DNA of 64,000 bases from positions 39,425 through 103,424 of the forward strand of contig CABYEA010000004.1 in the NCBI GenBank assembly GCA_902517895.1, read 5' to 3'. Position 1 is the stretch's first letter. Every line of letters starts with the position of its first letter. The notes under the pieces are model-generated. The model ran no database searches and was not told where the DNA came from. It saw only the letters and a list, made by a program, of their open reading frames with translations. Position numbers and translations under genes: made by a program. Positions 1 through 64,000 of the stretch are shown here, piece by piece. The DNA comes from an uncultured Bacteroidota bacterium (lineage in GTDB: Bacteria; Bacteroidota; Bacteroidia; Flavobacteriales; Flavobacteriaceae).

Positions 1-1
1 A

Positions 2-2362
2 AACTTAAAAGGTGTTGATATTAATGTAAACAGTTTTACTTTTAAATCGATCAACACAAGAGGTTTTGCAACATTTGCAAACACAAGATTTGTACAATTA
101 GTTGACGGAATGGACAATTCAGCTCCTGCACTTAATTTCCCATTAGGTAACCTATTGGGAATGACAGAAGTTGATGTTCTTGACGTCGAATTAGTTCCAG
201 GTACATCATCTGCACTTTATGGTGCAAACGCATTTAATGGTATTTTATTAATGCGTAGTAAAAATCCGTTTGATCACCAAGGAATTAGTGGTCAATACAA
301 AAGAGGTGTTACCGTGCAAGACGCTGCTGGAACAAATGAATTCCAGGACCTTCAAATAAGATGGGGTCATAAGTTCAGTGATAAACTTGCCATGAAAATT
401 AACTTCGGATATTTAACCGGAACGGACTGGATCGCTAATAGTGAAGAAGATAAATTAAATAGAGCTGTTTTTGCAGGCGTATATAATAAAGATGGGATTA
501 ATATCTATGGGGATGAGGTTCAGACAAATATATATGGCGTTGCTCAACAAATGGTTGGGTTAGGTCTTTTACCAGCGGGTGCTGAAGCACTAGTTCCTTC
601 AACTAATGTTAGCAGGACAGGGTATAATGAAACAGATATGGCAGAACCTGATGCAACTAGTAAAAAGGCTGATTGGGGTATATACTACAGGCCAATTGAA
701 GGAAGTAACCTTGAAATTTCATACATTGGAAAATGGGGTACTGGTAAGACTTTATACCAAGGTATAAATAGATATGCTATTAAGAACTTCTTAATGACTC
801 AACATAAACTTGAAGTAACCAATGATAATTGGTTTGCTAGAGCATATGTAGTTGAGGATGATGCAGGAGACTCTTATGATATGACATTTGCTGCAATTAA
901 TGTTAACAGAAGATGGAAACCAGACCTTAACTGGTTTGCAGAATACGTTGGTGGAATTGTGAACGGTCAACTAGCAGGAATGACAATCGACCAGGCTCAC
1001 GTTTTAGGTAGGCAATTAGCGGATACAGGAAGATGGCTTCCTGGATCTGAAGAATTTAATGCTAATTTAGCAGAGGTAATTCAGGACCCAGATTTAACTA
1101 CCGGTGCAAGATTTACTGACAATTCTAAATTCTATCATTTGGACTATAATTATAACTTTGGTCACATGTGGGATTGGGCAGAGGTCCAAGTTGGAGGATC
1201 TGCAAGAAGATATTCTTTGAATTCTGGCGGAACGATCTTTACAGATGTTGACGGACCAATTGAGTATCAAGAAACAGGTTTCTACACGCAAGCTGTTAAG
1301 AAAATGATGGATGATAGACTTGTCGTTACAGGTGCAATTAGATATGACAAATCAGAATACTTTGATGGTCAATTTTCTCCAAGAGCAGTTTTAAGTTATA
1401 CTGCCGGTGAGTACAAGAATTTAAACTTCAGAGTTTCTTACCAAACAGGATTTAGAACTCCAACAACTCAGGATTTATTTATCGGACTAGACGCTGGTCA
1501 AGCTAGACTAGTTGGTTCTGCTGAAGGTAACCCTGAAAGATATATTAGAGATTATGGAATTAGCACTGCAGGTCAGGCTTTAGGAATTCCAGCAACAGTA
1601 ACAATATCAGGTGCTTCTGCATATAATAATGCTTATGAAGCTAGTTCTGTACAAGCTTTTGCTGCTGCGGGTGATCCGTCACTTCTTAGAGTAGCTGAAG
1701 TTGATTATGTTAAGCCTGAGCAAATGCAATCAATGGAATTTGGTTTTAGAGGTAAATTATCAAGAACATTCACTGTTGATGCTGCTGTATACAGAAATGA
1801 TTTCCAGGATTTCATTAACACTCAAGTTGTATTATCTCCTCTATATGGAGAAGTTGGTGATGGAGGTTTATCAGTTCTTGCAATGGCAAATCAAGATTTT
1901 GAAACATGGAGTTCATACACAAACTCTCCAGCAGAAATATCTTCTTGGGGGATGTCTATAGGAATGGCTACCAAAATCTTTGGAAATTTTGATCTTTCTG
2001 GTAGTTACACAAAATCAAAATTAGAGTTTGAACAAGCATTGTATCCAGACTTTAGAACAAACTGGAATACTCCCGAGCATAAGTTTAAAGCTCAGTTTGG
2101 TAATACAGAGTTGTTTAGAAACTTTGGATTTAACATAGCTTGGAGATATTGGAGTGAATACTTATGGCAAGCATCTTTTGGAGATGGTATGGTGCCAGAA
2201 ACTCATGTATTGGATGCACAATTCAATCTAACTGTACCAAAATGGAAATCTACAATAAAGGTTGGTGCAACTAATATCGGAGGAGATGAATACTTTACAG
2301 CATTTGGTTCAGGATTTATAGGAACTCAGTATTATATCTCATGGACTGCTAATAACTTTTAA
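2..2362 (+). CDS. TonB-dependent receptor, 5'-truncated by window edge
   Basis: Frame is open from base 2 upstream of the listed ATG (NLKGVDINVNSFTFKSINTRGFATFANTRFVQLVDGMDNSAPALNFPLGN), which is a plug-domain sequence. It continues into TonB beta-barrel sequence ending in an aromatic C-terminus (SWTANNF). Confidence 0.93.
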   Translation, partial: NLKGVDINVNSFTFKSINTRGFATFANTRFVQLVDGMDNSAPALNFPLGNLLGMTEVDVLDVELVPGTSSALYGANAFNGILLMRSKNPFDHQGISGQYKRGVTVQDAAGTNEFQDLQIRWGHKFSDKLAMKINFGYLTGTDWIANSEEDKLNRAVFAGVYNKDGINIYGDEVQTNIYGVAQQMVGLGLLPAGAEALVPSTNVSRTGYNETDMAEPDATSKKADWGIYYRPIEGSNLEISYIGKWGTGKTLYQGINRYAIKNFLMTQHKLEVTNDNWFARAYVVEDDAGDSYDMTFAAINVNRRWKPDLNWFAEYVGGIVNGQLAGMTIDQAHVLGRQLADTGRWLPGSEEFNANLAEVIQDPDLTTGARFTDNSKFYHLDYNYNFGHMWDWAEVQVGGSARRYSLNSGGTIFTDVDGPIEYQETGFYTQAVKKMMDDRLVVTGAIRYDKSEYFDGQFSPRAVLSYTAGEYKNLNFRVSYQTGFRTPTTQDLFIGLDAGQARLVGSAEGNPERYIRDYGISTAGQALGIPATVTISGASAYNNAYEASSVQAFAAAGDPSLLRVAEVDYVKPEQMQSMEFGFRGKLSRTFTVDAAVYRNDFQDFINTQVVLSPLYGEVGDGGLSVLAMANQDFETWSSYTNSPAEISSWGMSIGMATKIFGNFDLSGSYTKSKLEFEQALYPDFRTNWNTPEHKFKAQFGNTELFRNFGFNIAWRYWSEYLWQASFGDGMVPETHVLDAQFNLTVPKWKSTIKVGATNIGGDEYFTAFGSGFIGTQYYISWTANNF

Positions 2363-2381
2363 AAATTAAAATAAAATAATT

Positions 2382-3839
2382 ATGAAAATTAAATATTTAT
2401 TACTTTCTGTTTTAGTATTAGCTCTTTGGAGTTGTGAAACAGATGTCGTTAACCCTAATGAATCTTACCCAGATCAATACTATGATGCTGATTCTGGTGA
2501 TGCCGACTTTAGTTCATATGTTGCAATGGGTGAAAGTATAACAGCTGGTTTTTCAGACAATTCACTTTTTGCGGCTGCTCAAATGAATTCATATCCAAAT
2601 ATTCTGGCTGAATACATGTCTTTAGCAGGTGGCGGAGAGTTTACTCAACCTTATGTAGACGACAATGTTGGTGGAATTAATATTGGTGGTAATGAATTTT
2701 GGGGCCCAAGGTTCTTTTTTAATGGAGCTGGACCTGCGGAGGTTTCTGGATCTCCATCAACAGAGGCTACTAGTGTTGTGCCTGGCCCATATAACAATAT
2801 GGCAATGCCATTTGCAAATGCAATTACATTTGTAGCACCAGGTGTTGGAAGTATGGAGGGTTTAATGGCCGGACTTGCAAACCCATGGTATGTGAGAGCT
2901 GCATCCAGTAATGGTGCAACGATGGTTGGAGATGCTCTAATGCAGGAGCCAACTTTTGTTACTCTAGTTCCAGGACATGATTTTGCAAATTATGGCTTAT
3001 TTGGCGCTAGTGGTTTCCCTTTCGGCCCTCTTGAATTAGAGGGGCCAACCGGAATGCTTGCAGGAGTAGTTGGAACAATTCAAACCCTAAGCGCAGCTGT
3101 GCCTAACGGAGTTATAACAACCTTACCAGACCCAACAAATACTGCAACTTTTAATACAGTTCCCTATAACTCAATTCCTCTCACAGGGGAGCTTGCTGAG
3201 ATGCTTAACATGGCATTAGCTCCGCCATATAACCTTGGTTTACTAGCAGCTCAAGGAGCTGGACTAATAAGTGCAGACGAGGTTGCTCTTAGATCTTTGG
3301 TTGCTATTAGCGGAAATAATCCTGTATTAATTGAAGATGAAGATTTAACTGATTTAAGTGCATTAGGACTTCCTAGTATTAGATTAGCCAATGCTAATGA
3401 CAAGATTAGTCTTTTTGCATTACCTGTTTTAGGTTCTGTACCAGATCCAACAAACCCTCTGGGTATTTGGGGAGTAACAATTCCTGCCCCAGACTTATTT
3501 GTTTTAACAGCAAATGAAATCGAGGAAATTCAAACTAAAGTCTCAGCGGGTAATGCAGCAATAGCTGCATCAGTTCCAAGTGGTTGGGCATTGTTTGATT
3601 TAGCTGGTCTATATAATGAAATAGTGACTACTGGTGTTAGCGAAGATGAATTTAATATGACAGGAGACCTAATTTTTGGTGGATTTTTTGGAATGGATGG
3701 ATATAATCCAACATCTAGAGGTAGTGCTTTGATTGCTAAAAAAATGCTTGAGGCTATTGATGCTACTTGGGGATCTAATCTTTCTGAGGCTGGATTAGAT
3801 ATTGGAGACTATCCAACTAATTATCCAGATGGAATATAA
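2382..3839 (+). CDS. Lipoprotein with SGNH/GDSL-hydrolase-like fold (GESITAG block I; degenerate block V)
   Basis: Lipobox MKIKYLLLSVLVLALWSC; YVAMGESITAGFSDNSL resembles SGNH block I; C-terminal FFGMDGYNPTSRGSALIAKK resembles block V. Begins 19 bp after the TonB receptor. Confidence 0.7.
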   Translation: MKIKYLLLSVLVLALWSCETDVVNPNESYPDQYYDADSGDADFSSYVAMGESITAGFSDNSLFAAAQMNSYPNILAEYMSLAGGGEFTQPYVDDNVGGINIGGNEFWGPRFFFNGAGPAEVSGSPSTEATSVVPGPYNNMAMPFANAITFVAPGVGSMEGLMAGLANPWYVRAASSNGATMVGDALMQEPTFVTLVPGHDFANYGLFGASGFPFGPLELEGPTGMLAGVVGTIQTLSAAVPNGVITTLPDPTNTATFNTVPYNSIPLTGELAEMLNMALAPPYNLGLLAAQGAGLISADEVALRSLVAISGNNPVLIEDEDLTDLSALGLPSIRLANANDKISLFALPVLGSVPDPTNPLGIWGVTIPAPDLFVLTANEIEEIQTKVSAGNAAIAASVPSGWALFDLAGLYNEIVTTGVSEDEFNMTGDLIFGGFFGMDGYNPTSRGSALIAKKMLEAIDATWGSNLSEAGLDIGDYPTNYPDGI

Positions 3840-3862
3840 TCTTTAAAAAAACAAGCAAAAAC

Positions 3863-3896
3863 AAAAAAGTCTAGAATTTATTCTAGACTTTTTTTG
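3863..3896 (+). terminator. Rho-independent terminator of the TonB receptor/lipoprotein unit
   Basis: aaaaaagtctagaa-ttta-ttctagactttttt: perfect stem followed by a T-run. Confidence 0.88.
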
Positions 3897-3929
3897 TTTA
3901 AAATAGTTGATTAATTGTTAAAAAATCTA

Positions 3930-3960
3930 TTGAATATATTTCATAAAAAATCTATATTTG
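3930..3960 (+). promoter_or_regulatory. Bacteroidota-type promoter for atpDC (TTG-N20-TATATTTG)
   Basis: TTG at 3930-3932, 20-nt spacer, TATATTTG at 3953-3960, matching the TTG...TAnnTTTG consensus; ATG at 4004. Confidence 0.6.
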
Positions 3961-3967
3961 CCACTGA

Positions 3968-5506
<1,539 letters not shown>

Positions 5507-5517
5507 ACTTTCTATAA

Positions 5518-5793
5518 ATGATTTTAGAAATAATTTCCCCTGAAAAAATAATCTTTACCGGCGAAGTAGAATCGGTTGCAGTTCCAGGAGTTAATGGTGA
5601 ATTTGAAATGTTAAATAATCACGCAGCAATTGTATCAAACTTAAAAAAGGGTGCAATAAAAGTTTGCGGAAATATTACTCTTGATGACACTCAAAAAGAA
5701 ATTTTTGAAAAGGGTGATAGAGGTTATCATTTATATATAAACTCTGGAACAGTTGAAATGAAAAACAACAAGGTAACTGCATTAGTGGAATAA
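5518..5793 (+). CDS. atpC: F1Fo ATP synthase subunit epsilon
   Basis: MILEIISPEKIIFTGEVESVAVPGVNGEFEMLNNHAAIVSNL; directly follows atpD. Confidence 0.95.
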   Translation: MILEIISPEKIIFTGEVESVAVPGVNGEFEMLNNHAAIVSNLKKGAIKVCGNITLDDTQKEIFEKGDRGYHLYINSGTVEMKNNKVTALVE

Positions 5794-5798
5794 AAATC

Positions 5799-6233
5799 TT
5801 ACAGCTTCTTAATTACGTTTGTAACAATCCCCCAGATTATCAGCTGATCATCATCTTTAACCTCAATTTGTTTATAACTAGAATTTTCAGGCTTTAACCA
5901 AATTTTATTTCTTTTTACGATAAGTCTTTTTACTGTAAACTCACCGTCTATAAAGCAAACTGCAATTTTATTATTACCTGGCTCTATACTTCTGTCAATT
6001 ACAATTAAATCTCCATCCTCTAAGCCAGCATTAATCATTGATTCGCCTGAAACTCTAGCAAAAAACGTAGCTTCTTTATTTTTAATTAGCTCTTGATCAA
6101 GACTTATTCTTTCCTGCTTAAAATCTCCTGCAGGTGAAGGAAATCCTGCTGATATTCCGGCATTGATTAAAAGTGCATCAAGATTAGTATTCTTACTGGG
6201 TGTGAAAAAATTTAAACTTTTTTTATTTTTCAT
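5799..6233 (-). CDS. umuD: UmuD-like LexA/S24 family translesion polymerase V subunit
   Basis: FPSPAGD cleavage-site motif, SGESM nucleophile serine, NKIAVC lysine; overlaps umuC by 4 nt. Confidence 0.93.
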
Positions 6234-7483
6234 TTGATCTTAATAATATCATCTATTTTGGTTGTATAACAAGGTGATAAAAATTCTTGTTTCATCTTCC
6301 ACTTTCTTTTTAAGTCTTGATTAGCTAGCTTGAGTTTTTCACAATACTTAGAATTAATATAGTCCATTGTCTTCATTAAAGACTTATGTCTATAATCTTC
6401 ATTTTCAAAAATACCAAGTTGATAACTGTTATTAGGAACAAGACTAGCAACAATTACACCAGCTTTTTTATAATCTATATTATCTTGAAACATATTTTCA
6501 ACTGCTTTTAAAGCATAATTATTTAAAACAAATGAAGAATTTGTTGGATATGGTAATGTTATAACCCTAGAACAAGAATGTTGTTTTAAATCTTTTCTAA
6601 AATAATTGCTTCTTATAAATACAATCATAATATTACAAAGAGAATTCTGTCTTCTTAACTTTTCAGCACAGGAAAGTGAAAAAGTTGAAACCCTTTCTTT
6701 CAGTTTACTTAAATCCGAAATGGGTTTTTCAAAAGATCTGGTAGTAGCTATAGACTTCTTAATCTTAAAAGAATCTAAATCTAAATTTGATATACCTCGT
6801 AATTCTTGTTGAATCTTTAATTCAACGATTGATAAATTTGATTTCACCCATTGTTCAGGTAAATTAACAAAATCTGATGCATTTTTACATCCGATATTTT
6901 GAAGGCGTTTGGATAATCTTCTGCCTATTCCCCATATATCATTCAAAGGAAAATAATTTAATGCTTTAGATCTTTTATAGTCTGTATCCAAAACATATAC
7001 GTGTTTCGTTTGAGACGGAAATTTTCTTGCAATTTTATTAGAAATCTTTGCCAATGACTTTGTAGGAGCAATCCCCACAGAAGTTGGTATTCCAGTCCAT
7101 TTCAAGATCGTATTTCTAATTTTTGAAGCATAACTAAAAAGATTATAATTTTCATATCCTTCAAATTTTAAAAACGCCTCATCAATACTGTATATTTCAA
7201 CATCTGGGATAAAATTTGAAATTGTTGTCATTACACGATGGCTCATGTCAGCATATAAAGGGTAGTTGGATGATAAGACAACTACATTTTGCTGATTAAT
7301 AATTGATTTATATTTAAAAATGGGGGCTCCCATTGGTATACCTAATTTCTTAGCCTCATCACTTCTAGAAATAGCACATCCATCATTATTAGATAAAACA
7401 ACCACAGGCTTACCGTTTAAACTTGGGTTAAATACTCTCTCACAAGAGACATAAAAATTATTACAATCAATTAAGGCAAACAT
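6230..7483 (-). CDS. umuC: Y-family DNA polymerase UmuC (Pol V catalytic subunit)
   Basis: [43 protein letters not shown] motif. Confidence 0.97.
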
Positions 7484-7608
7484 GATATAAATATAGGTTT
7501 TTAAGGATTTAAAAAATACAATATTTCAGAACTTATTTAACAAAAAAATAATTTGATAAGTATAGGTAAATAAGTACTTTTAAAGAATCAATTTTTGATT
7601 AAAAAATC

Positions 7609-9471
7609 ATGAAAAAAATACTCTTTGTCATACTAATTTTTCAGTCAATTACATCATACGTAAATGCACAAGAGAACAAACAAGAAATAGAACTTGATCA
7701 AGTAGAATTAATGTCAAGTCCAAGAATAGAAGTGAATAAAGCAGATAATTCAATTAGTATATTGACAATATCAAATGAAGAAATTAAAAAAAATACAGCA
7801 ACAAATGTTAGTGAATTATTACAACAAGTAGCTGGACTAGACATAAGAAGAAGAGGTGCTGAGGGAATGCAAGCAGATCTCTATATAAGAGGTGGATCCT
7901 TCGACCAGACATTATTATTAATAGACGGCATAAATGTTGAAGATCCTCAAACTGGCCATCACACAATGAATATGACAATACCGTTAGAGGTCATAGAAAA
8001 AATAGAAATAATCAAAGGCTCAGCAAGTAGAATATACGGACAAAATGCATTTACAGGGGCTGTAAACATTATTACAAAAAAGGAAATTAAAAATGATCTC
8101 TCAATAGAACTTAGTAATGGATCATTTGATCAAAAAAGAGGAAACTTCACAATACAAAAAGAACTTAAAAATTCAGACATCTTGTTTAATTACAGCAGAA
8201 AAGAGTCTGAAGGATATAGATATAATACTGACTATGAAAATGATGAGTTTTTTATTAAAAGTAATTTTAAGATAAAAGATCAAAAAATATCAGCTATTGG
8301 GGCATTTAATCAAAGGAAGTTTGGGGCAAATGGATTCTATGCAAGTCCAGCTGCTATCGATCAATATGAAGAAACTCAAGCAAGTCTAATTGGGTTTAGC
8401 ACAACATACAGAAAGAATGATTTAATATTAAAACCAAAACTTTACTGGAAAAGAAATCAAGACATGTATATATACTTAAGACAAGACCCCTCAGTTTACA
8501 GAAACTTACACATTTCTAATAAAGTGGGTGTTGAGCTTAATGCCTCAACTTCCAACTTATTGGGAAATCTAGGTTTAGGGTTTGATTTATCACAAGTTTC
8601 TCTTCAAAGTAATAACCTTGGAGAAAGAAAAAGAACTATGCTAAATATGTTTGTTGAGCAACAAGTGAAACTTAATAATGATAAAATTGATTTTACTCCA
8701 GGGGTTGCAATAACATATTTTTCTGATGTATCAACCAAACTAAACTATCAGAATAATTTTTTTAATAATTTATTTTTCTATCCAGGTATGGATTTGGGGT
8801 ATAGGTTAGATAATGACTTAAAATTATACACTAATATTGGTTTTACCTATAGAATACCTACTTACACAGATTTATTTTATTCAAGCCCTACCACTCTGGG
8901 GAATGAAAATTTAAAACTTGAAAAAGCATTTACCAAAGAAATTGGACTAAAATATTTAAAAGGTGATTTCAATTTTAATTTTTCTTTATACGAACGAGAT
9001 GCGTCAGACATCATCGATTATGTTAGAAATAATGAAGTAGAGCCTTGGCAAGCAAGTAATATAAGAGAAATAAATACCAGTGGTTTTGAATTAAGAATAG
9101 GATACAAATTTTATTTAGGTTCTTTAGGAATGCAAACGATAAATATTGGGTACAGTAATATTGACGATGATCTTTTAGAAACAGATTTCGCATTTTCTAG
9201 ATATGCATTAAACTCATTGAAAAATCAAATCACTGGTACATATACATTTGAAATAAACGAAAAAATTTATTCAACAGTTACCTACAAAAATGCTGAAAGA
9301 TCAGCTGAGGAAAAGTATACAGTTATAGATTTTAGAACTTCATATAAATTAGATAAATTTACTTTATCAGTTATATTAAATAATATCCTAGATACGCAAT
9401 ATTCAGAAACAAATCTAGTTCCAATGCCTGGGTTTAATTCTTTAGTTGAAATTAATTATTCTATTAATTAA
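7609..9471 (+). CDS. TonB-dependent receptor, BtuB-like
   Basis: Signal peptide; plug domain (VAGLDIRRRGAEGMQADLYIRGGSFDQTLLLIDGINVEDPQTGHH); barrel C-terminus. Confidence 0.9.
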   Translation: MKKILFVILIFQSITSYVNAQENKQEIELDQVELMSSPRIEVNKADNSISILTISNEEIKKNTATNVSELLQQVAGLDIRRRGAEGMQADLYIRGGSFDQTLLLIDGINVEDPQTGHHTMNMTIPLEVIEKIEIIKGSASRIYGQNAFTGAVNIITKKEIKNDLSIELSNGSFDQKRGNFTIQKELKNSDILFNYSRKESEGYRYNTDYENDEFFIKSNFKIKDQKISAIGAFNQRKFGANGFYASPAAIDQYEETQASLIGFSTTYRKNDLILKPKLYWKRNQDMYIYLRQDPSVYRNLHISNKVGVELNASTSNLLGNLGLGFDLSQVSLQSNNLGERKRTMLNMFVEQQVKLNNDKIDFTPGVAITYFSDVSTKLNYQNNFFNNLFFYPGMDLGYRLDNDLKLYTNIGFTYRIPTYTDLFYSSPTTLGNENLKLEKAFTKEIGLKYLKGDFNFNFSLYERDASDIIDYVRNNEVEPWQASNIREINTSGFELRIGYKFYLGSLGMQTINIGYSNIDDDLLETDFAFSRYALNSLKNQITGTYTFEINEKIYSTVTYKNAERSAEEKYTVIDFRTSYKLDKFTLSVILNNILDTQYSETNLVPMPGFNSLVEINYSIN

Positions 9472-9931
9472 TATCCTTTAATTTTTTATAGATAAGGCTG
9501 TTTTCCCAACCTCTGTAAGTAAAATAATTTATAAATGATCTTTTCTTTTGATCCTTTGTTCCTTTTAAAAATTTAATCTTATTTGTTGAAAATTCATTAA
9601 AATATTGAATATAATCCTCCTCTTTAATTTTATTAATATTGTCATCGATTATATTAATATCCAGCCCCTTTAATCTTAATTCATACTTTAATTTAATCCG
9701 TCCCCATTTTTTTATTCTTAATTTTCCCTGAATAAACATCTTTGTGTATCTATCCTCGTTTAAATAATCATTATCAATTAATGATTGAAGTATTTTGTCT
9801 GCAGTTTTGTTTGTGGCCTTTAGAGAAAATAATTTATTTCTTACTTCCTTAATGGATCTTTCTTGATAATGACAGTAAGATTGAATCTTATCAAGTATAT
9901 GCTTTTCATCTTTACTAAAACTAATATTCAT
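9464..9931 (-). CDS. recX: RecX family regulatory protein
   Basis: Small basic protein with QERSIKEVRNKL..LIDNDYLNEDRYTKMFIQGKLRIKKWGRIKLKYELRLKGL, typical of RecX. Confidence 0.92.
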   Translation of the reverse strand: MNISFSKDEKHILDKIQSYCHYQERSIKEVRNKLFSLKATNKTADKILQSLIDNDYLNEDRYTKMFIQGKLRIKKWGRIKLKYELRLKGLDINIIDDNINKIKEEDYIQYFNEFSTNKIKFLKGTKDQKKRSFINYFTYRGWENSLIYKKLKDIN

Positions 9932-12344
9932 AATTTATAGAAAAGATAAAGTTTAAGCCAGGGGCAGAAATACCAGACGAATAGGGTCTATATAATTTAT
10001 TTGTCATATTCTCAACCGTGAAATTTAGGTTTAATTTTTCGGAAATTGAAAATTGAGATCTCAAATTGAAAGTAACCCATGATGGTGAATATGGATTGCC
10101 GTTGTCATCCAATGCATAAATATATGGCTTAGCTCTTTCAGACTCGGCTAAGTTGTTAAAAGATATTTCGGAATTATAATTCAAATATGTGTCGACAGTT
10201 ATATTGCCATTGTTATAAAGCAGGTGTAAATTGCCATAATTTGGTGGAATGTGTCTAACAGGCATTGCAAAGGGTAGTTGATCTAACTCATAACCAGCAA
10301 TTAAGTTATGTTGAGATTTAATTCGAAAGTTCTTATTGATAAGCATATTAAGTCCAAATTCGACCCCATAAATCAAAGACTTTGAACCATTTTGAAGCGC
10401 CTGTATTTGTGATAACTCCCCATCATAAATAATTTCAGAAATACCATTATTCAAGGTGAAATCATCTCTCAATAAAGAATTATATAGATATGTGATATAC
10501 GCAGAAAAATCTAATTCAATATTATTCTTTGTTCTAAAATATCCGCCAAATTCAATTCCAAAAGATCGTTCGGGCTTTAAATTTGGATTTGGGACAACCA
10601 CATTACCAGGCTCAGAATCAAATACCTTAGCAAGATCGTCGATATTTGGAGATCTAAATGCAGTATTGATATTAAACTTCCAATTATTATATATATTTCT
10701 AACCCAGCTTAATCCAATTCCACCGACAAAAGCACCATTTTCTAGCCTTGTATTTTCAAACTGAAAATCATAATATGTGTTATTCTGTGACAAATCTGCC
10801 TCTAGAGTTGTTGAGCTGTATCTCACGCCACTCTGGAAAAAAACATCTTCTATTATTTTATTTTTATAATTAACATACAGCCCATAAGAGTTTAATGATG
10901 AATTATTAGGGTACCTTGTTGAAATGGGTGAAGACATAGAATTATTAATATTCAAACTTGCAGCAAATGATCCGACATCATTATTAATAAATTCTATCCC
11001 ATATGTAATGCCCGAGTTTGGTGAAATATTTTTAAAAAAATCTAGATTAAAAGAAAATATATCTAATTGCTCTTCTCTTGAATTTAAATAAGTTTCGTTG
11101 AACTTTCTACTGTTTCTGCTTTCAGAAAATTTCTGATATGCAACTCCAAATTTTAATTCATCATATATCTTTTTAGATTTTGGATTAAAGCTTAGTTGAC
11201 TATTTATTAGCAACCACTCTTGCGGACCATAATACCATTCTGAATAATAAAGTCCTTGGCCATCCCCAACAACAACTTGATTTTCATCATTTCTGATTAA
11301 TCTATCATATCTTGGTATATTACTACTTTTTGAAAAATGAATACCTAAATCAATATTTAAATTTTCTATCGGTTTATAAAAAATCTTCTGCATAAAATTT
11401 ATTTGATCATATGCAGTATTTCTTTGAACTCTTGGATTAGGGTTTTGGATTAAGATATCTTCACCTGCATCATTAAAATCAACGTAATTTGGTCTAAAAT
11501 AATCTGATGGGCCATTTTTACCCATGGTCAAATTTCCAAACTGAGATTTTGAAAAACTTGATAAAAAAGCAATTTTTTGAAGCCCATAATTAAAATCAAA
11601 GTGATACATTTTCTCAATCGATGCAGAGGAATATCTTGATCGCAGATTAAGTTGTATTTTTGGGTCAGAATTATTTGAGAGATTAGCCTTTTTTGTGTAA
11701 AAATTCATAACTCCCCCAATAGCATCACTACCATATAGAACCGATGCTGAACCCATTATAACTTCAGTGTTTTCAATATTAGTAGGGGAAATTGAAATTA
11801 CATTATGTATGTTTCCTCCTCTATAAATTGCATTATTTAACCTTACCCCGTCAACAGATAAAACTAATCTGTTAGTAGAAAGCCCTCTAATCATAGGGCT
11901 ACCACCTCCTAATTGACTTTTTTGAATAAAAACATTACCTCCACTTTGGAGCAAATCAGCGCTAGTCATCGGATTTGTAAATTCAATAGCTGAATTATTA
12001 ATTTGAGTAACTTTTTTTGGTACTTCTCTAAATTTTTGTGAAAATTTTGATGCTGAGATCACTACCTCATCCAATAACTCATTGTCATAAAATAATGTAA
12101 TTGTCTTGTCAAGATTAGATTTGATAAATTTAAATTCTTCAAATCCGTATTGATTAATATTTACAGTATCTCCAATAGCAAACTTATCTAATCTGGCACC
12201 ACCGTCTTTATTTGTTGTTATATATTCGTCTAAACTACTAAAAATTGATGCACCTATTACTGGCTTATTATTCTCGTCAATAACAACTAGGTTTTGTGAA
12301 AATGTGGCAATTGAAAAAAAAAATAATATATGAAATTTATTCAC
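9921..12344 (-). CDS. TonB-dependent receptor with N-terminal carboxypeptidase-like domain
   Basis: FREVPKKVTQINNSAIEFTNPMTSADLLQSGGNVFIQKSQLGGGSPMIRGLSTNRLVLSVDGVRLNNAIYRGGNIHNV plug domain. Confidence 0.93.
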   Translation of the reverse strand: MNKFHILFFFSIATFSQNLVVIDENNKPVIGASIFSSLDEYITTNKDGGARLDKFAIGDTVNINQYGFEEFKFIKSNLDKTITLFYDNELLDEVVISASKFSQKFREVPKKVTQINNSAIEFTNPMTSADLLQSGGNVFIQKSQLGGGSPMIRGLSTNRLVLSVDGVRLNNAIYRGGNIHNVISISPTNIENTEVIMGSASVLYGSDAIGGVMNFYTKKANLSNNSDPKIQLNLRSRYSSASIEKMYHFDFNYGLQKIAFLSSFSKSQFGNLTMGKNGPSDYFRPNYVDFNDAGEDILIQNPNPRVQRNTAYDQINFMQKIFYKPIENLNIDLGIHFSKSSNIPRYDRLIRNDENQVVVGDGQGLYYSEWYYGPQEWLLINSQLSFNPKSKKIYDELKFGVAYQKFSESRNSRKFNETYLNSREEQLDIFSFNLDFFKNISPNSGITYGIEFINNDVGSFAASLNINNSMSSPISTRYPNNSSLNSYGLYVNYKNKIIEDVFFQSGVRYSSTTLEADLSQNNTYYDFQFENTRLENGAFVGGIGLSWVRNIYNNWKFNINTAFRSPNIDDLAKVFDSEPGNVVVPNPNLKPERSFGIEFGGYFRTKNNIELDFSAYITYLYNSLLRDDFTLNNGISEIIYDGELSQIQALQNGSKSLIYGVEFGLNMLINKNFRIKSQHNLIAGYELDQLPFAMPVRHIPPNYGNLHLLYNNGNITVDTYLNYNSEISFNNLAESERAKPYIYALDDNGNPYSPSWVTFNLRSQFSISEKLNLNFTVENMTNKLYRPYSSGISAPGLNFIFSINYEY

Positions 12345-12346
12345 AA

Positions 12347-13051
12347 TTAAAACAATTTTCTAAGCACCTCAAGTGACTTAACAGAAACAAAATTTACAAT
12401 ATGGAGTCTGTAATATAAAATAATATTGTCAAGTAATTTTTTTCTTTGCACAAAAGTTAAGGTTAGTGTATTTAAATCATCAAAATTTATGCCTAAAATC
12501 TTGTTGAAGCATTTCAGATCATCATCATATATAATATAATCTGAATCCTTTGTGTCTGTATAAAAACCATGTTGCAAATCAAAATATCGATGATTATTAT
12601 TTTTCACGTCAGGGTAAAAGCCTAAAAACTTAGATAAGTTTATGAGAAAAACAATATGAAATGTTGATGAGAAAACATATTTATCATAGTATTTTATCGC
12701 CTCTTCAATAAAATCATATAGATGGTAATCTTTCTGCTGATGAATTAATATTTTTGATAAAACTTCGGACAAAAATATAATAACCCCAATCTTCTTAAAA
12801 TCCGTATGAATTGTTTTAAGATTATATTTACTTTCAAAGTCCTTAAAATAATGTAGGTTTCTTTTGCTATTAAAATCAAATTCAATTTCTAATAATGAAA
12901 GCTGTTGAAAATAATTTATTTTATTCTTTTTAGACCCACCCCTAACAATAAATGACGTTAGACCTAATTCTCTAACGAATAATTTAATGATTAAGTCATT
13001 ATCCCTATACTTCAGTTTACTTAATACAATTGCACTTGAAGAAATAATCAT
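12347..13051 (-). CDS. recO: DNA repair protein RecO
   Basis: SSAIVLSKLKYRDNDLIIKLFVRELGLTSFIVRGG N-terminal OB-fold pattern and size. Confidence 0.88.
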   Translation of the reverse strand: MIISSSAIVLSKLKYRDNDLIIKLFVRELGLTSFIVRGGSKKNKINYFQQLSLLEIEFDFNSKRNLHYFKDFESKYNLKTIHTDFKKIGVIIFLSEVLSKILIHQQKDYHLYDFIEEAIKYYDKYVFSSTFHIVFLINLSKFLGFYPDVKNNNHRYFDLQHGFYTDTKDSDYIIYDDDLKCFNKILGINFDDLNTLTLTFVQRKKLLDNIILYYRLHIVNFVSVKSLEVLRKLF

Positions 13052-15423
13052 TAGCGAACAATCATTAATTTTAAAACCTTAGTTTCATACGAGTCTAAAT
13101 CTGACAGCATAATAATATAAACTCCAGATGAAACAAGTCTATTTCTCAAATTTTTTCCGTTCCAAAATGCAGTTCCGCCATCGATTTCTAAATTGAAATT
13201 TCTATACCTAGAATTGATGTTTGACTGAGCTTCGGCTACCAAATTTCCTTCAATATCGGTTATCTTAATATTTACATTCTGAGTCAAGCCAGTAATTTTA
13301 ACCTTTTCAAACTCAGTGTTAAACTCTGGCCGAACAGGATTAGGATAGACATATGTGTTAGAAAAATTTTCAGAGCTAGAAGAACTTCCCGTATTATAAC
13401 TTACTAAACCATGGTCAGTCGCAAAGTATACCTTTCCATTTGAATAATTTATACTAATATCATTAATATTATTTGATGGAAGTGGTGAGTTTTCTTTTGT
13501 GAAATGGTGAATTGTTTGTTGGCCATTTGGTGAGAAATAAAATACTCCTGATCCAATTGTTGCTACCCACTTATTATTTGCTCCATCTACTTCAATATCA
13601 GAAATGTATTGTTGCTCTAAAAGTTCCCTAGGTATACCATCTTCTAAAATTACAATTTGTTGTGTTGTAACAACTGAAGTGTCAAAAAAATTAGATGTAT
13701 TATATAGAACTCTTAAGCCCTGAATTGTACCAATCCAAAGGTGGTTGTTATTATCAACAGCTATAGACTTTACATTTGAAGAAGGCATATTTGATTGATC
13801 TTGACTAAATACTTTTCGTAATCGGTCTGTTCCAGATTCATTATTAAATCCAATTAATCCAGACCTTAGTGCTGCTATCCATTTGTTTCCATAATCATCT
13901 ACTTCAATATCATTAAACCCAAGTTCATCCTGAAATCCATCATTGATAATCTCAGTAAAATCATAACTATTCCAACTGTTATTCTCCAGGTTAAAAGATT
14001 TTAGCGGACTGTCTATTCTTGAATTTAAAACCCATAAAACTCCATTTTGATCAAATTCTATATCAGAAATTCTTACACTCTCGTATAACGGATCATTGAC
14101 AGATAAAGATTCTAATCCACTGTTATTATTTTGATATATCTCAATAATATCCAAATTCTCAATTTCTAATAAACCACCGTGAAAAGAACTAATGAAAACA
14201 TTGTCATTATTAAAAGGGTTAATCGATATATTATTGAGATTTACTGCCTGATCTGGCACACTATCTTGACTTATATTAAACCACGATTGCAAGTTTTCAT
14301 CATAAGCGCTGATGCCACTTAATTTTAAAGGATATGGATTAAAGTACTCAGTGAAATCACCATACGTAACCCAAGTTTTATTATTTAATGTTTCCACAGA
14401 AAATATGTTGTTTTCTGTAGGACCATTAGGTTTTATATATGAAAATACCCCACTATTACTTAAAATTAAAACTCCTTTTTCCTCAGTTGCTAAATATATA
14501 TTATTGTTTTTAATAATGGCTTCATTAAAACTGACCGAATATGTTTCAGCATCAATGTTATTAATTAATTGTGATAGTTGATCATCATAAATCAGGCATT
14601 CTTCATCCGTGATGATTATAATTTTTGAATCGGTTGATTTAACATTAATTATTTGATTTTCTATCGTTAGTAAACTTGTTATATCATCATCATCAATAGT
14701 AATTATGCTATTATCGTTATAAAAAAATATATCATCACCATCGTAAAACAACTCTTGAGTATCTCCAAAATAAATATTCTGCCAATTATTAAAGTCAATA
14801 AGATTTGAGTTGGCATTCGCTCTCAATATTCCTAATTCAGGGCTAGAGGCATAAATAAAACTTTCATGTATAACAGTGCTTGTTATATTAATTTGTGACG
14901 CTAGATCCCCAATGTAATAAGTGTCTCCAAACTCATTTCTATTTAAATTATAAATTGAAATGCCATACCCTGTTGAAATTAATAATTGATCACCATTTTG
15001 AAAAAAATGATTAATTATTTTTTTATTAGATGTTATTGTTGGCTTATTCACAATATCATAAATATTAATAATTGAATTTGAATTTAAATCTATCATTTGA
15101 AGAAATCCACTATTGTAACCTATAACTATTTTATTATTAGTTTCAGAGAAATAAAAAGCTGAAATTTCATCTCCAGATAATTCGTTTAGTGTGTCAAATT
15201 TTTCAATTTGATTGTCTGAGATGTCATAGGAGAAAATTGAATTATATGATGCAAAATATATTACTGATTCACCGTTATCTATTCCTGAAATTAAATTATA
15301 AGAAAAATATGCATCCCAATTTGAATAAATTGATGTTTCATTTTCTATTGACAGTTTATTTTGTTGGCCATAAAATAAACTGACGGTTAGAAATAAAAAC
15401 AAAAAAAAACGAGTTTTTAACAT
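13051..15423 (-). CDS. porZ: PorZ-like T9SS component: beta-propeller repeats plus C-terminal sorting domain
   Basis: Two-component-regulator propeller repeats (NKWIAALRSGLIGFN, NHLWIGTIQGLRVLYN, NKWVATIGSGVFYFS); T9SS-type CTD YPNPVRPEF...VSSGVYIIMLSD...KLMIV; immediately upstream of recO. Confidence 0.75.
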   Translation of the reverse strand: MLKTRFFLFLFLTVSLFYGQQNKLSIENETSIYSNWDAYFSYNLISGIDNGESVIYFASYNSIFSYDISDNQIEKFDTLNELSGDEISAFYFSETNNKIVIGYNSGFLQMIDLNSNSIINIYDIVNKPTITSNKKIINHFFQNGDQLLISTGYGISIYNLNRNEFGDTYYIGDLASQINITSTVIHESFIYASSPELGILRANANSNLIDFNNWQNIYFGDTQELFYDGDDIFFYNDNSIITIDDDDITSLLTIENQIINVKSTDSKIIIITDEECLIYDDQLSQLINNIDAETYSVSFNEAIIKNNNIYLATEEKGVLILSNSGVFSYIKPNGPTENNIFSVETLNNKTWVTYGDFTEYFNPYPLKLSGISAYDENLQSWFNISQDSVPDQAVNLNNISINPFNNDNVFISSFHGGLLEIENLDIIEIYQNNNSGLESLSVNDPLYESVRISDIEFDQNGVLWVLNSRIDSPLKSFNLENNSWNSYDFTEIINDGFQDELGFNDIEVDDYGNKWIAALRSGLIGFNNESGTDRLRKVFSQDQSNMPSSNVKSIAVDNNNHLWIGTIQGLRVLYNTSNFFDTSVVTTQQIVILEDGIPRELLEQQYISDIEVDGANNKWVATIGSGVFYFSPNGQQTIHHFTKENSPLPSNNINDISINYSNGKVYFATDHGLVSYNTGSSSSSENFSNTYVYPNPVRPEFNTEFEKVKITGLTQNVNIKITDIEGNLVAEAQSNINSRYRNFNLEIDGGTAFWNGKNLRNRLVSSGVYIIMLSDLDSYETKVLKLMIVR

Positions 15424-15486
15424 AAGATACTAGGAACTATTTCTAATAAACGATAAATATACCAGTATAATATATAATATAAAAAA

Positions 15487-16830
15487 TTAGATTACTCCTT
15501 GAGCCAGCATGGCATCAGCAACTTTTACAAATCCAGCAATATTTGCACCTTTGACATAATTAATATATCCATTTTTCTGTTTTCCATGCTCAATACAAGA
15601 GTTATGTATGTTTAACATGATTTCACGAAGCTTTTGATCAACCTCTTCCCTTGTCCAATTATATCTAAGAGAATTTTGCGTCATTTCCAATCCTGAAGTT
15701 GCCACACCCCCTGCATTTGCCGCTTTTCCAGGTGCAAATAAAATTTTTGCTTTAATAAAAACATCAATAGCCTCCTTAGTTGAAGGCATATTAGCTCCTT
15801 CACTTACACACTTACATCCATTGGATATAAGAATTTTAGCATCTTTTCCATCTAATTCATTCTGAGTAGCACAGGGCAATGCAATGTCACACTTAACAGA
15901 CCAAGGAGTTTTTCCTTTTTTAAAAACTGCTTTGGGATATTTTTTTACATATTCACTGATTCTACCACGTTGAGTGTTTTTTAGGTACATTATGAATTTT
16001 AATTTTTCTTCATCTATTCCAGATGAGTCATAAATAAATCCTGATGAATCAGACATTGTTAGTACTTTTCCGCCAAAATGCAATACTTTCTCAGCAGCAT
16101 ATTGGGCTACATTCCCTGAACCAGAAATAACAACCTTTTTGCCTTTTATTCCGTCATTTTTTTGGGCTAACATATCTTGAATAAAATAAACAGTACCATA
16201 CCCAGTTGCCTCAGGTCTAATCAATGAGCCACCCCATGACATACCTTTTCCTGTGAGCACACCGGTAAATTCATTTGCTAGTTTTCTGTATTGACCATAC
16301 ATAAACCCGATTTCTCTTCCGCCAACTCCGATATCTCCTGCAGGCACATCGGTATTTGGGCCTATGTGCCTATACAATTCCGTCATGAAGGCCTGACAAA
16401 ATCTCATAATTTCATTTTCACTTCTGCCTTTTGGGTCAAAATCACTACCGCCTTTTCCTCCACCCATTGGTAGAGTTGTTAAACTATTTTTAAAAACCTG
16501 TTCAAAAGCTAAAAATTTAAGTATGCTCATATTTACAGAGGGGTGAAATCTAAGGCCTCCTTTATAAGGGCCAATAGCAGAATTCATTTGAATTCTATAA
16601 CCTCTGTTTACCCAAATTTCTCCTTTATCATCCACCCATGAAACTCTGAATGCTAAAGCTCTTTCAGGTTCACACATTCTCATTAATATATTTTTTCCAC
16701 GATAAATGTCATTTTCAATTATGTATGGAATTACAGTTTCGGCTACTTCTTCAACCGCTTGCATAAATTCAGCTTGGTGTCCGTCTCTCTTACGAACGAT
16801 ATTTAAAAAAGCGTCTATCTTTCTTTTCAT
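15487..16830 (-). CDS. gdhA: NADP-specific glutamate dehydrogenase
   Basis: GPYKGGLRFHPSVNMSILKFLAFEQVFKNSLTTLPMGGGKGGSDFDPKG; GDIGVGGREIG. Confidence 0.98.
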   Translation of the reverse strand: MKRKIDAFLNIVRKRDGHQAEFMQAVEEVAETVIPYIIENDIYRGKNILMRMCEPERALAFRVSWVDDKGEIWVNRGYRIQMNSAIGPYKGGLRFHPSVNMSILKFLAFEQVFKNSLTTLPMGGGKGGSDFDPKGRSENEIMRFCQAFMTELYRHIGPNTDVPAGDIGVGGREIGFMYGQYRKLANEFTGVLTGKGMSWGGSLIRPEATGYGTVYFIQDMLAQKNDGIKGKKVVISGSGNVAQYAAEKVLHFGGKVLTMSDSSGFIYDSSGIDEEKLKFIMYLKNTQRGRISEYVKKYPKAVFKKGKTPWSVKCDIALPCATQNELDGKDAKILISNGCKCVSEGANMPSTKEAIDVFIKAKILFAPGKAANAGGVATSGLEMTQNSLRYNWTREEVDQKLREIMLNIHNSCIEHGKQKNGYINYVKGANIAGFVKVADAMLAQGVI

Positions 16831-16935
16831 AATTAATAATTTTCAGTGCCCTAATCAGGGGGAAATTTAATTTTCAATAAAATTAGGCATTTAAAATTTT
16901 TGTTTTACCAAAAAAAAAGAGAATAATTAACAATT

Positions 16936-18075
16936 TTATAAAAATGCTTTTTGAAGATCATTGATTAAATCATCAACATCTTCAATTCCAACACTTAATC
17001 TTATCAAAGAGTCAGTAACACCAGATTTTTCACGTTCTTCTTTTGGAATACTGGCGTGTGTCATTGTTGCAGGATGTCCGCATAATGACTCAACTCCACC
17101 AAGAGATTCAGCTAATGTAAATAAGTGAAGTTTTTCAAGAAATTTTATTGTTTGCTCTTTACTAAAATCTTTAATTCTAAACGAGAGCATACCTCCGAAA
17201 CCAGACATTTGTTTTTTTGCGACTTTATGATTTTTATGAGACTCTAAACCTGGCCAATAAACTTTCTCAACCATTTCATGGTCATTTAAAAAATGTGCAA
17301 CTTTATGCGCATTTTCACAATGTCTCTGCATCCTTACATGCAATGTTTTAATTCCCCTTAATGTCAAAAAACAATCTTGAGGTCCAGGAACTGCACCACT
17401 TGCATTTTGAACAAAATATAATTTTTCAGCAATTTCATCATCGTTTAACATTAGAGCTCCTAATACAACATCACTATGGCCGGCTAAATATTTAGTGGCA
17501 GAATGCATTACTATGTCAGCGCCTAAATTTAATGGGTTTTGTAAATAAGGTGATACAAAAGTATTGTCAACAACAAAAAGCAAATTGTTAGACTTGCTAA
17601 TATTTGAAAGCGCCTCAATATCAAAAACATTTATCATCGGGTTTGTTGGGGTTTCAGCCCAAATAACTTTTGTATTTTCATTTATTAATGATTCCACGTC
17701 AGCAGTATTATGTAAAGATGTAAAATGAAATTTTACTCCGTATTTTTCAAAAATTTTGGTAAATAATCGAAATGTACCTCCATATAAGTCGTTCGTACTT
17801 ATTACTTCATCCCCAGGGCTAAGTAATTTTATAATCGCATCAATCGCTGCTAAACCGGAAGAAAATGCAACTCCATATTTTGCATTTTCCAGACTTGCAA
17901 ATGAATTTTGTAAAGCGGTTCTTGTAGGGTTATGAGTTCTAGAATATTCAAAACCTTTATTAACTCCAGGGCTTTGTTGTGCATAAGTTGATGTTTGATA
18001 AATCGGCTGCATAACAGAATTAAATGCAGGATCAATCTTTTGCCCTCCGTGTATAGTTTTTGTGTTAAACTTCAT
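16936..18075 (-). CDS. metB: Cystathionine gamma-synthase/lyase (PLP-dependent trans-sulfuration enzyme)
   Basis: TKTIHGGQKIDPAFNSVMQPIYQTSTYAQ; SATKYLAGHSDVVLGA PLP-lysine motif. Start reset from 18141 to internal ATG (MKFNTKTIHGG) at 18075. Confidence 0.92.
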   Translation of the reverse strand: MKFNTKTIHGGQKIDPAFNSVMQPIYQTSTYAQQSPGVNKGFEYSRTHNPTRTALQNSFASLENAKYGVAFSSGLAAIDAIIKLLSPGDEVISTNDLYGGTFRLFTKIFEKYGVKFHFTSLHNTADVESLINENTKVIWAETPTNPMINVFDIEALSNISKSNNLLFVVDNTFVSPYLQNPLNLGADIVMHSATKYLAGHSDVVLGALMLNDDEIAEKLYFVQNASGAVPGPQDCFLTLRGIKTLHVRMQRHCENAHKVAHFLNDHEMVEKVYWPGLESHKNHKVAKKQMSGFGGMLSFRIKDFSKEQTIKFLEKLHLFTLAESLGGVESLCGHPATMTHASIPKEEREKSGVTDSLIRLSVGIEDVDDLINDLQKAFL

Positions 18076-18112
18076 AATTCTTTTAATTAAATGATTGCTT
18101 ATTAGCTCCAAA

Positions 18113-18141
18113 CAAATGTATAGATTATCTTTAAAATTCAA
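18113..18141 (-). promoter_or_regulatory. Promoter for metB (TTG-N18-TACATTTG on minus strand)
   Basis: Minus strand: TTG (18141-18139), 18-nt spacer, TACATTTG (18120-18113), consistent with Bacteroidota consensus and with the reset start at 18075. Confidence 0.6.
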
Positions 18142-18150
18142 TCAGTTTTA

Positions 18151-19044
18151 ATGGATAAAAGAATCCCAGCACTTTTTGCGGCATTAGTAGCTAGTTCAAT
18201 TTTTGGATTCAATCATACAATAGCAAAAGAACTTATGCCTGATGTGTTATCCCCAAATGCATTATTGTATTGCCGAGTACTTGGAGCGGCAATATGTTTT
18301 TGGGTTATTTCTCTCTTTTTTAAAAATGAAAAAATAGATTTTAAAAATTTTAAATTAATAATAATATGTGCTTTTTTTGGAATGGGTTTAAACATGATTA
18401 CTGCTCTAAACGGTTTGTATAATTCGACGCCAATAAATAGTGCCATTATTTCAACACTTGCCCCGATTTTTATATTTATAATTTCAGTTTTTTTATTAAA
18501 AGAAAAAATCACAAAAATTAAATATTTGGGAGTATTTATAGGATTAATTGGAACGTTAACCTTAATTCTTTTAAATGAAAAATCAATAGCAAATGCCCCA
18601 AACATCAATCTAGGAAATTTTTATTTTTTTATTAATAGTCTTTCTTATGCAATATATTTTGTTTTAGTCAAACCGTTGACAAAAAAATATAGTATGATTA
18701 CAATAATGAAATGGCTATTTCTTTTTTCGATAATTATAAATATGCCTTTTGGATTATTGGAGTTTACAGATATTAATTGGGCAAAAATTTCAAGAAATTC
18801 TTTGATCAAAATCTCTTATGTAGTCTTTTTTACTACATTTTTAGTTTATTTATTGAATCTTTATGCTTTGAAAAATTTAAAAGCTTCAACTGTTGGTATG
18901 TTTATATACATCCAGCCTGTAATAGGAATTTTATTTGCAATATATAGAGGTGCAGATAAATTAACTATAGCTGATATAAGTTCAGTTATCATGGTTTTTG
19001 CAGGTGTATATTTGGTTTCTAAAAAATCTACCCAGATTACTTAA
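18151..19044 (+). CDS. EamA/DMT family transporter
   Basis: About 10 hydrophobic segments; GFNHTIAKELMPDVLSPNALLYCRVLGAA; GVFIGLIGTLTLIL; VFAGVYLVSKK. Confidence 0.9.
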   Translation: MDKRIPALFAALVASSIFGFNHTIAKELMPDVLSPNALLYCRVLGAAICFWVISLFFKNEKIDFKNFKLIIICAFFGMGLNMITALNGLYNSTPINSAIISTLAPIFIFIISVFLLKEKITKIKYLGVFIGLIGTLTLILLNEKSIANAPNINLGNFYFFINSLSYAIYFVLVKPLTKKYSMITIMKWLFLFSIIINMPFGLLEFTDINWAKISRNSLIKISYVVFFTTFLVYLLNLYALKNLKASTVGMFIYIQPVIGILFAIYRGADKLTIADISSVIMVFAGVYLVSKKSTQIT

Positions 19045-19054
19045 AATCTATTCA

Positions 19055-19062
19055 TATATTTG
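19055..19062 (+). promoter_or_regulatory. -7 element TATATTTG upstream of the yicC-gmk-nadD-gpsA operon
   Basis: Matches TAnnTTTG, 18 nt before the yicC ATG at 19081; no clear -33 TTG. Confidence 0.4.
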
Positions 19063-19080
19063 CTTAATATATCATTAGAA

Positions 19081-19938
19081 ATGATTAAATCAATGACTGG
19101 CTATGCCAGTGAATCCTTCGTAATTAACACAAGAAAATTTCTTGTTGAAATAAAATCTGTTAATAGTAAAAATATAGATTTGTCAATTAGAGTTCCTCAA
19201 GTTCTTAAGCTGTATGAAAATGATTTGAGAAAAAAATTAACCAATAAACTTCATCGTGGTAAAATTGAAATTAACGTAATTACGGAAGGTAAATTAAGTA
19301 AGGAAGATGTAAGTATTAACAAAGAAATCATAAAAAAATATATTAAAGAATTAAAAAGAATTGATAGTAGTGGAGCTGCAAATTATTTAAAAATAGCTAT
19401 GAGCTTGCCAAATAGCTATGAGTCAAAATCCATAGAATTAAATAACAAACAAAGTAAATCTCTGTTAAATAAAATATATTCTCTTATAAGTAAAGTTGAT
19501 ACTTTTAGAAAAAAAGAAGGCTTAGAAACTGAAAAGGATATAAAAGATAAAATTTATAAAATCAAGAATTCACTAAATCAAATTAAAAAGATTGAAAAAG
19601 AAAGGATTTCAAAAAAAAGAAAAAAACTAATTGCAGAACTTGAAAAAATCAAGCTCGAAATTGACAATAACAGGTTTGAGCAAGAAATGATATACTACAT
19701 GGAAAAATTTGATATAAATGAGGAAATAATAAGACTAAAAAGTCATTTAATTCTTTTTTATGAATCAATTAAGTCAAAAGATCCAATTGGTAAAAAACTA
19801 GGTTTTATATGTCAAGAAATTGGGAGAGAGATAAATACTCTGGGTTCAAAAGCTAACGATGCTGTTCTTCAAAAGCATGTTATTGAAATGAAGGAAAATT
19901 TAGAGAAAATTAAAGAAAACATTTTAAATATTCTTTGA
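19081..19938 (+). CDS. YicC family protein
   Basis: MIKSMTGYASESF..VEIKSVNSKNIDLSIRVP and C-terminal GRGINTLGSKANDA-type motif (EIGREINTLGSKANDAVLQKHVIEMKENLEKIKE). ORF-track start at 19060 is probably too early. Confidence 0.96.
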   Translation: MIKSMTGYASESFVINTRKFLVEIKSVNSKNIDLSIRVPQVLKLYENDLRKKLTNKLHRGKIEINVITEGKLSKEDVSINKEIIKKYIKELKRIDSSGAANYLKIAMSLPNSYESKSIELNNKQSKSLLNKIYSLISKVDTFRKKEGLETEKDIKDKIYKIKNSLNQIKKIEKERISKKRKKLIAELEKIKLEIDNNRFEQEMIYYMEKFDINEEIIRLKSHLILFYESIKSKDPIGKKLGFICQEIGREINTLGSKANDAVLQKHVIEMKENLEKIKENILNIL

Positions 19939-20504
19939 TGAAAAGATCAAAATTTATAGTCATAGCGGCACCTTCAGGATCGGGAAAAACTACAATTGTA
20001 AATAAACTACTTAATGAGAAAAATTTAGGATTGACTTTTTCAATTTCAGCAACATCGAGAGAGCCAAGAAAAAATGAAAAAGATGGTGAAAATTATTTTT
20101 TCATTTCTAAAGAGGAATTCTTGAGGAGGGTTAATTATGATGAATTTGTTGAATGGGAGGAAGTCTACAAGGGAGTGTTTTATGGTACATTATTTTCAGA
20201 ACTTGAAAATGCAAAAGAAAAAAATTTAATCTTTGATATAGATGTAATAGGTGGTTTAAATATCCAAAGAAAGTTTAAGGACCAATCATTAACTATTTTT
20301 ATAAAACCTCCAAGTTTAGATGAACTTGAAAAGAGACTTAAGAATAGAAATTCTGAGACTGATTCAAATATTAAAATTAGAATTGATAAAGCTAAGGATG
20401 AAATTTTATTAGCTGATAAATTTGATTATGTTGTTGAAAACGATATTCTTAAAAAAAGCTATAAAGAAGTTTACAAACTAGTAAATCATTTCATCAATGA
20501 ATAA
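19938..20504 (+). CDS. gmk: Guanylate kinase
   Basis: APSGSGKTTIVNKLL; SISATSREPRKNEKDGENYFFISKEEF. Confidence 0.97.
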   Translation: MKRSKFIVIAAPSGSGKTTIVNKLLNEKNLGLTFSISATSREPRKNEKDGENYFFISKEEFLRRVNYDEFVEWEEVYKGVFYGTLFSELENAKEKNLIFDIDVIGGLNIQRKFKDQSLTIFIKPPSLDELEKRLKNRNSETDSNIKIRIDKAKDEILLADKFDYVVENDILKKSYKEVYKLVNHFINE

Positions 20505-21081
20505 AAAAAAGGTTGGTTTATTTTTTGGAACTTTTGACCCTATTCACAATGGTCACCTAAAAATTGCAGAATATATTATTGAAGAAAAATTAAATGATGA
20601 GGTTTGGCTCGTTGTTACACCTGAAAACCCGATAAAGCAAAACAATAAAATATCAAACTTTATGCATAGATTCAATATGGTTGATATTGCTACTAAAAAG
20701 TATGATAATATAATACCAAGTGATTTAGAAGTTAATCTTAAGAAGCCAAACTATACCATTGATACTTTGGAATTTATATCAAATAAATTACCGGAAATAG
20801 AATTTAGCTTAATCATTGGTGAAGACAATTACAAAATTTTTGATACATGGAAAGATTATAAAAAAATTCTAAAAAATTATAAGATTTTCATTTATCCAAG
20901 AAAAGGAAACCTAAAAGAAAGTCAGCATATAATTAATGAAAATGCTATGTATATTGGAGGTCCAAGAATTGACTTAAGTTCAACAAATATTAGAAATATA
21001 GTTTCAAAAAAAGCCAAGCCTGAAGATCTAATTTCTGAAAATGTTATGCAATACATTAATACCAATGAATTATATAAATGA
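20497..21081 (+). CDS. nadD: Nicotinate-nucleotide adenylyltransferase
   Basis: GLFFGTFDPIHNGHLKIAEYI; DLSSTNIRN. Confidence 0.96.
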   Translation: MNKKKVGLFFGTFDPIHNGHLKIAEYIIEEKLNDEVWLVVTPENPIKQNNKISNFMHRFNMVDIATKKYDNIIPSDLEVNLKKPNYTIDTLEFISNKLPEIEFSLIIGEDNYKIFDTWKDYKKILKNYKIFIYPRKGNLKESQHIINENAMYIGGPRIDLSSTNIRNIVSKKAKPEDLISENVMQYINTNELYK

Positions 21082-22082
21082 AAAAAACTAAATTAAAATT
21101 TGGAATTATAGGAAGTGGCAGCTGGGGAACCGCATTAATAAAAATACTTTCAGAAAATAATGATGAAATTAATTGGTTTATAAGAAATAAAGATAGTATT
21201 GATTTTATAACTAAAAACTCTCATAATCCAAACTATTTAAGTTCAGTAGAACTTAATCTAAAAAAATTGAAAATTTCTGCAGAAATAAATGAAGTTATAG
21301 TAGCGTCTGATGTAATTATTATAGCCATTCCTTCCGAGTATGTGAATAATGAGATGAAAAAAATTGATGTGGATATTTCTGACAAAATTGTTATTTGTGC
21401 TTTGAAAGGTTTAGTCCCTGAAACAAATCTATTATTTGGTGAACACATGCAAAAACACTATAATGTTTCTAAAGATAATTTTCTAGTTATCGGCGGGCCT
21501 TGTCATGCAGAAGAAATTGCATTAGAAAAATTATCATACTTGACAATCGGATCTGCAAACCTAAATTTAGGTAAACTAATTTCAGAAAAATTTAAATGTA
21601 ATTACATAAATGTTAAAGCATCTGATGATGTAATCGGAATTGAATATGCAAGTATGCTTAAAAATATATTTGCTTTAGCCGTTGGTATTTCAAACGGTTT
21701 AGGATATGGAGATAATTACCAAAGCGTTTTAGTTAGCAATTCACTTAAGGAGATGAAAAGATTTATTTCTAAAAGACATAAAATAAAAAGGAATATAAAC
21801 AATTCAGCATATTTGGGAGATTTGTTAGTAACTGGATACTCTTCGTTTTCAAGAAATAGAATGTTTGGGAATATGATTGGTAAAGGCTATACAGTTAGAG
21901 CTGCACAATTGGAAATGAAAATGGTGGCAGAGGGGTATATTGCAACAAAAAAAGCTTACTTATTAAACAAGGAGTCTAACAAAAGAGTCAAAATACCTAT
22001 CATAGATGCAGTATATAAAATACTCTATGAAAAAAGAAGTGCTAGAAAAATATTTAGAGAGTTAAGTGACATAATTTCTTAA
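21078..22082 (+). CDS. gpsA: NAD(P)H-dependent glycerol-3-phosphate dehydrogenase
   Basis: [40 protein letters not shown]. Confidence 0.95.
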
Positions 22083-23095
22083 AATGATGATCTAAATTGT
22101 TCTAAAAATCTTACATCATTTTCACTTAAAAGTCTAATATCATCTATTTGATGTAATAAAAGAGCAATTCGGTCTATTCCAAGTCCAAAAGCAAATCCTG
22201 AATACTCTTTAGGGTCTATATTACAATTTTCCAAAACATTAGGATCAACCATTCCACATCCCATAATTTCTAACCAACCTGTTCCTTTTGTCATTTTATG
22301 GTCTGTTTCATTTTTGAGGCCCCAGTATACATCTACTTCTGCACTTGGCTCTGTAAACGGGAAATAAGAAGGTCTTAGTCTAATTTTTGATTTACCAAAA
22401 AGTTGAGTTGTAAAATATTCTAAGGTTTGTTTTAAATCTGCAAAACTTACGTTTTTATCAATACACAAACCTTCTACCTGATGAAAAAAACAATGAGAAC
22501 GTGCTGAGATTGCTTCATTTCGATAAACTCTCCCAGGTGAAATAGTTCTAATTGGAGGTTTATTATTTTCCATGTATCTGACCTGAACAGAGCTGGTGTG
22601 AGTTCTTAATAAATAATCAGGGTTCTTTTCAATAAAGAAAGTATCCTGCATATCTCTTGCGGGGTGGTGTTCAGGAAGATTTAAAGCGCTAAAGTTATGC
22701 CAGTCATCCTCTATTTCTGGTCCCTCACTAATGGTAAATCCAATATTAGAAAAAATATCAATTATTCTATTTTTTACAATTGATACAGGGTGACGAGAAC
22801 CAATTTCAATAGGATCTCCAGGCTTTGAAATATCATTGATTTTTAAATTGTCAGATGTATTAAATTTGCTAGATTTTAGATCTTTAACTTTTTGCTGAGC
22901 TGAATTTTTTAATTCATTTAACAAACTGCCCAATTGCTTCTTTTCATTACCTTCTAATAACCTAAAGTCATCAAAATATGAATTCAAAAGACCTTTTTTT
23001 CCTAAAAATTTAACTCTAAATTCTTCAATCTCAGTATCAGAATCTGATTTAAATTTTTTAATATACTCTAAATCCTTCTTTATTTTATCTTTCAT
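22079..23095 (-). CDS. pheS: Phenylalanine-tRNA ligase subunit alpha
   Basis: [64 protein letters not shown]. Confidence 0.98.
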
Positions 23096-23202
23096 GACCT
23101 TATTGTATCAAATTTATGAAATCTTAATTAATATAATTTGATTTAGTAAACTAATATAAAGAAGTTAATATTTATTAAATTAACGTCAACCAATAATTTT
23201 TT

Positions 23203-23700
23203 GTGGTCTATTTTGATATTTTTTTAGGTTTAATAATTGCTTGGGGTGCTTATAATGGTTTTTCAAAGGGACTTGTTAGGGAGCTAGCTTCAGTTCTTGG
23301 TATTATTTGTGGAATATACTTTTCAAAAAATTTCTACCCCTATCTAGACATAAAACTAAAGCCATTATTTGAAACGGAGGCTAGTTATATTTCAATTCTG
23401 TCATCGATTATAATATTCTTATTTACAATTATGATATTTAAAGTTATTGCTAAGCTCCTAACAAAATTTTTAAAACTTATTGCTCTTGGTTTATTAAACA
23501 GAATTGTTGGTTCTGTTTTTGGAGCTATAAAATCGGTTCTTTTATTATGTGTTATTGTTTTTATATTTTCGAAAATCAACAACTTTGTAGGCTTGAGCGA
23601 GAATGAAACTCTAAATAAATCTTTTCTGTATTCTAATATTGAAAAGATAAATAATATAATAATTAAAAATACTTATAAAGAAAATGGTAATGATGAATGA
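23203..23700 (+). CDS. CvpA family protein (GTG start)
   Basis: Four-TM protein VYFDIFLGLIIAWGAYNGFSKGLVRELASVLGIICGIY. Confidence 0.9.
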   Translation: MVYFDIFLGLIIAWGAYNGFSKGLVRELASVLGIICGIYFSKNFYPYLDIKLKPLFETEASYISILSSIIIFLFTIMIFKVIAKLLTKFLKLIALGLLNRIVGSVFGAIKSVLLLCVIVFIFSKINNFVGLSENETLNKSFLYSNIEKINNIIIKNTYKENGNDE

Positions 23701-24134
23701 TGAATGTCAATAAAAAGACTTCCATTCCTTAATATATATCCAAATGTATATTCAACCTTGACTACTTTCCCTTCCAAATCAGTAAAAAAATAATTACCCA
23801 TAGAAATTGCTCTTTGATTTTCAATTATAAATCCTGAGTTTTCAAATTTAACATCTACCCAGGGTTTCAAAGCAAAACCATCATCCTCAGAGCATAATGA
23901 GTCATTACCTCCTAAAAAATAAGATAATGCCATTTGAAAATTTGGTCTAAACTGCTCTTCTGAAGCCATTGTTGGTTTAAATAATATGTCATTATTTTTA
24001 AAGTCATAAAGAGAATTCAAAAACGATTTTGTGAATTCAATACATTCTTCTTTATTATGTTTTAATGTTCCGATTTTGACGATTCCATTACCCCATTCTT
24101 TTTGTGCTTCACGAATTTGATTTTCTGTTATCAT
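23673..24134 (-). CDS. NTF2/CaMKII-association-domain-like conserved hypothetical protein
   Basis: VEYTFGYILRNGSLFIDIHHSSLPF C-terminal pattern. Confidence 0.55.
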   Translation of the reverse strand: MITENQIREAQKEWGNGIVKIGTLKHNKEECIEFTKSFLNSLYDFKNNDILFKPTMASEEQFRPNFQMALSYFLGGNDSLCSEDDGFALKPWVDVKFENSGFIIENQRAISMGNYFFTDLEGKVVKVEYTFGYILRNGSLFIDIHHSSLPFSL

Positions 24135-24922
24135 ATAATTTTAATTTGATTATTTTTAATCCAACCCTCTTGACCATTTACTAATTTTATTTTTACCCAC
24201 TCATCACTAAAATTATTAATAATTCTAACTTTAGTTCCTAAATGCAAAGTAAGTAAATTCTTACTTCTTTCATTCGGATCAGCCTTAATTTCAATCTTAT
24301 TTGAAAAGATAATAGCATACTTTTCGAGGTAATTTTTTTCGTAAGCATTTAAGCTAATCCGTACCGTTATTAAAATGGTGATAATAATAATAAAAAGAGA
24401 GGCAAATGCAGTTTTTTTAACAATTGTTGTCTTAGAAAAGAAATATATTAGAAAAAACAAAAGAAACATAAAAGCAAATAATATCAGTGCAATACCCCAA
24501 GACGAATAGCTTAAAAGATTAGATGTTTTATTTAATTGTTCGTCAAAAAATGATTGTGGAACTACTGCGATATCATCTATGAGGGTATTTTTAACCATAT
24601 TCAAATTATTAATTACTTCATTGTCTGAAGAATCAAGCTTTAATGATTTTTCATAATACAAAATACTATTTGCAATATCATTTAACCTGTAGTAAGCATT
24701 TCCAATATTGAAATACAAATCTGGTGAATGAAAACCTGAATCTAAAATTTGTAAATACACCTGAATTGACTGTTCATATTTTGAATCATTATATAAGTTA
24801 TTAGCTTCAGAAAATTTTTCATTTACAACAGATTGTTCAGATTCTAATTGGCTAAAGCATGATATAGAACAAACCGTTAGGAACAAAAAAGTGATTACAA
24901 TATTTAAATATTTACTTTTCAT
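24131..24922 (-). CDS. BatE-like TPR + SH3 protein
   Basis: TPR region (DLYFNIGNAYYRLNDIANSILYYEKSLKLD), TM segments, SH3-like VRIINNFSDEWVKIKLVNGQEGWIKNNQIKII; position in Bat operon. Confidence 0.88.
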   Translation of the reverse strand: MKSKYLNIVITFLFLTVCSISCFSQLESEQSVVNEKFSEANNLYNDSKYEQSIQVYLQILDSGFHSPDLYFNIGNAYYRLNDIANSILYYEKSLKLDSSDNEVINNLNMVKNTLIDDIAVVPQSFFDEQLNKTSNLLSYSSWGIALILFAFMFLLFFLIYFFSKTTIVKKTAFASLFIIIITILITVRISLNAYEKNYLEKYAIIFSNKIEIKADPNERSKNLLTLHLGTKVRIINNFSDEWVKIKLVNGQEGWIKNNQIKII

Positions 24923-26681
24923 TTTTTACTTTTTCTAATTGATCAACAAATAACTTTGCATTTTCATAATCTTCACTCATAGCTTCAATATTTAAAGGGG
25001 TGTATCTGGCCAGTTGACAGTTTTCTAATACATTAAATAGCAAATCAATTAGATTTTTTTCCACCTTCATTTGTTGAAGTCTAGAACTTATGTATTTATT
25101 GTTTAGCTGAGAATTGTCAAGGTTTAATTTTGACTTTAAATAAGTTCTAAGAGCTTTGTCAATAGACTCATAAAATTTTTCTTTATCTCCGATTAACCCT
25201 TTTGACTGTACTAAAAGTTTTTGGGTTAATCCCTTCGCAATTTTTAATTTATCTACTTTTTTAGAATTATAAATCTTAAAAAACCTAAACAAGATTATAA
25301 TAATTATGCATATTAAAAAAGGAGATAAAAATAGTAGCCAATATGCAGTTGAATTGAAAAATATATTCTCTCCAATTTTTGAAAATTTTGTTTTAGTTTT
25401 GAATGAAGTAAATTGATTTTGAGCTAATTCAATTTTATTTGTCGTATTTAATTCGTTAGAGTCATCTTTTGAAGCTGAGGTTCTATTAAGACCCACAACA
25501 TCAATATATATTGGGTCTGAATAAATTGATATATACTCTTTAAATTTTGGATTAAAAAAAGAGAATTTAGTTTGAGGTATAGTATACTTTCCGGGCATGT
25601 TTGGCACAATAGTAAATTTATTATTTACCTTTCCTTTTATCCCAGCTGCCATGACCGAAACGTTTGAAATTTTTTCAGGTTCATAAACTTCAAGTGAAGA
25701 TGGTAAAGAGATTTTTGGATCCTCAAACAGGTTAAAATTTCCATTTCCTGAAATAATTAAACTCAATTGAAAGGCTTCATCAATTAACAATTCTTTTTTA
25801 TCTGATTTTATTTCAAAGTTAAAATCACCAACGGCCCCAGAGAAATCATTTGGTTTATTTTCAATAGGCAGTGGTTTAACATCAATAAATGAACTGCCTG
25901 ATGATACTGTTTTATTAACACTTGATGATATTAGATTGCCAAAAAAATCTCTTCTATTTGAAGGTACTTGCACGGAAATATCTAAAGTTAGTGGTTCAAT
26001 TTTTAATCTACCTTTCTTCTGTGGATATAGTAAAGTTCTTCGCAATACGACATATCTATACGGTTCACCTTTATATGTCCCATTTTGAACATTTAGAGAT
26101 TTAATATCTATGTTATTGCTCCAAAAATTGGCATACCTAGGTGCTTCTAATTCTCTCCAATTATCAACACCTGTATCAGGTGAAACATATAACTTATATG
26201 TAACGGAAACTGCCTCATTTATAAATGGGCTTTTATTGGATAATTCTGCAACTAAGTGAATCTTTTTATCAGCCAAATAGTTAGGATCATTTGGGTTTGT
26301 GGGCTTATCAACAGCTGAAGTTACTATTACTTTAACAGGAAGTGTTTTATAAATTTCTCCATCAACCTCAATCGAAGCTTGCCCAATTTCAAAAGAACCT
26401 TTTTCAATTGGGGATAAAAAATATGAATAGGTTTTAGAGTATGATCTTTTACCGTTTATCCAAGAATTTCTGATTGATTGACTTGGGCCTCCAACAATTC
26501 TAAAGTTTTCAAAAACTGGAGGTGTAAAATTATCACCGTCTTTGTCAACTGAAAATTCTACTTTCACTCTTTCATTTAAACCCAATTGATTCTTACTCAA
26601 TTTTGTAGTAAAATTAACTTGTGAAAATGCTGAAAAGCTAATCAGGAAAATAATTATATGTATAAATTTATTTCTAAACAT
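24912..26681 (-). CDS. BatD family oxygen-tolerance protein
   Basis: Signal peptide; VNFTTKLSKNQLGLNERVKVEFSVDKDGDNFTPPVFENFRIVGGPSQS is typical of BatD N-terminus; C-terminal TM. Confidence 0.93.
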   Translation of the reverse strand: MFRNKFIHIIIFLISFSAFSQVNFTTKLSKNQLGLNERVKVEFSVDKDGDNFTPPVFENFRIVGGPSQSIRNSWINGKRSYSKTYSYFLSPIEKGSFEIGQASIEVDGEIYKTLPVKVIVTSAVDKPTNPNDPNYLADKKIHLVAELSNKSPFINEAVSVTYKLYVSPDTGVDNWRELEAPRYANFWSNNIDIKSLNVQNGTYKGEPYRYVVLRRTLLYPQKKGRLKIEPLTLDISVQVPSNRRDFFGNLISSSVNKTVSSGSSFIDVKPLPIENKPNDFSGAVGDFNFEIKSDKKELLIDEAFQLSLIISGNGNFNLFEDPKISLPSSLEVYEPEKISNVSVMAAGIKGKVNNKFTIVPNMPGKYTIPQTKFSFFNPKFKEYISIYSDPIYIDVVGLNRTSASKDDSNELNTTNKIELAQNQFTSFKTKTKFSKIGENIFFNSTAYWLLFLSPFLICIIIIILFRFFKIYNSKKVDKLKIAKGLTQKLLVQSKGLIGDKEKFYESIDKALRTYLKSKLNLDNSQLNNKYISSRLQQMKVEKNLIDLLFNVLENCQLARYTPLNIEAMSEDYENAKLFVDQLEKVKNEK

Positions 26682-27505
26682 TACCAGTCTTTTTCAGAAA
26701 CAACTTTTGTGCCTTTTTGTTTCTTATCATTCACTTTTGCTTGAACTTTCTTTTCAGCATTTTCCATAGCCTTCAATAAATTTTTAATCTGTTCAGAAGA
26801 AAGTTTTGATTGTTGATTCTTATTTTGTTGAGGTTTCTCAGACTTATTATCGTCCTTGTCCTGTTCATTCTTACTTTGATCTTTTTTATTCTCATTCTGA
26901 TCATCTTCGTTCTCATTATCCTTATCCTTGTTCTGATCATCTTTGTTCTCATTATCCTTGTTCTGATCATCTTTATTCTCATTATCCTTGTTCTGATCAT
27001 CTTTATTCTCATTATCCTTGTTCTGATCATCTTTATTCTCATTATCCTTGTTCTGATCATCATTTTGCTGTTCCTCTTCACACATCTTAGCCAGTGCTAA
27101 ATTGTAACGAGTATCATTATCGCTAGGGTCATTTCTCAAAGCACTTTTATATGCTAATACTGCTTCAGAACACATTTCTTTTTTCATAAAAGAGTTGCCT
27201 AGATTGTGAAAAGATTTGTGTTTTTCAAATTTATTTTTAGCAAGTTTTGTTGATTCTATTTGTCTTGAAATTGCTTCATCATATAAACCTTCACTGTAAT
27301 ATTTATTTGATAAATTAAACGTGGCTCTTAAGTCACTTAGTGAATCATCAATAGCAACTCTAAAATTCTTTTCAGCTTCCTCAAAGTTGTTTTCAATAAA
27401 CTTATTTCCTTTGTTATAGAATCTAGCATAATTTTCAGACTGAGCATAAATATTTTGAGATGCTAGAATAGAAATAAAAAAACAAAAAAGTATATTATTT
27501 TTCAT
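26681..27505 (-). CDS. BatC-like TPR protein with Asn/Asp/Lys low-complexity repeat
   Basis: Signal peptide; TPR (DNDTRYNLALAKMCEEEQQ); tandem NKDNENKDDQ decapeptides. Confidence 0.88.
   Translation of the reverse strand: MKNNILFCFFISILASQNIYAQSENYARFYNKGNKFIENNFEEAEKNFRVAIDDSLSDLRATFNLSNKYYSEGLYDEAISRQIESTKLAKNKFEKHKSFHNLGNSFMKKEMCSEAVLAYKSALRNDPSDNDTRYNLALAKMCEEEQQNDDQNKDNENKDDQNKDNENKDDQNKDNENKDDQNKDNENKDDQNKDKDNENEDDQNENKKDQSKNEQDKDDNKSEKPQQNKNQQSKLSSEQIKNLLKAMENAEKKVQAKVNDKKQKGTKVVSEKDW
26895..27060. repeat. 30-bp coding tandem repeat in batC
   Basis: Four consecutive near-identical copies of ttctgatcatctttattctcattatccttg at 26931-27050 (first copy has one g/a change), a partial fifth, and a 36-bp variant at 26895-26930 with extra ttatcc. 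Confidence 0.95.
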
Positions 27506-28529
27506 TAAATAAATTTAAATTTTTCAGCCATATCGTTTTACCATCTCTCATGAAAATATCGACAACTATCAATAGAAATCCAATTAAAATAAACCACTGA
27601 AATTGGTCTTTAAACTCAGAAAATTTTTGAGTATCAAATTCTTTTTTTTCAGTATTTTCTAAAATTTCAATTACCTCATTTATCACATTTTCAGTTACTG
27701 AACCATCTATATATTGTCCTTTAGTTTTATCAGAAATATTTTGAAGATAATCTTTATTGAGTTTTGTAATAACCACCTCTCCATTGATGTCTTTTTTATA
27801 ACTCATTACGATTCCATTTTTTTTAATCGGAATAGGTGAACCCTTTTCTGTTCCAACACCAATCGAGTAAATGGTAATATTATTTTTTGCTGCTAGATCT
27901 GCCATTTCATATGATAAATCATTATGATCCTCTCCGTCTGATATAATAAATAATAACCGCTCTGTTGATTGGTCTTGATCAAAATAAGTAGAAGATAATC
28001 GGATAGCCTCATCAATGGCAGTCCCCTGAGATGAAAGCATATCAGTATTCATGTTTTGTAGAAACATTTTACCTGATGAATAGTCTGTGGTTAGGGGAAG
28101 CTGAGGAAATGCCTTTCCCGCATAGGCTACTATACCAATTCTATCACCACCCAGATTATTTATAACCTGGCCTACTAGCTGCTTAGATTTTTCTATTCTA
28201 TTTGGAGCTATGTCTTCAGCAAGCATACTTTTAGAAACATCAACTGCAAAAACTATATCAACTCCTAGCCTTTGAAAAATCTCAATCTTACTTCCAATTT
28301 TAGGATTAATCATCGCGATTATAAACAGTGAAATCCCGATTACAATAAAAAGTATTTTTATGATAGGTTTTAGGGTTGAAATGTTTGGACTTAATCTTTC
28401 CAAATTGGACTTTGAGAAAAATAATTTCTGAGTTTTAATTTTCCAAGCTCTGTCAAAAATGAACAATATGCTGATTAAAATAATCAACAAAAACAACCAA
28501 GACCATAATATGTTTTCTAATTCATACAT
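27495..28529 (-). CDS. BatB: VWA domain membrane protein
   Basis: GVDIVFAVDVSKSMLAEDIAPNRIEKSK MIDAS motif; N- and C-terminal TM. Confidence 0.95.
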   Translation of the reverse strand: MYELENILWSWLFLLIILISILFIFDRAWKIKTQKLFFSKSNLERLSPNISTLKPIIKILFIVIGISLFIIAMINPKIGSKIEIFQRLGVDIVFAVDVSKSMLAEDIAPNRIEKSKQLVGQVINNLGGDRIGIVAYAGKAFPQLPLTTDYSSGKMFLQNMNTDMLSSQGTAIDEAIRLSSTYFDQDQSTERLLFIISDGEDHNDLSYEMADLAAKNNITIYSIGVGTEKGSPIPIKKNGIVMSYKKDINGEVVITKLNKDYLQNISDKTKGQYIDGSVTENVINEVIEILENTEKKEFDTQKFSEFKDQFQWFILIGFLLIVVDIFMRDGKTIWLKNLNLFNEK

Positions 28530-29527
28530 TATATAAAACTTCTTAGTATTGTTAATTTCATAATCATCTCAAGCGCAATTAATATAATTGCAGGTAGAAG
28601 GAAGTATCTAAACTTCTCGTCAACTGAATAATATTTAAACTCCTCTATCTCTGTCTTTTCTAACTCGTCAATATCTGAATAGATTTCTTTTAGTCTTTCA
28701 TTATCTGTAGCTCTAAAATATTTTCCCCCAGTCATTTCAGAAATTTGAGTAAGTAGATTTTCATCAATTTCAACCTGAACATTTGCATAATTAAATTTTC
28801 CTTTTGCATCAATACCGACCGGAGATAATGCAAGACCATTTGTTCCCAAGCCGATGGAATATATCTTAATTTGAAATTCTTTTGCTAACTCAGCTGCTGT
28901 TATAGGATCAATAAATCCTGCGTTATTTACTCCATCTGTCAAAAGAATAATCACCTTGCTCTTAGCCTTACTGTCTTTTATCCTATTTACAGATGTTGCT
29001 AGGCCCATACCAATTGCAGTTCCACCTTCAATGATATTATTATATTTAATCTCCCTCAAGGATCTTATAGTTATATTCTTATCAGATGTAAGCGGTGTTT
29101 TTGTGTAACTTTCACCGGCATATTCAACCAGCCCTATTCTATCTGAAACTCTATTTTTAATAAACTCGTCGGCGACATTTTTTAATGCATCAAGCCTATT
29201 TGGTTTTAAATCTTTTGCCAGCATACTTGCAGAAACATCAATTGCCATTATTATATCGATACCGCTATTTGTTTTTACTCTAGTTGATGTATCAATTACT
29301 TGCGGTCTGGCTAGAGCAGTAATAATTAATATTAATGAAATTAATCTTAAATATTTGAATGTTAATTTTAGTTTTGAGTAGAAGTTTCCTGAATCACCAA
29401 AGGCTTTTGAATTAGAAAATTTAATCGAGTTGGTTAAATTATCTTTCTTTAGATAATTCCATATTACTATTAAAGGTATAACAGCCAATAAAATAAAGTA
29501 CTCTGGATTTAAAAATTCTAAATTCAT
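28529..29527 (-). CDS. BatA: VWA domain membrane protein
   Basis: GIDIIMAIDVSASMLAKDLKPNRLDALK MIDAS motif; TM segments. Confidence 0.95.
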   Translation of the reverse strand: MNLEFLNPEYFILLAVIPLIVIWNYLKKDNLTNSIKFSNSKAFGDSGNFYSKLKLTFKYLRLISLILIITALARPQVIDTSTRVKTNSGIDIIMAIDVSASMLAKDLKPNRLDALKNVADEFIKNRVSDRIGLVEYAGESYTKTPLTSDKNITIRSLREIKYNNIIEGGTAIGMGLATSVNRIKDSKAKSKVIILLTDGVNNAGFIDPITAAELAKEFQIKIYSIGLGTNGLALSPVGIDAKGKFNYANVQVEIDENLLTQISEMTGGKYFRATDNERLKEIYSDIDELEKTEIEEFKYYSVDEKFRYFLLPAIILIALEMIMKLTILRSFI

Positions 29528-31155
29528 TTTTTCTCTTCTTTTAATACTTCAATTGACTTAATAATTCTTTCTCTAATCTCATTCACATATCTTTTTTCAT
29601 GCGTTAAAAGAATTGCTGTTTTAAATCCTGTTTCCGTTAAAAAACCTATAACATTATAATTTCCAGGTTTATACTTTTTATCACTTATTTTAAAGTCTGA
29701 TGTTCCTGAAATAAGTAGACCTTTTCCTTTATTTTTTGTTTCGAAGTCCTCATACTTTACAAGCATATTTTGAAGTCCTCTACTTTCTAAATCATCCAAA
29801 CTTGACTCTAAAATTGATTGGAACTTTTGTGGTTCAATCTTAAATTCAGAGGAGTAGTTTGAGACAAAAAACTCAATAGATTCATTTGAATTCGAGAAAT
29901 AAAATTGAGATTCAATTTTATAATCATCATATAAAAAATCATTGTTGTTATTTAGTCTTACTAAAGCATCTGGAGTTTCTACAAATATTCCAGGAGCCCC
30001 ATATTCGGATTTTACCCAAATTTTATTTAATAATCTAAGATTTTTATTAAATGTTATCTTATCGATTGTGTATTGAAAACCGTTTATAAAACTTGAGAAA
30101 ATAAATAATAAGAAAATTAGAGAAGCTGCCAAAATTGAAACAATTTTTAGTCTTTCATTTCTCAACTTCTTCTCTGCTTGTTTTTGATAATTTAAATTTT
30201 TTAGTTTTTCTTCTTCACTAGGTTCAGGAAGCAATTCAGAAAAAAGTTTAACCTCTTCGTTAATTATATTAAGGTCATTTTGAATAACATTTTTTTCAGG
30301 AAGAAATTTTGCAAACTTTACCAAGTCAGCTCTTTTAAAAATATCTTCAATTCTATCAATAGATTTCCTGGAAATATTAAAAGATTTTATTTCACTTAAG
30401 TTGATTAGTTTTAGGATTAACTCACCTGTAGTACTTTCTAAAGCCTTTTCATATACTTCTTTTTCAAAAAAACTTCTTAGTGCATATGTTAATTCAGAAT
30501 AAAACAACTTAATATTTGATTTCGAATCAAGATTAATTTTTTCTAAATCACTCAATCTTTTCTTAATTAATTCAATAGGCCTTAATGCAGGCTTAATATT
30601 TATTAGTGGGTTAAAAAAATTAACCACTTGTACTCTGAAAAAAAGTAATATCAAGATTAAAAAAAGAGTGAATAAAATAATTGGATAATTATTCATTAAG
30701 CGAAGTCTAAAAACTTCGAATGTAGAAAATTTGTCAAATGGTGGTTTTATATCATACAGACCTTGCTTAGTAGTATCAACTTCAACTAAATTAACAGAGA
30801 TTTTTTTAGAATCGGTTGAAAATAATTTATCTCCAATTTGAATCTTTATTTTTGGAATGATGTAATTTCCTTCATCAAATGATGTAATACCATATTTCTT
30901 TGAAAACACAAAGCCGTCTTCATACTTAATTGTATCAATCTGAAATTCTGAAATTAATTCGAAAGGTGCAAATGAAGTTGAATCGGGAAAAATAATATTT
31001 TCTTCCTTTTCGGAATTGACATCAATTGTGTAAATAAGTTCTTTTCCTATTAATATTGAATCAGACTCAATAGATGCAGTTACATTTTGTGAATTGGATG
31101 TAATGCTTAGTAAAAAAACAAAACAAATAATTAAAATATTGAGAAATAGTTTCAT
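29524..31155 (-). CDS. Bat-operon membrane protein of unknown function
   Basis: Signal peptide, extracytoplasmic Ig-like N-terminal region, two TM segments; overlaps both neighbours by 4 nt. Confidence 0.8.
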   Translation of the reverse strand: MKLFLNILIICFVFLLSITSNSQNVTASIESDSILIGKELIYTIDVNSEKEENIIFPDSTSFAPFELISEFQIDTIKYEDGFVFSKKYGITSFDEGNYIIPKIKIQIGDKLFSTDSKKISVNLVEVDTTKQGLYDIKPPFDKFSTFEVFRLRLMNNYPIILFTLFLILILLFFRVQVVNFFNPLINIKPALRPIELIKKRLSDLEKINLDSKSNIKLFYSELTYALRSFFEKEVYEKALESTTGELILKLINLSEIKSFNISRKSIDRIEDIFKRADLVKFAKFLPEKNVIQNDLNIINEEVKLFSELLPEPSEEEKLKNLNYQKQAEKKLRNERLKIVSILAASLIFLLFIFSSFINGFQYTIDKITFNKNLRLLNKIWVKSEYGAPGIFVETPDALVRLNNNNDFLYDDYKIESQFYFSNSNESIEFFVSNYSSEFKIEPQKFQSILESSLDDLESRGLQNMLVKYEDFETKNKGKGLLISGTSDFKISDKKYKPGNYNVIGFLTETGFKTAILLTHEKRYVNEIRERIIKSIEVLKEEKK

Positions 31156-32015
31156 CGACTCTTGAAATATTTTAATAATTTGTTTTGATAATCATCCTGC
31201 GTATTACATTCAATTATACCCGATCCTGACCTTTTAAAATAGTTTACAAATTCACTCCTTTTGAAATTATAATATTCATTATATTTCTTTCTAATATTTT
31301 TTGAGTTGGTGTTCACCGTAATTCGTTTTCCGGTTTCATTATCATTTATATCAATAACACCTAAATTTGGAATAATTTCTTCAGTTTTATCATATATTCT
31401 AATTCCTGTTACATCATGTCTAGAAGAAAATATTTTAAGAGAATTTGAATAATCTTGAGAAATAAAATCAGAAATAATAAAAGCGATAGATCTGTTTTTT
31501 AAAATATTAGAGACAAACTTTAAAGGAACATTAATGTCGGTCTTTTTGCTCTTTGATTTAAATTCAAGTAACTCTCTTATAATCCTTAAGACATGAGATT
31601 TACCTTTTTTTGGAGGGATGTATAATTCAACATTATCAGAGAATAAAATTAGTCCAACTTTATCATTATTTTTTGTTGCTGAAAATGCAAGAGTAGCTGC
31701 TAGCTCTGTAACATACTCATTTTTAAACATCGAGTCAGATCCAAAAAAATTAGACCCAGAAATGTCAATTATTAACATCATTGTTAATTCTCTCTCTTCT
31801 TCAAATACTTTGATAAACGTGTCATTGTATCTAGCTGTTACATTCCAATCAATAGCCCTTACATCATCTCCAAATTGATATTGCCTAACCTCACTAAAGG
31901 CCATGCCTCTTCCTTTGAATGTTGACTGGTACTCTCCACCAAAGATATGATCAGATAATCTTTTGGTTTTGATTTCTATTTTTCTGACTTTTTTTAAGAG
32001 CTCTTTTGTATCCAT
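31152..32015 (-). CDS. DUF58 domain-containing protein
   Basis: STFKGRGMAFSEVRQYQFGDDVRAIDWNVTARYNDTFIKVFEEERELTMMLIIDISGS. Confidence 0.96.
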   Translation of the reverse strand: MDTKELLKKVRKIEIKTKRLSDHIFGGEYQSTFKGRGMAFSEVRQYQFGDDVRAIDWNVTARYNDTFIKVFEEERELTMMLIIDISGSNFFGSDSMFKNEYVTELAATLAFSATKNNDKVGLILFSDNVELYIPPKKGKSHVLRIIRELLEFKSKSKKTDINVPLKFVSNILKNRSIAFIISDFISQDYSNSLKIFSSRHDVTGIRIYDKTEEIIPNLGVIDINDNETGKRITVNTNSKNIRKKYNEYYNFKRSEFVNYFKRSGSGIIECNTQDDYQNKLLKYFKSR

Positions 32016-32025
32016 ATTTTGGAGT

Positions 32026-33021
32026 TTATGGAACTTCTATTTCATTTACAATTTTTGTGATAATATCAATCGATGACATATTTTCAGCTTCAGCTTCATA
32101 AGAAATTCCTATTCTATGTTGTAAAACATCAAATACTACTGCTCTAACATCATCAGGGATAACAAACCCTCTTCTATTTATAAATGCATAACATTTAGCT
32201 GCCAAAGCAAGATTAATACTGCCTCTTGGTGAAGCACCAAAAGATATTAATGGTTTTAGGTTTGATAAATTATATTTTTCAGGAAATCTAGTGGCAAAAA
32301 TTATATCAAGAATATATTTCTCAATTTTCTCATCCATGTATACTTCTCTCACTACTTTCTGGGCAGTAATAATTTTTTTAAGTGTGACAACAGACTTTAC
32401 TTTACTTACAGTATTCTCTAGATTCGTTCTCATTATCAACTTTTCATCCTCTAATTCTGGATAAGAAATAACTGTTTTTAACATGAATCTATCAACTTGT
32501 GCTTCTGGAAGTGGGTAAGTTCCCTCCTGATCAATGGGGTTTTGTGTAGCCATCACCAAAAATGGCTCATCTAACTTGAAAGTTTTTTCTCCAATTGTAA
32601 CTTGTTTTTCCTGCATTGCTTCTAATAATGCTGATTGAACTTTAGCAGGTGCTCTGTTTATCTCATCTGCAAGAACAAAATTTGCAAAAACAGGTCCTTT
32701 CTTGACTGAAAATTTTGATTGCTTAACATTATATAGTTGGGTACCAACAACATCTGCGGGTAATAAGTCAGGAGTAAACTGTATTCTACTAAAACTGCCA
32801 CTTATTGCCTTTGATAATGTATTTATAGCTAAAGTTTTAGCTAAACCAGGAACACCTTCAAGTAATATATGACCTTTTGCAAGCAGTCCAATAAGAAGTT
32901 TATCAATCATATCCTTCTGGCCTACAATAACTTTATTCATCTCTGATCTTAAAAGATCTACAAAGGCACTTTCTTTCTCTATTTTCTCGTTAATTTTCTT
33001 TATATCAACTTTATTTTCCAT
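32026..33021 (-). CDS. MoxR family AAA+ ATPase
   Basis: GHILLEGVPGLAKTLAINTLSKAI; ADEINRAPAKVQSALLEAMQEKQVTIG; ATQNPIDQEGTYPLPEAQVDRFM. Confidence 0.98.
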   Translation of the reverse strand: MENKVDIKKINEKIEKESAFVDLLRSEMNKVIVGQKDMIDKLLIGLLAKGHILLEGVPGLAKTLAINTLSKAISGSFSRIQFTPDLLPADVVGTQLYNVKQSKFSVKKGPVFANFVLADEINRAPAKVQSALLEAMQEKQVTIGEKTFKLDEPFLVMATQNPIDQEGTYPLPEAQVDRFMLKTVISYPELEDEKLIMRTNLENTVSKVKSVVTLKKIITAQKVVREVYMDEKIEKYILDIIFATRFPEKYNLSNLKPLISFGASPRGSINLALAAKCYAFINRRGFVIPDDVRAVVFDVLQHRIGISYEAEAENMSSIDIITKIVNEIEVP

Positions 33022-33084
33022 AAGTAAAAATTATTATAACTTTAAAATTGGTTTTGCAAAATGGCAAATCATCACAAATATCTC

Positions 33085-33129
33085 TGTTAACATTAGGTTA
33101 AAAAAACCATTTTTAACCTAATGTTAACA
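33085..33129. promoter_or_regulatory. Perfect 20-bp inverted repeat (5-nt spacer) in the moxR / SDR divergent intergenic region
   Basis: TGTTAACATTAGGTTAAAAA-aacca-TTTTTAACCTAATGTTAACA; arms are exact reverse complements. Confidence 0.95.
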
Positions 33130-33154
33130 TTTTAAATAACTTAAAACTTAAAAC

Positions 33155-33904
33155 TTGAAAACAATACTAATCACTGGAGCAACAAGCGGTATTGGATTAG
33201 CGGCTGCTAAAAAGTTAGCAAATGAAAAAAATCAACTGATTTTATGTGGAAGAAGACAACATAAATTAGATGAAATTTGCGAGGAACTTTCTAAAATTAT
33301 AAATGTCTTGCCTCTTCGTTTTGATGTTTCCGATAAAAAGGAAGTAAATAAAGTTTTAGAAAATGTTCCAGAGAAGTTTAGTTCTATTGATATTCTTATA
33401 AATAATGCTGGAAATGCTTATGGACTTGAAACAATTCAAGATGGTTCGCTTGAAGATTGGGATAACATGATTGATATCAATGTTAAAGGCTTGTTATATG
33501 TTTCGAGAGCAATTATTCCAGAAATGGTTGCGAGAAAAAGTGGACATATAATTAATATTGGTTCTCTTGCTGGTAGAGAAGTATATGAAAAAGGTAATAT
33601 TTACTGCTCGACAAAACATGCAGTCAATGCTATTTCAAAAGCTATGAGAATTGATCTGAATAAAACAGGAATTAAAGTTTCTGAAATCAATCCAGGGCTT
33701 GTAGAAACTGACTTTTCAAATGTTCGCTTTAAAGGAGATAATAATAGAGCAGAAAAGGTTTATCAAGGATATAAAGCACTTCAAGCAGATGATATTGCGG
33801 ATATTATAGAATTTGTAATAAATAGACCAGACCACGTTAATATTGCCGATATTTTAGTACTTCCTAAAGCACAAGCAACAAGCTCAATTATAAATAAGAA
33901 ATAG
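33155..33904 (+). CDS. SDR family NAD(P)-dependent oxidoreductase (TTG start)
   Basis: MKTILITGATSGIGLAAAKKLA; DILINNAGNAYG; Y-x3-K (YCSTK); INPGLVETDF. Confidence 0.95.
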   Translation: MKTILITGATSGIGLAAAKKLANEKNQLILCGRRQHKLDEICEELSKIINVLPLRFDVSDKKEVNKVLENVPEKFSSIDILINNAGNAYGLETIQDGSLEDWDNMIDINVKGLLYVSRAIIPEMVARKSGHIINIGSLAGREVYEKGNIYCSTKHAVNAISKAMRIDLNKTGIKVSEINPGLVETDFSNVRFKGDNNRAEKVYQGYKALQADDIADIIEFVINRPDHVNIADILVLPKAQATSSIINKK

Positions 33905-33963
33905 TATTTAATTCCCTAGTAATACAATTTGTATTAATTTTAGTTTATAATTAAACATTTATT

Positions 33964-35772
33964 ATGAGATATATATTAATTTTTTTCTTGATTATTTCTT
34001 TTTCTTGTTCTGAAGACTCAGCATCAAATGACCCTAACAATAATAACCCTTCAGGTCCAAGCGGAAATGTATTCACATTTGGGGATATAGATGTGACAGG
34101 GCAATGGGACTTTGACCAAAACAGAGGTCAAATAAATAATTTTAGTGAACCAAGAAAAAGAGAGATTAATATTAATATAGCTCAAAGAGATTATGATGAC
34201 TCTCTTGATGTTGGAATTCTATCTGCTGGTGCTTCTCCATTAAGTGGTCAATTAAGCTCAAATGAAATTATTAGTTGTGTGGTAGGAAATTACGGCTACC
34301 TGCCAATATTTGATGATTTCCAGGTCTCATATAAAATAGCATATGAGGATGGTGAATTTGGGGAAGAGGTTTTTGAAACTTATATGATTACAGATTCTTT
34401 AGCATCAATTGATTACACATATTTTGATTTTGCCACAACAGCAGATTTTTCTCAATATGGCACATACACTATAGAAATGAGCACACATATGCCTAATGAT
34501 ATGGATACTGAAACAGATAGCTTTGTAAGAATTGTTGAATCTTTACAATACACTGATGTGTGTAATATTCACTCAATAATTTTAACCGGAAATAATACCT
34601 TTAATCTTTACACAACAAACGAAGAAGGAATTTCAAACTATGTGATTTTAGGAGATTATGTTTTAGATCAAGATAACAATATGTTAACGCTCCTGGTTAC
34701 AGAATCTAGTGGTTTTGTGTCAGAAATTGGTCAAATTCACGATGTTGAAATTGACGAAAATGGAATAATTTCGGGAACTGTAAACATTGAGGGCTTATGT
34801 GTTCAGCTTCTTGATGGATATGAGGAGGAATCTTATACTTCAGGGTTAACATATATTCCTGACGAAAATTTAGAGCAATGGTTAGTTGATGAAGGTTATG
34901 ATGATGATGTTGATGGCTATATGTTAACAGCAAATGCAATAAGCCAGGGAGGAGTTGCTATATATGCTGAAGATACTTGCTACGATGAGGAAAATAATAC
35001 TATTACATGTGATTATGATGACTATATGAATTATGAAACAAGATTCTTAAATAGGTTGACAAGTTTAGCAGGTATTGAGGCTTTCCCAAATCTTGAAATT
35101 CTGAATTTGACAGGGAATGACCTTGACAGTATCAATATATCTCAAAACTCTAATTTAAAATATTTGTATTTAAATTTTAACAGTTTTTCCAAACTTGATA
35201 CTAGCGGTAATCCAAATCTTGAGGTGATATCTCTCGATAATAATTTGATTGTTCCTGAAGTTGATTTTTCAGAAAATGCTAACATGACTGACATTGCTAT
35301 GCCAAATATAGGGTTTGGTTCAGTTTCTGACGAATATATTGGTCCTGGTGGTTATTTTGATATTACTAATATGGAAAATTTGAATGGATTAAGTATTGGA
35401 GATAATAATTTTACTTCTATAGATTTAAGTGGGAATCCAAATCTTACTATCTTCAAAGGAGGAGGAAATAATTTTACAGAAATTGATATTTCTAATCTAA
35501 GTCAATTGTATGAGTTTGGTGTTCCAGAAAGTCCAATCACAACCATCGACTTTTCAGGGAATCCTTTATTACACACAATTCAAGTTGAACAGTGTAATTT
35601 AAGCTATCTTGATGTATCTATGCTTGATGAATTAAGGGTTCTAAGGGCATTTGGAAATCCAAACCTAAATTGCATAAAAGTAAGTCCGTTTCAGTTAGAT
35701 GCAATAGAAAATAATGATCCTGAATTTGAATTTGTTGTAGGCGGAGTTGCTTTATCTTTGGATTGTAATTAA
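33964..35772 (+). CDS. Surface lipoprotein with LRR-like repeats
   Basis: Lipobox IISFSC followed by Ser/Asn/Pro linker; C-terminal NLEILNLTGNDLDSINISQNSNLKYLYLNFNSFSKLDTSGNPNLEVISL repeats. Confidence 0.8.
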   Translation: MRYILIFFLIISFSCSEDSASNDPNNNNPSGPSGNVFTFGDIDVTGQWDFDQNRGQINNFSEPRKREININIAQRDYDDSLDVGILSAGASPLSGQLSSNEIISCVVGNYGYLPIFDDFQVSYKIAYEDGEFGEEVFETYMITDSLASIDYTYFDFATTADFSQYGTYTIEMSTHMPNDMDTETDSFVRIVESLQYTDVCNIHSIILTGNNTFNLYTTNEEGISNYVILGDYVLDQDNNMLTLLVTESSGFVSEIGQIHDVEIDENGIISGTVNIEGLCVQLLDGYEEESYTSGLTYIPDENLEQWLVDEGYDDDVDGYMLTANAISQGGVAIYAEDTCYDEENNTITCDYDDYMNYETRFLNRLTSLAGIEAFPNLEILNLTGNDLDSINISQNSNLKYLYLNFNSFSKLDTSGNPNLEVISLDNNLIVPEVDFSENANMTDIAMPNIGFGSVSDEYIGPGGYFDITNMENLNGLSIGDNNFTSIDLSGNPNLTIFKGGGNNFTEIDISNLSQLYEFGVPESPITTIDFSGNPLLHTIQVEQCNLSYLDVSMLDELRVLRAFGNPNLNCIKVSPFQLDAIENNDPEFEFVVGGVALSLDCN

Positions 35773-35797
35773 ATATACAATCATTTTCATTTGCATA

Positions 35798-35843
35798 AAT
35801 AGAAGAATTATTCAAAATTTCTTGATTAGATAATTCTTCTATT
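35798..35843. terminator. 14-bp inverted repeat between convergent genes (possible bidirectional terminator)
   Basis: aatagaagaattat - 18 nt - ataattcttctatt, perfect arms; no strong T-tract on either side. Confidence 0.45.
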
Positions 35844-35849
35844 GTCAGA

Positions 35850-38800
35850 CTAATTCTTTATCACCCTTTTATTTATTATTCCTTCAGAAGAATAAATCTT
35901 TACAAAATACACTCCTTGAGCACTTCCTTCCAAAGAAATTTTATTGACTGAGGAATTGCCTCTATGTATCAACTGTCCTAAATTATTGTACAATTCAATT
36001 TTATTTATCTGTAAATAATCCGGGTATGATAAGTTAATAATATCATTAGTAGGATTTGGATAAATATTTATCTCACCCTCAAAATTAACTTCTTGATTTG
36101 ACAATGAGCCATCAACAATGGTTAATAAATTAGACTTCAGCGTTACAGTTGACACAGATGATCTTCCTGAATCACCACAATCATCGATAATAATTGCAAC
36201 ATAATACCTGTAATCATTTGCGTCAGTATCAGCATTTGTGTCATTAAAAGTAAACTGATTAGAAGGAATTGCATTCAATAATTCAAAATCAGCATTATTT
36301 ATTGATCTATAAATATAGAATGTGCTATATTCAACACCAAAATATGCTGACCAACTCAAATTGACAGATCCTCCAGCTGCTAAATTAGCTTGTAAAAGAG
36401 TGTTGTAATGCTCGGAGCTTAAATCAGAATTGATTCCACAAGCATCAACAGATCTAACTTTATATTTATATTGCTGCTGTTGGTTGTTGGACGTGTTATC
36501 TAGGAATGAATCTTCACTAGGAAGTACAAATCCGATAGACTCATACTCATTAACCACTGAAGTTTCTCTTAAAACTTCAAATGTTGCAACATTATAATTC
36601 CCAGCGGAGTTAAAGTAAATTCTATTCTTTGTAAAATCCTCTTCATCACTTGTTATATAGCAAATTTCAAGGTCATTATAAATTGGTATTTGACCAATTG
36701 TAAATGTTTCATTATATGTAAAGTATTCATCTGCAAAATCTAAAATATAAGTGCCAGGATTTAAATTTTCAATTGACTGATCTTGTGAAGAGAATCCATT
36801 AGGCCCAGTCCAATTAAATGTTAAGGTTCCAGCTGTTTGATTAATTTCAGAAATTTCAATGAAACCGTTGGCAAGTTCACCTTCACAATATGAGTCACTG
36901 GAAGAACTTACAATATTTATATCATTAACGTTTAAAACATTAATTATAAATTGTTGTTCAATCGAATCATTTTCATTGAAGGATCTTATCCTTACAGAAT
37001 ATTGATTTTGATCTTCAAAGTCAAAGTCAGTATTATTAATTAAAGAATTACCTTCAATTGTAAACAATTCATTATCGCTATCACCTGTTCCTTCAACAAA
37101 TTCATATGTGAACGAATCTCCAGGATCATTATCAATTGTAAATAGCTGACCAATAACATCTAATAAATTTTCATCAATGGTATTTGAAGATAAACTAACT
37201 GATGTTGGTGAATCATTCACAGGGTTTACATTAATTGTAATCTCGCCTGATGAACTGTCTTGATTTCCGTCATTTATATAGTAATTAAATACAGCATAGT
37301 TTTCTCCATATCCATTTTCAAATGGTTCATACAGAATAATATTTTGCGAATTAATTACTAAATCCCCTGGTGAGATAAGTGATGATATTGATTCACCGTC
37401 TTCTGTTTGATATAGGGTGCCTGTATTAGGCGTAGACGAAATAAAGAATTGCATTTGATCATTTTCTAAATCAAAACCTGCTAAAGTAATAGCAACCATT
37501 GTATCCTCATCGGTGTTCACAACTTGGTCTTGAACGACGGATGGGTCATTTAAATTATTAATTTGAATTATAATAACTTCATCATGGTTCAAACCTCCAG
37601 GGTCAGTTGTTCTGACTCTGATACTGGCCTGTTCTTGTGTTTCAAAATCAAAAGCTGAAGACACCATAAGCTCTGAACCATTTATAGTAAAGTTGGCATT
37701 ATCACTATCTCCCTCTCCTGCAACTAACTGATATGTAAATGTATCATCATCAACATCAGTTGACAGTAAATTATCTACTATAATATCAATGGTGTTTTCA
37801 TCAACACTATAATTTCCATCTACTAATAAAATTGCTGTTGGGGAATCATTAACCGCAGCCACATCAATTGAAAATGTTTTTGAGATATAGTCTATAGCAT
37901 CATTTTCGGTTCCACCATCATCGCTCAAAGTCACACTTATCTCTGCGGTTCCATATGCATTTAAAGTGGTGCTGTAAGAAAATGTTGCAATCGATTGACC
38001 TTGGTCATATTGAATATCCATTGATTCAAATAAATCACTATTGTTTGTTTCTACAACAAAAGATAGGTTTTGAATTTCAAGAATATCTCCATCGACAACA
38101 CCTGTTATGTAAAAACTTTGCTCACCCTCATCTTCATTGATATCTAAATTGTTGATGTTATCCATTCTAGGACGTGCGTTATTTGGAACGCCTAACTCGC
38201 TTTCATAGGCACCAATATCTACATTAGATCCAAGTGGTGCGGGCCTTGAGTTCCCTAAAATATCTGTTGATATTGGGTAATAACCGTATCCAATAGCGGG
38301 AGATGTGTTTTGAAGCGTAAAATCACTATTCTCATAATCTGTAAAATATAAATCAGTAAAGCTTTCTGGAGCTAATTGCCAAGTCGAATTACTTTGTGGA
38401 ACTACAAGTGGACTATCTGTAATTACTTGATTAAATTCAGGTGGTGATGTATAACCAGAACTATCTAATGGTGTCCCCATTATTATGGTATTTACATATC
38501 TGGCGCTATTAGACACACATGAAGCATAGATTTCCTGATGATTAATAATTGTACTATTATAAAAAGTTGCTTGAAGACCTAACGCACCGACAGAACAATT
38601 ATCCTGATGTAGAACTAACCTATTATTTACCAATAAACTATTATTCACAGTAACCGAAGAAATTCCTGTACCAATGGCTCTATCATCATAATCAGTAATA
38701 ATACAATCATTTATTGTAACATAATGCTCGCCATATGCCCAAATACCGTTAGTACCTCCAATATCTTGACTCGGATAAATATTAAATCCAGTGATTGAAG

Positions 38801-41800
38801 AATTGACAATTCCAATATTTGAACTAAATGATATGGTATATCCAGTTGCTGGAAGTGCAATTGAAGCTCCTTGTGGTTCTGTAGAAATAAAATTCAATCC
38901 CTTATTTAATATGGAAATCTGCTCGATGTATTCACCTGGGGAAACTAAAATATTATCACCCTCAATAGCATAATTTACTGCAGCTTGAATGGTTAGAAAA
39001 GGATTGTCCTCTGTACCAACCGTATCTTCGTCTGTTCCAGAATTGGACACGTAAATATTTGTATTATGAACGGTTTCAGCTAATGGGTTTTCAAAAGCCC
39101 CAATATCCACGTTTGAGCCTTCAGGATTTGGTCTTGAATTTCCAGAAAAATCGACTAAAGGAGTAGTGTAAGTAGTTGAATATAGCTCAACAGCGTTCAC
39201 TCCTCCGCCGATAGCCGGTGAATAGTTTGACAAATTAAAGTCATTATTGCTAAAATCATTGAATAAAATCTCACCCTCTGAATTATTTTCATAGTTTAAG
39301 AAATTAGTAATTTGATTTATAATTTGTGTTTCACCCTCTTTTAAATGTGAATTTGTAACTGTTAATAATCCATCATTTGTGAAGAATTGGCCTCCGTCAA
39401 TAATTGTATTTACAACAGCACTATTACCGTCAAAACGATTATTTAGTGAATTCCCTATAATATTTGAATTTATAATTATCGCATCAGTTACATTTAAGTC
39501 TCTTGAAGTTAAATTATCTCTAACAATGGTATTCTTAATCGTTGAATAATGTGTATCTCCATTATGCCAGAACTGAATAGTAATGTTTCCCTCATTATTA
39601 TAAAATTCACAGGCATTCATTTCAAATTCTTGGTTAAAGCCTGCCAATGTATGAACAGCGTTGTTATCCCTAAAAACTACATTGTTAAATTGCATCTTTC
39701 TGTTTGTATTTGTGTAGTATAGATAAACAGCAGCTGCATTTGTGGCTAAGTTATTTTCAATTATTAGATTTTCGAAATTTATTCCGATATTAATATTTGA
39801 GGTGCTGTGTAACCAGATTGCCGACGCAACTTCATATGATGCAGTCAGGCCATTAGTAATCGTGAATCCGCTGATTAAAATTGAAGACTCTTGTTCAGGC
39901 TGGTATGATAAACCAAGTCCATTAATATCAATAACAGAAATTCCGTTTGACCCACCATCAATAATTGTTGATGCAGCTGAGGTCGATGGATCTGGTGTAG
40001 TAATTGTTACATATTTGTCATCTAAAGAAATATTTTCAACATATGTTCCAGGATTTACCATAACTGTATCCAAATTTGATGCTGTATCAATTGCAGTCTG
40101 AATAATTTTAAAAGGATTGTCCTGTGATCCGGTAGCAGAAGAATCAGCTAGAACATTTGCGTCAACCCAATAAATACCGTCAGACACTACAGAGTTACCC
40201 GCAACTGAAAAACTGTAGTCAACACTTACCTCAGGGTACACTGTTTGGTAAAGATTATCAACTAGAAAAGCATGAACAGAATAATCTTGTCCGGCTGTAA
40301 CTGGTAAATTAATTTCTGTATCCTCAAATACACTAACTGGGTCTGATCCATTAACAGTGTATTGAATATGCCCATTACCTGGAATTAAATTAAACCCAGC
40401 AGCTGCACTATCCATATTTAGAGACACAGGATTCAATGTCATTGTAACCTCAGTTATTGAATTTGGAAATATGGCTCCGTTTGTAGAGGATTGTGAATAT
40501 GATAATTCAGGAAGAGTCATCTTTGCATAAGTGATCTGGTCAAAAACTGAGCTTACAGAATTATTATCATTGTCAAGCAGTTGATAAGATTCTTTGTAAA
40601 GACCAGCGCCAGGAAGATCAAAAAGGTCATTCAAATTATAATTTAAAGCGTCCGAGCCAGATCCAATAATATTGGGTCCGTGAGCATTAATAATTACTGT
40701 TTCAGATGTCACAGCAAGTTCATTTTCCTCCAGATTATAATTAGCTAAATCACTAATATCATTAACATCATTATAATCACCAGGATAATATGTGATTTGA
40801 TACGCTATTGAACCGTCAACTCCTAAATCAAAACCTTGAAGTATAAATGAGTGTAAAACATCATATTGACCATAGCTTAAAAAGTTACTAATTCCTGAGG
40901 AGGCAGTAACAATAAAATTAACATTTGATACGATTAATGTTATCTGATCTGATATTCCCAGAGGATTACCTTGATTATCCACCAAGTCAAATTTGATATA
41001 ATATTCATCACCAAGTTCAGTGGTAGTTGGTTCAACAAGTCCTAAATCGACTAACGCCTCTGAAGAATTATATATGTTTACTGTTGAGAAATCCCCATCA
41101 AATTCACCCGCTGTGGTTAAACTATTTCCTATAGTGTATTGAATATATCCATCTCCGGAACCATCTTCAGTAACAATAAAATCAGAAATTGTATATGTGA
41201 CTATTGCTTCGGTTGTATTAACAGGATATTCCGTTAAATCTTCAGGGGATGTTATTGAAATTGAAGGGGCATTTTCTACAGAAAAGTTAACCGAATCAGT
41301 TAATGGTGGAGATAACTGATTATAATTTGAATCCGTTAGACTTACTTGAACATTATAAGCCTGACCACTTTCAACATTAATACTAAAATCACCCACAAAT
41401 GAGTCAATTGGGTCAGCTCCGTTTACTGAGTATTGCATAAAGTCTGTGCCAAAATAACTGGTGAAATAAGATATTTCAATAGAATCGGTATTGTAATCAA
41501 AAACCTCCCCCTCGGAAGGGTTATTGATGCTTATCACATCATCCACATTATTACTGGTTAGTGTAATAAACCATCTGTTAGGTGAATCCCAAGAAGGATA
41601 CGTTGCTAAAATGATACTATTTTCATTAATTTCGATTAGATCATAAGTTAAACCTGCTCCATGAAAAAAGCCTAGATATCCATTTCCGGATAATGATATT
41701 TGTTCCAAACCGTCATTATCAGAGGATAAATTCCATGAAGACTCAATATTGTCTGAAGGGTAGTTTTCATACTCTAAATATTGATTTTGTCCTAAACCTT

Positions 41801-44800
41801 GATCACTACCAAAAGCTTCTAAAATAGGAGCGGCCTTTCCGTAAATATCTCCATTAGTAAAAATGGTCAATGATCCATCGGGATTGAAGTAATATACATC
41901 ATTGTACATTCCTAAACCTTCTTTTTCAAACGGCATAGCCATGTAATAATTTGGAAATGATTCATTTTCTCCACCAACACCAAAATGACCTTGTGTTTCT
42001 GCCTCCACTCTGAAAAAAGTGTTTTGTGAAATAAATTCTTGTAAAGTTGGTGTATATGGATTAACTAACAAATTTATAGCTACTATTTCATAACATGATT
42101 CATCGTTCGGAGATTGAACTCTAACATATATGGTGTCAGCTTCAGGCTGCTGATTGGTATATGGGCTTATGAGGAAGTTTATATTTTCCTCTGCATCTTG
42201 AACAGATACATGATATGAAATTGTATAAGATTCATTTAATTCAGCTGAAAGAATTGTATTTAAATCAAATTCAGCAAATCCATCATTATTATCGTCATCA
42301 ACTTCGATTATGTTGATATTACCAATAATCAAATCTTCATTTAAAGGACATGGATCAACATAGGTTTCAGGCATAATTACTACCCTACCTAAAGCTTCTT
42401 CATCATCCGGATTAGCCACAGGGCCAACAACTGTGAATCCGTACTGAACTAAGAAACCCTCAGGTAATTCATCAGCGTAAATTATAAAATTGCCAGGTTC
42501 AGAAATTTCAAATGAATATGCTCCATTAGTAATATCGGTAAAATTATTATTTGGGTCAAGTGCTCTTACAAAAGCTTTACATGTGTAGGATTCATCAAGA
42601 GTATATTCGTGAACAGAAACCGAAAAATGAATCGGCCTTTCATTAAATGCTGTATAGGACTCTACTTGAGTTATGCCTTCCATTATTGCATTTCCTGAAC
42701 CGTCTTCATTGACCCAATTGGAATCCGAGGCATCATAGGCGCTAAAATTTGGTTGAAGAATAATCTCGTTAGTTTGTGTGTCAATTGTTGTTTTTAGATC
42801 AGGTACTGACCATGTATTACCAAATGTAAAGGTTCCGTCTAACTGATATACCTGCATGTATCCAGTCCAAACATCGGATGGATCGGCATAAATAAATAAA
42901 GTTTCATCTCCATTGTCTTGCTGAAATTCACCTTGACCAACCTCAATATCATCAAAATAAAATGTTCCTGGGTTTTGATTTCCAAAATCTGGAAATATGA
43001 CTACAGTAGTGTAATCTAAATCTGGGGCTCCAGTGAAGTCATATGTTAGTATTTCCCAAGTATTAGAAACAGTTGTTAAAACATCAACCTCATGTGTATA
43101 GCCCTCAACATCACCTGCAGTTGTTTCTAGTTTGACTTTTACAACTTTGCCTGCTTCTGGACTATAAGATTTTATTCTTAGCTGATAATGTTGATCAAAG
43201 TTTATTGTTCCTTCTGCATCCACAGCTATCCCTGCCCAGGGCTCTGAGGACTCAGTTTTTACCATTTGTAAAACTCTTGTTGAGTAATTTATATCGGATA
43301 CATCGGGGTTATCAACTATTCCTATTTGATCTATATTTCCAAAAGGAGCTATATCCATATTCATACCTTCCTCCTCAAAATCATGAATTATATCAAACCC
43401 ATTGTCTGTGAATCCACATGCTTCACCTGAGCAATCTCCGAAACACGCAGTAACTGTTGTGTCCTCAGATGCACAAGGAAGTAATCTATCGCTGAATTCA
43501 CCAAATGCACAGAATTGACCTGCTAATTGTTCTTTAGTACCCCAGTCATTAGGGTCATTTGGACTATTTAAGAAAATGAAGGCTCCTCCTATGTTATTAG
43601 GTACCGCTTCAAAAGATCCAGTCCAAATACCATCACCGTCTTCATCGGACAAAGGAATTGCCATTGCACCCCCAAGCACTCCACCACCTGCGTAGATTCC
43701 TTCAGGACCTACATCAATTGAAGCTGTGTTAACTTCAAAAGTATATGTAATACTTTCAGCTGGGTCTTCTCCAGGACACTGATTCCAGTGATGTGAAGCA
43801 AGATCTTGATCAGCACCAGCAACAGTTAAAGCTCTGTTCCAATAGGATCCATCCCAAGATAAACAGTCTTTTTCACAGTTCCAGAATTCTTGATTTTCCC
43901 AACCACCTAATGTATATTTATATTTGTAATCTCCATCCTCTAATGGTAGTGTAAGAGACCATATTCCGTCACCATCATCATCAGTCATAGGATATAATCC
44001 TGGATTCCAGCTTTCACCACTACTTCCGTTATCACCGAAGTTTCCAACAACGTGAGGTATAGAATTTTCTAACAAACTTAATGATGTTGAAGGGTCGACA
44101 TTAAATGTGATATTTGGCGTAGGGGTTGGTGTATTTCCAGCTTCTACTGTATTTTCATAAGTACCAGTTGAGATCTTAATTTGATCTAAAACCATTTTAC
44201 TTCCAGCATTTTGAAATACTGGGGCAAATTGCATCATTTGAACAACAGCATTTAATAATCCAGCATCAGCGCCAGGTGTAGCTGTCATAGCTGGGAAACC
44301 ATTTGTGTTTGCCCAACCATCATCATTATACATTTTAAAACCCCATGCACTACCATCGCCTGATGAATAAGTTTCAGGTGAATCTATCCAAAATCTAATA
44401 GATCCATTATTTCCTCCACTATAATCAACAGTAACTCCAATGGTAAGATCTGTAAGAGTGTAACCTTGAGTTTGACCAAAGTGGCCAGCATACTTTAAGG
44501 TACCGTTTTGATTACCACCATTAATAATCATTGTACTAGCCTTAAGGGATCCACCATCACCGCTGGTATTTTCAGCGATTTGAAGACCAGTCAATCTCCA
44601 ATTTGTACCGGTACCTTGATTGGCATCCTTTAAAATAAAAGTTACTTTGTCTCCACTTCCAGGTGCTATAGTAATTTCTTTAAAAGACAATGAAAAATGA
44701 AATCTATTGTCTACTAAACCAGAACCAGCTGTCGGGTCACCCGTTGTTGGGCCTAGATGTAGATTATTTAAAATAAAATTAGACCACGCGTTAGCATTAG

Positions 44801-45098
44801 CAGAAGTCGTAGACATTGTAAAACTGTCGTCTAAATCTCCGCCTGTTTCGTCTTCGTTTACAAATGCATTATTTCCAGATCCACCAGCCTGTAGGTAGGT
44901 AAGATCAGGATTTGCAGCACTAGCAAAATCAGGGTGAATATCTCCAACCACTGAATTTTCTGCAAAGTCCCAAACTGCAATTACAGTTTCTTCGGCTTGC
45001 AAGTTAAATGAAATAGCAAGTGAAAACACGGCAGCAACAAAAAGGGATCTTATATTTCTAAATAAATTTGAGAAAATAAAACAAATTGAAGAGTTCAT
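35850..45098 (-). CDS. Giant (3082 aa) mosaic secreted protein: lectin-like N-terminus, two carbohydrate-binding-like domains, two parallel beta-helix domains, cadherin-like repeats, T9SS C-terminal sorting domain
   Basis: Signal peptide; VVGNFGDNG..NPGLYPMTDDDGDGIWSLTLPLEDGDYKYKYTLGGWENQEF; TGSQDNPFKIIQTAID..NPGTYVENI and TEDNPFLTIQAAVNYAIEGDNILVSPGEYIEQI beta-helices, each ending NSRP.PxGSNVDIGA[FY]E; VNDSPT cadherin-like repeats; CTD EINIYPNPTNDIINL...GVYFVKIYSSEGIINKRVIKN. Confidence 0.9.
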   Translation of the reverse strand: MNSSICFIFSNLFRNIRSLFVAAVFSLAISFNLQAEETVIAVWDFAENSVVGDIHPDFASAANPDLTYLQAGGSGNNAFVNEDETGGDLDDSFTMSTTSANANAWSNFILNNLHLGPTTGDPTAGSGLVDNRFHFSLSFKEITIAPGSGDKVTFILKDANQGTGTNWRLTGLQIAENTSGDGGSLKASTMIINGGNQNGTLKYAGHFGQTQGYTLTDLTIGVTVDYSGGNNGSIRFWIDSPETYSSGDGSAWGFKMYNDDGWANTNGFPAMTATPGADAGLLNAVVQMMQFAPVFQNAGSKMVLDQIKISTGTYENTVEAGNTPTPTPNITFNVDPSTSLSLLENSIPHVVGNFGDNGSSGESWNPGLYPMTDDDGDGIWSLTLPLEDGDYKYKYTLGGWENQEFWNCEKDCLSWDGSYWNRALTVAGADQDLASHHWNQCPGEDPAESITYTFEVNTASIDVGPEGIYAGGGVLGGAMAIPLSDEDGDGIWTGSFEAVPNNIGGAFIFLNSPNDPNDWGTKEQLAGQFCAFGEFSDRLLPCASEDTTVTACFGDCSGEACGFTDNGFDIIHDFEEEGMNMDIAPFGNIDQIGIVDNPDVSDINYSTRVLQMVKTESSEPWAGIAVDAEGTINFDQHYQLRIKSYSPEAGKVVKVKLETTAGDVEGYTHEVDVLTTVSNTWEILTYDFTGAPDLDYTTVVIFPDFGNQNPGTFYFDDIEVGQGEFQQDNGDETLFIYADPSDVWTGYMQVYQLDGTFTFGNTWSVPDLKTTIDTQTNEIILQPNFSAYDASDSNWVNEDGSGNAIMEGITQVESYTAFNERPIHFSVSVHEYTLDESYTCKAFVRALDPNNNFTDITNGAYSFEISEPGNFIIYADELPEGFLVQYGFTVVGPVANPDDEEALGRVVIMPETYVDPCPLNEDLIIGNINIIEVDDDNNDGFAEFDLNTILSAELNESYTISYHVSVQDAEENINFLISPYTNQQPEADTIYVRVQSPNDESCYEIVAINLLVNPYTPTLQEFISQNTFFRVEAETQGHFGVGGENESFPNYYMAMPFEKEGLGMYNDVYYFNPDGSLTIFTNGDIYGKAAPILEAFGSDQGLGQNQYLEYENYPSDNIESSWNLSSDNDGLEQISLSGNGYLGFFHGAGLTYDLIEINENSIILATYPSWDSPNRWFITLTSNNVDDVISINNPSEGEVFDYNTDSIEISYFTSYFGTDFMQYSVNGADPIDSFVGDFSINVESGQAYNVQVSLTDSNYNQLSPPLTDSVNFSVENAPSISITSPEDLTEYPVNTTEAIVTYTISDFIVTEDGSGDGYIQYTIGNSLTTAGEFDGDFSTVNIYNSSEALVDLGLVEPTTTELGDEYYIKFDLVDNQGNPLGISDQITLIVSNVNFIVTASSGISNFLSYGQYDVLHSFILQGFDLGVDGSIAYQITYYPGDYNDVNDISDLANYNLEENELAVTSETVIINAHGPNIIGSGSDALNYNLNDLFDLPGAGLYKESYQLLDNDNNSVSSVFDQITYAKMTLPELSYSQSSTNGAIFPNSITEVTMTLNPVSLNMDSAAAGFNLIPGNGHIQYTVNGSDPVSVFEDTEINLPVTAGQDYSVHAFLVDNLYQTVYPEVSVDYSFSVAGNSVVSDGIYWVDANVLADSSATGSQDNPFKIIQTAIDTASNLDTVMVNPGTYVENISLDDKYVTITTPDPSTSAASTIIDGGSNGISVIDINGLGLSYQPEQESSILISGFTITNGLTASYEVASAIWLHSTSNINIGINFENLIIENNLATNAAAVYLYYTNTNRKMQFNNVVFRDNNAVHTLAGFNQEFEMNACEFYNNEGNITIQFWHNGDTHYSTIKNTIVRDNLTSRDLNVTDAIIINSNIIGNSLNNRFDGNSAVVNTIIDGGQFFTNDGLLTVTNSHLKEGETQIINQITNFLNYENNSEGEILFNDFSNNDFNLSNYSPAIGGGVNAVELYSTTYTTPLVDFSGNSRPNPEGSNVDIGAFENPLAETVHNTNIYVSNSGTDEDTVGTEDNPFLTIQAAVNYAIEGDNILVSPGEYIEQISILNKGLNFISTEPQGASIALPATGYTISFSSNIGIVNSSITGFNIYPSQDIGGTNGIWAYGEHYVTINDCIITDYDDRAIGTGISSVTVNNSLLVNNRLVLHQDNCSVGALGLQATFYNSTIINHQEIYASCVSNSARYVNTIIMGTPLDSSGYTSPPEFNQVITDSPLVVPQSNSTWQLAPESFTDLYFTDYENSDFTLQNTSPAIGYGYYPISTDILGNSRPAPLGSNVDIGAYESELGVPNNARPRMDNINNLDINEDEGEQSFYITGVVDGDILEIQNLSFVVETNNSDLFESMDIQYDQGQSIATFSYSTTLNAYGTAEISVTLSDDGGTENDAIDYISKTFSIDVAAVNDSPTAILLVDGNYSVDENTIDIIVDNLLSTDVDDDTFTYQLVAGEGDSDNANFTINGSELMVSSAFDFETQEQASIRVRTTDPGGLNHDEVIIIQINNLNDPSVVQDQVVNTDEDTMVAITLAGFDLENDQMQFFISSTPNTGTLYQTEDGESISSLISPGDLVINSQNIILYEPFENGYGENYAVFNYYINDGNQDSSSGEITINVNPVNDSPTSVSLSSNTIDENLLDVIGQLFTIDNDPGDSFTYEFVEGTGDSDNELFTIEGNSLINNTDFDFEDQNQYSVRIRSFNENDSIEQQFIINVLNVNDINIVSSSSDSYCEGELANGFIEISEINQTAGTLTFNWTGPNGFSSQDQSIENLNPGTYILDFADEYFTYNETFTIGQIPIYNDLEICYITSDEEDFTKNRIYFNSAGNYNVATFEVLRETSVVNEYESIGFVLPSEDSFLDNTSNNQQQQYKYKVRSVDACGINSDLSSEHYNTLLQANLAAGGSVNLSWSAYFGVEYSTFYIYRSINNADFELLNAIPSNQFTFNDTNADTDANDYRYYVAIIIDDCGDSGRSSVSTVTLKSNLLTIVDGSLSNQEVNFEGEINIYPNPTNDIINLSYPDYLQINKIELYNNLGQLIHRGNSSVNKISLEGSAQGVYFVKIYSSEGIINKRVIKN

Positions 45099-45121
45099 AA
45101 TTTTAATTTTAGTTTGCAGCC

Positions 45122-45129
45122 CAAAATTA
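45122..45129 (-). promoter_or_regulatory. -7 element TAATTTTG upstream of the giant T9SS gene
   Basis: Minus strand TAATTTTG fits TAnnTTTG, 23 nt before the ATG; no clear -33. Confidence 0.35.
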
Positions 45130-45173
45130 CGGTTTTTATAAGTTTTTTAGATTGAAAAATGATATAATCTCGA

Positions 45174-46706
45174 TTAAATTTCAAATTTAATGCCCTGAGC
45201 AAGTGGGAGATCATCTGTATAATTAATTGTATTTGTTTGTCTTCTCATGTAGATTTTCCAAGCATCAGAGCCTGATTCTCTTCCTCCGCCAGTATCTTTT
45301 TCTCCACCAAATGCGCCTCCAATTTCAGCACCTGAAGTGCCAATATTGACATTCGCAATTCCACAATCTGAACCAGCAGCTGATAGAAATTTTTCAGCTT
45401 CTTTTAGATTATTTGACATAATTGCTGAGGACAATCCTTGTGTAACATTGTTTTGAATTTCAATTGCATTAATTACCGGACCAGAATATTTAAGTAAGTA
45501 TAAGATTGGGGCGAAAGTTTCCTCTTGAACAATTTCAAAATATGGCTGAGCCTCAGCTATAGCTGGCTTTACATAACAACCACTTTCATATCCTTCACCT
45601 TCTAGCAGACCACCTTCAACAATGATATTTCCGCCTTCCTCAACTACTTTGTCTAAGGCCTTATTATACATGTCCACAGCTAATTTATCTATTACTGGTC
45701 CTACATGATTTGATTGATCAAGTGGGTTGCCAATTTTAATTTGTTTGTATGCTTTAACAACCGCATCACGAACATCATCATAAATGTCTTCATGAATAAT
45801 CAACCTTCTTGTTGAAGTGCATCTTTGTCCAGCTGTTCCAACAGCGCCAAATACTGCACCCATAACCGTCATTTTTATATCAGCATCAGGGGTAACAATA
45901 ATTGCGTTATTTCCGCCAAGCTCCAGCAATGACTTTCCTAGTCTAGCTCCTACCTCGCTTGCGACAATTTTGCCCATCCTTGTAGATCCAGTTGCTGAGA
46001 TGAGTGGAATTCTCTTGTCCTTTGTCATGTATTCTCCGACTTTATAATCTCCATTTATTAAACAAGAAATTCCTTCAGGCAAATTATTTTCTTTTAATAT
46101 GTCGGCTATAATCTTTTGACATGCAACTGAGCAAAGTGGAGTTTTTTCGCTAGGCTTCCAAACACATACATCTCCACAAATCCAGGCCAATGCAGTATTC
46201 CAGGACCAAACTGCTACAGGAAAATTAAACGCCGAAATGATTCCAACAATTCCAAGTGGATGATATTGCTCATACATTCTATGCCCAGGTCTTTCACTGT
46301 GCATGGTTAAACCATGTAATTGTCTTGAAAGACCTACAGCAAAATCACAAATATCAATCATCTCCTGAACCTCACCTAAACCCTCTTGAAAGCTTTTTCC
46401 CATTTCATAAGAAACCAAAACTCCAAGTGGTTCTTTTAATTCTCTAAGCTTATTTCCAAATTGTCTTACAATTTCACCTCTTTGTGGTGCAGGTATTGTT
46501 CTCCAATATTTAAATGCAGATTGAGCGCTCTCTATAACTTTATTATAGTCTTCAGAAGTTGTTGTTGAAACAGTTCCGATTTCTTTTCCATCTACCGGTG
46601 AATAGCTACTAAACTTATCTCCGTCTTTGAAATAATTACTACCAGTTGAAGTTCCAATATTATGGCCTGATAAGCCTAATTTTTTTAGTGAGTTTTCAAT
46701 ATTCAT
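45174..46706 (-). CDS. Aldehyde dehydrogenase, ALDH7/antiquitin-type (aminoadipate semialdehyde / piperideine-6-carboxylate dehydrogenase-like)
   Basis: HPLGIVGIISAFNFPVAVWSWNTALAWICGDVCVWKPSEKTPL; LLELGGNNAIIV; GTAGQRCTSTRRLI. Confidence 0.9.
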   Translation of the reverse strand: MNIENSLKKLGLSGHNIGTSTGSNYFKDGDKFSSYSPVDGKEIGTVSTTTSEDYNKVIESAQSAFKYWRTIPAPQRGEIVRQFGNKLRELKEPLGVLVSYEMGKSFQEGLGEVQEMIDICDFAVGLSRQLHGLTMHSERPGHRMYEQYHPLGIVGIISAFNFPVAVWSWNTALAWICGDVCVWKPSEKTPLCSVACQKIIADILKENNLPEGISCLINGDYKVGEYMTKDKRIPLISATGSTRMGKIVASEVGARLGKSLLELGGNNAIIVTPDADIKMTVMGAVFGAVGTAGQRCTSTRRLIIHEDIYDDVRDAVVKAYKQIKIGNPLDQSNHVGPVIDKLAVDMYNKALDKVVEEGGNIIVEGGLLEGEGYESGCYVKPAIAEAQPYFEIVQEETFAPILYLLKYSGPVINAIEIQNNVTQGLSSAIMSNNLKEAEKFLSAAGSDCGIANVNIGTSGAEIGGAFGGEKDTGGGRESGSDAWKIYMRRQTNTINYTDDLPLAQGIKFEI

Positions 46707-46751
46707 GATAAATTATTTAACTTGACGAAGATAAGGATTTATTAATATTTT

Positions 46752-47711
46752 ATGATTATGAAAAAATATTTGTGTCTTCTAATTATTATACTTTTTAGTT
46801 GCAATAATAATGATGAAAATAAGATTGCAATTGTGATTCATGGTGGCGCTGGAATCATACTCAAAGAAAATATTTCCAAATCGAAAGAAGATTCAATTAT
46901 TAAAAAACTAGATGAAGCTATTTCAAAGGGATGGAGATTATTAAAAAAAGGCGAATCTAGTGAATTAGCTGTTATTGAAACCATAAAAATATTAGAGGAT
47001 TCTCCACTATTTAATGCTGGTAAAGGAAGTGTATTTAATAGCAACGGTAAAGTGGAGCATGATGCATCTATTATGAGAGGAAATGATCTTAATGCTGGTG
47101 CCTCATCTGGAACTTCTAATATTAAAAATCCAATAACCCTAGCAGCAGATATTATGAATCATTCAGAACATGTATTTCTTTCTGGTAAGGGAGCAGAGAA
47201 ATTTGCAAAAGAGAGGAATTTAGAAATTGTTGATAATGAATATTTCCATACAGAGTTTAGGTATAATCAGCTAATAAATAAGAAAAATGAAAATAAATAT
47301 GGTACAGTTGGATGTGTAGCAATAGATATTAATGGAAATATTGTAGCAGGCACATCAACTGGCGGAATGACTAATAAAAAATGGGGCAGGATTGGAGATT
47401 CTGCGATTATTGGTTCTGGAACATATGCTAACAATAATACCTGTGGGATCTCATCAACTGGTTCAGGTGAATATTTTATAAGAACTGTTGCGGCTTACCA
47501 TGTTTCATCGTTATTGGATTACAATAATTATAATTTAAATAATGCAATGTCCAAAGTAATTCATGAGAAAATTGGAGAGATTGGTGGTGATGGAGGAATG
47601 ATTGGAATTGATAAAAACTCTAATATCTCAATGGAATTTAATACGCCTGGGATGTATAGGGCTTTTGTAAATAAAAATGAGGAAAAAGAAATTTTACTAT
47701 ACGAAAAGTAA
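46752..47711 (+). CDS. Isoaspartyl peptidase/L-asparaginase (Ntn-hydrolase), predicted lipoprotein
   Basis: LIIILFSCNNN lipobox; AIVIHGGAG; GTVGCVAIDINGNIVAGTSTGG catalytic Thr motif. Confidence 0.95.
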   Translation: MIMKKYLCLLIIILFSCNNNDENKIAIVIHGGAGIILKENISKSKEDSIIKKLDEAISKGWRLLKKGESSELAVIETIKILEDSPLFNAGKGSVFNSNGKVEHDASIMRGNDLNAGASSGTSNIKNPITLAADIMNHSEHVFLSGKGAEKFAKERNLEIVDNEYFHTEFRYNQLINKKNENKYGTVGCVAIDINGNIVAGTSTGGMTNKKWGRIGDSAIIGSGTYANNNTCGISSTGSGEYFIRTVAAYHVSSLLDYNNYNLNNAMSKVIHEKIGEIGGDGGMIGIDKNSNISMEFNTPGMYRAFVNKNEEKEILLYEK

Positions 47712-47712
47712 T

Positions 47713-49149
47713 CTACTTAATTTCAGAGATTTTTAGAGTATTTACCATTCCTCTTTCCTTTACGGGCATGGAAGCTAAGTTAATAACCATATCTCCTTTT
47801 TTTGCAAAACCTTTATTATTTACAATCTCGTTAATTTCATGAATTGTCTTATCTGTTGAAACTGATCTATTATAATAGAAAGCTTTAACTCCCCATAATA
47901 AATTTAACCTACAAAGTATTCTTTTGTTGGAAGTAAAAACAATAATAGTAGAGTGAGGTCTCCACGAGGAAACCTGAAATGCTGTATAACCACTTTGGGT
48001 TAATGTTGTTATTGCTGCAATCGTAGTTTCATTTGCAATCTGAGCAGCATGATAACATATAAACTTTGTAGTATATCTGTTTGTTTTGATTTTTGGTGGT
48101 GACTCAGGAACTGAAATCATATCAGAATACTCAACACTTGTAATAATTTTTGAAATCTGAGTTACTACTTCTGCTGGATATTTTCCGATCGAGGTCTCAG
48201 CAGAAAGCATTACAGCATCAGCACCATCCATGATAGAATTTGCTACATCATTCACCTCAGCTCTGCTAGGCTTGAGGCTGTCAATCATACTTTCCATCAT
48301 TTGAGTAGCGATGATTACAGGGATCCTATGTTTCTTGGCGAGGTGCACAATTCTTTTTTGTAAAAGTGGTACTTCCTCAGATGGAATTTCAATACCCAAA
48401 TCTCCTCTCGCAACCATTATACCGTCAGAATTTTGGATGATTTCATCAATATTTTTAATCGCCTCTGGTTTTTCAATTTTTGCAATAATGGGAATTTTCT
48501 CATTTGATTCTTTTTCAATGAGTTCTCTAAGTTTGATCATATCGTTGGCATTCCTAACGAAAGATAGAGCCACCCAATCAAGCTCTTTTGAAATGGCATA
48601 TAATAAATCTTTTTTGTCTTTTTTGGTTAATGAGGGTGTTGATATTTTAGTGTTGGGAAGATTGACTCCCTTTTTGGAGGTAAGCTTTCCTCCCTGAACA
48701 TTTTTTAATTTAACTTCGTCTTTTTTATTAGATGAAATGACCTCAAAGATCAATTTTCCGTCGTCAACTAAAACAGTATCTCCATTCTTAACATCATTTG
48801 CAAAACCTTCATAAGAGAGTGATGCTTTTTCTTTATCTCCGATTATATCACCAGAGGTAGTTACAGTGAATATGTCTCCCCTTTTAAAAACTACACCATC
48901 TTGCATTCTACCAATTCTAATCTTTGGGCCTTGTAAGTCGGCCATTATAGCAACATTAGTATTTAATTCCTTATTTAGGTTTCTGATTAAGTCTACATGT
49001 GAATCAACTTCTTGATATGTAGCATGAGAAAAATTAATCCTAAATACATTTACTCCTGCTTTAATTAGCCTAGATAAGATGGTTTTACTAGAGCAGCCAG
49101 GACCTAGCGTTGCCACAATTTTGGTTTTTTTAAATTTTATATAACTCAT
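47713..49149 (-). CDS. pyk: Pyruvate kinase
   Basis: TKIVATLGPGCSSKTILSRLIKAGVNVFRINFSHA; IMVARGDLGIEIP; ATQMMESMI. Confidence 0.99.
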   Translation of the reverse strand: MSYIKFKKTKIVATLGPGCSSKTILSRLIKAGVNVFRINFSHATYQEVDSHVDLIRNLNKELNTNVAIMADLQGPKIRIGRMQDGVVFKRGDIFTVTTSGDIIGDKEKASLSYEGFANDVKNGDTVLVDDGKLIFEVISSNKKDEVKLKNVQGGKLTSKKGVNLPNTKISTPSLTKKDKKDLLYAISKELDWVALSFVRNANDMIKLRELIEKESNEKIPIIAKIEKPEAIKNIDEIIQNSDGIMVARGDLGIEIPSEEVPLLQKRIVHLAKKHRIPVIIATQMMESMIDSLKPSRAEVNDVANSIMDGADAVMLSAETSIGKYPAEVVTQISKIITSVEYSDMISVPESPPKIKTNRYTTKFICYHAAQIANETTIAAITTLTQSGYTAFQVSSWRPHSTIIVFTSNKRILCRLNLLWGVKAFYYNRSVSTDKTIHEINEIVNNKGFAKKGDMVINLASMPVKERGMVNTLKISEIK

Positions 49150-49628
49150 GAGAAAATTAAATTTTCTTTGTTATCCAATTTGTTTTCAGCGATGAATGAG
49201 GTTATTATACCTCTAATTTCTGAAATTTTTTTCAATATTTTTTTTACGTAGGTCCTATCAGCTATATTTTCTATAATCAGAAAATAATCAACAAACTTAT
49301 AATTGCTCAGAAAAACTGTTTCATTTTTAACTAAATTGTCGTTATTAAACAAGTTGATATTTTGGTCCATTGAATTTTCTAAAACGAGTGATTTATTTGA
49401 AAAGTATATCCATTTTAAAAATTTTACTTTATCCAAAAACTCATAAGACGAATAACTGGCATTTTGATCAGTAAAATAAATATCATCTCTTTTCCTTTTT
49501 AAATTAATATTGAGTTTTTTATTTAAAAAAAAAGCCAATCTGTACTCGTCTAAATCAGAATGAATTGCAATTAGATGATAATTTTCGGGGAATTGATTTA
49601 CGTTTAATTTTCTGCTTTTCAAAACCAA
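49146..49628 (-). CDS. IPExxxVDY-family-like small protein (by synteny between pyk and rnc)
   Basis: 160-aa protein overlapping pyk by 4 nt; HSDLDEYRLAFFLNKKLNINLKR; KFVDYFLIIEN. Confidence 0.65.
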   Translation of the reverse strand: MVLKSRKLNVNQFPENYHLIAIHSDLDEYRLAFFLNKKLNINLKRKRDDIYFTDQNASYSSYEFLDKVKFLKWIYFSNKSLVLENSMDQNINLFNNDNLVKNETVFLSNYKFVDYFLIIENIADRTYVKKILKKISEIRGIITSFIAENKLDNKENLIFS

Positions 49629-49655
49629 ATATTTCTATTTAAAGATAAGCTTATT

Positions 49656-50402
49656 CTACGAATTTTTGTTTTGATATTTTAAAATATCTTCCTGAAACAT
49701 AAAAAAAGCTCGTTTGGAAGCTTTTTCTTCAGCTTTTTTCTTGGATGTGTCTCTTCCCTTAGCAATAACTTTATCATCAACAGAAAGTTTAACTGAGAAA
49801 TGTTTAACCTTATCATTGCCTGTATCTTCAAAGGTTTCGTAATTGTATAGTTTCTTGTTTTTTTGGCACCACTCAATAAATAAGCTCTTATAGCTAATAA
49901 TTTTATTTTTTAATCTTTCTAAATCAACATGAGGATTAATCACACGATCAAAGACAAACTTTTTGCAATATGGATATCCTCTATCTAAAAATATGGCGCC
50001 TATAAGTGACTCAAAAAGATTACCGTGAATATTATCACCATAATTTTCTTCCGATAGATTTGGCTCTACAAAATCGAGTAAATTTAATTCTAACCCAAGT
50101 TCATTTAAATGATTTCTACTTACTATTTTGGATCTCATCTGGGTTAAGTATCCTTCTGATCCTGTTGGTATATTTTTAAATAAGTAAGATGATATAATTG
50201 AACTTAGAATTGAATCACCAAGAAACTCTAATCGTTCAAAATTTACAGCAACCCCATTTAGATCTTTTTTATTTGAAGATCGATGAGTAAAAGCTCTTTT
50301 GTAATACTTGAGGGATTTTGGTTTAAACTTAAGTAAATTTTTAATTGGTGTATAAAAAGGATCTCTTTTTAATTTTAATAAATCGTAAAAATTAAAATCC
50401 AT
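49656..50402 (-). CDS. rnc: Ribonuclease III
   Basis: FERLEFLGDSILSSIISSYLF signature; C-terminal dsRBD (KAEEKASKRAFF). Start reset to internal ATG (MDFNFYDLLKL). Confidence 0.96.
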   Translation of the reverse strand: MDFNFYDLLKLKRDPFYTPIKNLLKFKPKSLKYYKRAFTHRSSNKKDLNGVAVNFERLEFLGDSILSSIISSYLFKNIPTGSEGYLTQMRSKIVSRNHLNELGLELNLLDFVEPNLSEENYGDNIHGNLFESLIGAIFLDRGYPYCKKFVFDRVINPHVDLERLKNKIISYKSLFIEWCQKNKKLYNYETFEDTGNDKVKHFSVKLSVDDKVIAKGRDTSKKKAEEKASKRAFFMFQEDILKYQNKNS

Positions 50403-50403
50403 T

Positions 50404-51654
50404 CTAGTCCCATTTTTTAAACAAAACACATGCATTATGACCTCCAAATCCAAATGTGTTGCTCATTCCAATTTTTGCATCTCTTCTTTGGGCTTTATTT
50501 AAAGTCAAATTTAGTTTTGGGTTTATGTTTTCATCAACATTTTGATGATTTATAGTAGGAGGAACTATACCCTTATTAAGTGATAGGATAACAGAGATTG
50601 CTTCAACAGCTCCGGCTGCCCCAAGCAAATGACCAGTCATAGATTTTGTTGAGTTAATGTTAATATTTGAAGCATGGTCTCCAAAAATATAATCAATGGC
50701 TTTTAATTCAGCAACATCACCAAGTGGGGTTGAAGTGCCGTGAGTATTTATTAAATCAACATCACCAATATTTACCTTTGAGTCATTTAAACAATTCTTA
50801 ATTACAGCTTTAACACCATCTCCTTCAGGGTGAGGAGCTGTAATATGATGAGCATCAGAAGATAAACCTCCCCCAAGAAATTCAGCATATATTTTTGCGC
50901 CTCTTGCTTTTGCGTGCTCATACTCCTCAAGAATTAAGGTTCCTGAGCCCTCCCCTAAAACAAAGCCATCGCGTGTAGAATCAAATGGCCTGGAAGCAGA
51001 TTCAGGAGATTCATTTCTCGTTGAAAGTGCATGCATTGCATTAAAACCAGCCATCCCTGCGATATTTACTCCTGCTTCACTGCCTCCAGTAACGATAACA
51101 TCGCAATAACCTAATCTGATATAATTAAGTGCATCAACCATAGCATTTGCACTGGAAGCACATGCAGAAACTGTTGTATAATTAGGTCCCATAAATCCAT
51201 ATTGTATTGAAATATAACCGGGAATAATATCAGCAATCATTTTAGGAATAAAAAATGGGTTGAATCGTGGTGTTCCGTCTCCAGAAGCGTGGTCAAGCAT
51301 CTGATTTTGAAAAGTTTCAATACCTCCGATCCCTGACCCCCATATTACACCTACTCTAAGTTTATCAATTTTTTCTAAATCTAAACCCGAGTTAATTATA
51401 GCCTCCTCAGTAGAAACCATTCCATACTGGGTAAATCTATCCATTTTTCTTTGTTGTTTCCTTTCCAGATGTAATGAAACATCAAAGTTTTTTAATTCAC
51501 AAGCAAACTTAGTTTTAAATTTTTCAGTGTCAAAATAAGTAATTGGAGCTGCTCCGCTTTTACCTTCAATAAGACCAGTCCAAAATTCATCAAGGTTGTT
51601 CCCAATGGGAGTGAGTGCTCCAAGACCAGTAACTACTACTCGCTTTAAAGCCAT
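50404..51654 (-). CDS. fabF: Beta-ketoacyl-ACP synthase II
   Basis: VVVTGLGALTPIGNNLDEFWTGLIEGKSG; VSACASSANAMVDAL; NTHGTSTPLGD. Confidence 0.99.
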   Translation of the reverse strand: MALKRVVVTGLGALTPIGNNLDEFWTGLIEGKSGAAPITYFDTEKFKTKFACELKNFDVSLHLERKQQRKMDRFTQYGMVSTEEAIINSGLDLEKIDKLRVGVIWGSGIGGIETFQNQMLDHASGDGTPRFNPFFIPKMIADIIPGYISIQYGFMGPNYTTVSACASSANAMVDALNYIRLGYCDVIVTGGSEAGVNIAGMAGFNAMHALSTRNESPESASRPFDSTRDGFVLGEGSGTLILEEYEHAKARGAKIYAEFLGGGLSSDAHHITAPHPEGDGVKAVIKNCLNDSKVNIGDVDLINTHGTSTPLGDVAELKAIDYIFGDHASNININSTKSMTGHLLGAAGAVEAISVILSLNKGIVPPTINHQNVDENINPKLNLTLNKAQRRDAKIGMSNTFGFGGHNACVLFKKWD

Positions 51655-51664
51655 AAAATAAATG

Positions 51665-51895
51665 TTATGAATTCTCTATATAAGAAATCGCTTGACCTAC
51701 AGTTGCGATATTTTCAGCTTGATCATCAGGTATTTGAATATCAAATTCTTTTTCAAATTCCATAATTAATTCAACAGTATCAAGTGAATCTGCTCCTAAG
51801 TCATTTGTGAAACTTGCTTCTTTAACAACTTCACTTTCATCTACTCCTAATTTATCTACAATAATAGCTTTTACTTTTGATGCGATATCTGACAT
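51665..51895 (-). CDS. acpP: Acyl carrier protein
   Basis: [25 protein letters not shown] phosphopantetheine site. Confidence 0.99.
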
Positions 51896-51978
51896 AACTT
51901 TGTTTTTTAATTTATAATTTTAGTTAAAGTGCAAAAATAAAAAACTTTATTTTAATTTAACCACTTCAAAAAAAAATT

Positions 51979-52575
51979 GTGAACATTAATTCTGATAAAA
52001 AAGTTAGTATATTAATTTTTGCATCTGGAAACGGCTCTAACGCTGAGAATATTATAACATATTTTCAAAATAAGCTTAGGGATATAAGCTGGACAATTAT
52101 AACTAATAATTCAAATGCTGGAGTTATTGAAAGATCAGTAAGATTAGGAGTTCCTTTTTTGGTTTTCAAAAAAAAAGATTTTCATGAAAATATGTTTCTA
52201 GAAAAAATAAGTTTAATTAAACCTAAACTAATAATTTTAGCAGGTTTTCTGTTAAAAATCCCAGAAAATATAATCAAAAATTTTAAAAATAAAATAATTA
52301 ATATTCACCCTTCTCTTTTACCAAAATACGGAGGCAAAGGAATGTATGGGATCAATGTACATAATGAGGTAATTAAAAATAAAGAAGTTGAAAGCGGTAT
52401 TTCAATACACTATGTAAATAATCAATACGATGAGGGTGAAATTATTTTTCAAAAAAATATTAAAATAATATACCCCACAAATGCAACAAATCTTTCAAAA
52501 AAAATCCATGAACTTGAAATGAAATATTTCCCAGAAATAATTGAAAAATTAATTAATTCACAAACCTATGAGTAA
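51979..52575 (+). CDS. purN: Phosphoribosylglycinamide formyltransferase (GTG start)
   Basis: ILIFASGNGSNAENIITYF; INIHPSLLPKYGGKGMYG; GISIHYVNNQYDEGEIIFQ. Confidence 0.97.
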   Translation: MNINSDKKVSILIFASGNGSNAENIITYFQNKLRDISWTIITNNSNAGVIERSVRLGVPFLVFKKKDFHENMFLEKISLIKPKLIILAGFLLKIPENIIKNFKNKIINIHPSLLPKYGGKGMYGINVHNEVIKNKEVESGISIHYVNNQYDEGEIIFQKNIKIIYPTNATNLSKKIHELEMKYFPEIIEKLINSQTYE

Positions 52576-53176
52576 ACAAAAATACTATGTTGTTTGGAAA
52601 GGAAATAGCCCTGGAATTTATACATCATGGGAGAAATGTCAGGGTGAAATAAAAAATATAAGAGGTTCATTATTCAAAAGTTTTGGTAATATTGAAGAGG
52701 CTCGGAGGGCCTTTGAAATGGGTTATGATGAATACATGAAAAATTCAATACCTGTTGATGTTTTAGACGGGCCGGAATTAAATTCAATTTCGGTTGACGC
52801 AGCATCAAGCGGAAATCCTGGATTAATGGAATATCAGGGTGTTGACACAGAAACAAAAGAAGTTTTATTTAAAATGGGGCCATATAATAATGCAACTAAT
52901 AATATTGGAGAGTTTTTGGCTTTGGTTCATGGAATAGCAATTTTGGAGAAAGGCCTAAAAAAGAAAATTATTTATTCTGATTCGATTACAGCAATGAGTT
53001 GGGTTAGAAAAAAAAGATGTCAAACCAAACTAATAAGAAGTAAAGAAAACGAAGAAGTGTTTATTCTAGTTGACAGAGCAATATTATGGCTTAAAGAAAA
53101 TAAGTACTCTGCTATAATAAAAAAGTGGGAAACAAAAAATTGGGGAGAAATTCCCGCTGATTTTGGCAGAAAATAA
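52568..53176 (+). CDS. rnhA: Ribonuclease HI with N-terminal caulimovirus/viroplasmin-type hybrid-binding domain
   Basis: KYYVVWKGNSPGIYTSWEKCQGEI...ARRAFEMG; catalytic D-E-D-D retained (SVDAAS, NIGEFLA, YSDSIT, PADFGRK). Confidence 0.95.
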   Translation: MSKQKYYVVWKGNSPGIYTSWEKCQGEIKNIRGSLFKSFGNIEEARRAFEMGYDEYMKNSIPVDVLDGPELNSISVDAASSGNPGLMEYQGVDTETKEVLFKMGPYNNATNNIGEFLALVHGIAILEKGLKKKIIYSDSITAMSWVRKKRCQTKLIRSKENEEVFILVDRAILWLKENKYSAIIKKWETKNWGEIPADFGRK

Positions 53177-53185
53177 ATTAACAAT

Positions 53186-54094
53186 ATGAGTAAAATAATA
53201 GTTGTTGGCACATTAGCATTTGATACAATTGAAACTCCTTATGGAAAGGTTGAGAGAGTAATCGGTGGTTCAGCACCATTTGCAAGCCTTGCTGCTAAAA
53301 CAAAAAGCGTTGAATGTGCAGTGGTTTCAGTTGTTGGTTATGATTTTCCGAAAAGTTACTTAGACCTTTTGGTTTCAAGGGGAATTGATATTTCTGAAGT
53401 TCAAATCGAAAAGGATGACAAAAGTTTCTTTTGGTCTGGAAAATATCATGATAATATGAACAAGAGAGACACGTTAGAAACTCAGGTAAATGTACTAGCT
53501 AATTTTAATCCTAAAATTCCAAAAAATTATACCAATCTTGATATTCTAGTTCTTGGAAATCTAGACCCAAAAGTTCAATTAAGTATTATATCACAATTTA
53601 AAAAAAGACCCAAGTTTACTATCCTAGATACAATGAATTTTTGGATGGATAATACATTAGATAATCTATTAAAAATTATCTCGAAAGTTGATCTCATTTG
53701 TATTAATGACGAGGAAGTAATTCAACTATCAGGATGTAAGGATTATAAAAACGGTATCAAAAAAATTCTTACAATGGGGCCCAAATATTTAATCATGAAA
53801 AAAGGTGAGTATGGTTCAACGCTGTATTCGGATAACTTGGAGTTTTTCTGCCCATCATTTAAAGTTAAAAAAGTCATTGATCCTACCGGAGCTGGTGACT
53901 CATTTGCAGGGGCTTTTGCTGGTCACTTAGCTGAATCAAAAAACTACACTTTCGAATCCATTTCAAGTGCCCTAATTTATGCTAACGCAGTTGCATCATT
54001 TTGCGTGGAAAAGTTTGGAGTAGAGAACATGTTAAATATCTCAAAAGATGAAATTGATAAACGTATAAGTTTTATAAAAAAACATAATAATTAA
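53186..54094 (+). CDS. PfkB family carbohydrate/nucleoside kinase
   Basis: IGGSAPFASLAAK; DPTGAGDSFAGAFAGHLAE signature. Confidence 0.95.
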   Translation: MSKIIVVGTLAFDTIETPYGKVERVIGGSAPFASLAAKTKSVECAVVSVVGYDFPKSYLDLLVSRGIDISEVQIEKDDKSFFWSGKYHDNMNKRDTLETQVNVLANFNPKIPKNYTNLDILVLGNLDPKVQLSIISQFKKRPKFTILDTMNFWMDNTLDNLLKIISKVDLICINDEEVIQLSGCKDYKNGIKKILTMGPKYLIMKKGEYGSTLYSDNLEFFCPSFKVKKVIDPTGAGDSFAGAFAGHLAESKNYTFESISSALIYANAVASFCVEKFGVENMLNISKDEIDKRISFIKKHNN

Positions 54095-54145
54095 ATGTCT
54101 TTATTCAATATTTATTTTGTTTTTTTGTATGCATACTATTAAAAA

Positions 54146-56041
54146 ATGAGTGATGCTATAAAACACGAATGTGGTATAGGCCACATTAGACTTCTTAAGC
54201 CACTAGAGTTTTACAAAAAAAAATATGGTAGTTCATTTTATGGAATAAATAAAATGTACTTACTAATGGAAAAACAACATAATAGAGGTCAAGATGGAGC
54301 AGGTTTTGCCTCCATAAAACTTGATGTTAAACCAGGAAAAAGATTTATCAGTAGAATACGTTCGACTGAAAAACAACCGATTCAAGATGTTTTTAGTAAA
54401 ATAAATGAAAGAATTAACCAAGAGCTCAAGTCTGATCCATCATTGCCTGAAAATATTGAAAAATTAAAGTCAAAAGTACCCTACTTAGCCGAAGTTCTTC
54501 TTGGTCACGTTAGATATGGGACATTTGGCGGAAATAGCGTCGAAAATGTTCATCCTTTTTTAAGACAAAATAATTGGAAGCATAGGAATCTCATATTAGC
54601 AGGAAACTTTAATATGACCAATTCGAATGAGCTTTTTAATAGCTTGATTGAATTGGGGCAACATCCAAAAGAATATACCGATACTGTTATAATAATGGAA
54701 AAAATTGGTCATTTCTTAGATGATGCCGTTAGAAAAATGTATAAAGATTTTAAGAAAGAAGGTCTTAATAAACAAGAGTGCTCATCTTTAATTTCAGAAA
54801 AAATAGATATTTTCAAAATCTTAAAAAAGGCATCAAAAAGATGGGATGGAGGATATGTGATTGGTGGCTTATTAGGGCATGGTGACTCTTTTGTTATGAG
54901 AGACCCAAACGGAATTAGACCTGCCTTTTATTATAAAGACGATGAGGTTGTTGTTGTAGCATCTGAAAGACCTGCAATTCAAACTGCCTTTAACGTAAAT
55001 AAAAGTAACATTATAGAATTGAAACCAGGAGATGCCATCGTTATAAAAAATAGCGGAAAGGTAAAAATAAAGGGTGTGGTAAAAGCTAAAGAAAATAAAT
55101 CTTGCTCTTTTGAAAGGATCTACTTTTCTAGAGGAAATGATGCTAGCATTTATCAGGAAAGAAAGGACTTAGGAAAATTAATAATGCCGAGAGTATTAAA
55201 TGAGATAGATTTTAATATAAAAAATACCGTTTTTTCATACATACCAAATACAGCTGAAACATCATTTTACGGAATGATTGAAAGTGTTGAGGAATATCTT
55301 AACACTAGAAAAAGCGAAGAAATTATTGGTAAGAAGGGGCTTTCAGAAGATAAAATAAAAGAAATTTTGTCTATCAGACCCAGAATAGAAAAAATAGCTG
55401 TAAAGGATGTTAAGCTAAGAACTTTTATAACTGAAGACGATAGCAGAGATGATTTAGTTGAACATGTTTATGATATAACATATGGTGTTGTTAAGAAAAA
55501 AGACTCTCTGGTTATTATCGATGACAGTATTGTCAGGGGAACAACACTCAAAAAAAGTATACTAAAAATGTTGGATAGATTAGATCCAAAGAAAATAATT
55601 ATTGTTTCCTCTGCTCCTCAAATTAGATATCCAGATTGTTACGGAATTGATATGGCTAATTTAGAAAGCTTAATTGCATTTAACGCAGCTCTTGAGCTAT
55701 TAAAGGATCATGATAATACTTCATTAATAAAAGAAGTATATGAAAATTGTAAAAGTGAACTTGAGCTGGAGGACAGTAAAATGGAGAATAAAGTAAAAGC
55801 AATATATGACCCCTTTACGGCAGATGAAATATCTGATAAAATAACAGACTTATTAAGCTCACATTTAGATAAAAGAGATGTCAAAATAATTTTCCAGACA
55901 ATTGAAAACTTACATAAAGCATGTCCTACTTCAACTGGTGATTGGTATTTTACAGGCAACTATCCAACCCCTGGTGGTAACAGAGTTGTTAATACAGCTT
56001 TTGTAAACTTTTATGAGGGAAATAAAAAAAGAGCTTACTAA
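54146..56041 (+). CDS. Amidophosphoribosyltransferase-like protein with class II glutamine amidotransferase domain
   Basis: [13 protein letters not shown] catalytic Cys; [34 protein letters not shown]-binding motif. Confidence 0.93.
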
Positions 56042-56640
56042 AGGGCTTGATCAAATTTTTCTGAAACAACTCCCCAATTTATAACCTCAAAGAAAGCGCT
56101 AATATAATCTGGTCTTTTATTCTGATAATTTAAATAGTAAGCATGCTCCCACACATCAAGGCCTAATATAGGAGTTCCCCCACATCCGTCTGGCATTAGC
56201 GGATTATCCTGATTTGGAGTTGAGCATACATCAAGTTTTTTGTCTTTTACGCATAACCATGCCCATCCAGACCCAAACCTTGTGGCCGCTGCTTTAGAAA
56301 AAGTATCTTTAAAATCATCAAAAGATCCAAATACATCGTTAATTGCAGATTTAAGGCCATCTGACATTACACTTTCATTATTTGGGTTCATAACTTCCCA
56401 GAATAATTTATGATTATAATAGCCGCCAGCGTTATTTCTTAAAGCCATATTGCTCATATCTAGTCCTTCCAAAATATCAAATATATCTTTGGATTCATGT
56501 TCTGATCCTTCAATAGCTGCATTAAGCTTATTTGTATAACCTTGGTGGTGCTTTGAATGATGAATTTCCATAGTTCTGGCATCAATATGAGGCTCAAGGG
56601 CATCATATGAATATTCTAATTGAGGTAAACTAAAGCTCAT
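56038..56640 (-). CDS. Superoxide dismutase (Fe/Mn)
   Basis: [50 protein letters not shown]. Confidence 0.98.
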
Positions 56641-56660
56641 ATTTAATAGTTTTTGTTAAT

Positions 56661-56691
56661 CAAATTTACAATAAAGTTTGTCAATAATCAA
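56661..56691 (-). promoter_or_regulatory. Promoter for sod (TTG-N20-TAAATTTG on minus strand)
   Basis: Minus strand TTG (56691-56689), 20-nt spacer, TAAATTTG (56668-56661), 20 nt before the sod ATG. Confidence 0.6.
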
Positions 56692-56715
56692 CAACTATCA
56701 TTAACTTGTATTTTG

Positions 56716-59700
56716 ATGTTTTCAACAAACTCCTACAATATATATAATGCATCTGCCGGAACAGGAAAAACATTTAGTCTTGTTAGAGACTACCTAACAC
56801 TCTTATTTAATTCTAAAAATTATGAGCTTTATAAAAATATTCTTGCAATAACCTTCACCAATAAGGCTGTCAACGAAATGAAAGGTAGAATAATAAAATA
56901 TCTTATTAACTATTCAAATTCTGTAGATCCAGATCTAATTATGCTAAAAGAAATTTCGAAAAAAACAGGTTTAAATAAGAAAGAAATATTTTTAAAATCA
57001 TCAATAATATTAAAAAATCTATTAAAAAATTACAGTGCTTTTGAAATTTCTACAATTGATAAATTAACTCAGAAAATAGTCAGAAACTTCACATATGAAT
57101 TAGGAATTGATTCAAAATATGAAGTTGAAATAGATCAAAATGAAATTATTAATAAAGCAATTGATAATTTAATTTCCAAAATTGAACTAAATGATGAAAA
57201 CTCAAAGAATATTATCAACTTTTCCTTTGAAAAAACATTAAATGACAAAAGTTGGGATATTACAAGTGATTTACAAGATATTGCTCAATTAATATTTGAT
57301 GAGAATAATTTTTCTGAGCTTGAGTCAATAAAGGAGTACAATCTAAAAGACTTTGAAAGATGGAAAAAAGAGTTAAAATTAAAAATTAAAAATTGTAATT
57401 CTGCTGCTAAGAAAACTGGAAATAAAGTCTTAGAGATGATTGAATATGAAAAAATATGTGCTGATAGTTTTAAAAAAATAATAACTAGACATTTTACTAA
57501 AATTTCTTTGGGTGATTTCAATAATTTATACAAAAACCAAATTAAAAAAAATTTAATTGAAGGAAATTTACATTTATCAACAGCTTCAGAAAAAGATAAA
57601 ATAAGTATTGAGAAAATAAGAGGAGATTTAATAAAAAGTTATAGTGTTTGCAGGGAAATAATCTTTAAGAAAAAACTTTTTGAAAATATATTGAATAACA
57701 TCTCACCTCTTTCTATTTTAAGCGAAATAAAAAAGGAAATAGAGTCATTAAAAGAGGAAGAAAATTTTTTATTAATTTCTGAATTTAATAAACTTGTAAA
57801 CGAAGAAATTAAAAGCCAGCCTGCTCCGTTTATTTATGAAAAAATAGGGGCAAAATTCAGTCATTTTTTTATAGATGAATTTCAGGATACTTCAAAAATG
57901 CAATGGGATAATTTAAAGCCTCTTATTGAGAACTCTTTATCCTCTGAGAACTCAACATTAACCTTAGCAGGAGACCCTAAACAATCTATTTATAGGTGGA
58001 GGGGTGGTGACGTGGCAGGGTTCATGAATCTTATTGCCAATGAATCTCCTTTTTTCTGTGATAAAAACATAATCAATCTAAATACTAATTACAGAAGCTC
58101 AAAGGAAATTGTACATTTTAATAATTCACTATTTAAGCATATTTCAGAATTATATGCTGACAACTCTGACTTACTACAGATTTTAAACTTTCCAAAACAA
58201 AATCACTCTGATGATGAAAAAGGTTATCTGAGTTTAAATTTCTATGAAAAAAACAATAAAATTGACATTGAGCTATTTTATAATATTCAAACCTTATCAA
58301 GTATTAATGATCTAATCAAAAGAGGGTATTCGTATAAGGATATCTGTATCATTGTTAGAAAGAAAAAAGAAGGTGTGAAAATTGGAGATTATTTGACTGA
58401 AAACAATATACCAATTATTTCGTCTGAGGTGCTAAATCTATCGTCCAGTCCTGATATTAATTTAATTTTAAATCTAATTCGTTTTCATATTGAGCAATCT
58501 AATTTTAATAAGATAAACTTATGTAAATCATTATGTGAATTGAATTTTATAAATCAATTGAAAGAAGATTTCTTGATTGATGTTTTAGAAAATGACTTTG
58601 AAGATATCAAAAAGCATATCACGATTGATGATTTTAATTTTGAGCTCAAGCAATTAAATAGAGTATCTACATATGAAGCATTAGAATATATCATTGATAA
58701 GTTTAAAATAATGAAAGATGGAAATGCATATGTTCAGTTTTTTCTGGATTTTGCTCATGAGTACACACATAAATTTCAAACCGGATTAAATGAATTTGTT
58801 GAATATTTTGAAGAAAAGAAAGAAAAATTAAATATTATTAATCCTCAGGGTGTAGATGCAGTTGAAATTATAACAATACATAAATCCAAAGGTTTGGAAT
58901 TTCCGGTCGTTATTTACCCTTATGCAAATATTAATATTCATGGTGATTTAAATCCAAAAACATGGATTAATATTGAAGATGAAAAGGACATTGATTTAAA
59001 AAAATCACTAATTAATATTAATCAAGATTTAGAAAAAATAGATAAAGATTTATTTTACAGTTACAGACAAAAATTAGAGATTGATAATATTAACTTATTG
59101 TATGTTGTACTAACAAGAGCACAAAAAGAGCTTTACTTACTTTCTGATAAAAATATTGACACTAAAGGAAATGAAAAAATCAATTTATACTCTGGAATTT
59201 TTATCAGCTATTTAAAGAAAATAAATGCCTGGGATAATTCTAAATCTGTATATGATTTTGGGCTAAAAACTTTAAACAAGACAGAAATTAAAACATCTAA
59301 AAATTTAATTCAAAATCATGTTACAGTTAATTCTCGAATTAAAAAAAATATAATAATTAGTTTAAAAAATTCTAATTCTTGGATAAATGATTTTGAAGTT
59401 GCACAGTATGAGGGAAATATTTTTCATGAAATAATGGAGGAAATAAGATCAGAAAAAGATATAATAATAGTTTTAAATAAATTTTACGATTTAGGAGCAA
59501 TTGATGATGGGCAAAAAGAAGAATATCAGAAGAATATTTTGGAGTTTATAAATCATGCCGATCTTAAAAAATATTATAACGAGGAATTAATTAGTTTTAA
59601 TGAGAGAGAAATAATTTCAAAAAGTGGTATAATATTGGTTCCTGACAGATTGGTTTTTCTCAATAATTCGGAGGTTTCTGTTATAGATTACAAAACAGGG

Positions 59701-59829
59701 TCAGAAAGTTTATCTCACAAAAATCAGCTAAATAAATACGAGGCTGTTTTACAAGAGATGAAGATTAAGGTTATTGAAAAAATACTCATATACATAGGCA
59801 AAAAAATCAAAATTAAGCATTGTAAATAA
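56716..59829 (+). CDS. addA: UvrD/AddA-like helicase-nuclease
   Basis: YNIYNASAGTGKTFSLVRDYL Walker A; FFIDEFQDTSKMQWD Walker B; GDPKQSIYRWRGGD; C-terminal GNIFHEIMEEI..VPDRLVFL..SVIDYKTG nuclease motif. Start reset from 56653. Confidence 0.9.
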   Translation: MFSTNSYNIYNASAGTGKTFSLVRDYLTLLFNSKNYELYKNILAITFTNKAVNEMKGRIIKYLINYSNSVDPDLIMLKEISKKTGLNKKEIFLKSSIILKNLLKNYSAFEISTIDKLTQKIVRNFTYELGIDSKYEVEIDQNEIINKAIDNLISKIELNDENSKNIINFSFEKTLNDKSWDITSDLQDIAQLIFDENNFSELESIKEYNLKDFERWKKELKLKIKNCNSAAKKTGNKVLEMIEYEKICADSFKKIITRHFTKISLGDFNNLYKNQIKKNLIEGNLHLSTASEKDKISIEKIRGDLIKSYSVCREIIFKKKLFENILNNISPLSILSEIKKEIESLKEEENFLLISEFNKLVNEEIKSQPAPFIYEKIGAKFSHFFIDEFQDTSKMQWDNLKPLIENSLSSENSTLTLAGDPKQSIYRWRGGDVAGFMNLIANESPFFCDKNIINLNTNYRSSKEIVHFNNSLFKHISELYADNSDLLQILNFPKQNHSDDEKGYLSLNFYEKNNKIDIELFYNIQTLSSINDLIKRGYSYKDICIIVRKKKEGVKIGDYLTENNIPIISSEVLNLSSSPDINLILNLIRFHIEQSNFNKINLCKSLCELNFINQLKEDFLIDVLENDFEDIKKHITIDDFNFELKQLNRVSTYEALEYIIDKFKIMKDGNAYVQFFLDFAHEYTHKFQTGLNEFVEYFEEKKEKLNIINPQGVDAVEIITIHKSKGLEFPVVIYPYANINIHGDLNPKTWINIEDEKDIDLKKSLININQDLEKIDKDLFYSYRQKLEIDNINLLYVVLTRAQKELYLLSDKNIDTKGNEKINLYSGIFISYLKKINAWDNSKSVYDFGLKTLNKTEIKTSKNLIQNHVTVNSRIKKNIIISLKNSNSWINDFEVAQYEGNIFHEIMEEIRSEKDIIIVLNKFYDLGAIDDGQKEEYQKNILEFINHADLKKYYNEELISFNEREIISKSGIILVPDRLVFLNNSEVSVIDYKTGSESLSHKNQLNKYEAVLQEMKIKVIEKILIYIGKKIKIKHCK

Positions 59830-59914
59830 AGCCTATTCAGTTAACAGACAGAGCAATGTCATCAAAATAAAGCTTGAATTTCAGAGAAAATGACTAAATT
59901 TACTTTGAAATCCG

Positions 59915-59922
59915 TATTTTTG
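59915..59922 (+). promoter_or_regulatory. -7 element TATTTTTG upstream of the OmpA-family gene
   Basis: Fits TAnnTTTG, 30 nt before the ATG; weak -33. Confidence 0.4.
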
Positions 59923-59952
59923 CGGAAAATATTTAATAGTAAATAAAAAATT

Positions 59953-61350
59953 ATGAAAAAATTTTACTCTTTATTCTTAACTACTTTATTAGTTTTTGGG
60001 CTTTCAAGTTTACAAGCTCAAGATAAGAATAACCCATGGCAATTTAGCTTTGGTACAAACGCGATCGACGTTGAAGCTGATTCTAGCACTCAGTTTGCAG
60101 ATTTCTTCGACGTAGATAAAAACTGGAATACAGCTAAATCTCCTGTTTCGATGTTCACAATTTCAAAGTACATAGGAGATAATCTTTCATTCGGGGTTGG
60201 TGGCTCCTTCAATAGTATTAGCAAATACGCAACAGGGCTTGAATTAGCTGATGTCACAAATGATTATTTTAATGTTGATGCAATGTTAAAATATGATTTA
60301 TCAGATGCTCTTCCAATTAGAGTATTGGGGATGGACTTTGAGCCGTTTGTTGGTGTTGGGCCTGGGTGGACTTGGTTCGATGACCAAGATGGTCTTACTG
60401 GAAACCTTTCTATTGGTGTAAATCATTGGTTCAGTGATGTATTTGGATTTACATTAATGGCAGATTATAAACATAATATGGATGATTTAGGTATGTCAAA
60501 TACCCGTCTACTTGACGAAGGTGGAACAATGAGATGGTCTGCAATGCTTTCTGTTAAATTTGGAGGAACAGATACAGATGGAGACGGAATTTATGACGAT
60601 CATGATGAGTGTCCTGAAGTTCCTGGTTTAGAAGAATTTAATGGTTGTCCAGACACTGACGGTGATGGGATCCAAGACAGTGAAGATGACTGTCCAATGT
60701 TAGCTGGTTTAACTGAGTTTAACGGATGTCCAGATACTGATGGAGACGGAATTTCTGACAATAAGGATAGATGTCCTAAGGTTGCTGGTTTAGCAAAAAT
60801 GGGAGGATGTCCAGATACCGATGGAGACGGAATTGCTGATGGTAAAGATGCATGCCCAAAAGTTGTGGGGCCTAGAGGAAATAGAGGTTGTCCTTGGCCT
60901 GACACTGATGGTGATAGCGTAGTTGATAAAGACGATAACTGTCCTGAAGTTCCCGGTACCGTTGCAAATAACGGTTGCCCAGAGGGCCCATCAGAAGAGG
61001 ATATGGCTAAAATAACTGAGCTTTCTAGAGGTATTCAATTCGCATTTGGTGAAACTACATTCACGGATGGTACGCCTCCTGTGCTTGATAAAATTGTTAC
61101 AATTATCCTAAAGTACCCAAATGCAAATTTTAGTGTAGAAGGTCATACCGATAGTATTGGGACTAAAGTTTATAACCAGTCCTTGTCCGAAAGAAGGTCT
61201 GCTGCAGTTGTTGACTACCTTTCATCAAATAATGTTTCAGCTGATAGATTAAATGCTGTTGGATTTGGTGAAAATAATCCAATTGATACGAATGTAAATG
61301 CTGCAGGAAGAGCTAATAACAGAAGAGTTGAAATCTTATTTGTGAGATAA
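59953..61350 (+). CDS. OmpA family outer membrane protein with thrombospondin type 3 repeats
   Basis: Signal peptide; N-terminal beta-barrel; repeated DTDGDGIxDxxDxCPxVxGLxxxxGCP; C-terminal [29 protein letters not shown] peptidoglycan-binding domain. Confidence 0.96.
60571..60980 (+). repeat. TSP3 calcium-binding repeat array (coding)
   Basis: Five DxDGDxxxDxxDxCP repeats, about 70-bp period at DNA level. Confidence 0.9.
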
Positions 61351-61377
61351 TTCTTTAAAACATTCTCATACTATATT

Positions 61378-61412
61378 AAAAAAACGCTTCGCTAAATGCG
61401 AAGCGTTTTTTA
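61378..61412 (+). terminator. Rho-independent terminator after the OmpA-family gene
   Basis: aaaacgcttcgc-taaat-gcgaagcgtttttt, perfect stem with T-run. Confidence 0.9.
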
Positions 61413-61422
61413 TTTTTATAAG

Positions 61423-64000
61423 ATGCACCATTTTATAAAAAATGTTATTGAAAAATTATTTGCGGATAAGACAAAAAATATTTCAAATAGCATTATTATA
61501 CTTCCAAACAAAAGATCTCGAGTTTTCCTAAAAAAGGAAATAAGTAATTTTTCAAGGAAAACAATATTTGCTCCAAAAATTTATGACATAGAAGAATTCA
61601 TGTCGATAATTTCAGGAATAGAAAAAATTTCAGAGACAGAATTACTTTTTGAATTTTATAATGTTTACACTCATCATACTAAGAATAGTGATAGGGAAAC
61701 TTTTGAGGAGTTTATTTCATGGGCTAAAACTCTTTTAAAGGATTATAATGAAATTGATAGGGAGCTCTGCAACACAGATGCCTTATTTGATTATTTAAAA
61801 GCTTTTAAAGACTTGACTCATTGGTCAAATTATGAAAAAGAAACTACCCTAATCAAAAACTATAAAGAGTTTTGGGGGAAAATTAAAGCTTATCATAAGG
61901 ATTTAAATGACAGATTAACCAGAAGAAGAAAAGGATATCAAGGTTTAATTTATCGAGAAGCTGTAGAAAGAATTCAGGGCTATATTGAAAGTACTTCAGA
62001 TATCAATCATATTTTTATCGGTTTCAATGCATTAAGTAAATCCGAATCTGAAATTATTCAGGAAATTATAAGTAATAATGGAGAAATATATTGGGATATA
62101 GACAAAGAATATCTAAGCTCAGAATACAATAATGCATGTTTATTTATTAGATCATACTTAAAAAATTGGCCATACTATAAAAACAATGATTTAGAAATAT
62201 TTTTCGATGACTATAAAAGGAAAAAGAATATTCAAGCAATAGGAACTCCAAAAAATATTGGTCAAGTTAAATATGTTGGCCAATTACTTAATTCATTAAA
62301 TTCAGAGGAGCTTGATGATACCGCTATTGTTTTAGCAGATGAAACAATGCTTATTCCTCTCATTAACTCAATTCCACCGAATGTTAAAAATATAAACGTA
62401 ACTATGGGGTACCCATTAAAAAATTCAAATATTTTTTCATTTTTTTATCTATTGTTAAGAGTTCATTCAAAAAATCAATCTAGCTTTTACTATAAATACT
62501 TATTGTCAATTTTATCTCATGAACTAATTGCTCCAATTCTAAATAAAAAGACTGACATATGCCAAAAAATTAAAAAAGAGAATCTTATTTACATGACTAT
62601 TGATGAAATCATAGAAATTGATAAAGAAAATAAAAGGATTTACAAATTACTTTTCTCAAAATGGGACAATGCTAGTAAAGGCGTAAGTTCCTGCTTACAA
62701 TTAATAGATCTTATAAAAAAATATTATTCAAAAAATCCTGAAAATGATTTCATAAATATAGAATTATTATATGCGATCAATAAGATATTCATGCAAATTA
62801 AAATTTCAAGTAAGAAATTTGATTTTCTAAAGAATATAAATTCATTGAAAGTAATTTTTAAAGAACTTTGTGAAATAAGTTCTACACCATTTAACGGAGA
62901 GCCGATTAAAGGCCTTCAGATTATGGGAATGCTTGAAACTAGATTATTGAATTATAAAAACATCATTATTTCTTCAATGAATGAAGGTATTCTTCCTTCT
63001 GGAAATAATAATAATAGTTTTATTCCATATGAAATCAAGAAAGCAAATAATCTTCAAACTTTTAAAGAAAAAGATGCTGTATTTGCATATCATTTTTACA
63101 GATTTATTCAAAGAGCAGAAAACGTATGGATGCTATACAATACTGAACCAGACAGCATGAATAATGGAGAGGTAAGTAGATTTATTAGGCAAATAGAGGT
63201 AGAGGGAATACATAAAGTGAATAGTCACATCCTAGTTCCAGCAACAGCTATAAAATATAAAACCGAAACAGTTTATAAAAAAACCAGTGCGGTACTGAAA
63301 AAAATAGAAACCTTATTTAGTAATGGGATTAGTGCCTCGATGTTATGTTTATATTCTCTAAATAAAATCAAATTTTTTGAAAATTATATTCTTGGTCTAA
63401 AGGAAGAAAACATAGAGGAGACAATAACTTCAAGTACTCTGGGCAATATAATTCACGACACCTTAGAATTACTGTATAGTGAGCTTGTGGGCAAACGACT
63501 AGATGATAAATCTTTGAGAAAACTAAAAGATCGTGTTAACGACAGTGTTTTATTTACGGCTGAGAGATACGTAAAAAAAAGAAACTTGAAGAAAGGCAAA
63601 AATGTAATTATAATCGAAACAGCAAAGAAATATGTAGAAAGGGTAATAAATATTGATTTCAAATACTTACAAAAGGGGAATAATATTAAAATTATTGCAA
63701 TAGAGAAGGATTTTTCATCAACATTGCAAGGAAATCTAAGGGAATACAAGGTTAGAGGAAAGATAGATAGAATAGATGAAATAAACGGAGAATTAAGAAT
63801 AATCGACTATAAGAGCGGTAAAAAATTAAATAAGGGAAACTTGAATTTGAAGGAAATTAGCGATATAAGAAATGAAAAAGGAATTTATAACCTACAACTA
63901 TTGTTTTATATGATAGGGATATATAAAGAAACGAATGCAGAATTTATAAAAAGCGGTATTATATCCTTAAAAAATATAAATGATGGAGTATTAGAGGGTA
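61423..64000 (+). CDS. AddB-like PD-(D/E)XK nuclease, 3'-truncated by window edge
   Basis: Open frame from ATG 61423 to window end: MHHFIKNVIEKLFADKTKNISNSIIILPNKRSRVFLKKEI; SSTLGNIIHDTLELLYS; KIDRIDEINGELRIIDYKSGK. Not in supplied ORF track. Confidence 0.88.
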   Translation, partial: MHHFIKNVIEKLFADKTKNISNSIIILPNKRSRVFLKKEISNFSRKTIFAPKIYDIEEFMSIISGIEKISETELLFEFYNVYTHHTKNSDRETFEEFISWAKTLLKDYNEIDRELCNTDALFDYLKAFKDLTHWSNYEKETTLIKNYKEFWGKIKAYHKDLNDRLTRRRKGYQGLIYREAVERIQGYIESTSDINHIFIGFNALSKSESEIIQEIISNNGEIYWDIDKEYLSSEYNNACLFIRSYLKNWPYYKNNDLEIFFDDYKRKKNIQAIGTPKNIGQVKYVGQLLNSLNSEELDDTAIVLADETMLIPLINSIPPNVKNINVTMGYPLKNSNIFSFFYLLLRVHSKNQSSFYYKYLLSILSHELIAPILNKKTDICQKIKKENLIYMTIDEIIEIDKENKRIYKLLFSKWDNASKGVSSCLQLIDLIKKYYSKNPENDFINIELLYAINKIFMQIKISSKKFDFLKNINSLKVIFKELCEISSTPFNGEPIKGLQIMGMLETRLLNYKNIIISSMNEGILPSGNNNNSFIPYEIKKANNLQTFKEKDAVFAYHFYRFIQRAENVWMLYNTEPDSMNNGEVSRFIRQIEVEGIHKVNSHILVPATAIKYKTETVYKKTSAVLKKIETLFSNGISASMLCLYSLNKIKFFENYILGLKEENIEETITSSTLGNIIHDTLELLYSELVGKRLDDKSLRKLKDRVNDSVLFTAERYVKKRNLKKGKNVIIIETAKKYVERVINIDFKYLQKGNNIKIIAIEKDFSSTLQGNLREYKVRGKIDRIDEINGELRIIDYKSGKKLNKGNLNLKEISDIRNEKGIYNLQLLFYMIGIYKETNAEFIKSGIISLKNINDGVLEG

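Follow-up and report, generated by a model that had tools for sequence, protein, structure and literature searches.

The perfect palindrome at positions 33,085–33,129 of the window, by which we mean the whole stretch of 64,000 nucleotides analyzed here, is very probably a doubled, head-to-head site for the stress-sensing OmpR-family regulator RprY, with the moxR-proximal arm activating the moxR-bat stress operon. We infer the binding of RprY in this genus, the activating sense of that binding, and the effect of the second arm. The palindrome separates two divergent gene starts, those of moxR (33,021, minus strand) and an SDR gene (TTG codon at 33,155, plus strand). moxR (32,026–33,021, minus strand) encodes an AAA+ ATPase and is the first gene of the presumably controlled operon, the remainder of which (24,912–32,015, minus strand) encodes a DUF58 protein, a 543-residue protein without a Pfam match, a BatA-type VWA protein, a second VWA protein, a TPR protein, and BatD. 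The YdfG-like SDR gene (33,155–33,904, plus strand) is probably a bystander; its apparent TTG start is kept across the genus (TTGAAAAC). In addition, the TPR protein of the Bat operon (26,681–27,505) contains tandem acidic DQNKDNENKD repeats, and positions 35,850–45,098 on the minus strand encode a secreted multi-domain protein of 3,082 residues.

The arms of the palindrome (33,085–33,104 and 33,110–33,129) are complementary at 20 of 20 positions when recomputed, in agreement with the 20-5-20 palindrome described in the first-pass annotation, and the 64-kb window contains no longer perfect inverted repeat. Each arm consists of a 17-bp box, TTAACC-N5-TTAACA, in which the TTAAC-type half-sites recur with an 11-bp period, and two inverted copies of this box make up the palindrome. 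The moxR-proximal box (TTTTTAACCTAATGTTAACA, 33,085–33,104, minus strand) has its half-sites at 33,101–33,096 (TTAACC) and 33,090–33,085 (TTAACA), and the distal inverted box (TTTTTAACCTAATGTTAACA, 33,110–33,129, plus strand) has them at 33,113–33,118 (TTAACC) and 33,124–33,129 (TTAACA). The spacer between the boxes (33,105–33,109) is variable, being 5 bp here and 6 bp in other species.

A version of the palindrome occurs at the same place upstream of moxR in 14 further species of the genus, and each of the 15 genus species whose moxR locus could be read has the distal inverted copy. Alignment of 12 distinct versions shows invariant half-sites (TGTTAA and GGTTAA in the left arm, TTAACC and TTAACA in the right arm); what varies is the central spacer and the 5 bp that separate the half-sites of an arm. 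The earlier description of the element as an array of GTTAA half-sites is thus borne out, as relatives keep TGTTAA and GGTTAA in both arms while the intervening 5 bp vary. Family-wide (family counts refer to group f1, which is taken to be Flavobacteriaceae), the proximal arm alone is found upstream of moxR, as TTTTTAACCAATTATTAACA or near variants, in almost every sampled genus. In those of the searched genomes that contain the exact 20-mer, it has a single copy, which lies at moxR. The other family genera that have a strict box yielded three weak candidates for a second arm but no strong one, and therefore the simplest reading is that this genus gained the second arm. The proximal box would then be the ancestral, family-wide copy and the distal box the genus-specific one, such that the whole palindrome is, as judged by this comparison, genus-specific and the ancestral site consisted of one arm only. 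No clear moxR box was found in three other families of the order (f2, f10, and f14). Overall, the conservation of the box upstream of moxR in relatives, at an orthologous position in 15 species, supports the original proposal of an operator for the moxR-DUF58-bat operon.

The geometry between box and promoter is also conserved. A conserved TTTGC at 33,056–33,060 on the minus strand, probably the -33 element of moxR, is separated from the proximal box by exactly 24 bp. Of 13 family sequences tested, 12 have this distance and the remaining one (L028) has no such motif there, and the tabulated genus sequences agree with the 12; in a second family sample, TTTGC or ATTGC stands at 24 bp in most sequences and was not found in some. 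TTTGC is more likely the -33 element, though this is not certain; its assignment as a -7 element was dropped, because roughly half of the other genera have TAnnTTyG or a close match 20–21 nt after TTTG, an arrangement that fits the -33/-7 promoters of Bacteroidetes. At the locus itself, a weak and uncertain -7 candidate (TAATTTTT, 33,026–33,033, minus strand) lies 23 nt after TTTG. The near-consensus -7 element initially placed beside the arm (GATATTTG, 33,082–33,075, minus strand) can be read in the sequence, but relatives within the genus do not retain it; the element that they conserve is TTTGC (33,060–33,056 in the window). With these assignments, the box would lie ~60–75 bp before the transcription start, which is a usual position of an activator.

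The distal arm might instead be a separate RprY site for the SDR gene, in which case the palindrome would co-regulate both genes. This arrangement is unlikely, even though a divergent SDR neighbor is present in 13 of 15 genus species examined. The distal arm is kept beside three different neighbors, namely the SDR gene, another divergent gene (L018), and a tandem aldehyde dehydrogenase gene (L021), the SDR gene being missing beside the palindrome in the latter two; therefore, the distal arm would serve moxR and not the SDR gene. Moreover, there is no TTTGC at the right distance toward the SDR gene, whose start codon occupies that place.

As for the protein that binds the box, the 11-bp TTAAC repeat suggests an OmpR-family response regulator, and the tested genus genomes encode two kinds only of this family, one PhoB-like and the other RprY-like. 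The best NCBIfam match of the latter is RprY, at 281 bits, under the model cut-off of 370. The partner kinase of RprY would be RprX (the pair called PhoP/PhoR in Riemerella). With a weight matrix trained on moxR boxes only, 17 of 20 genomes gave a box in front of rprX (p<0.05), in most cases 34–40 bp from the start codon and in one orientation, the rprX box being degenerate in this genus (p 0.01–0.05). Furthermore, RprY and the moxR box tend to occur together. RprY is present in 197 of 201 family genomes, and the three near-complete family genomes without it (G078, G218, and G260) all possess moxR and all lack the moxR box. A strong moxR box was found in 23 of the 26 RprY-positive family genomes examined, the other three having no clear box (Fisher p = 0.0025 for co-occurrence, pooled with the first sample). 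About two independent losses of RprY are involved, as G218 and G260 look related. Order-wide, the clade-level co-occurrence of RprY and box reaches only p = 0.05, so the argument from co-occurrence rests on the comparison within the family. Some 85 bp upstream of moxR, G218 and G260 (L207 and L212) share a different inverted repeat, TTGTAAATTGGTACACAA / TTGTATTTTGGTACACAA, which gives the impression that RprY has been replaced there by another regulator.

rprXY was not found in the organism's own genome assembly, which is 68% complete, and this incompleteness would explain the result. RprX was found in 14 of 20 other genus genomes, and the RprY of congeners has a recognition helix, RSMDVYIAKLRK, identical to that of the Riemerella regulator.

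For the kinase/regulator pair PhoR/PhoP of the duck pathogen Riemerella anatipestifer, DAP-seq, EMSA, and RNA-seq data have been published (PMC9603813, 2022). The PhoP motif has the core TTTAACA, EMSA revealed that PhoP binds ahead of its own operon as well as ahead of moxR, and Bat genes were down in the deletion mutants (PMC9603813). Both Riemerella papers use the name PhoP, RprY being unmentioned in PMC5399024. The published qPCR primers for the kinase RS09735 and the regulator RS09740 (PMC5399024) have exact matches in L191 of R. anatipestifer CCUG25054, where both forward primers match and the reverse primers do not. The regulator encoded in L191 shares 57% identity with the RprY of the genus, as against 33% with the PhoB-like regulator of the genus, and its recognition helix is the same as in RprY; the primer match, the identities, and the identical helix so identify Riemerella PhoP, on sequence grounds, as the RprY ortholog. 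The exact 20-base R. anatipestifer kinase primer also occurs in SKFV01000029.1 (L190), a record titled as a Pseudomonas MAG, possibly by chance or through misbinning. The R. anatipestifer moxR upstream region carries TTTAACAAACTTTAACA, with candidate half-sites at a 10-bp period, and we take this to be the site bound by PhoP. The first-pass annotation knew of no described regulator of Bat operons with such a site; this statement no longer holds, as R. anatipestifer PhoP, the RprY ortholog, binds upstream of moxR and controls Bat (PMC9603813).

The two systems have in common TTTAACA half-sites upstream of moxR and, as far as congeners show, an OmpR-family regulator with the RprY recognition helix (RAYM_RS09740; PMC9603813, PMC5399024), and they would also be alike in autoregulation, Bat dependence, and overlapping classes of target genes. 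However, there are also differences: R. anatipestifer has a single candidate box with a 10-bp period, whereas the palindrome described here comprises two inverted boxes with an 11-bp period and a fixed distance of 24 bp to TTTGC. RprY of Porphyromonas gingivalis likewise belongs to the RprY family, regulates stress genes, and binds to its own promoter (PMC3646045), but it has been described mainly as repressing chaperone and oxidative-stress genes (PMC3646045). The text of PMC3646045 mentions neither a binding motif nor a link to moxR/Bat, and the P. gingivalis RprY papers gave no motif. RprXY has been reported to be essential in Bacteroides fragilis (PMC4072883).

Another regulator of the OmpR/PhoB type, such as the PhoB-like one of the genus, could also be considered as the binder, the site then being a Pho box. 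The 11-bp direct TTAAC repeat does recall the PhoB/PhoP boxes known from this regulator family, and a PhoB-like regulator is encoded in G000. The PhoP and WalR boxes of Bacillus subtilis, for instance, consist of direct TTAACA-like hexamers ~11 bp apart that are bound by an OmpR-family dimer; they are similar in the hexamer repeat, but the regulons are unrelated. Against a Pho box, none of the 10 upstream regions of other OmpR-type regulators scanned with the same matrix carries the box, there are no pst/pho genes at any box whose surroundings were examined, loss of the box goes with loss of RprY, and the binder in Riemerella is the RprY ortholog. We therefore consider a Pho box improbable and RprY the preferred binder.

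It is still less probable that the palindrome acts as a paired structure, that is, as an RNA hairpin or DNA cruciform that would, for example, block read-through between the divergent units. The perfect 20-bp stem, the strong predicted fold (-23.4 kcal/mol with RNA parameters; z = -7.9 vs dinucleotide shuffles), and a terminator-like pattern match on the plus strand would be in keeping with such a role. However, pairing is perfect in only 2 of the 12 distinct versions (here and in L014), 1–3 of 20 positions differing in the other tabulated versions; because the arms thus differ at 0–3 of 20 positions, pairing is not what is conserved, and the perfect pairing of the arms is incidental. It is the half-sites that are invariant, variation in the intervening 5 bp often breaks pairing, one clear arm only is present outside the genus, and the palindrome lies where two divergent genes begin, on the upstream side of the promoter element that is conserved at moxR. 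An intrinsic terminator was rejected, in line with the initial view that divergent flanking genes make this role unlikely, as both genes start here and the stem is not GC-rich (4 of 20 pairs are G-C). A DtxR/IdeR site, whose box TTAGGTTA...TAACCTAA resembles, was also rejected from the sequence alone, the half-sites being ~10 bp too far apart and TTAGG changing to TTTGG in relatives.

The arm occurs at a single locus in the window and in the organism's own genome (1.26 Mb, 68% complete), where other matches have three mismatches each, the same level as in a reversed control; the exact 45-bp palindrome was found in 0 of 99 other genomes searched. The small palindromic mobile remnant or dispersed repeat once offered as an alternative, for which the perfect symmetry within an AT-rich spacer might speak, can be practically dismissed, given one copy per genome at a fixed, orthologous position in 15 species and no dispersed copies.

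The box is not confined to moxR. The pattern TTTAAC-N6-TTAACA has 71 matches in 12 genus genomes vs 22 for the reversed control, and the moxR pair accounts for 24 of these 71 matches. Recurrent conserved boxes in the genus lie at the genes for LptD/N-acetylmuramoyl-L-alanine amidase, where the box overlaps the annotated amidase start, at those for an HtrA/Do protease with dapF, at a MacB-like ABC operon, and at a gene for a GLPGLI protein. Direct targets of Riemerella PhoP include LptD and the adjacent amidase, a Do protease, ABC transporters, and GLPGLI proteins (PMC9603813); this overlap is one of gene names, and several of those genes are repressed, not activated, in Riemerella. Two unrelated genes for secreted proteins that lie 5 kb apart in G011 (L124:2051 and L124:7196) have near-identical promoter regions with the same box, which suggests duplicated regulatory DNA, and further boxes occur at serC/LuxC (L121) and in L127.

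Mechanistically, one arm, with its two TTAAC-type half-sites 11 bp apart, would provide room for one tandem RprY dimer. A dimer on the proximal arm would sit upstream of RNA polymerase, the box ending 24 bp before TTTGC, and would activate moxR-bat, and a second dimer on the inverted arm, ~28 bp away, may strengthen or sharpen this activation. We only tentatively advance a more far-reaching proposal, which we consider possible rather than probable: two RprY dimers on inverted boxes ~28 bp apart would cooperate as a sharp moxR-bat switch in a small-genome lineage, constituting a new OmpR-family operator architecture, and RprY-Bat would be an ancestral envelope-stress circuit of Flavobacteriales, the site vanishing with the regulator.

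The regulator-site pair at moxR-bat is already known from its description in one bacterium, Riemerella; what appear to be new are its near-universal conservation in the family with a rigid promoter geometry and its doubling in this genus. Little is known about the control of the widespread MoxR-Bat operons, and the present comparison ties the Bat operon to RprXY across almost the whole family. Finally, it provides a predictive site, TTAACC-N5-TTAACA-N24-TTTGC, together with a likely envelope-stress regulon, both of which are testable in laboratory flavobacteria.
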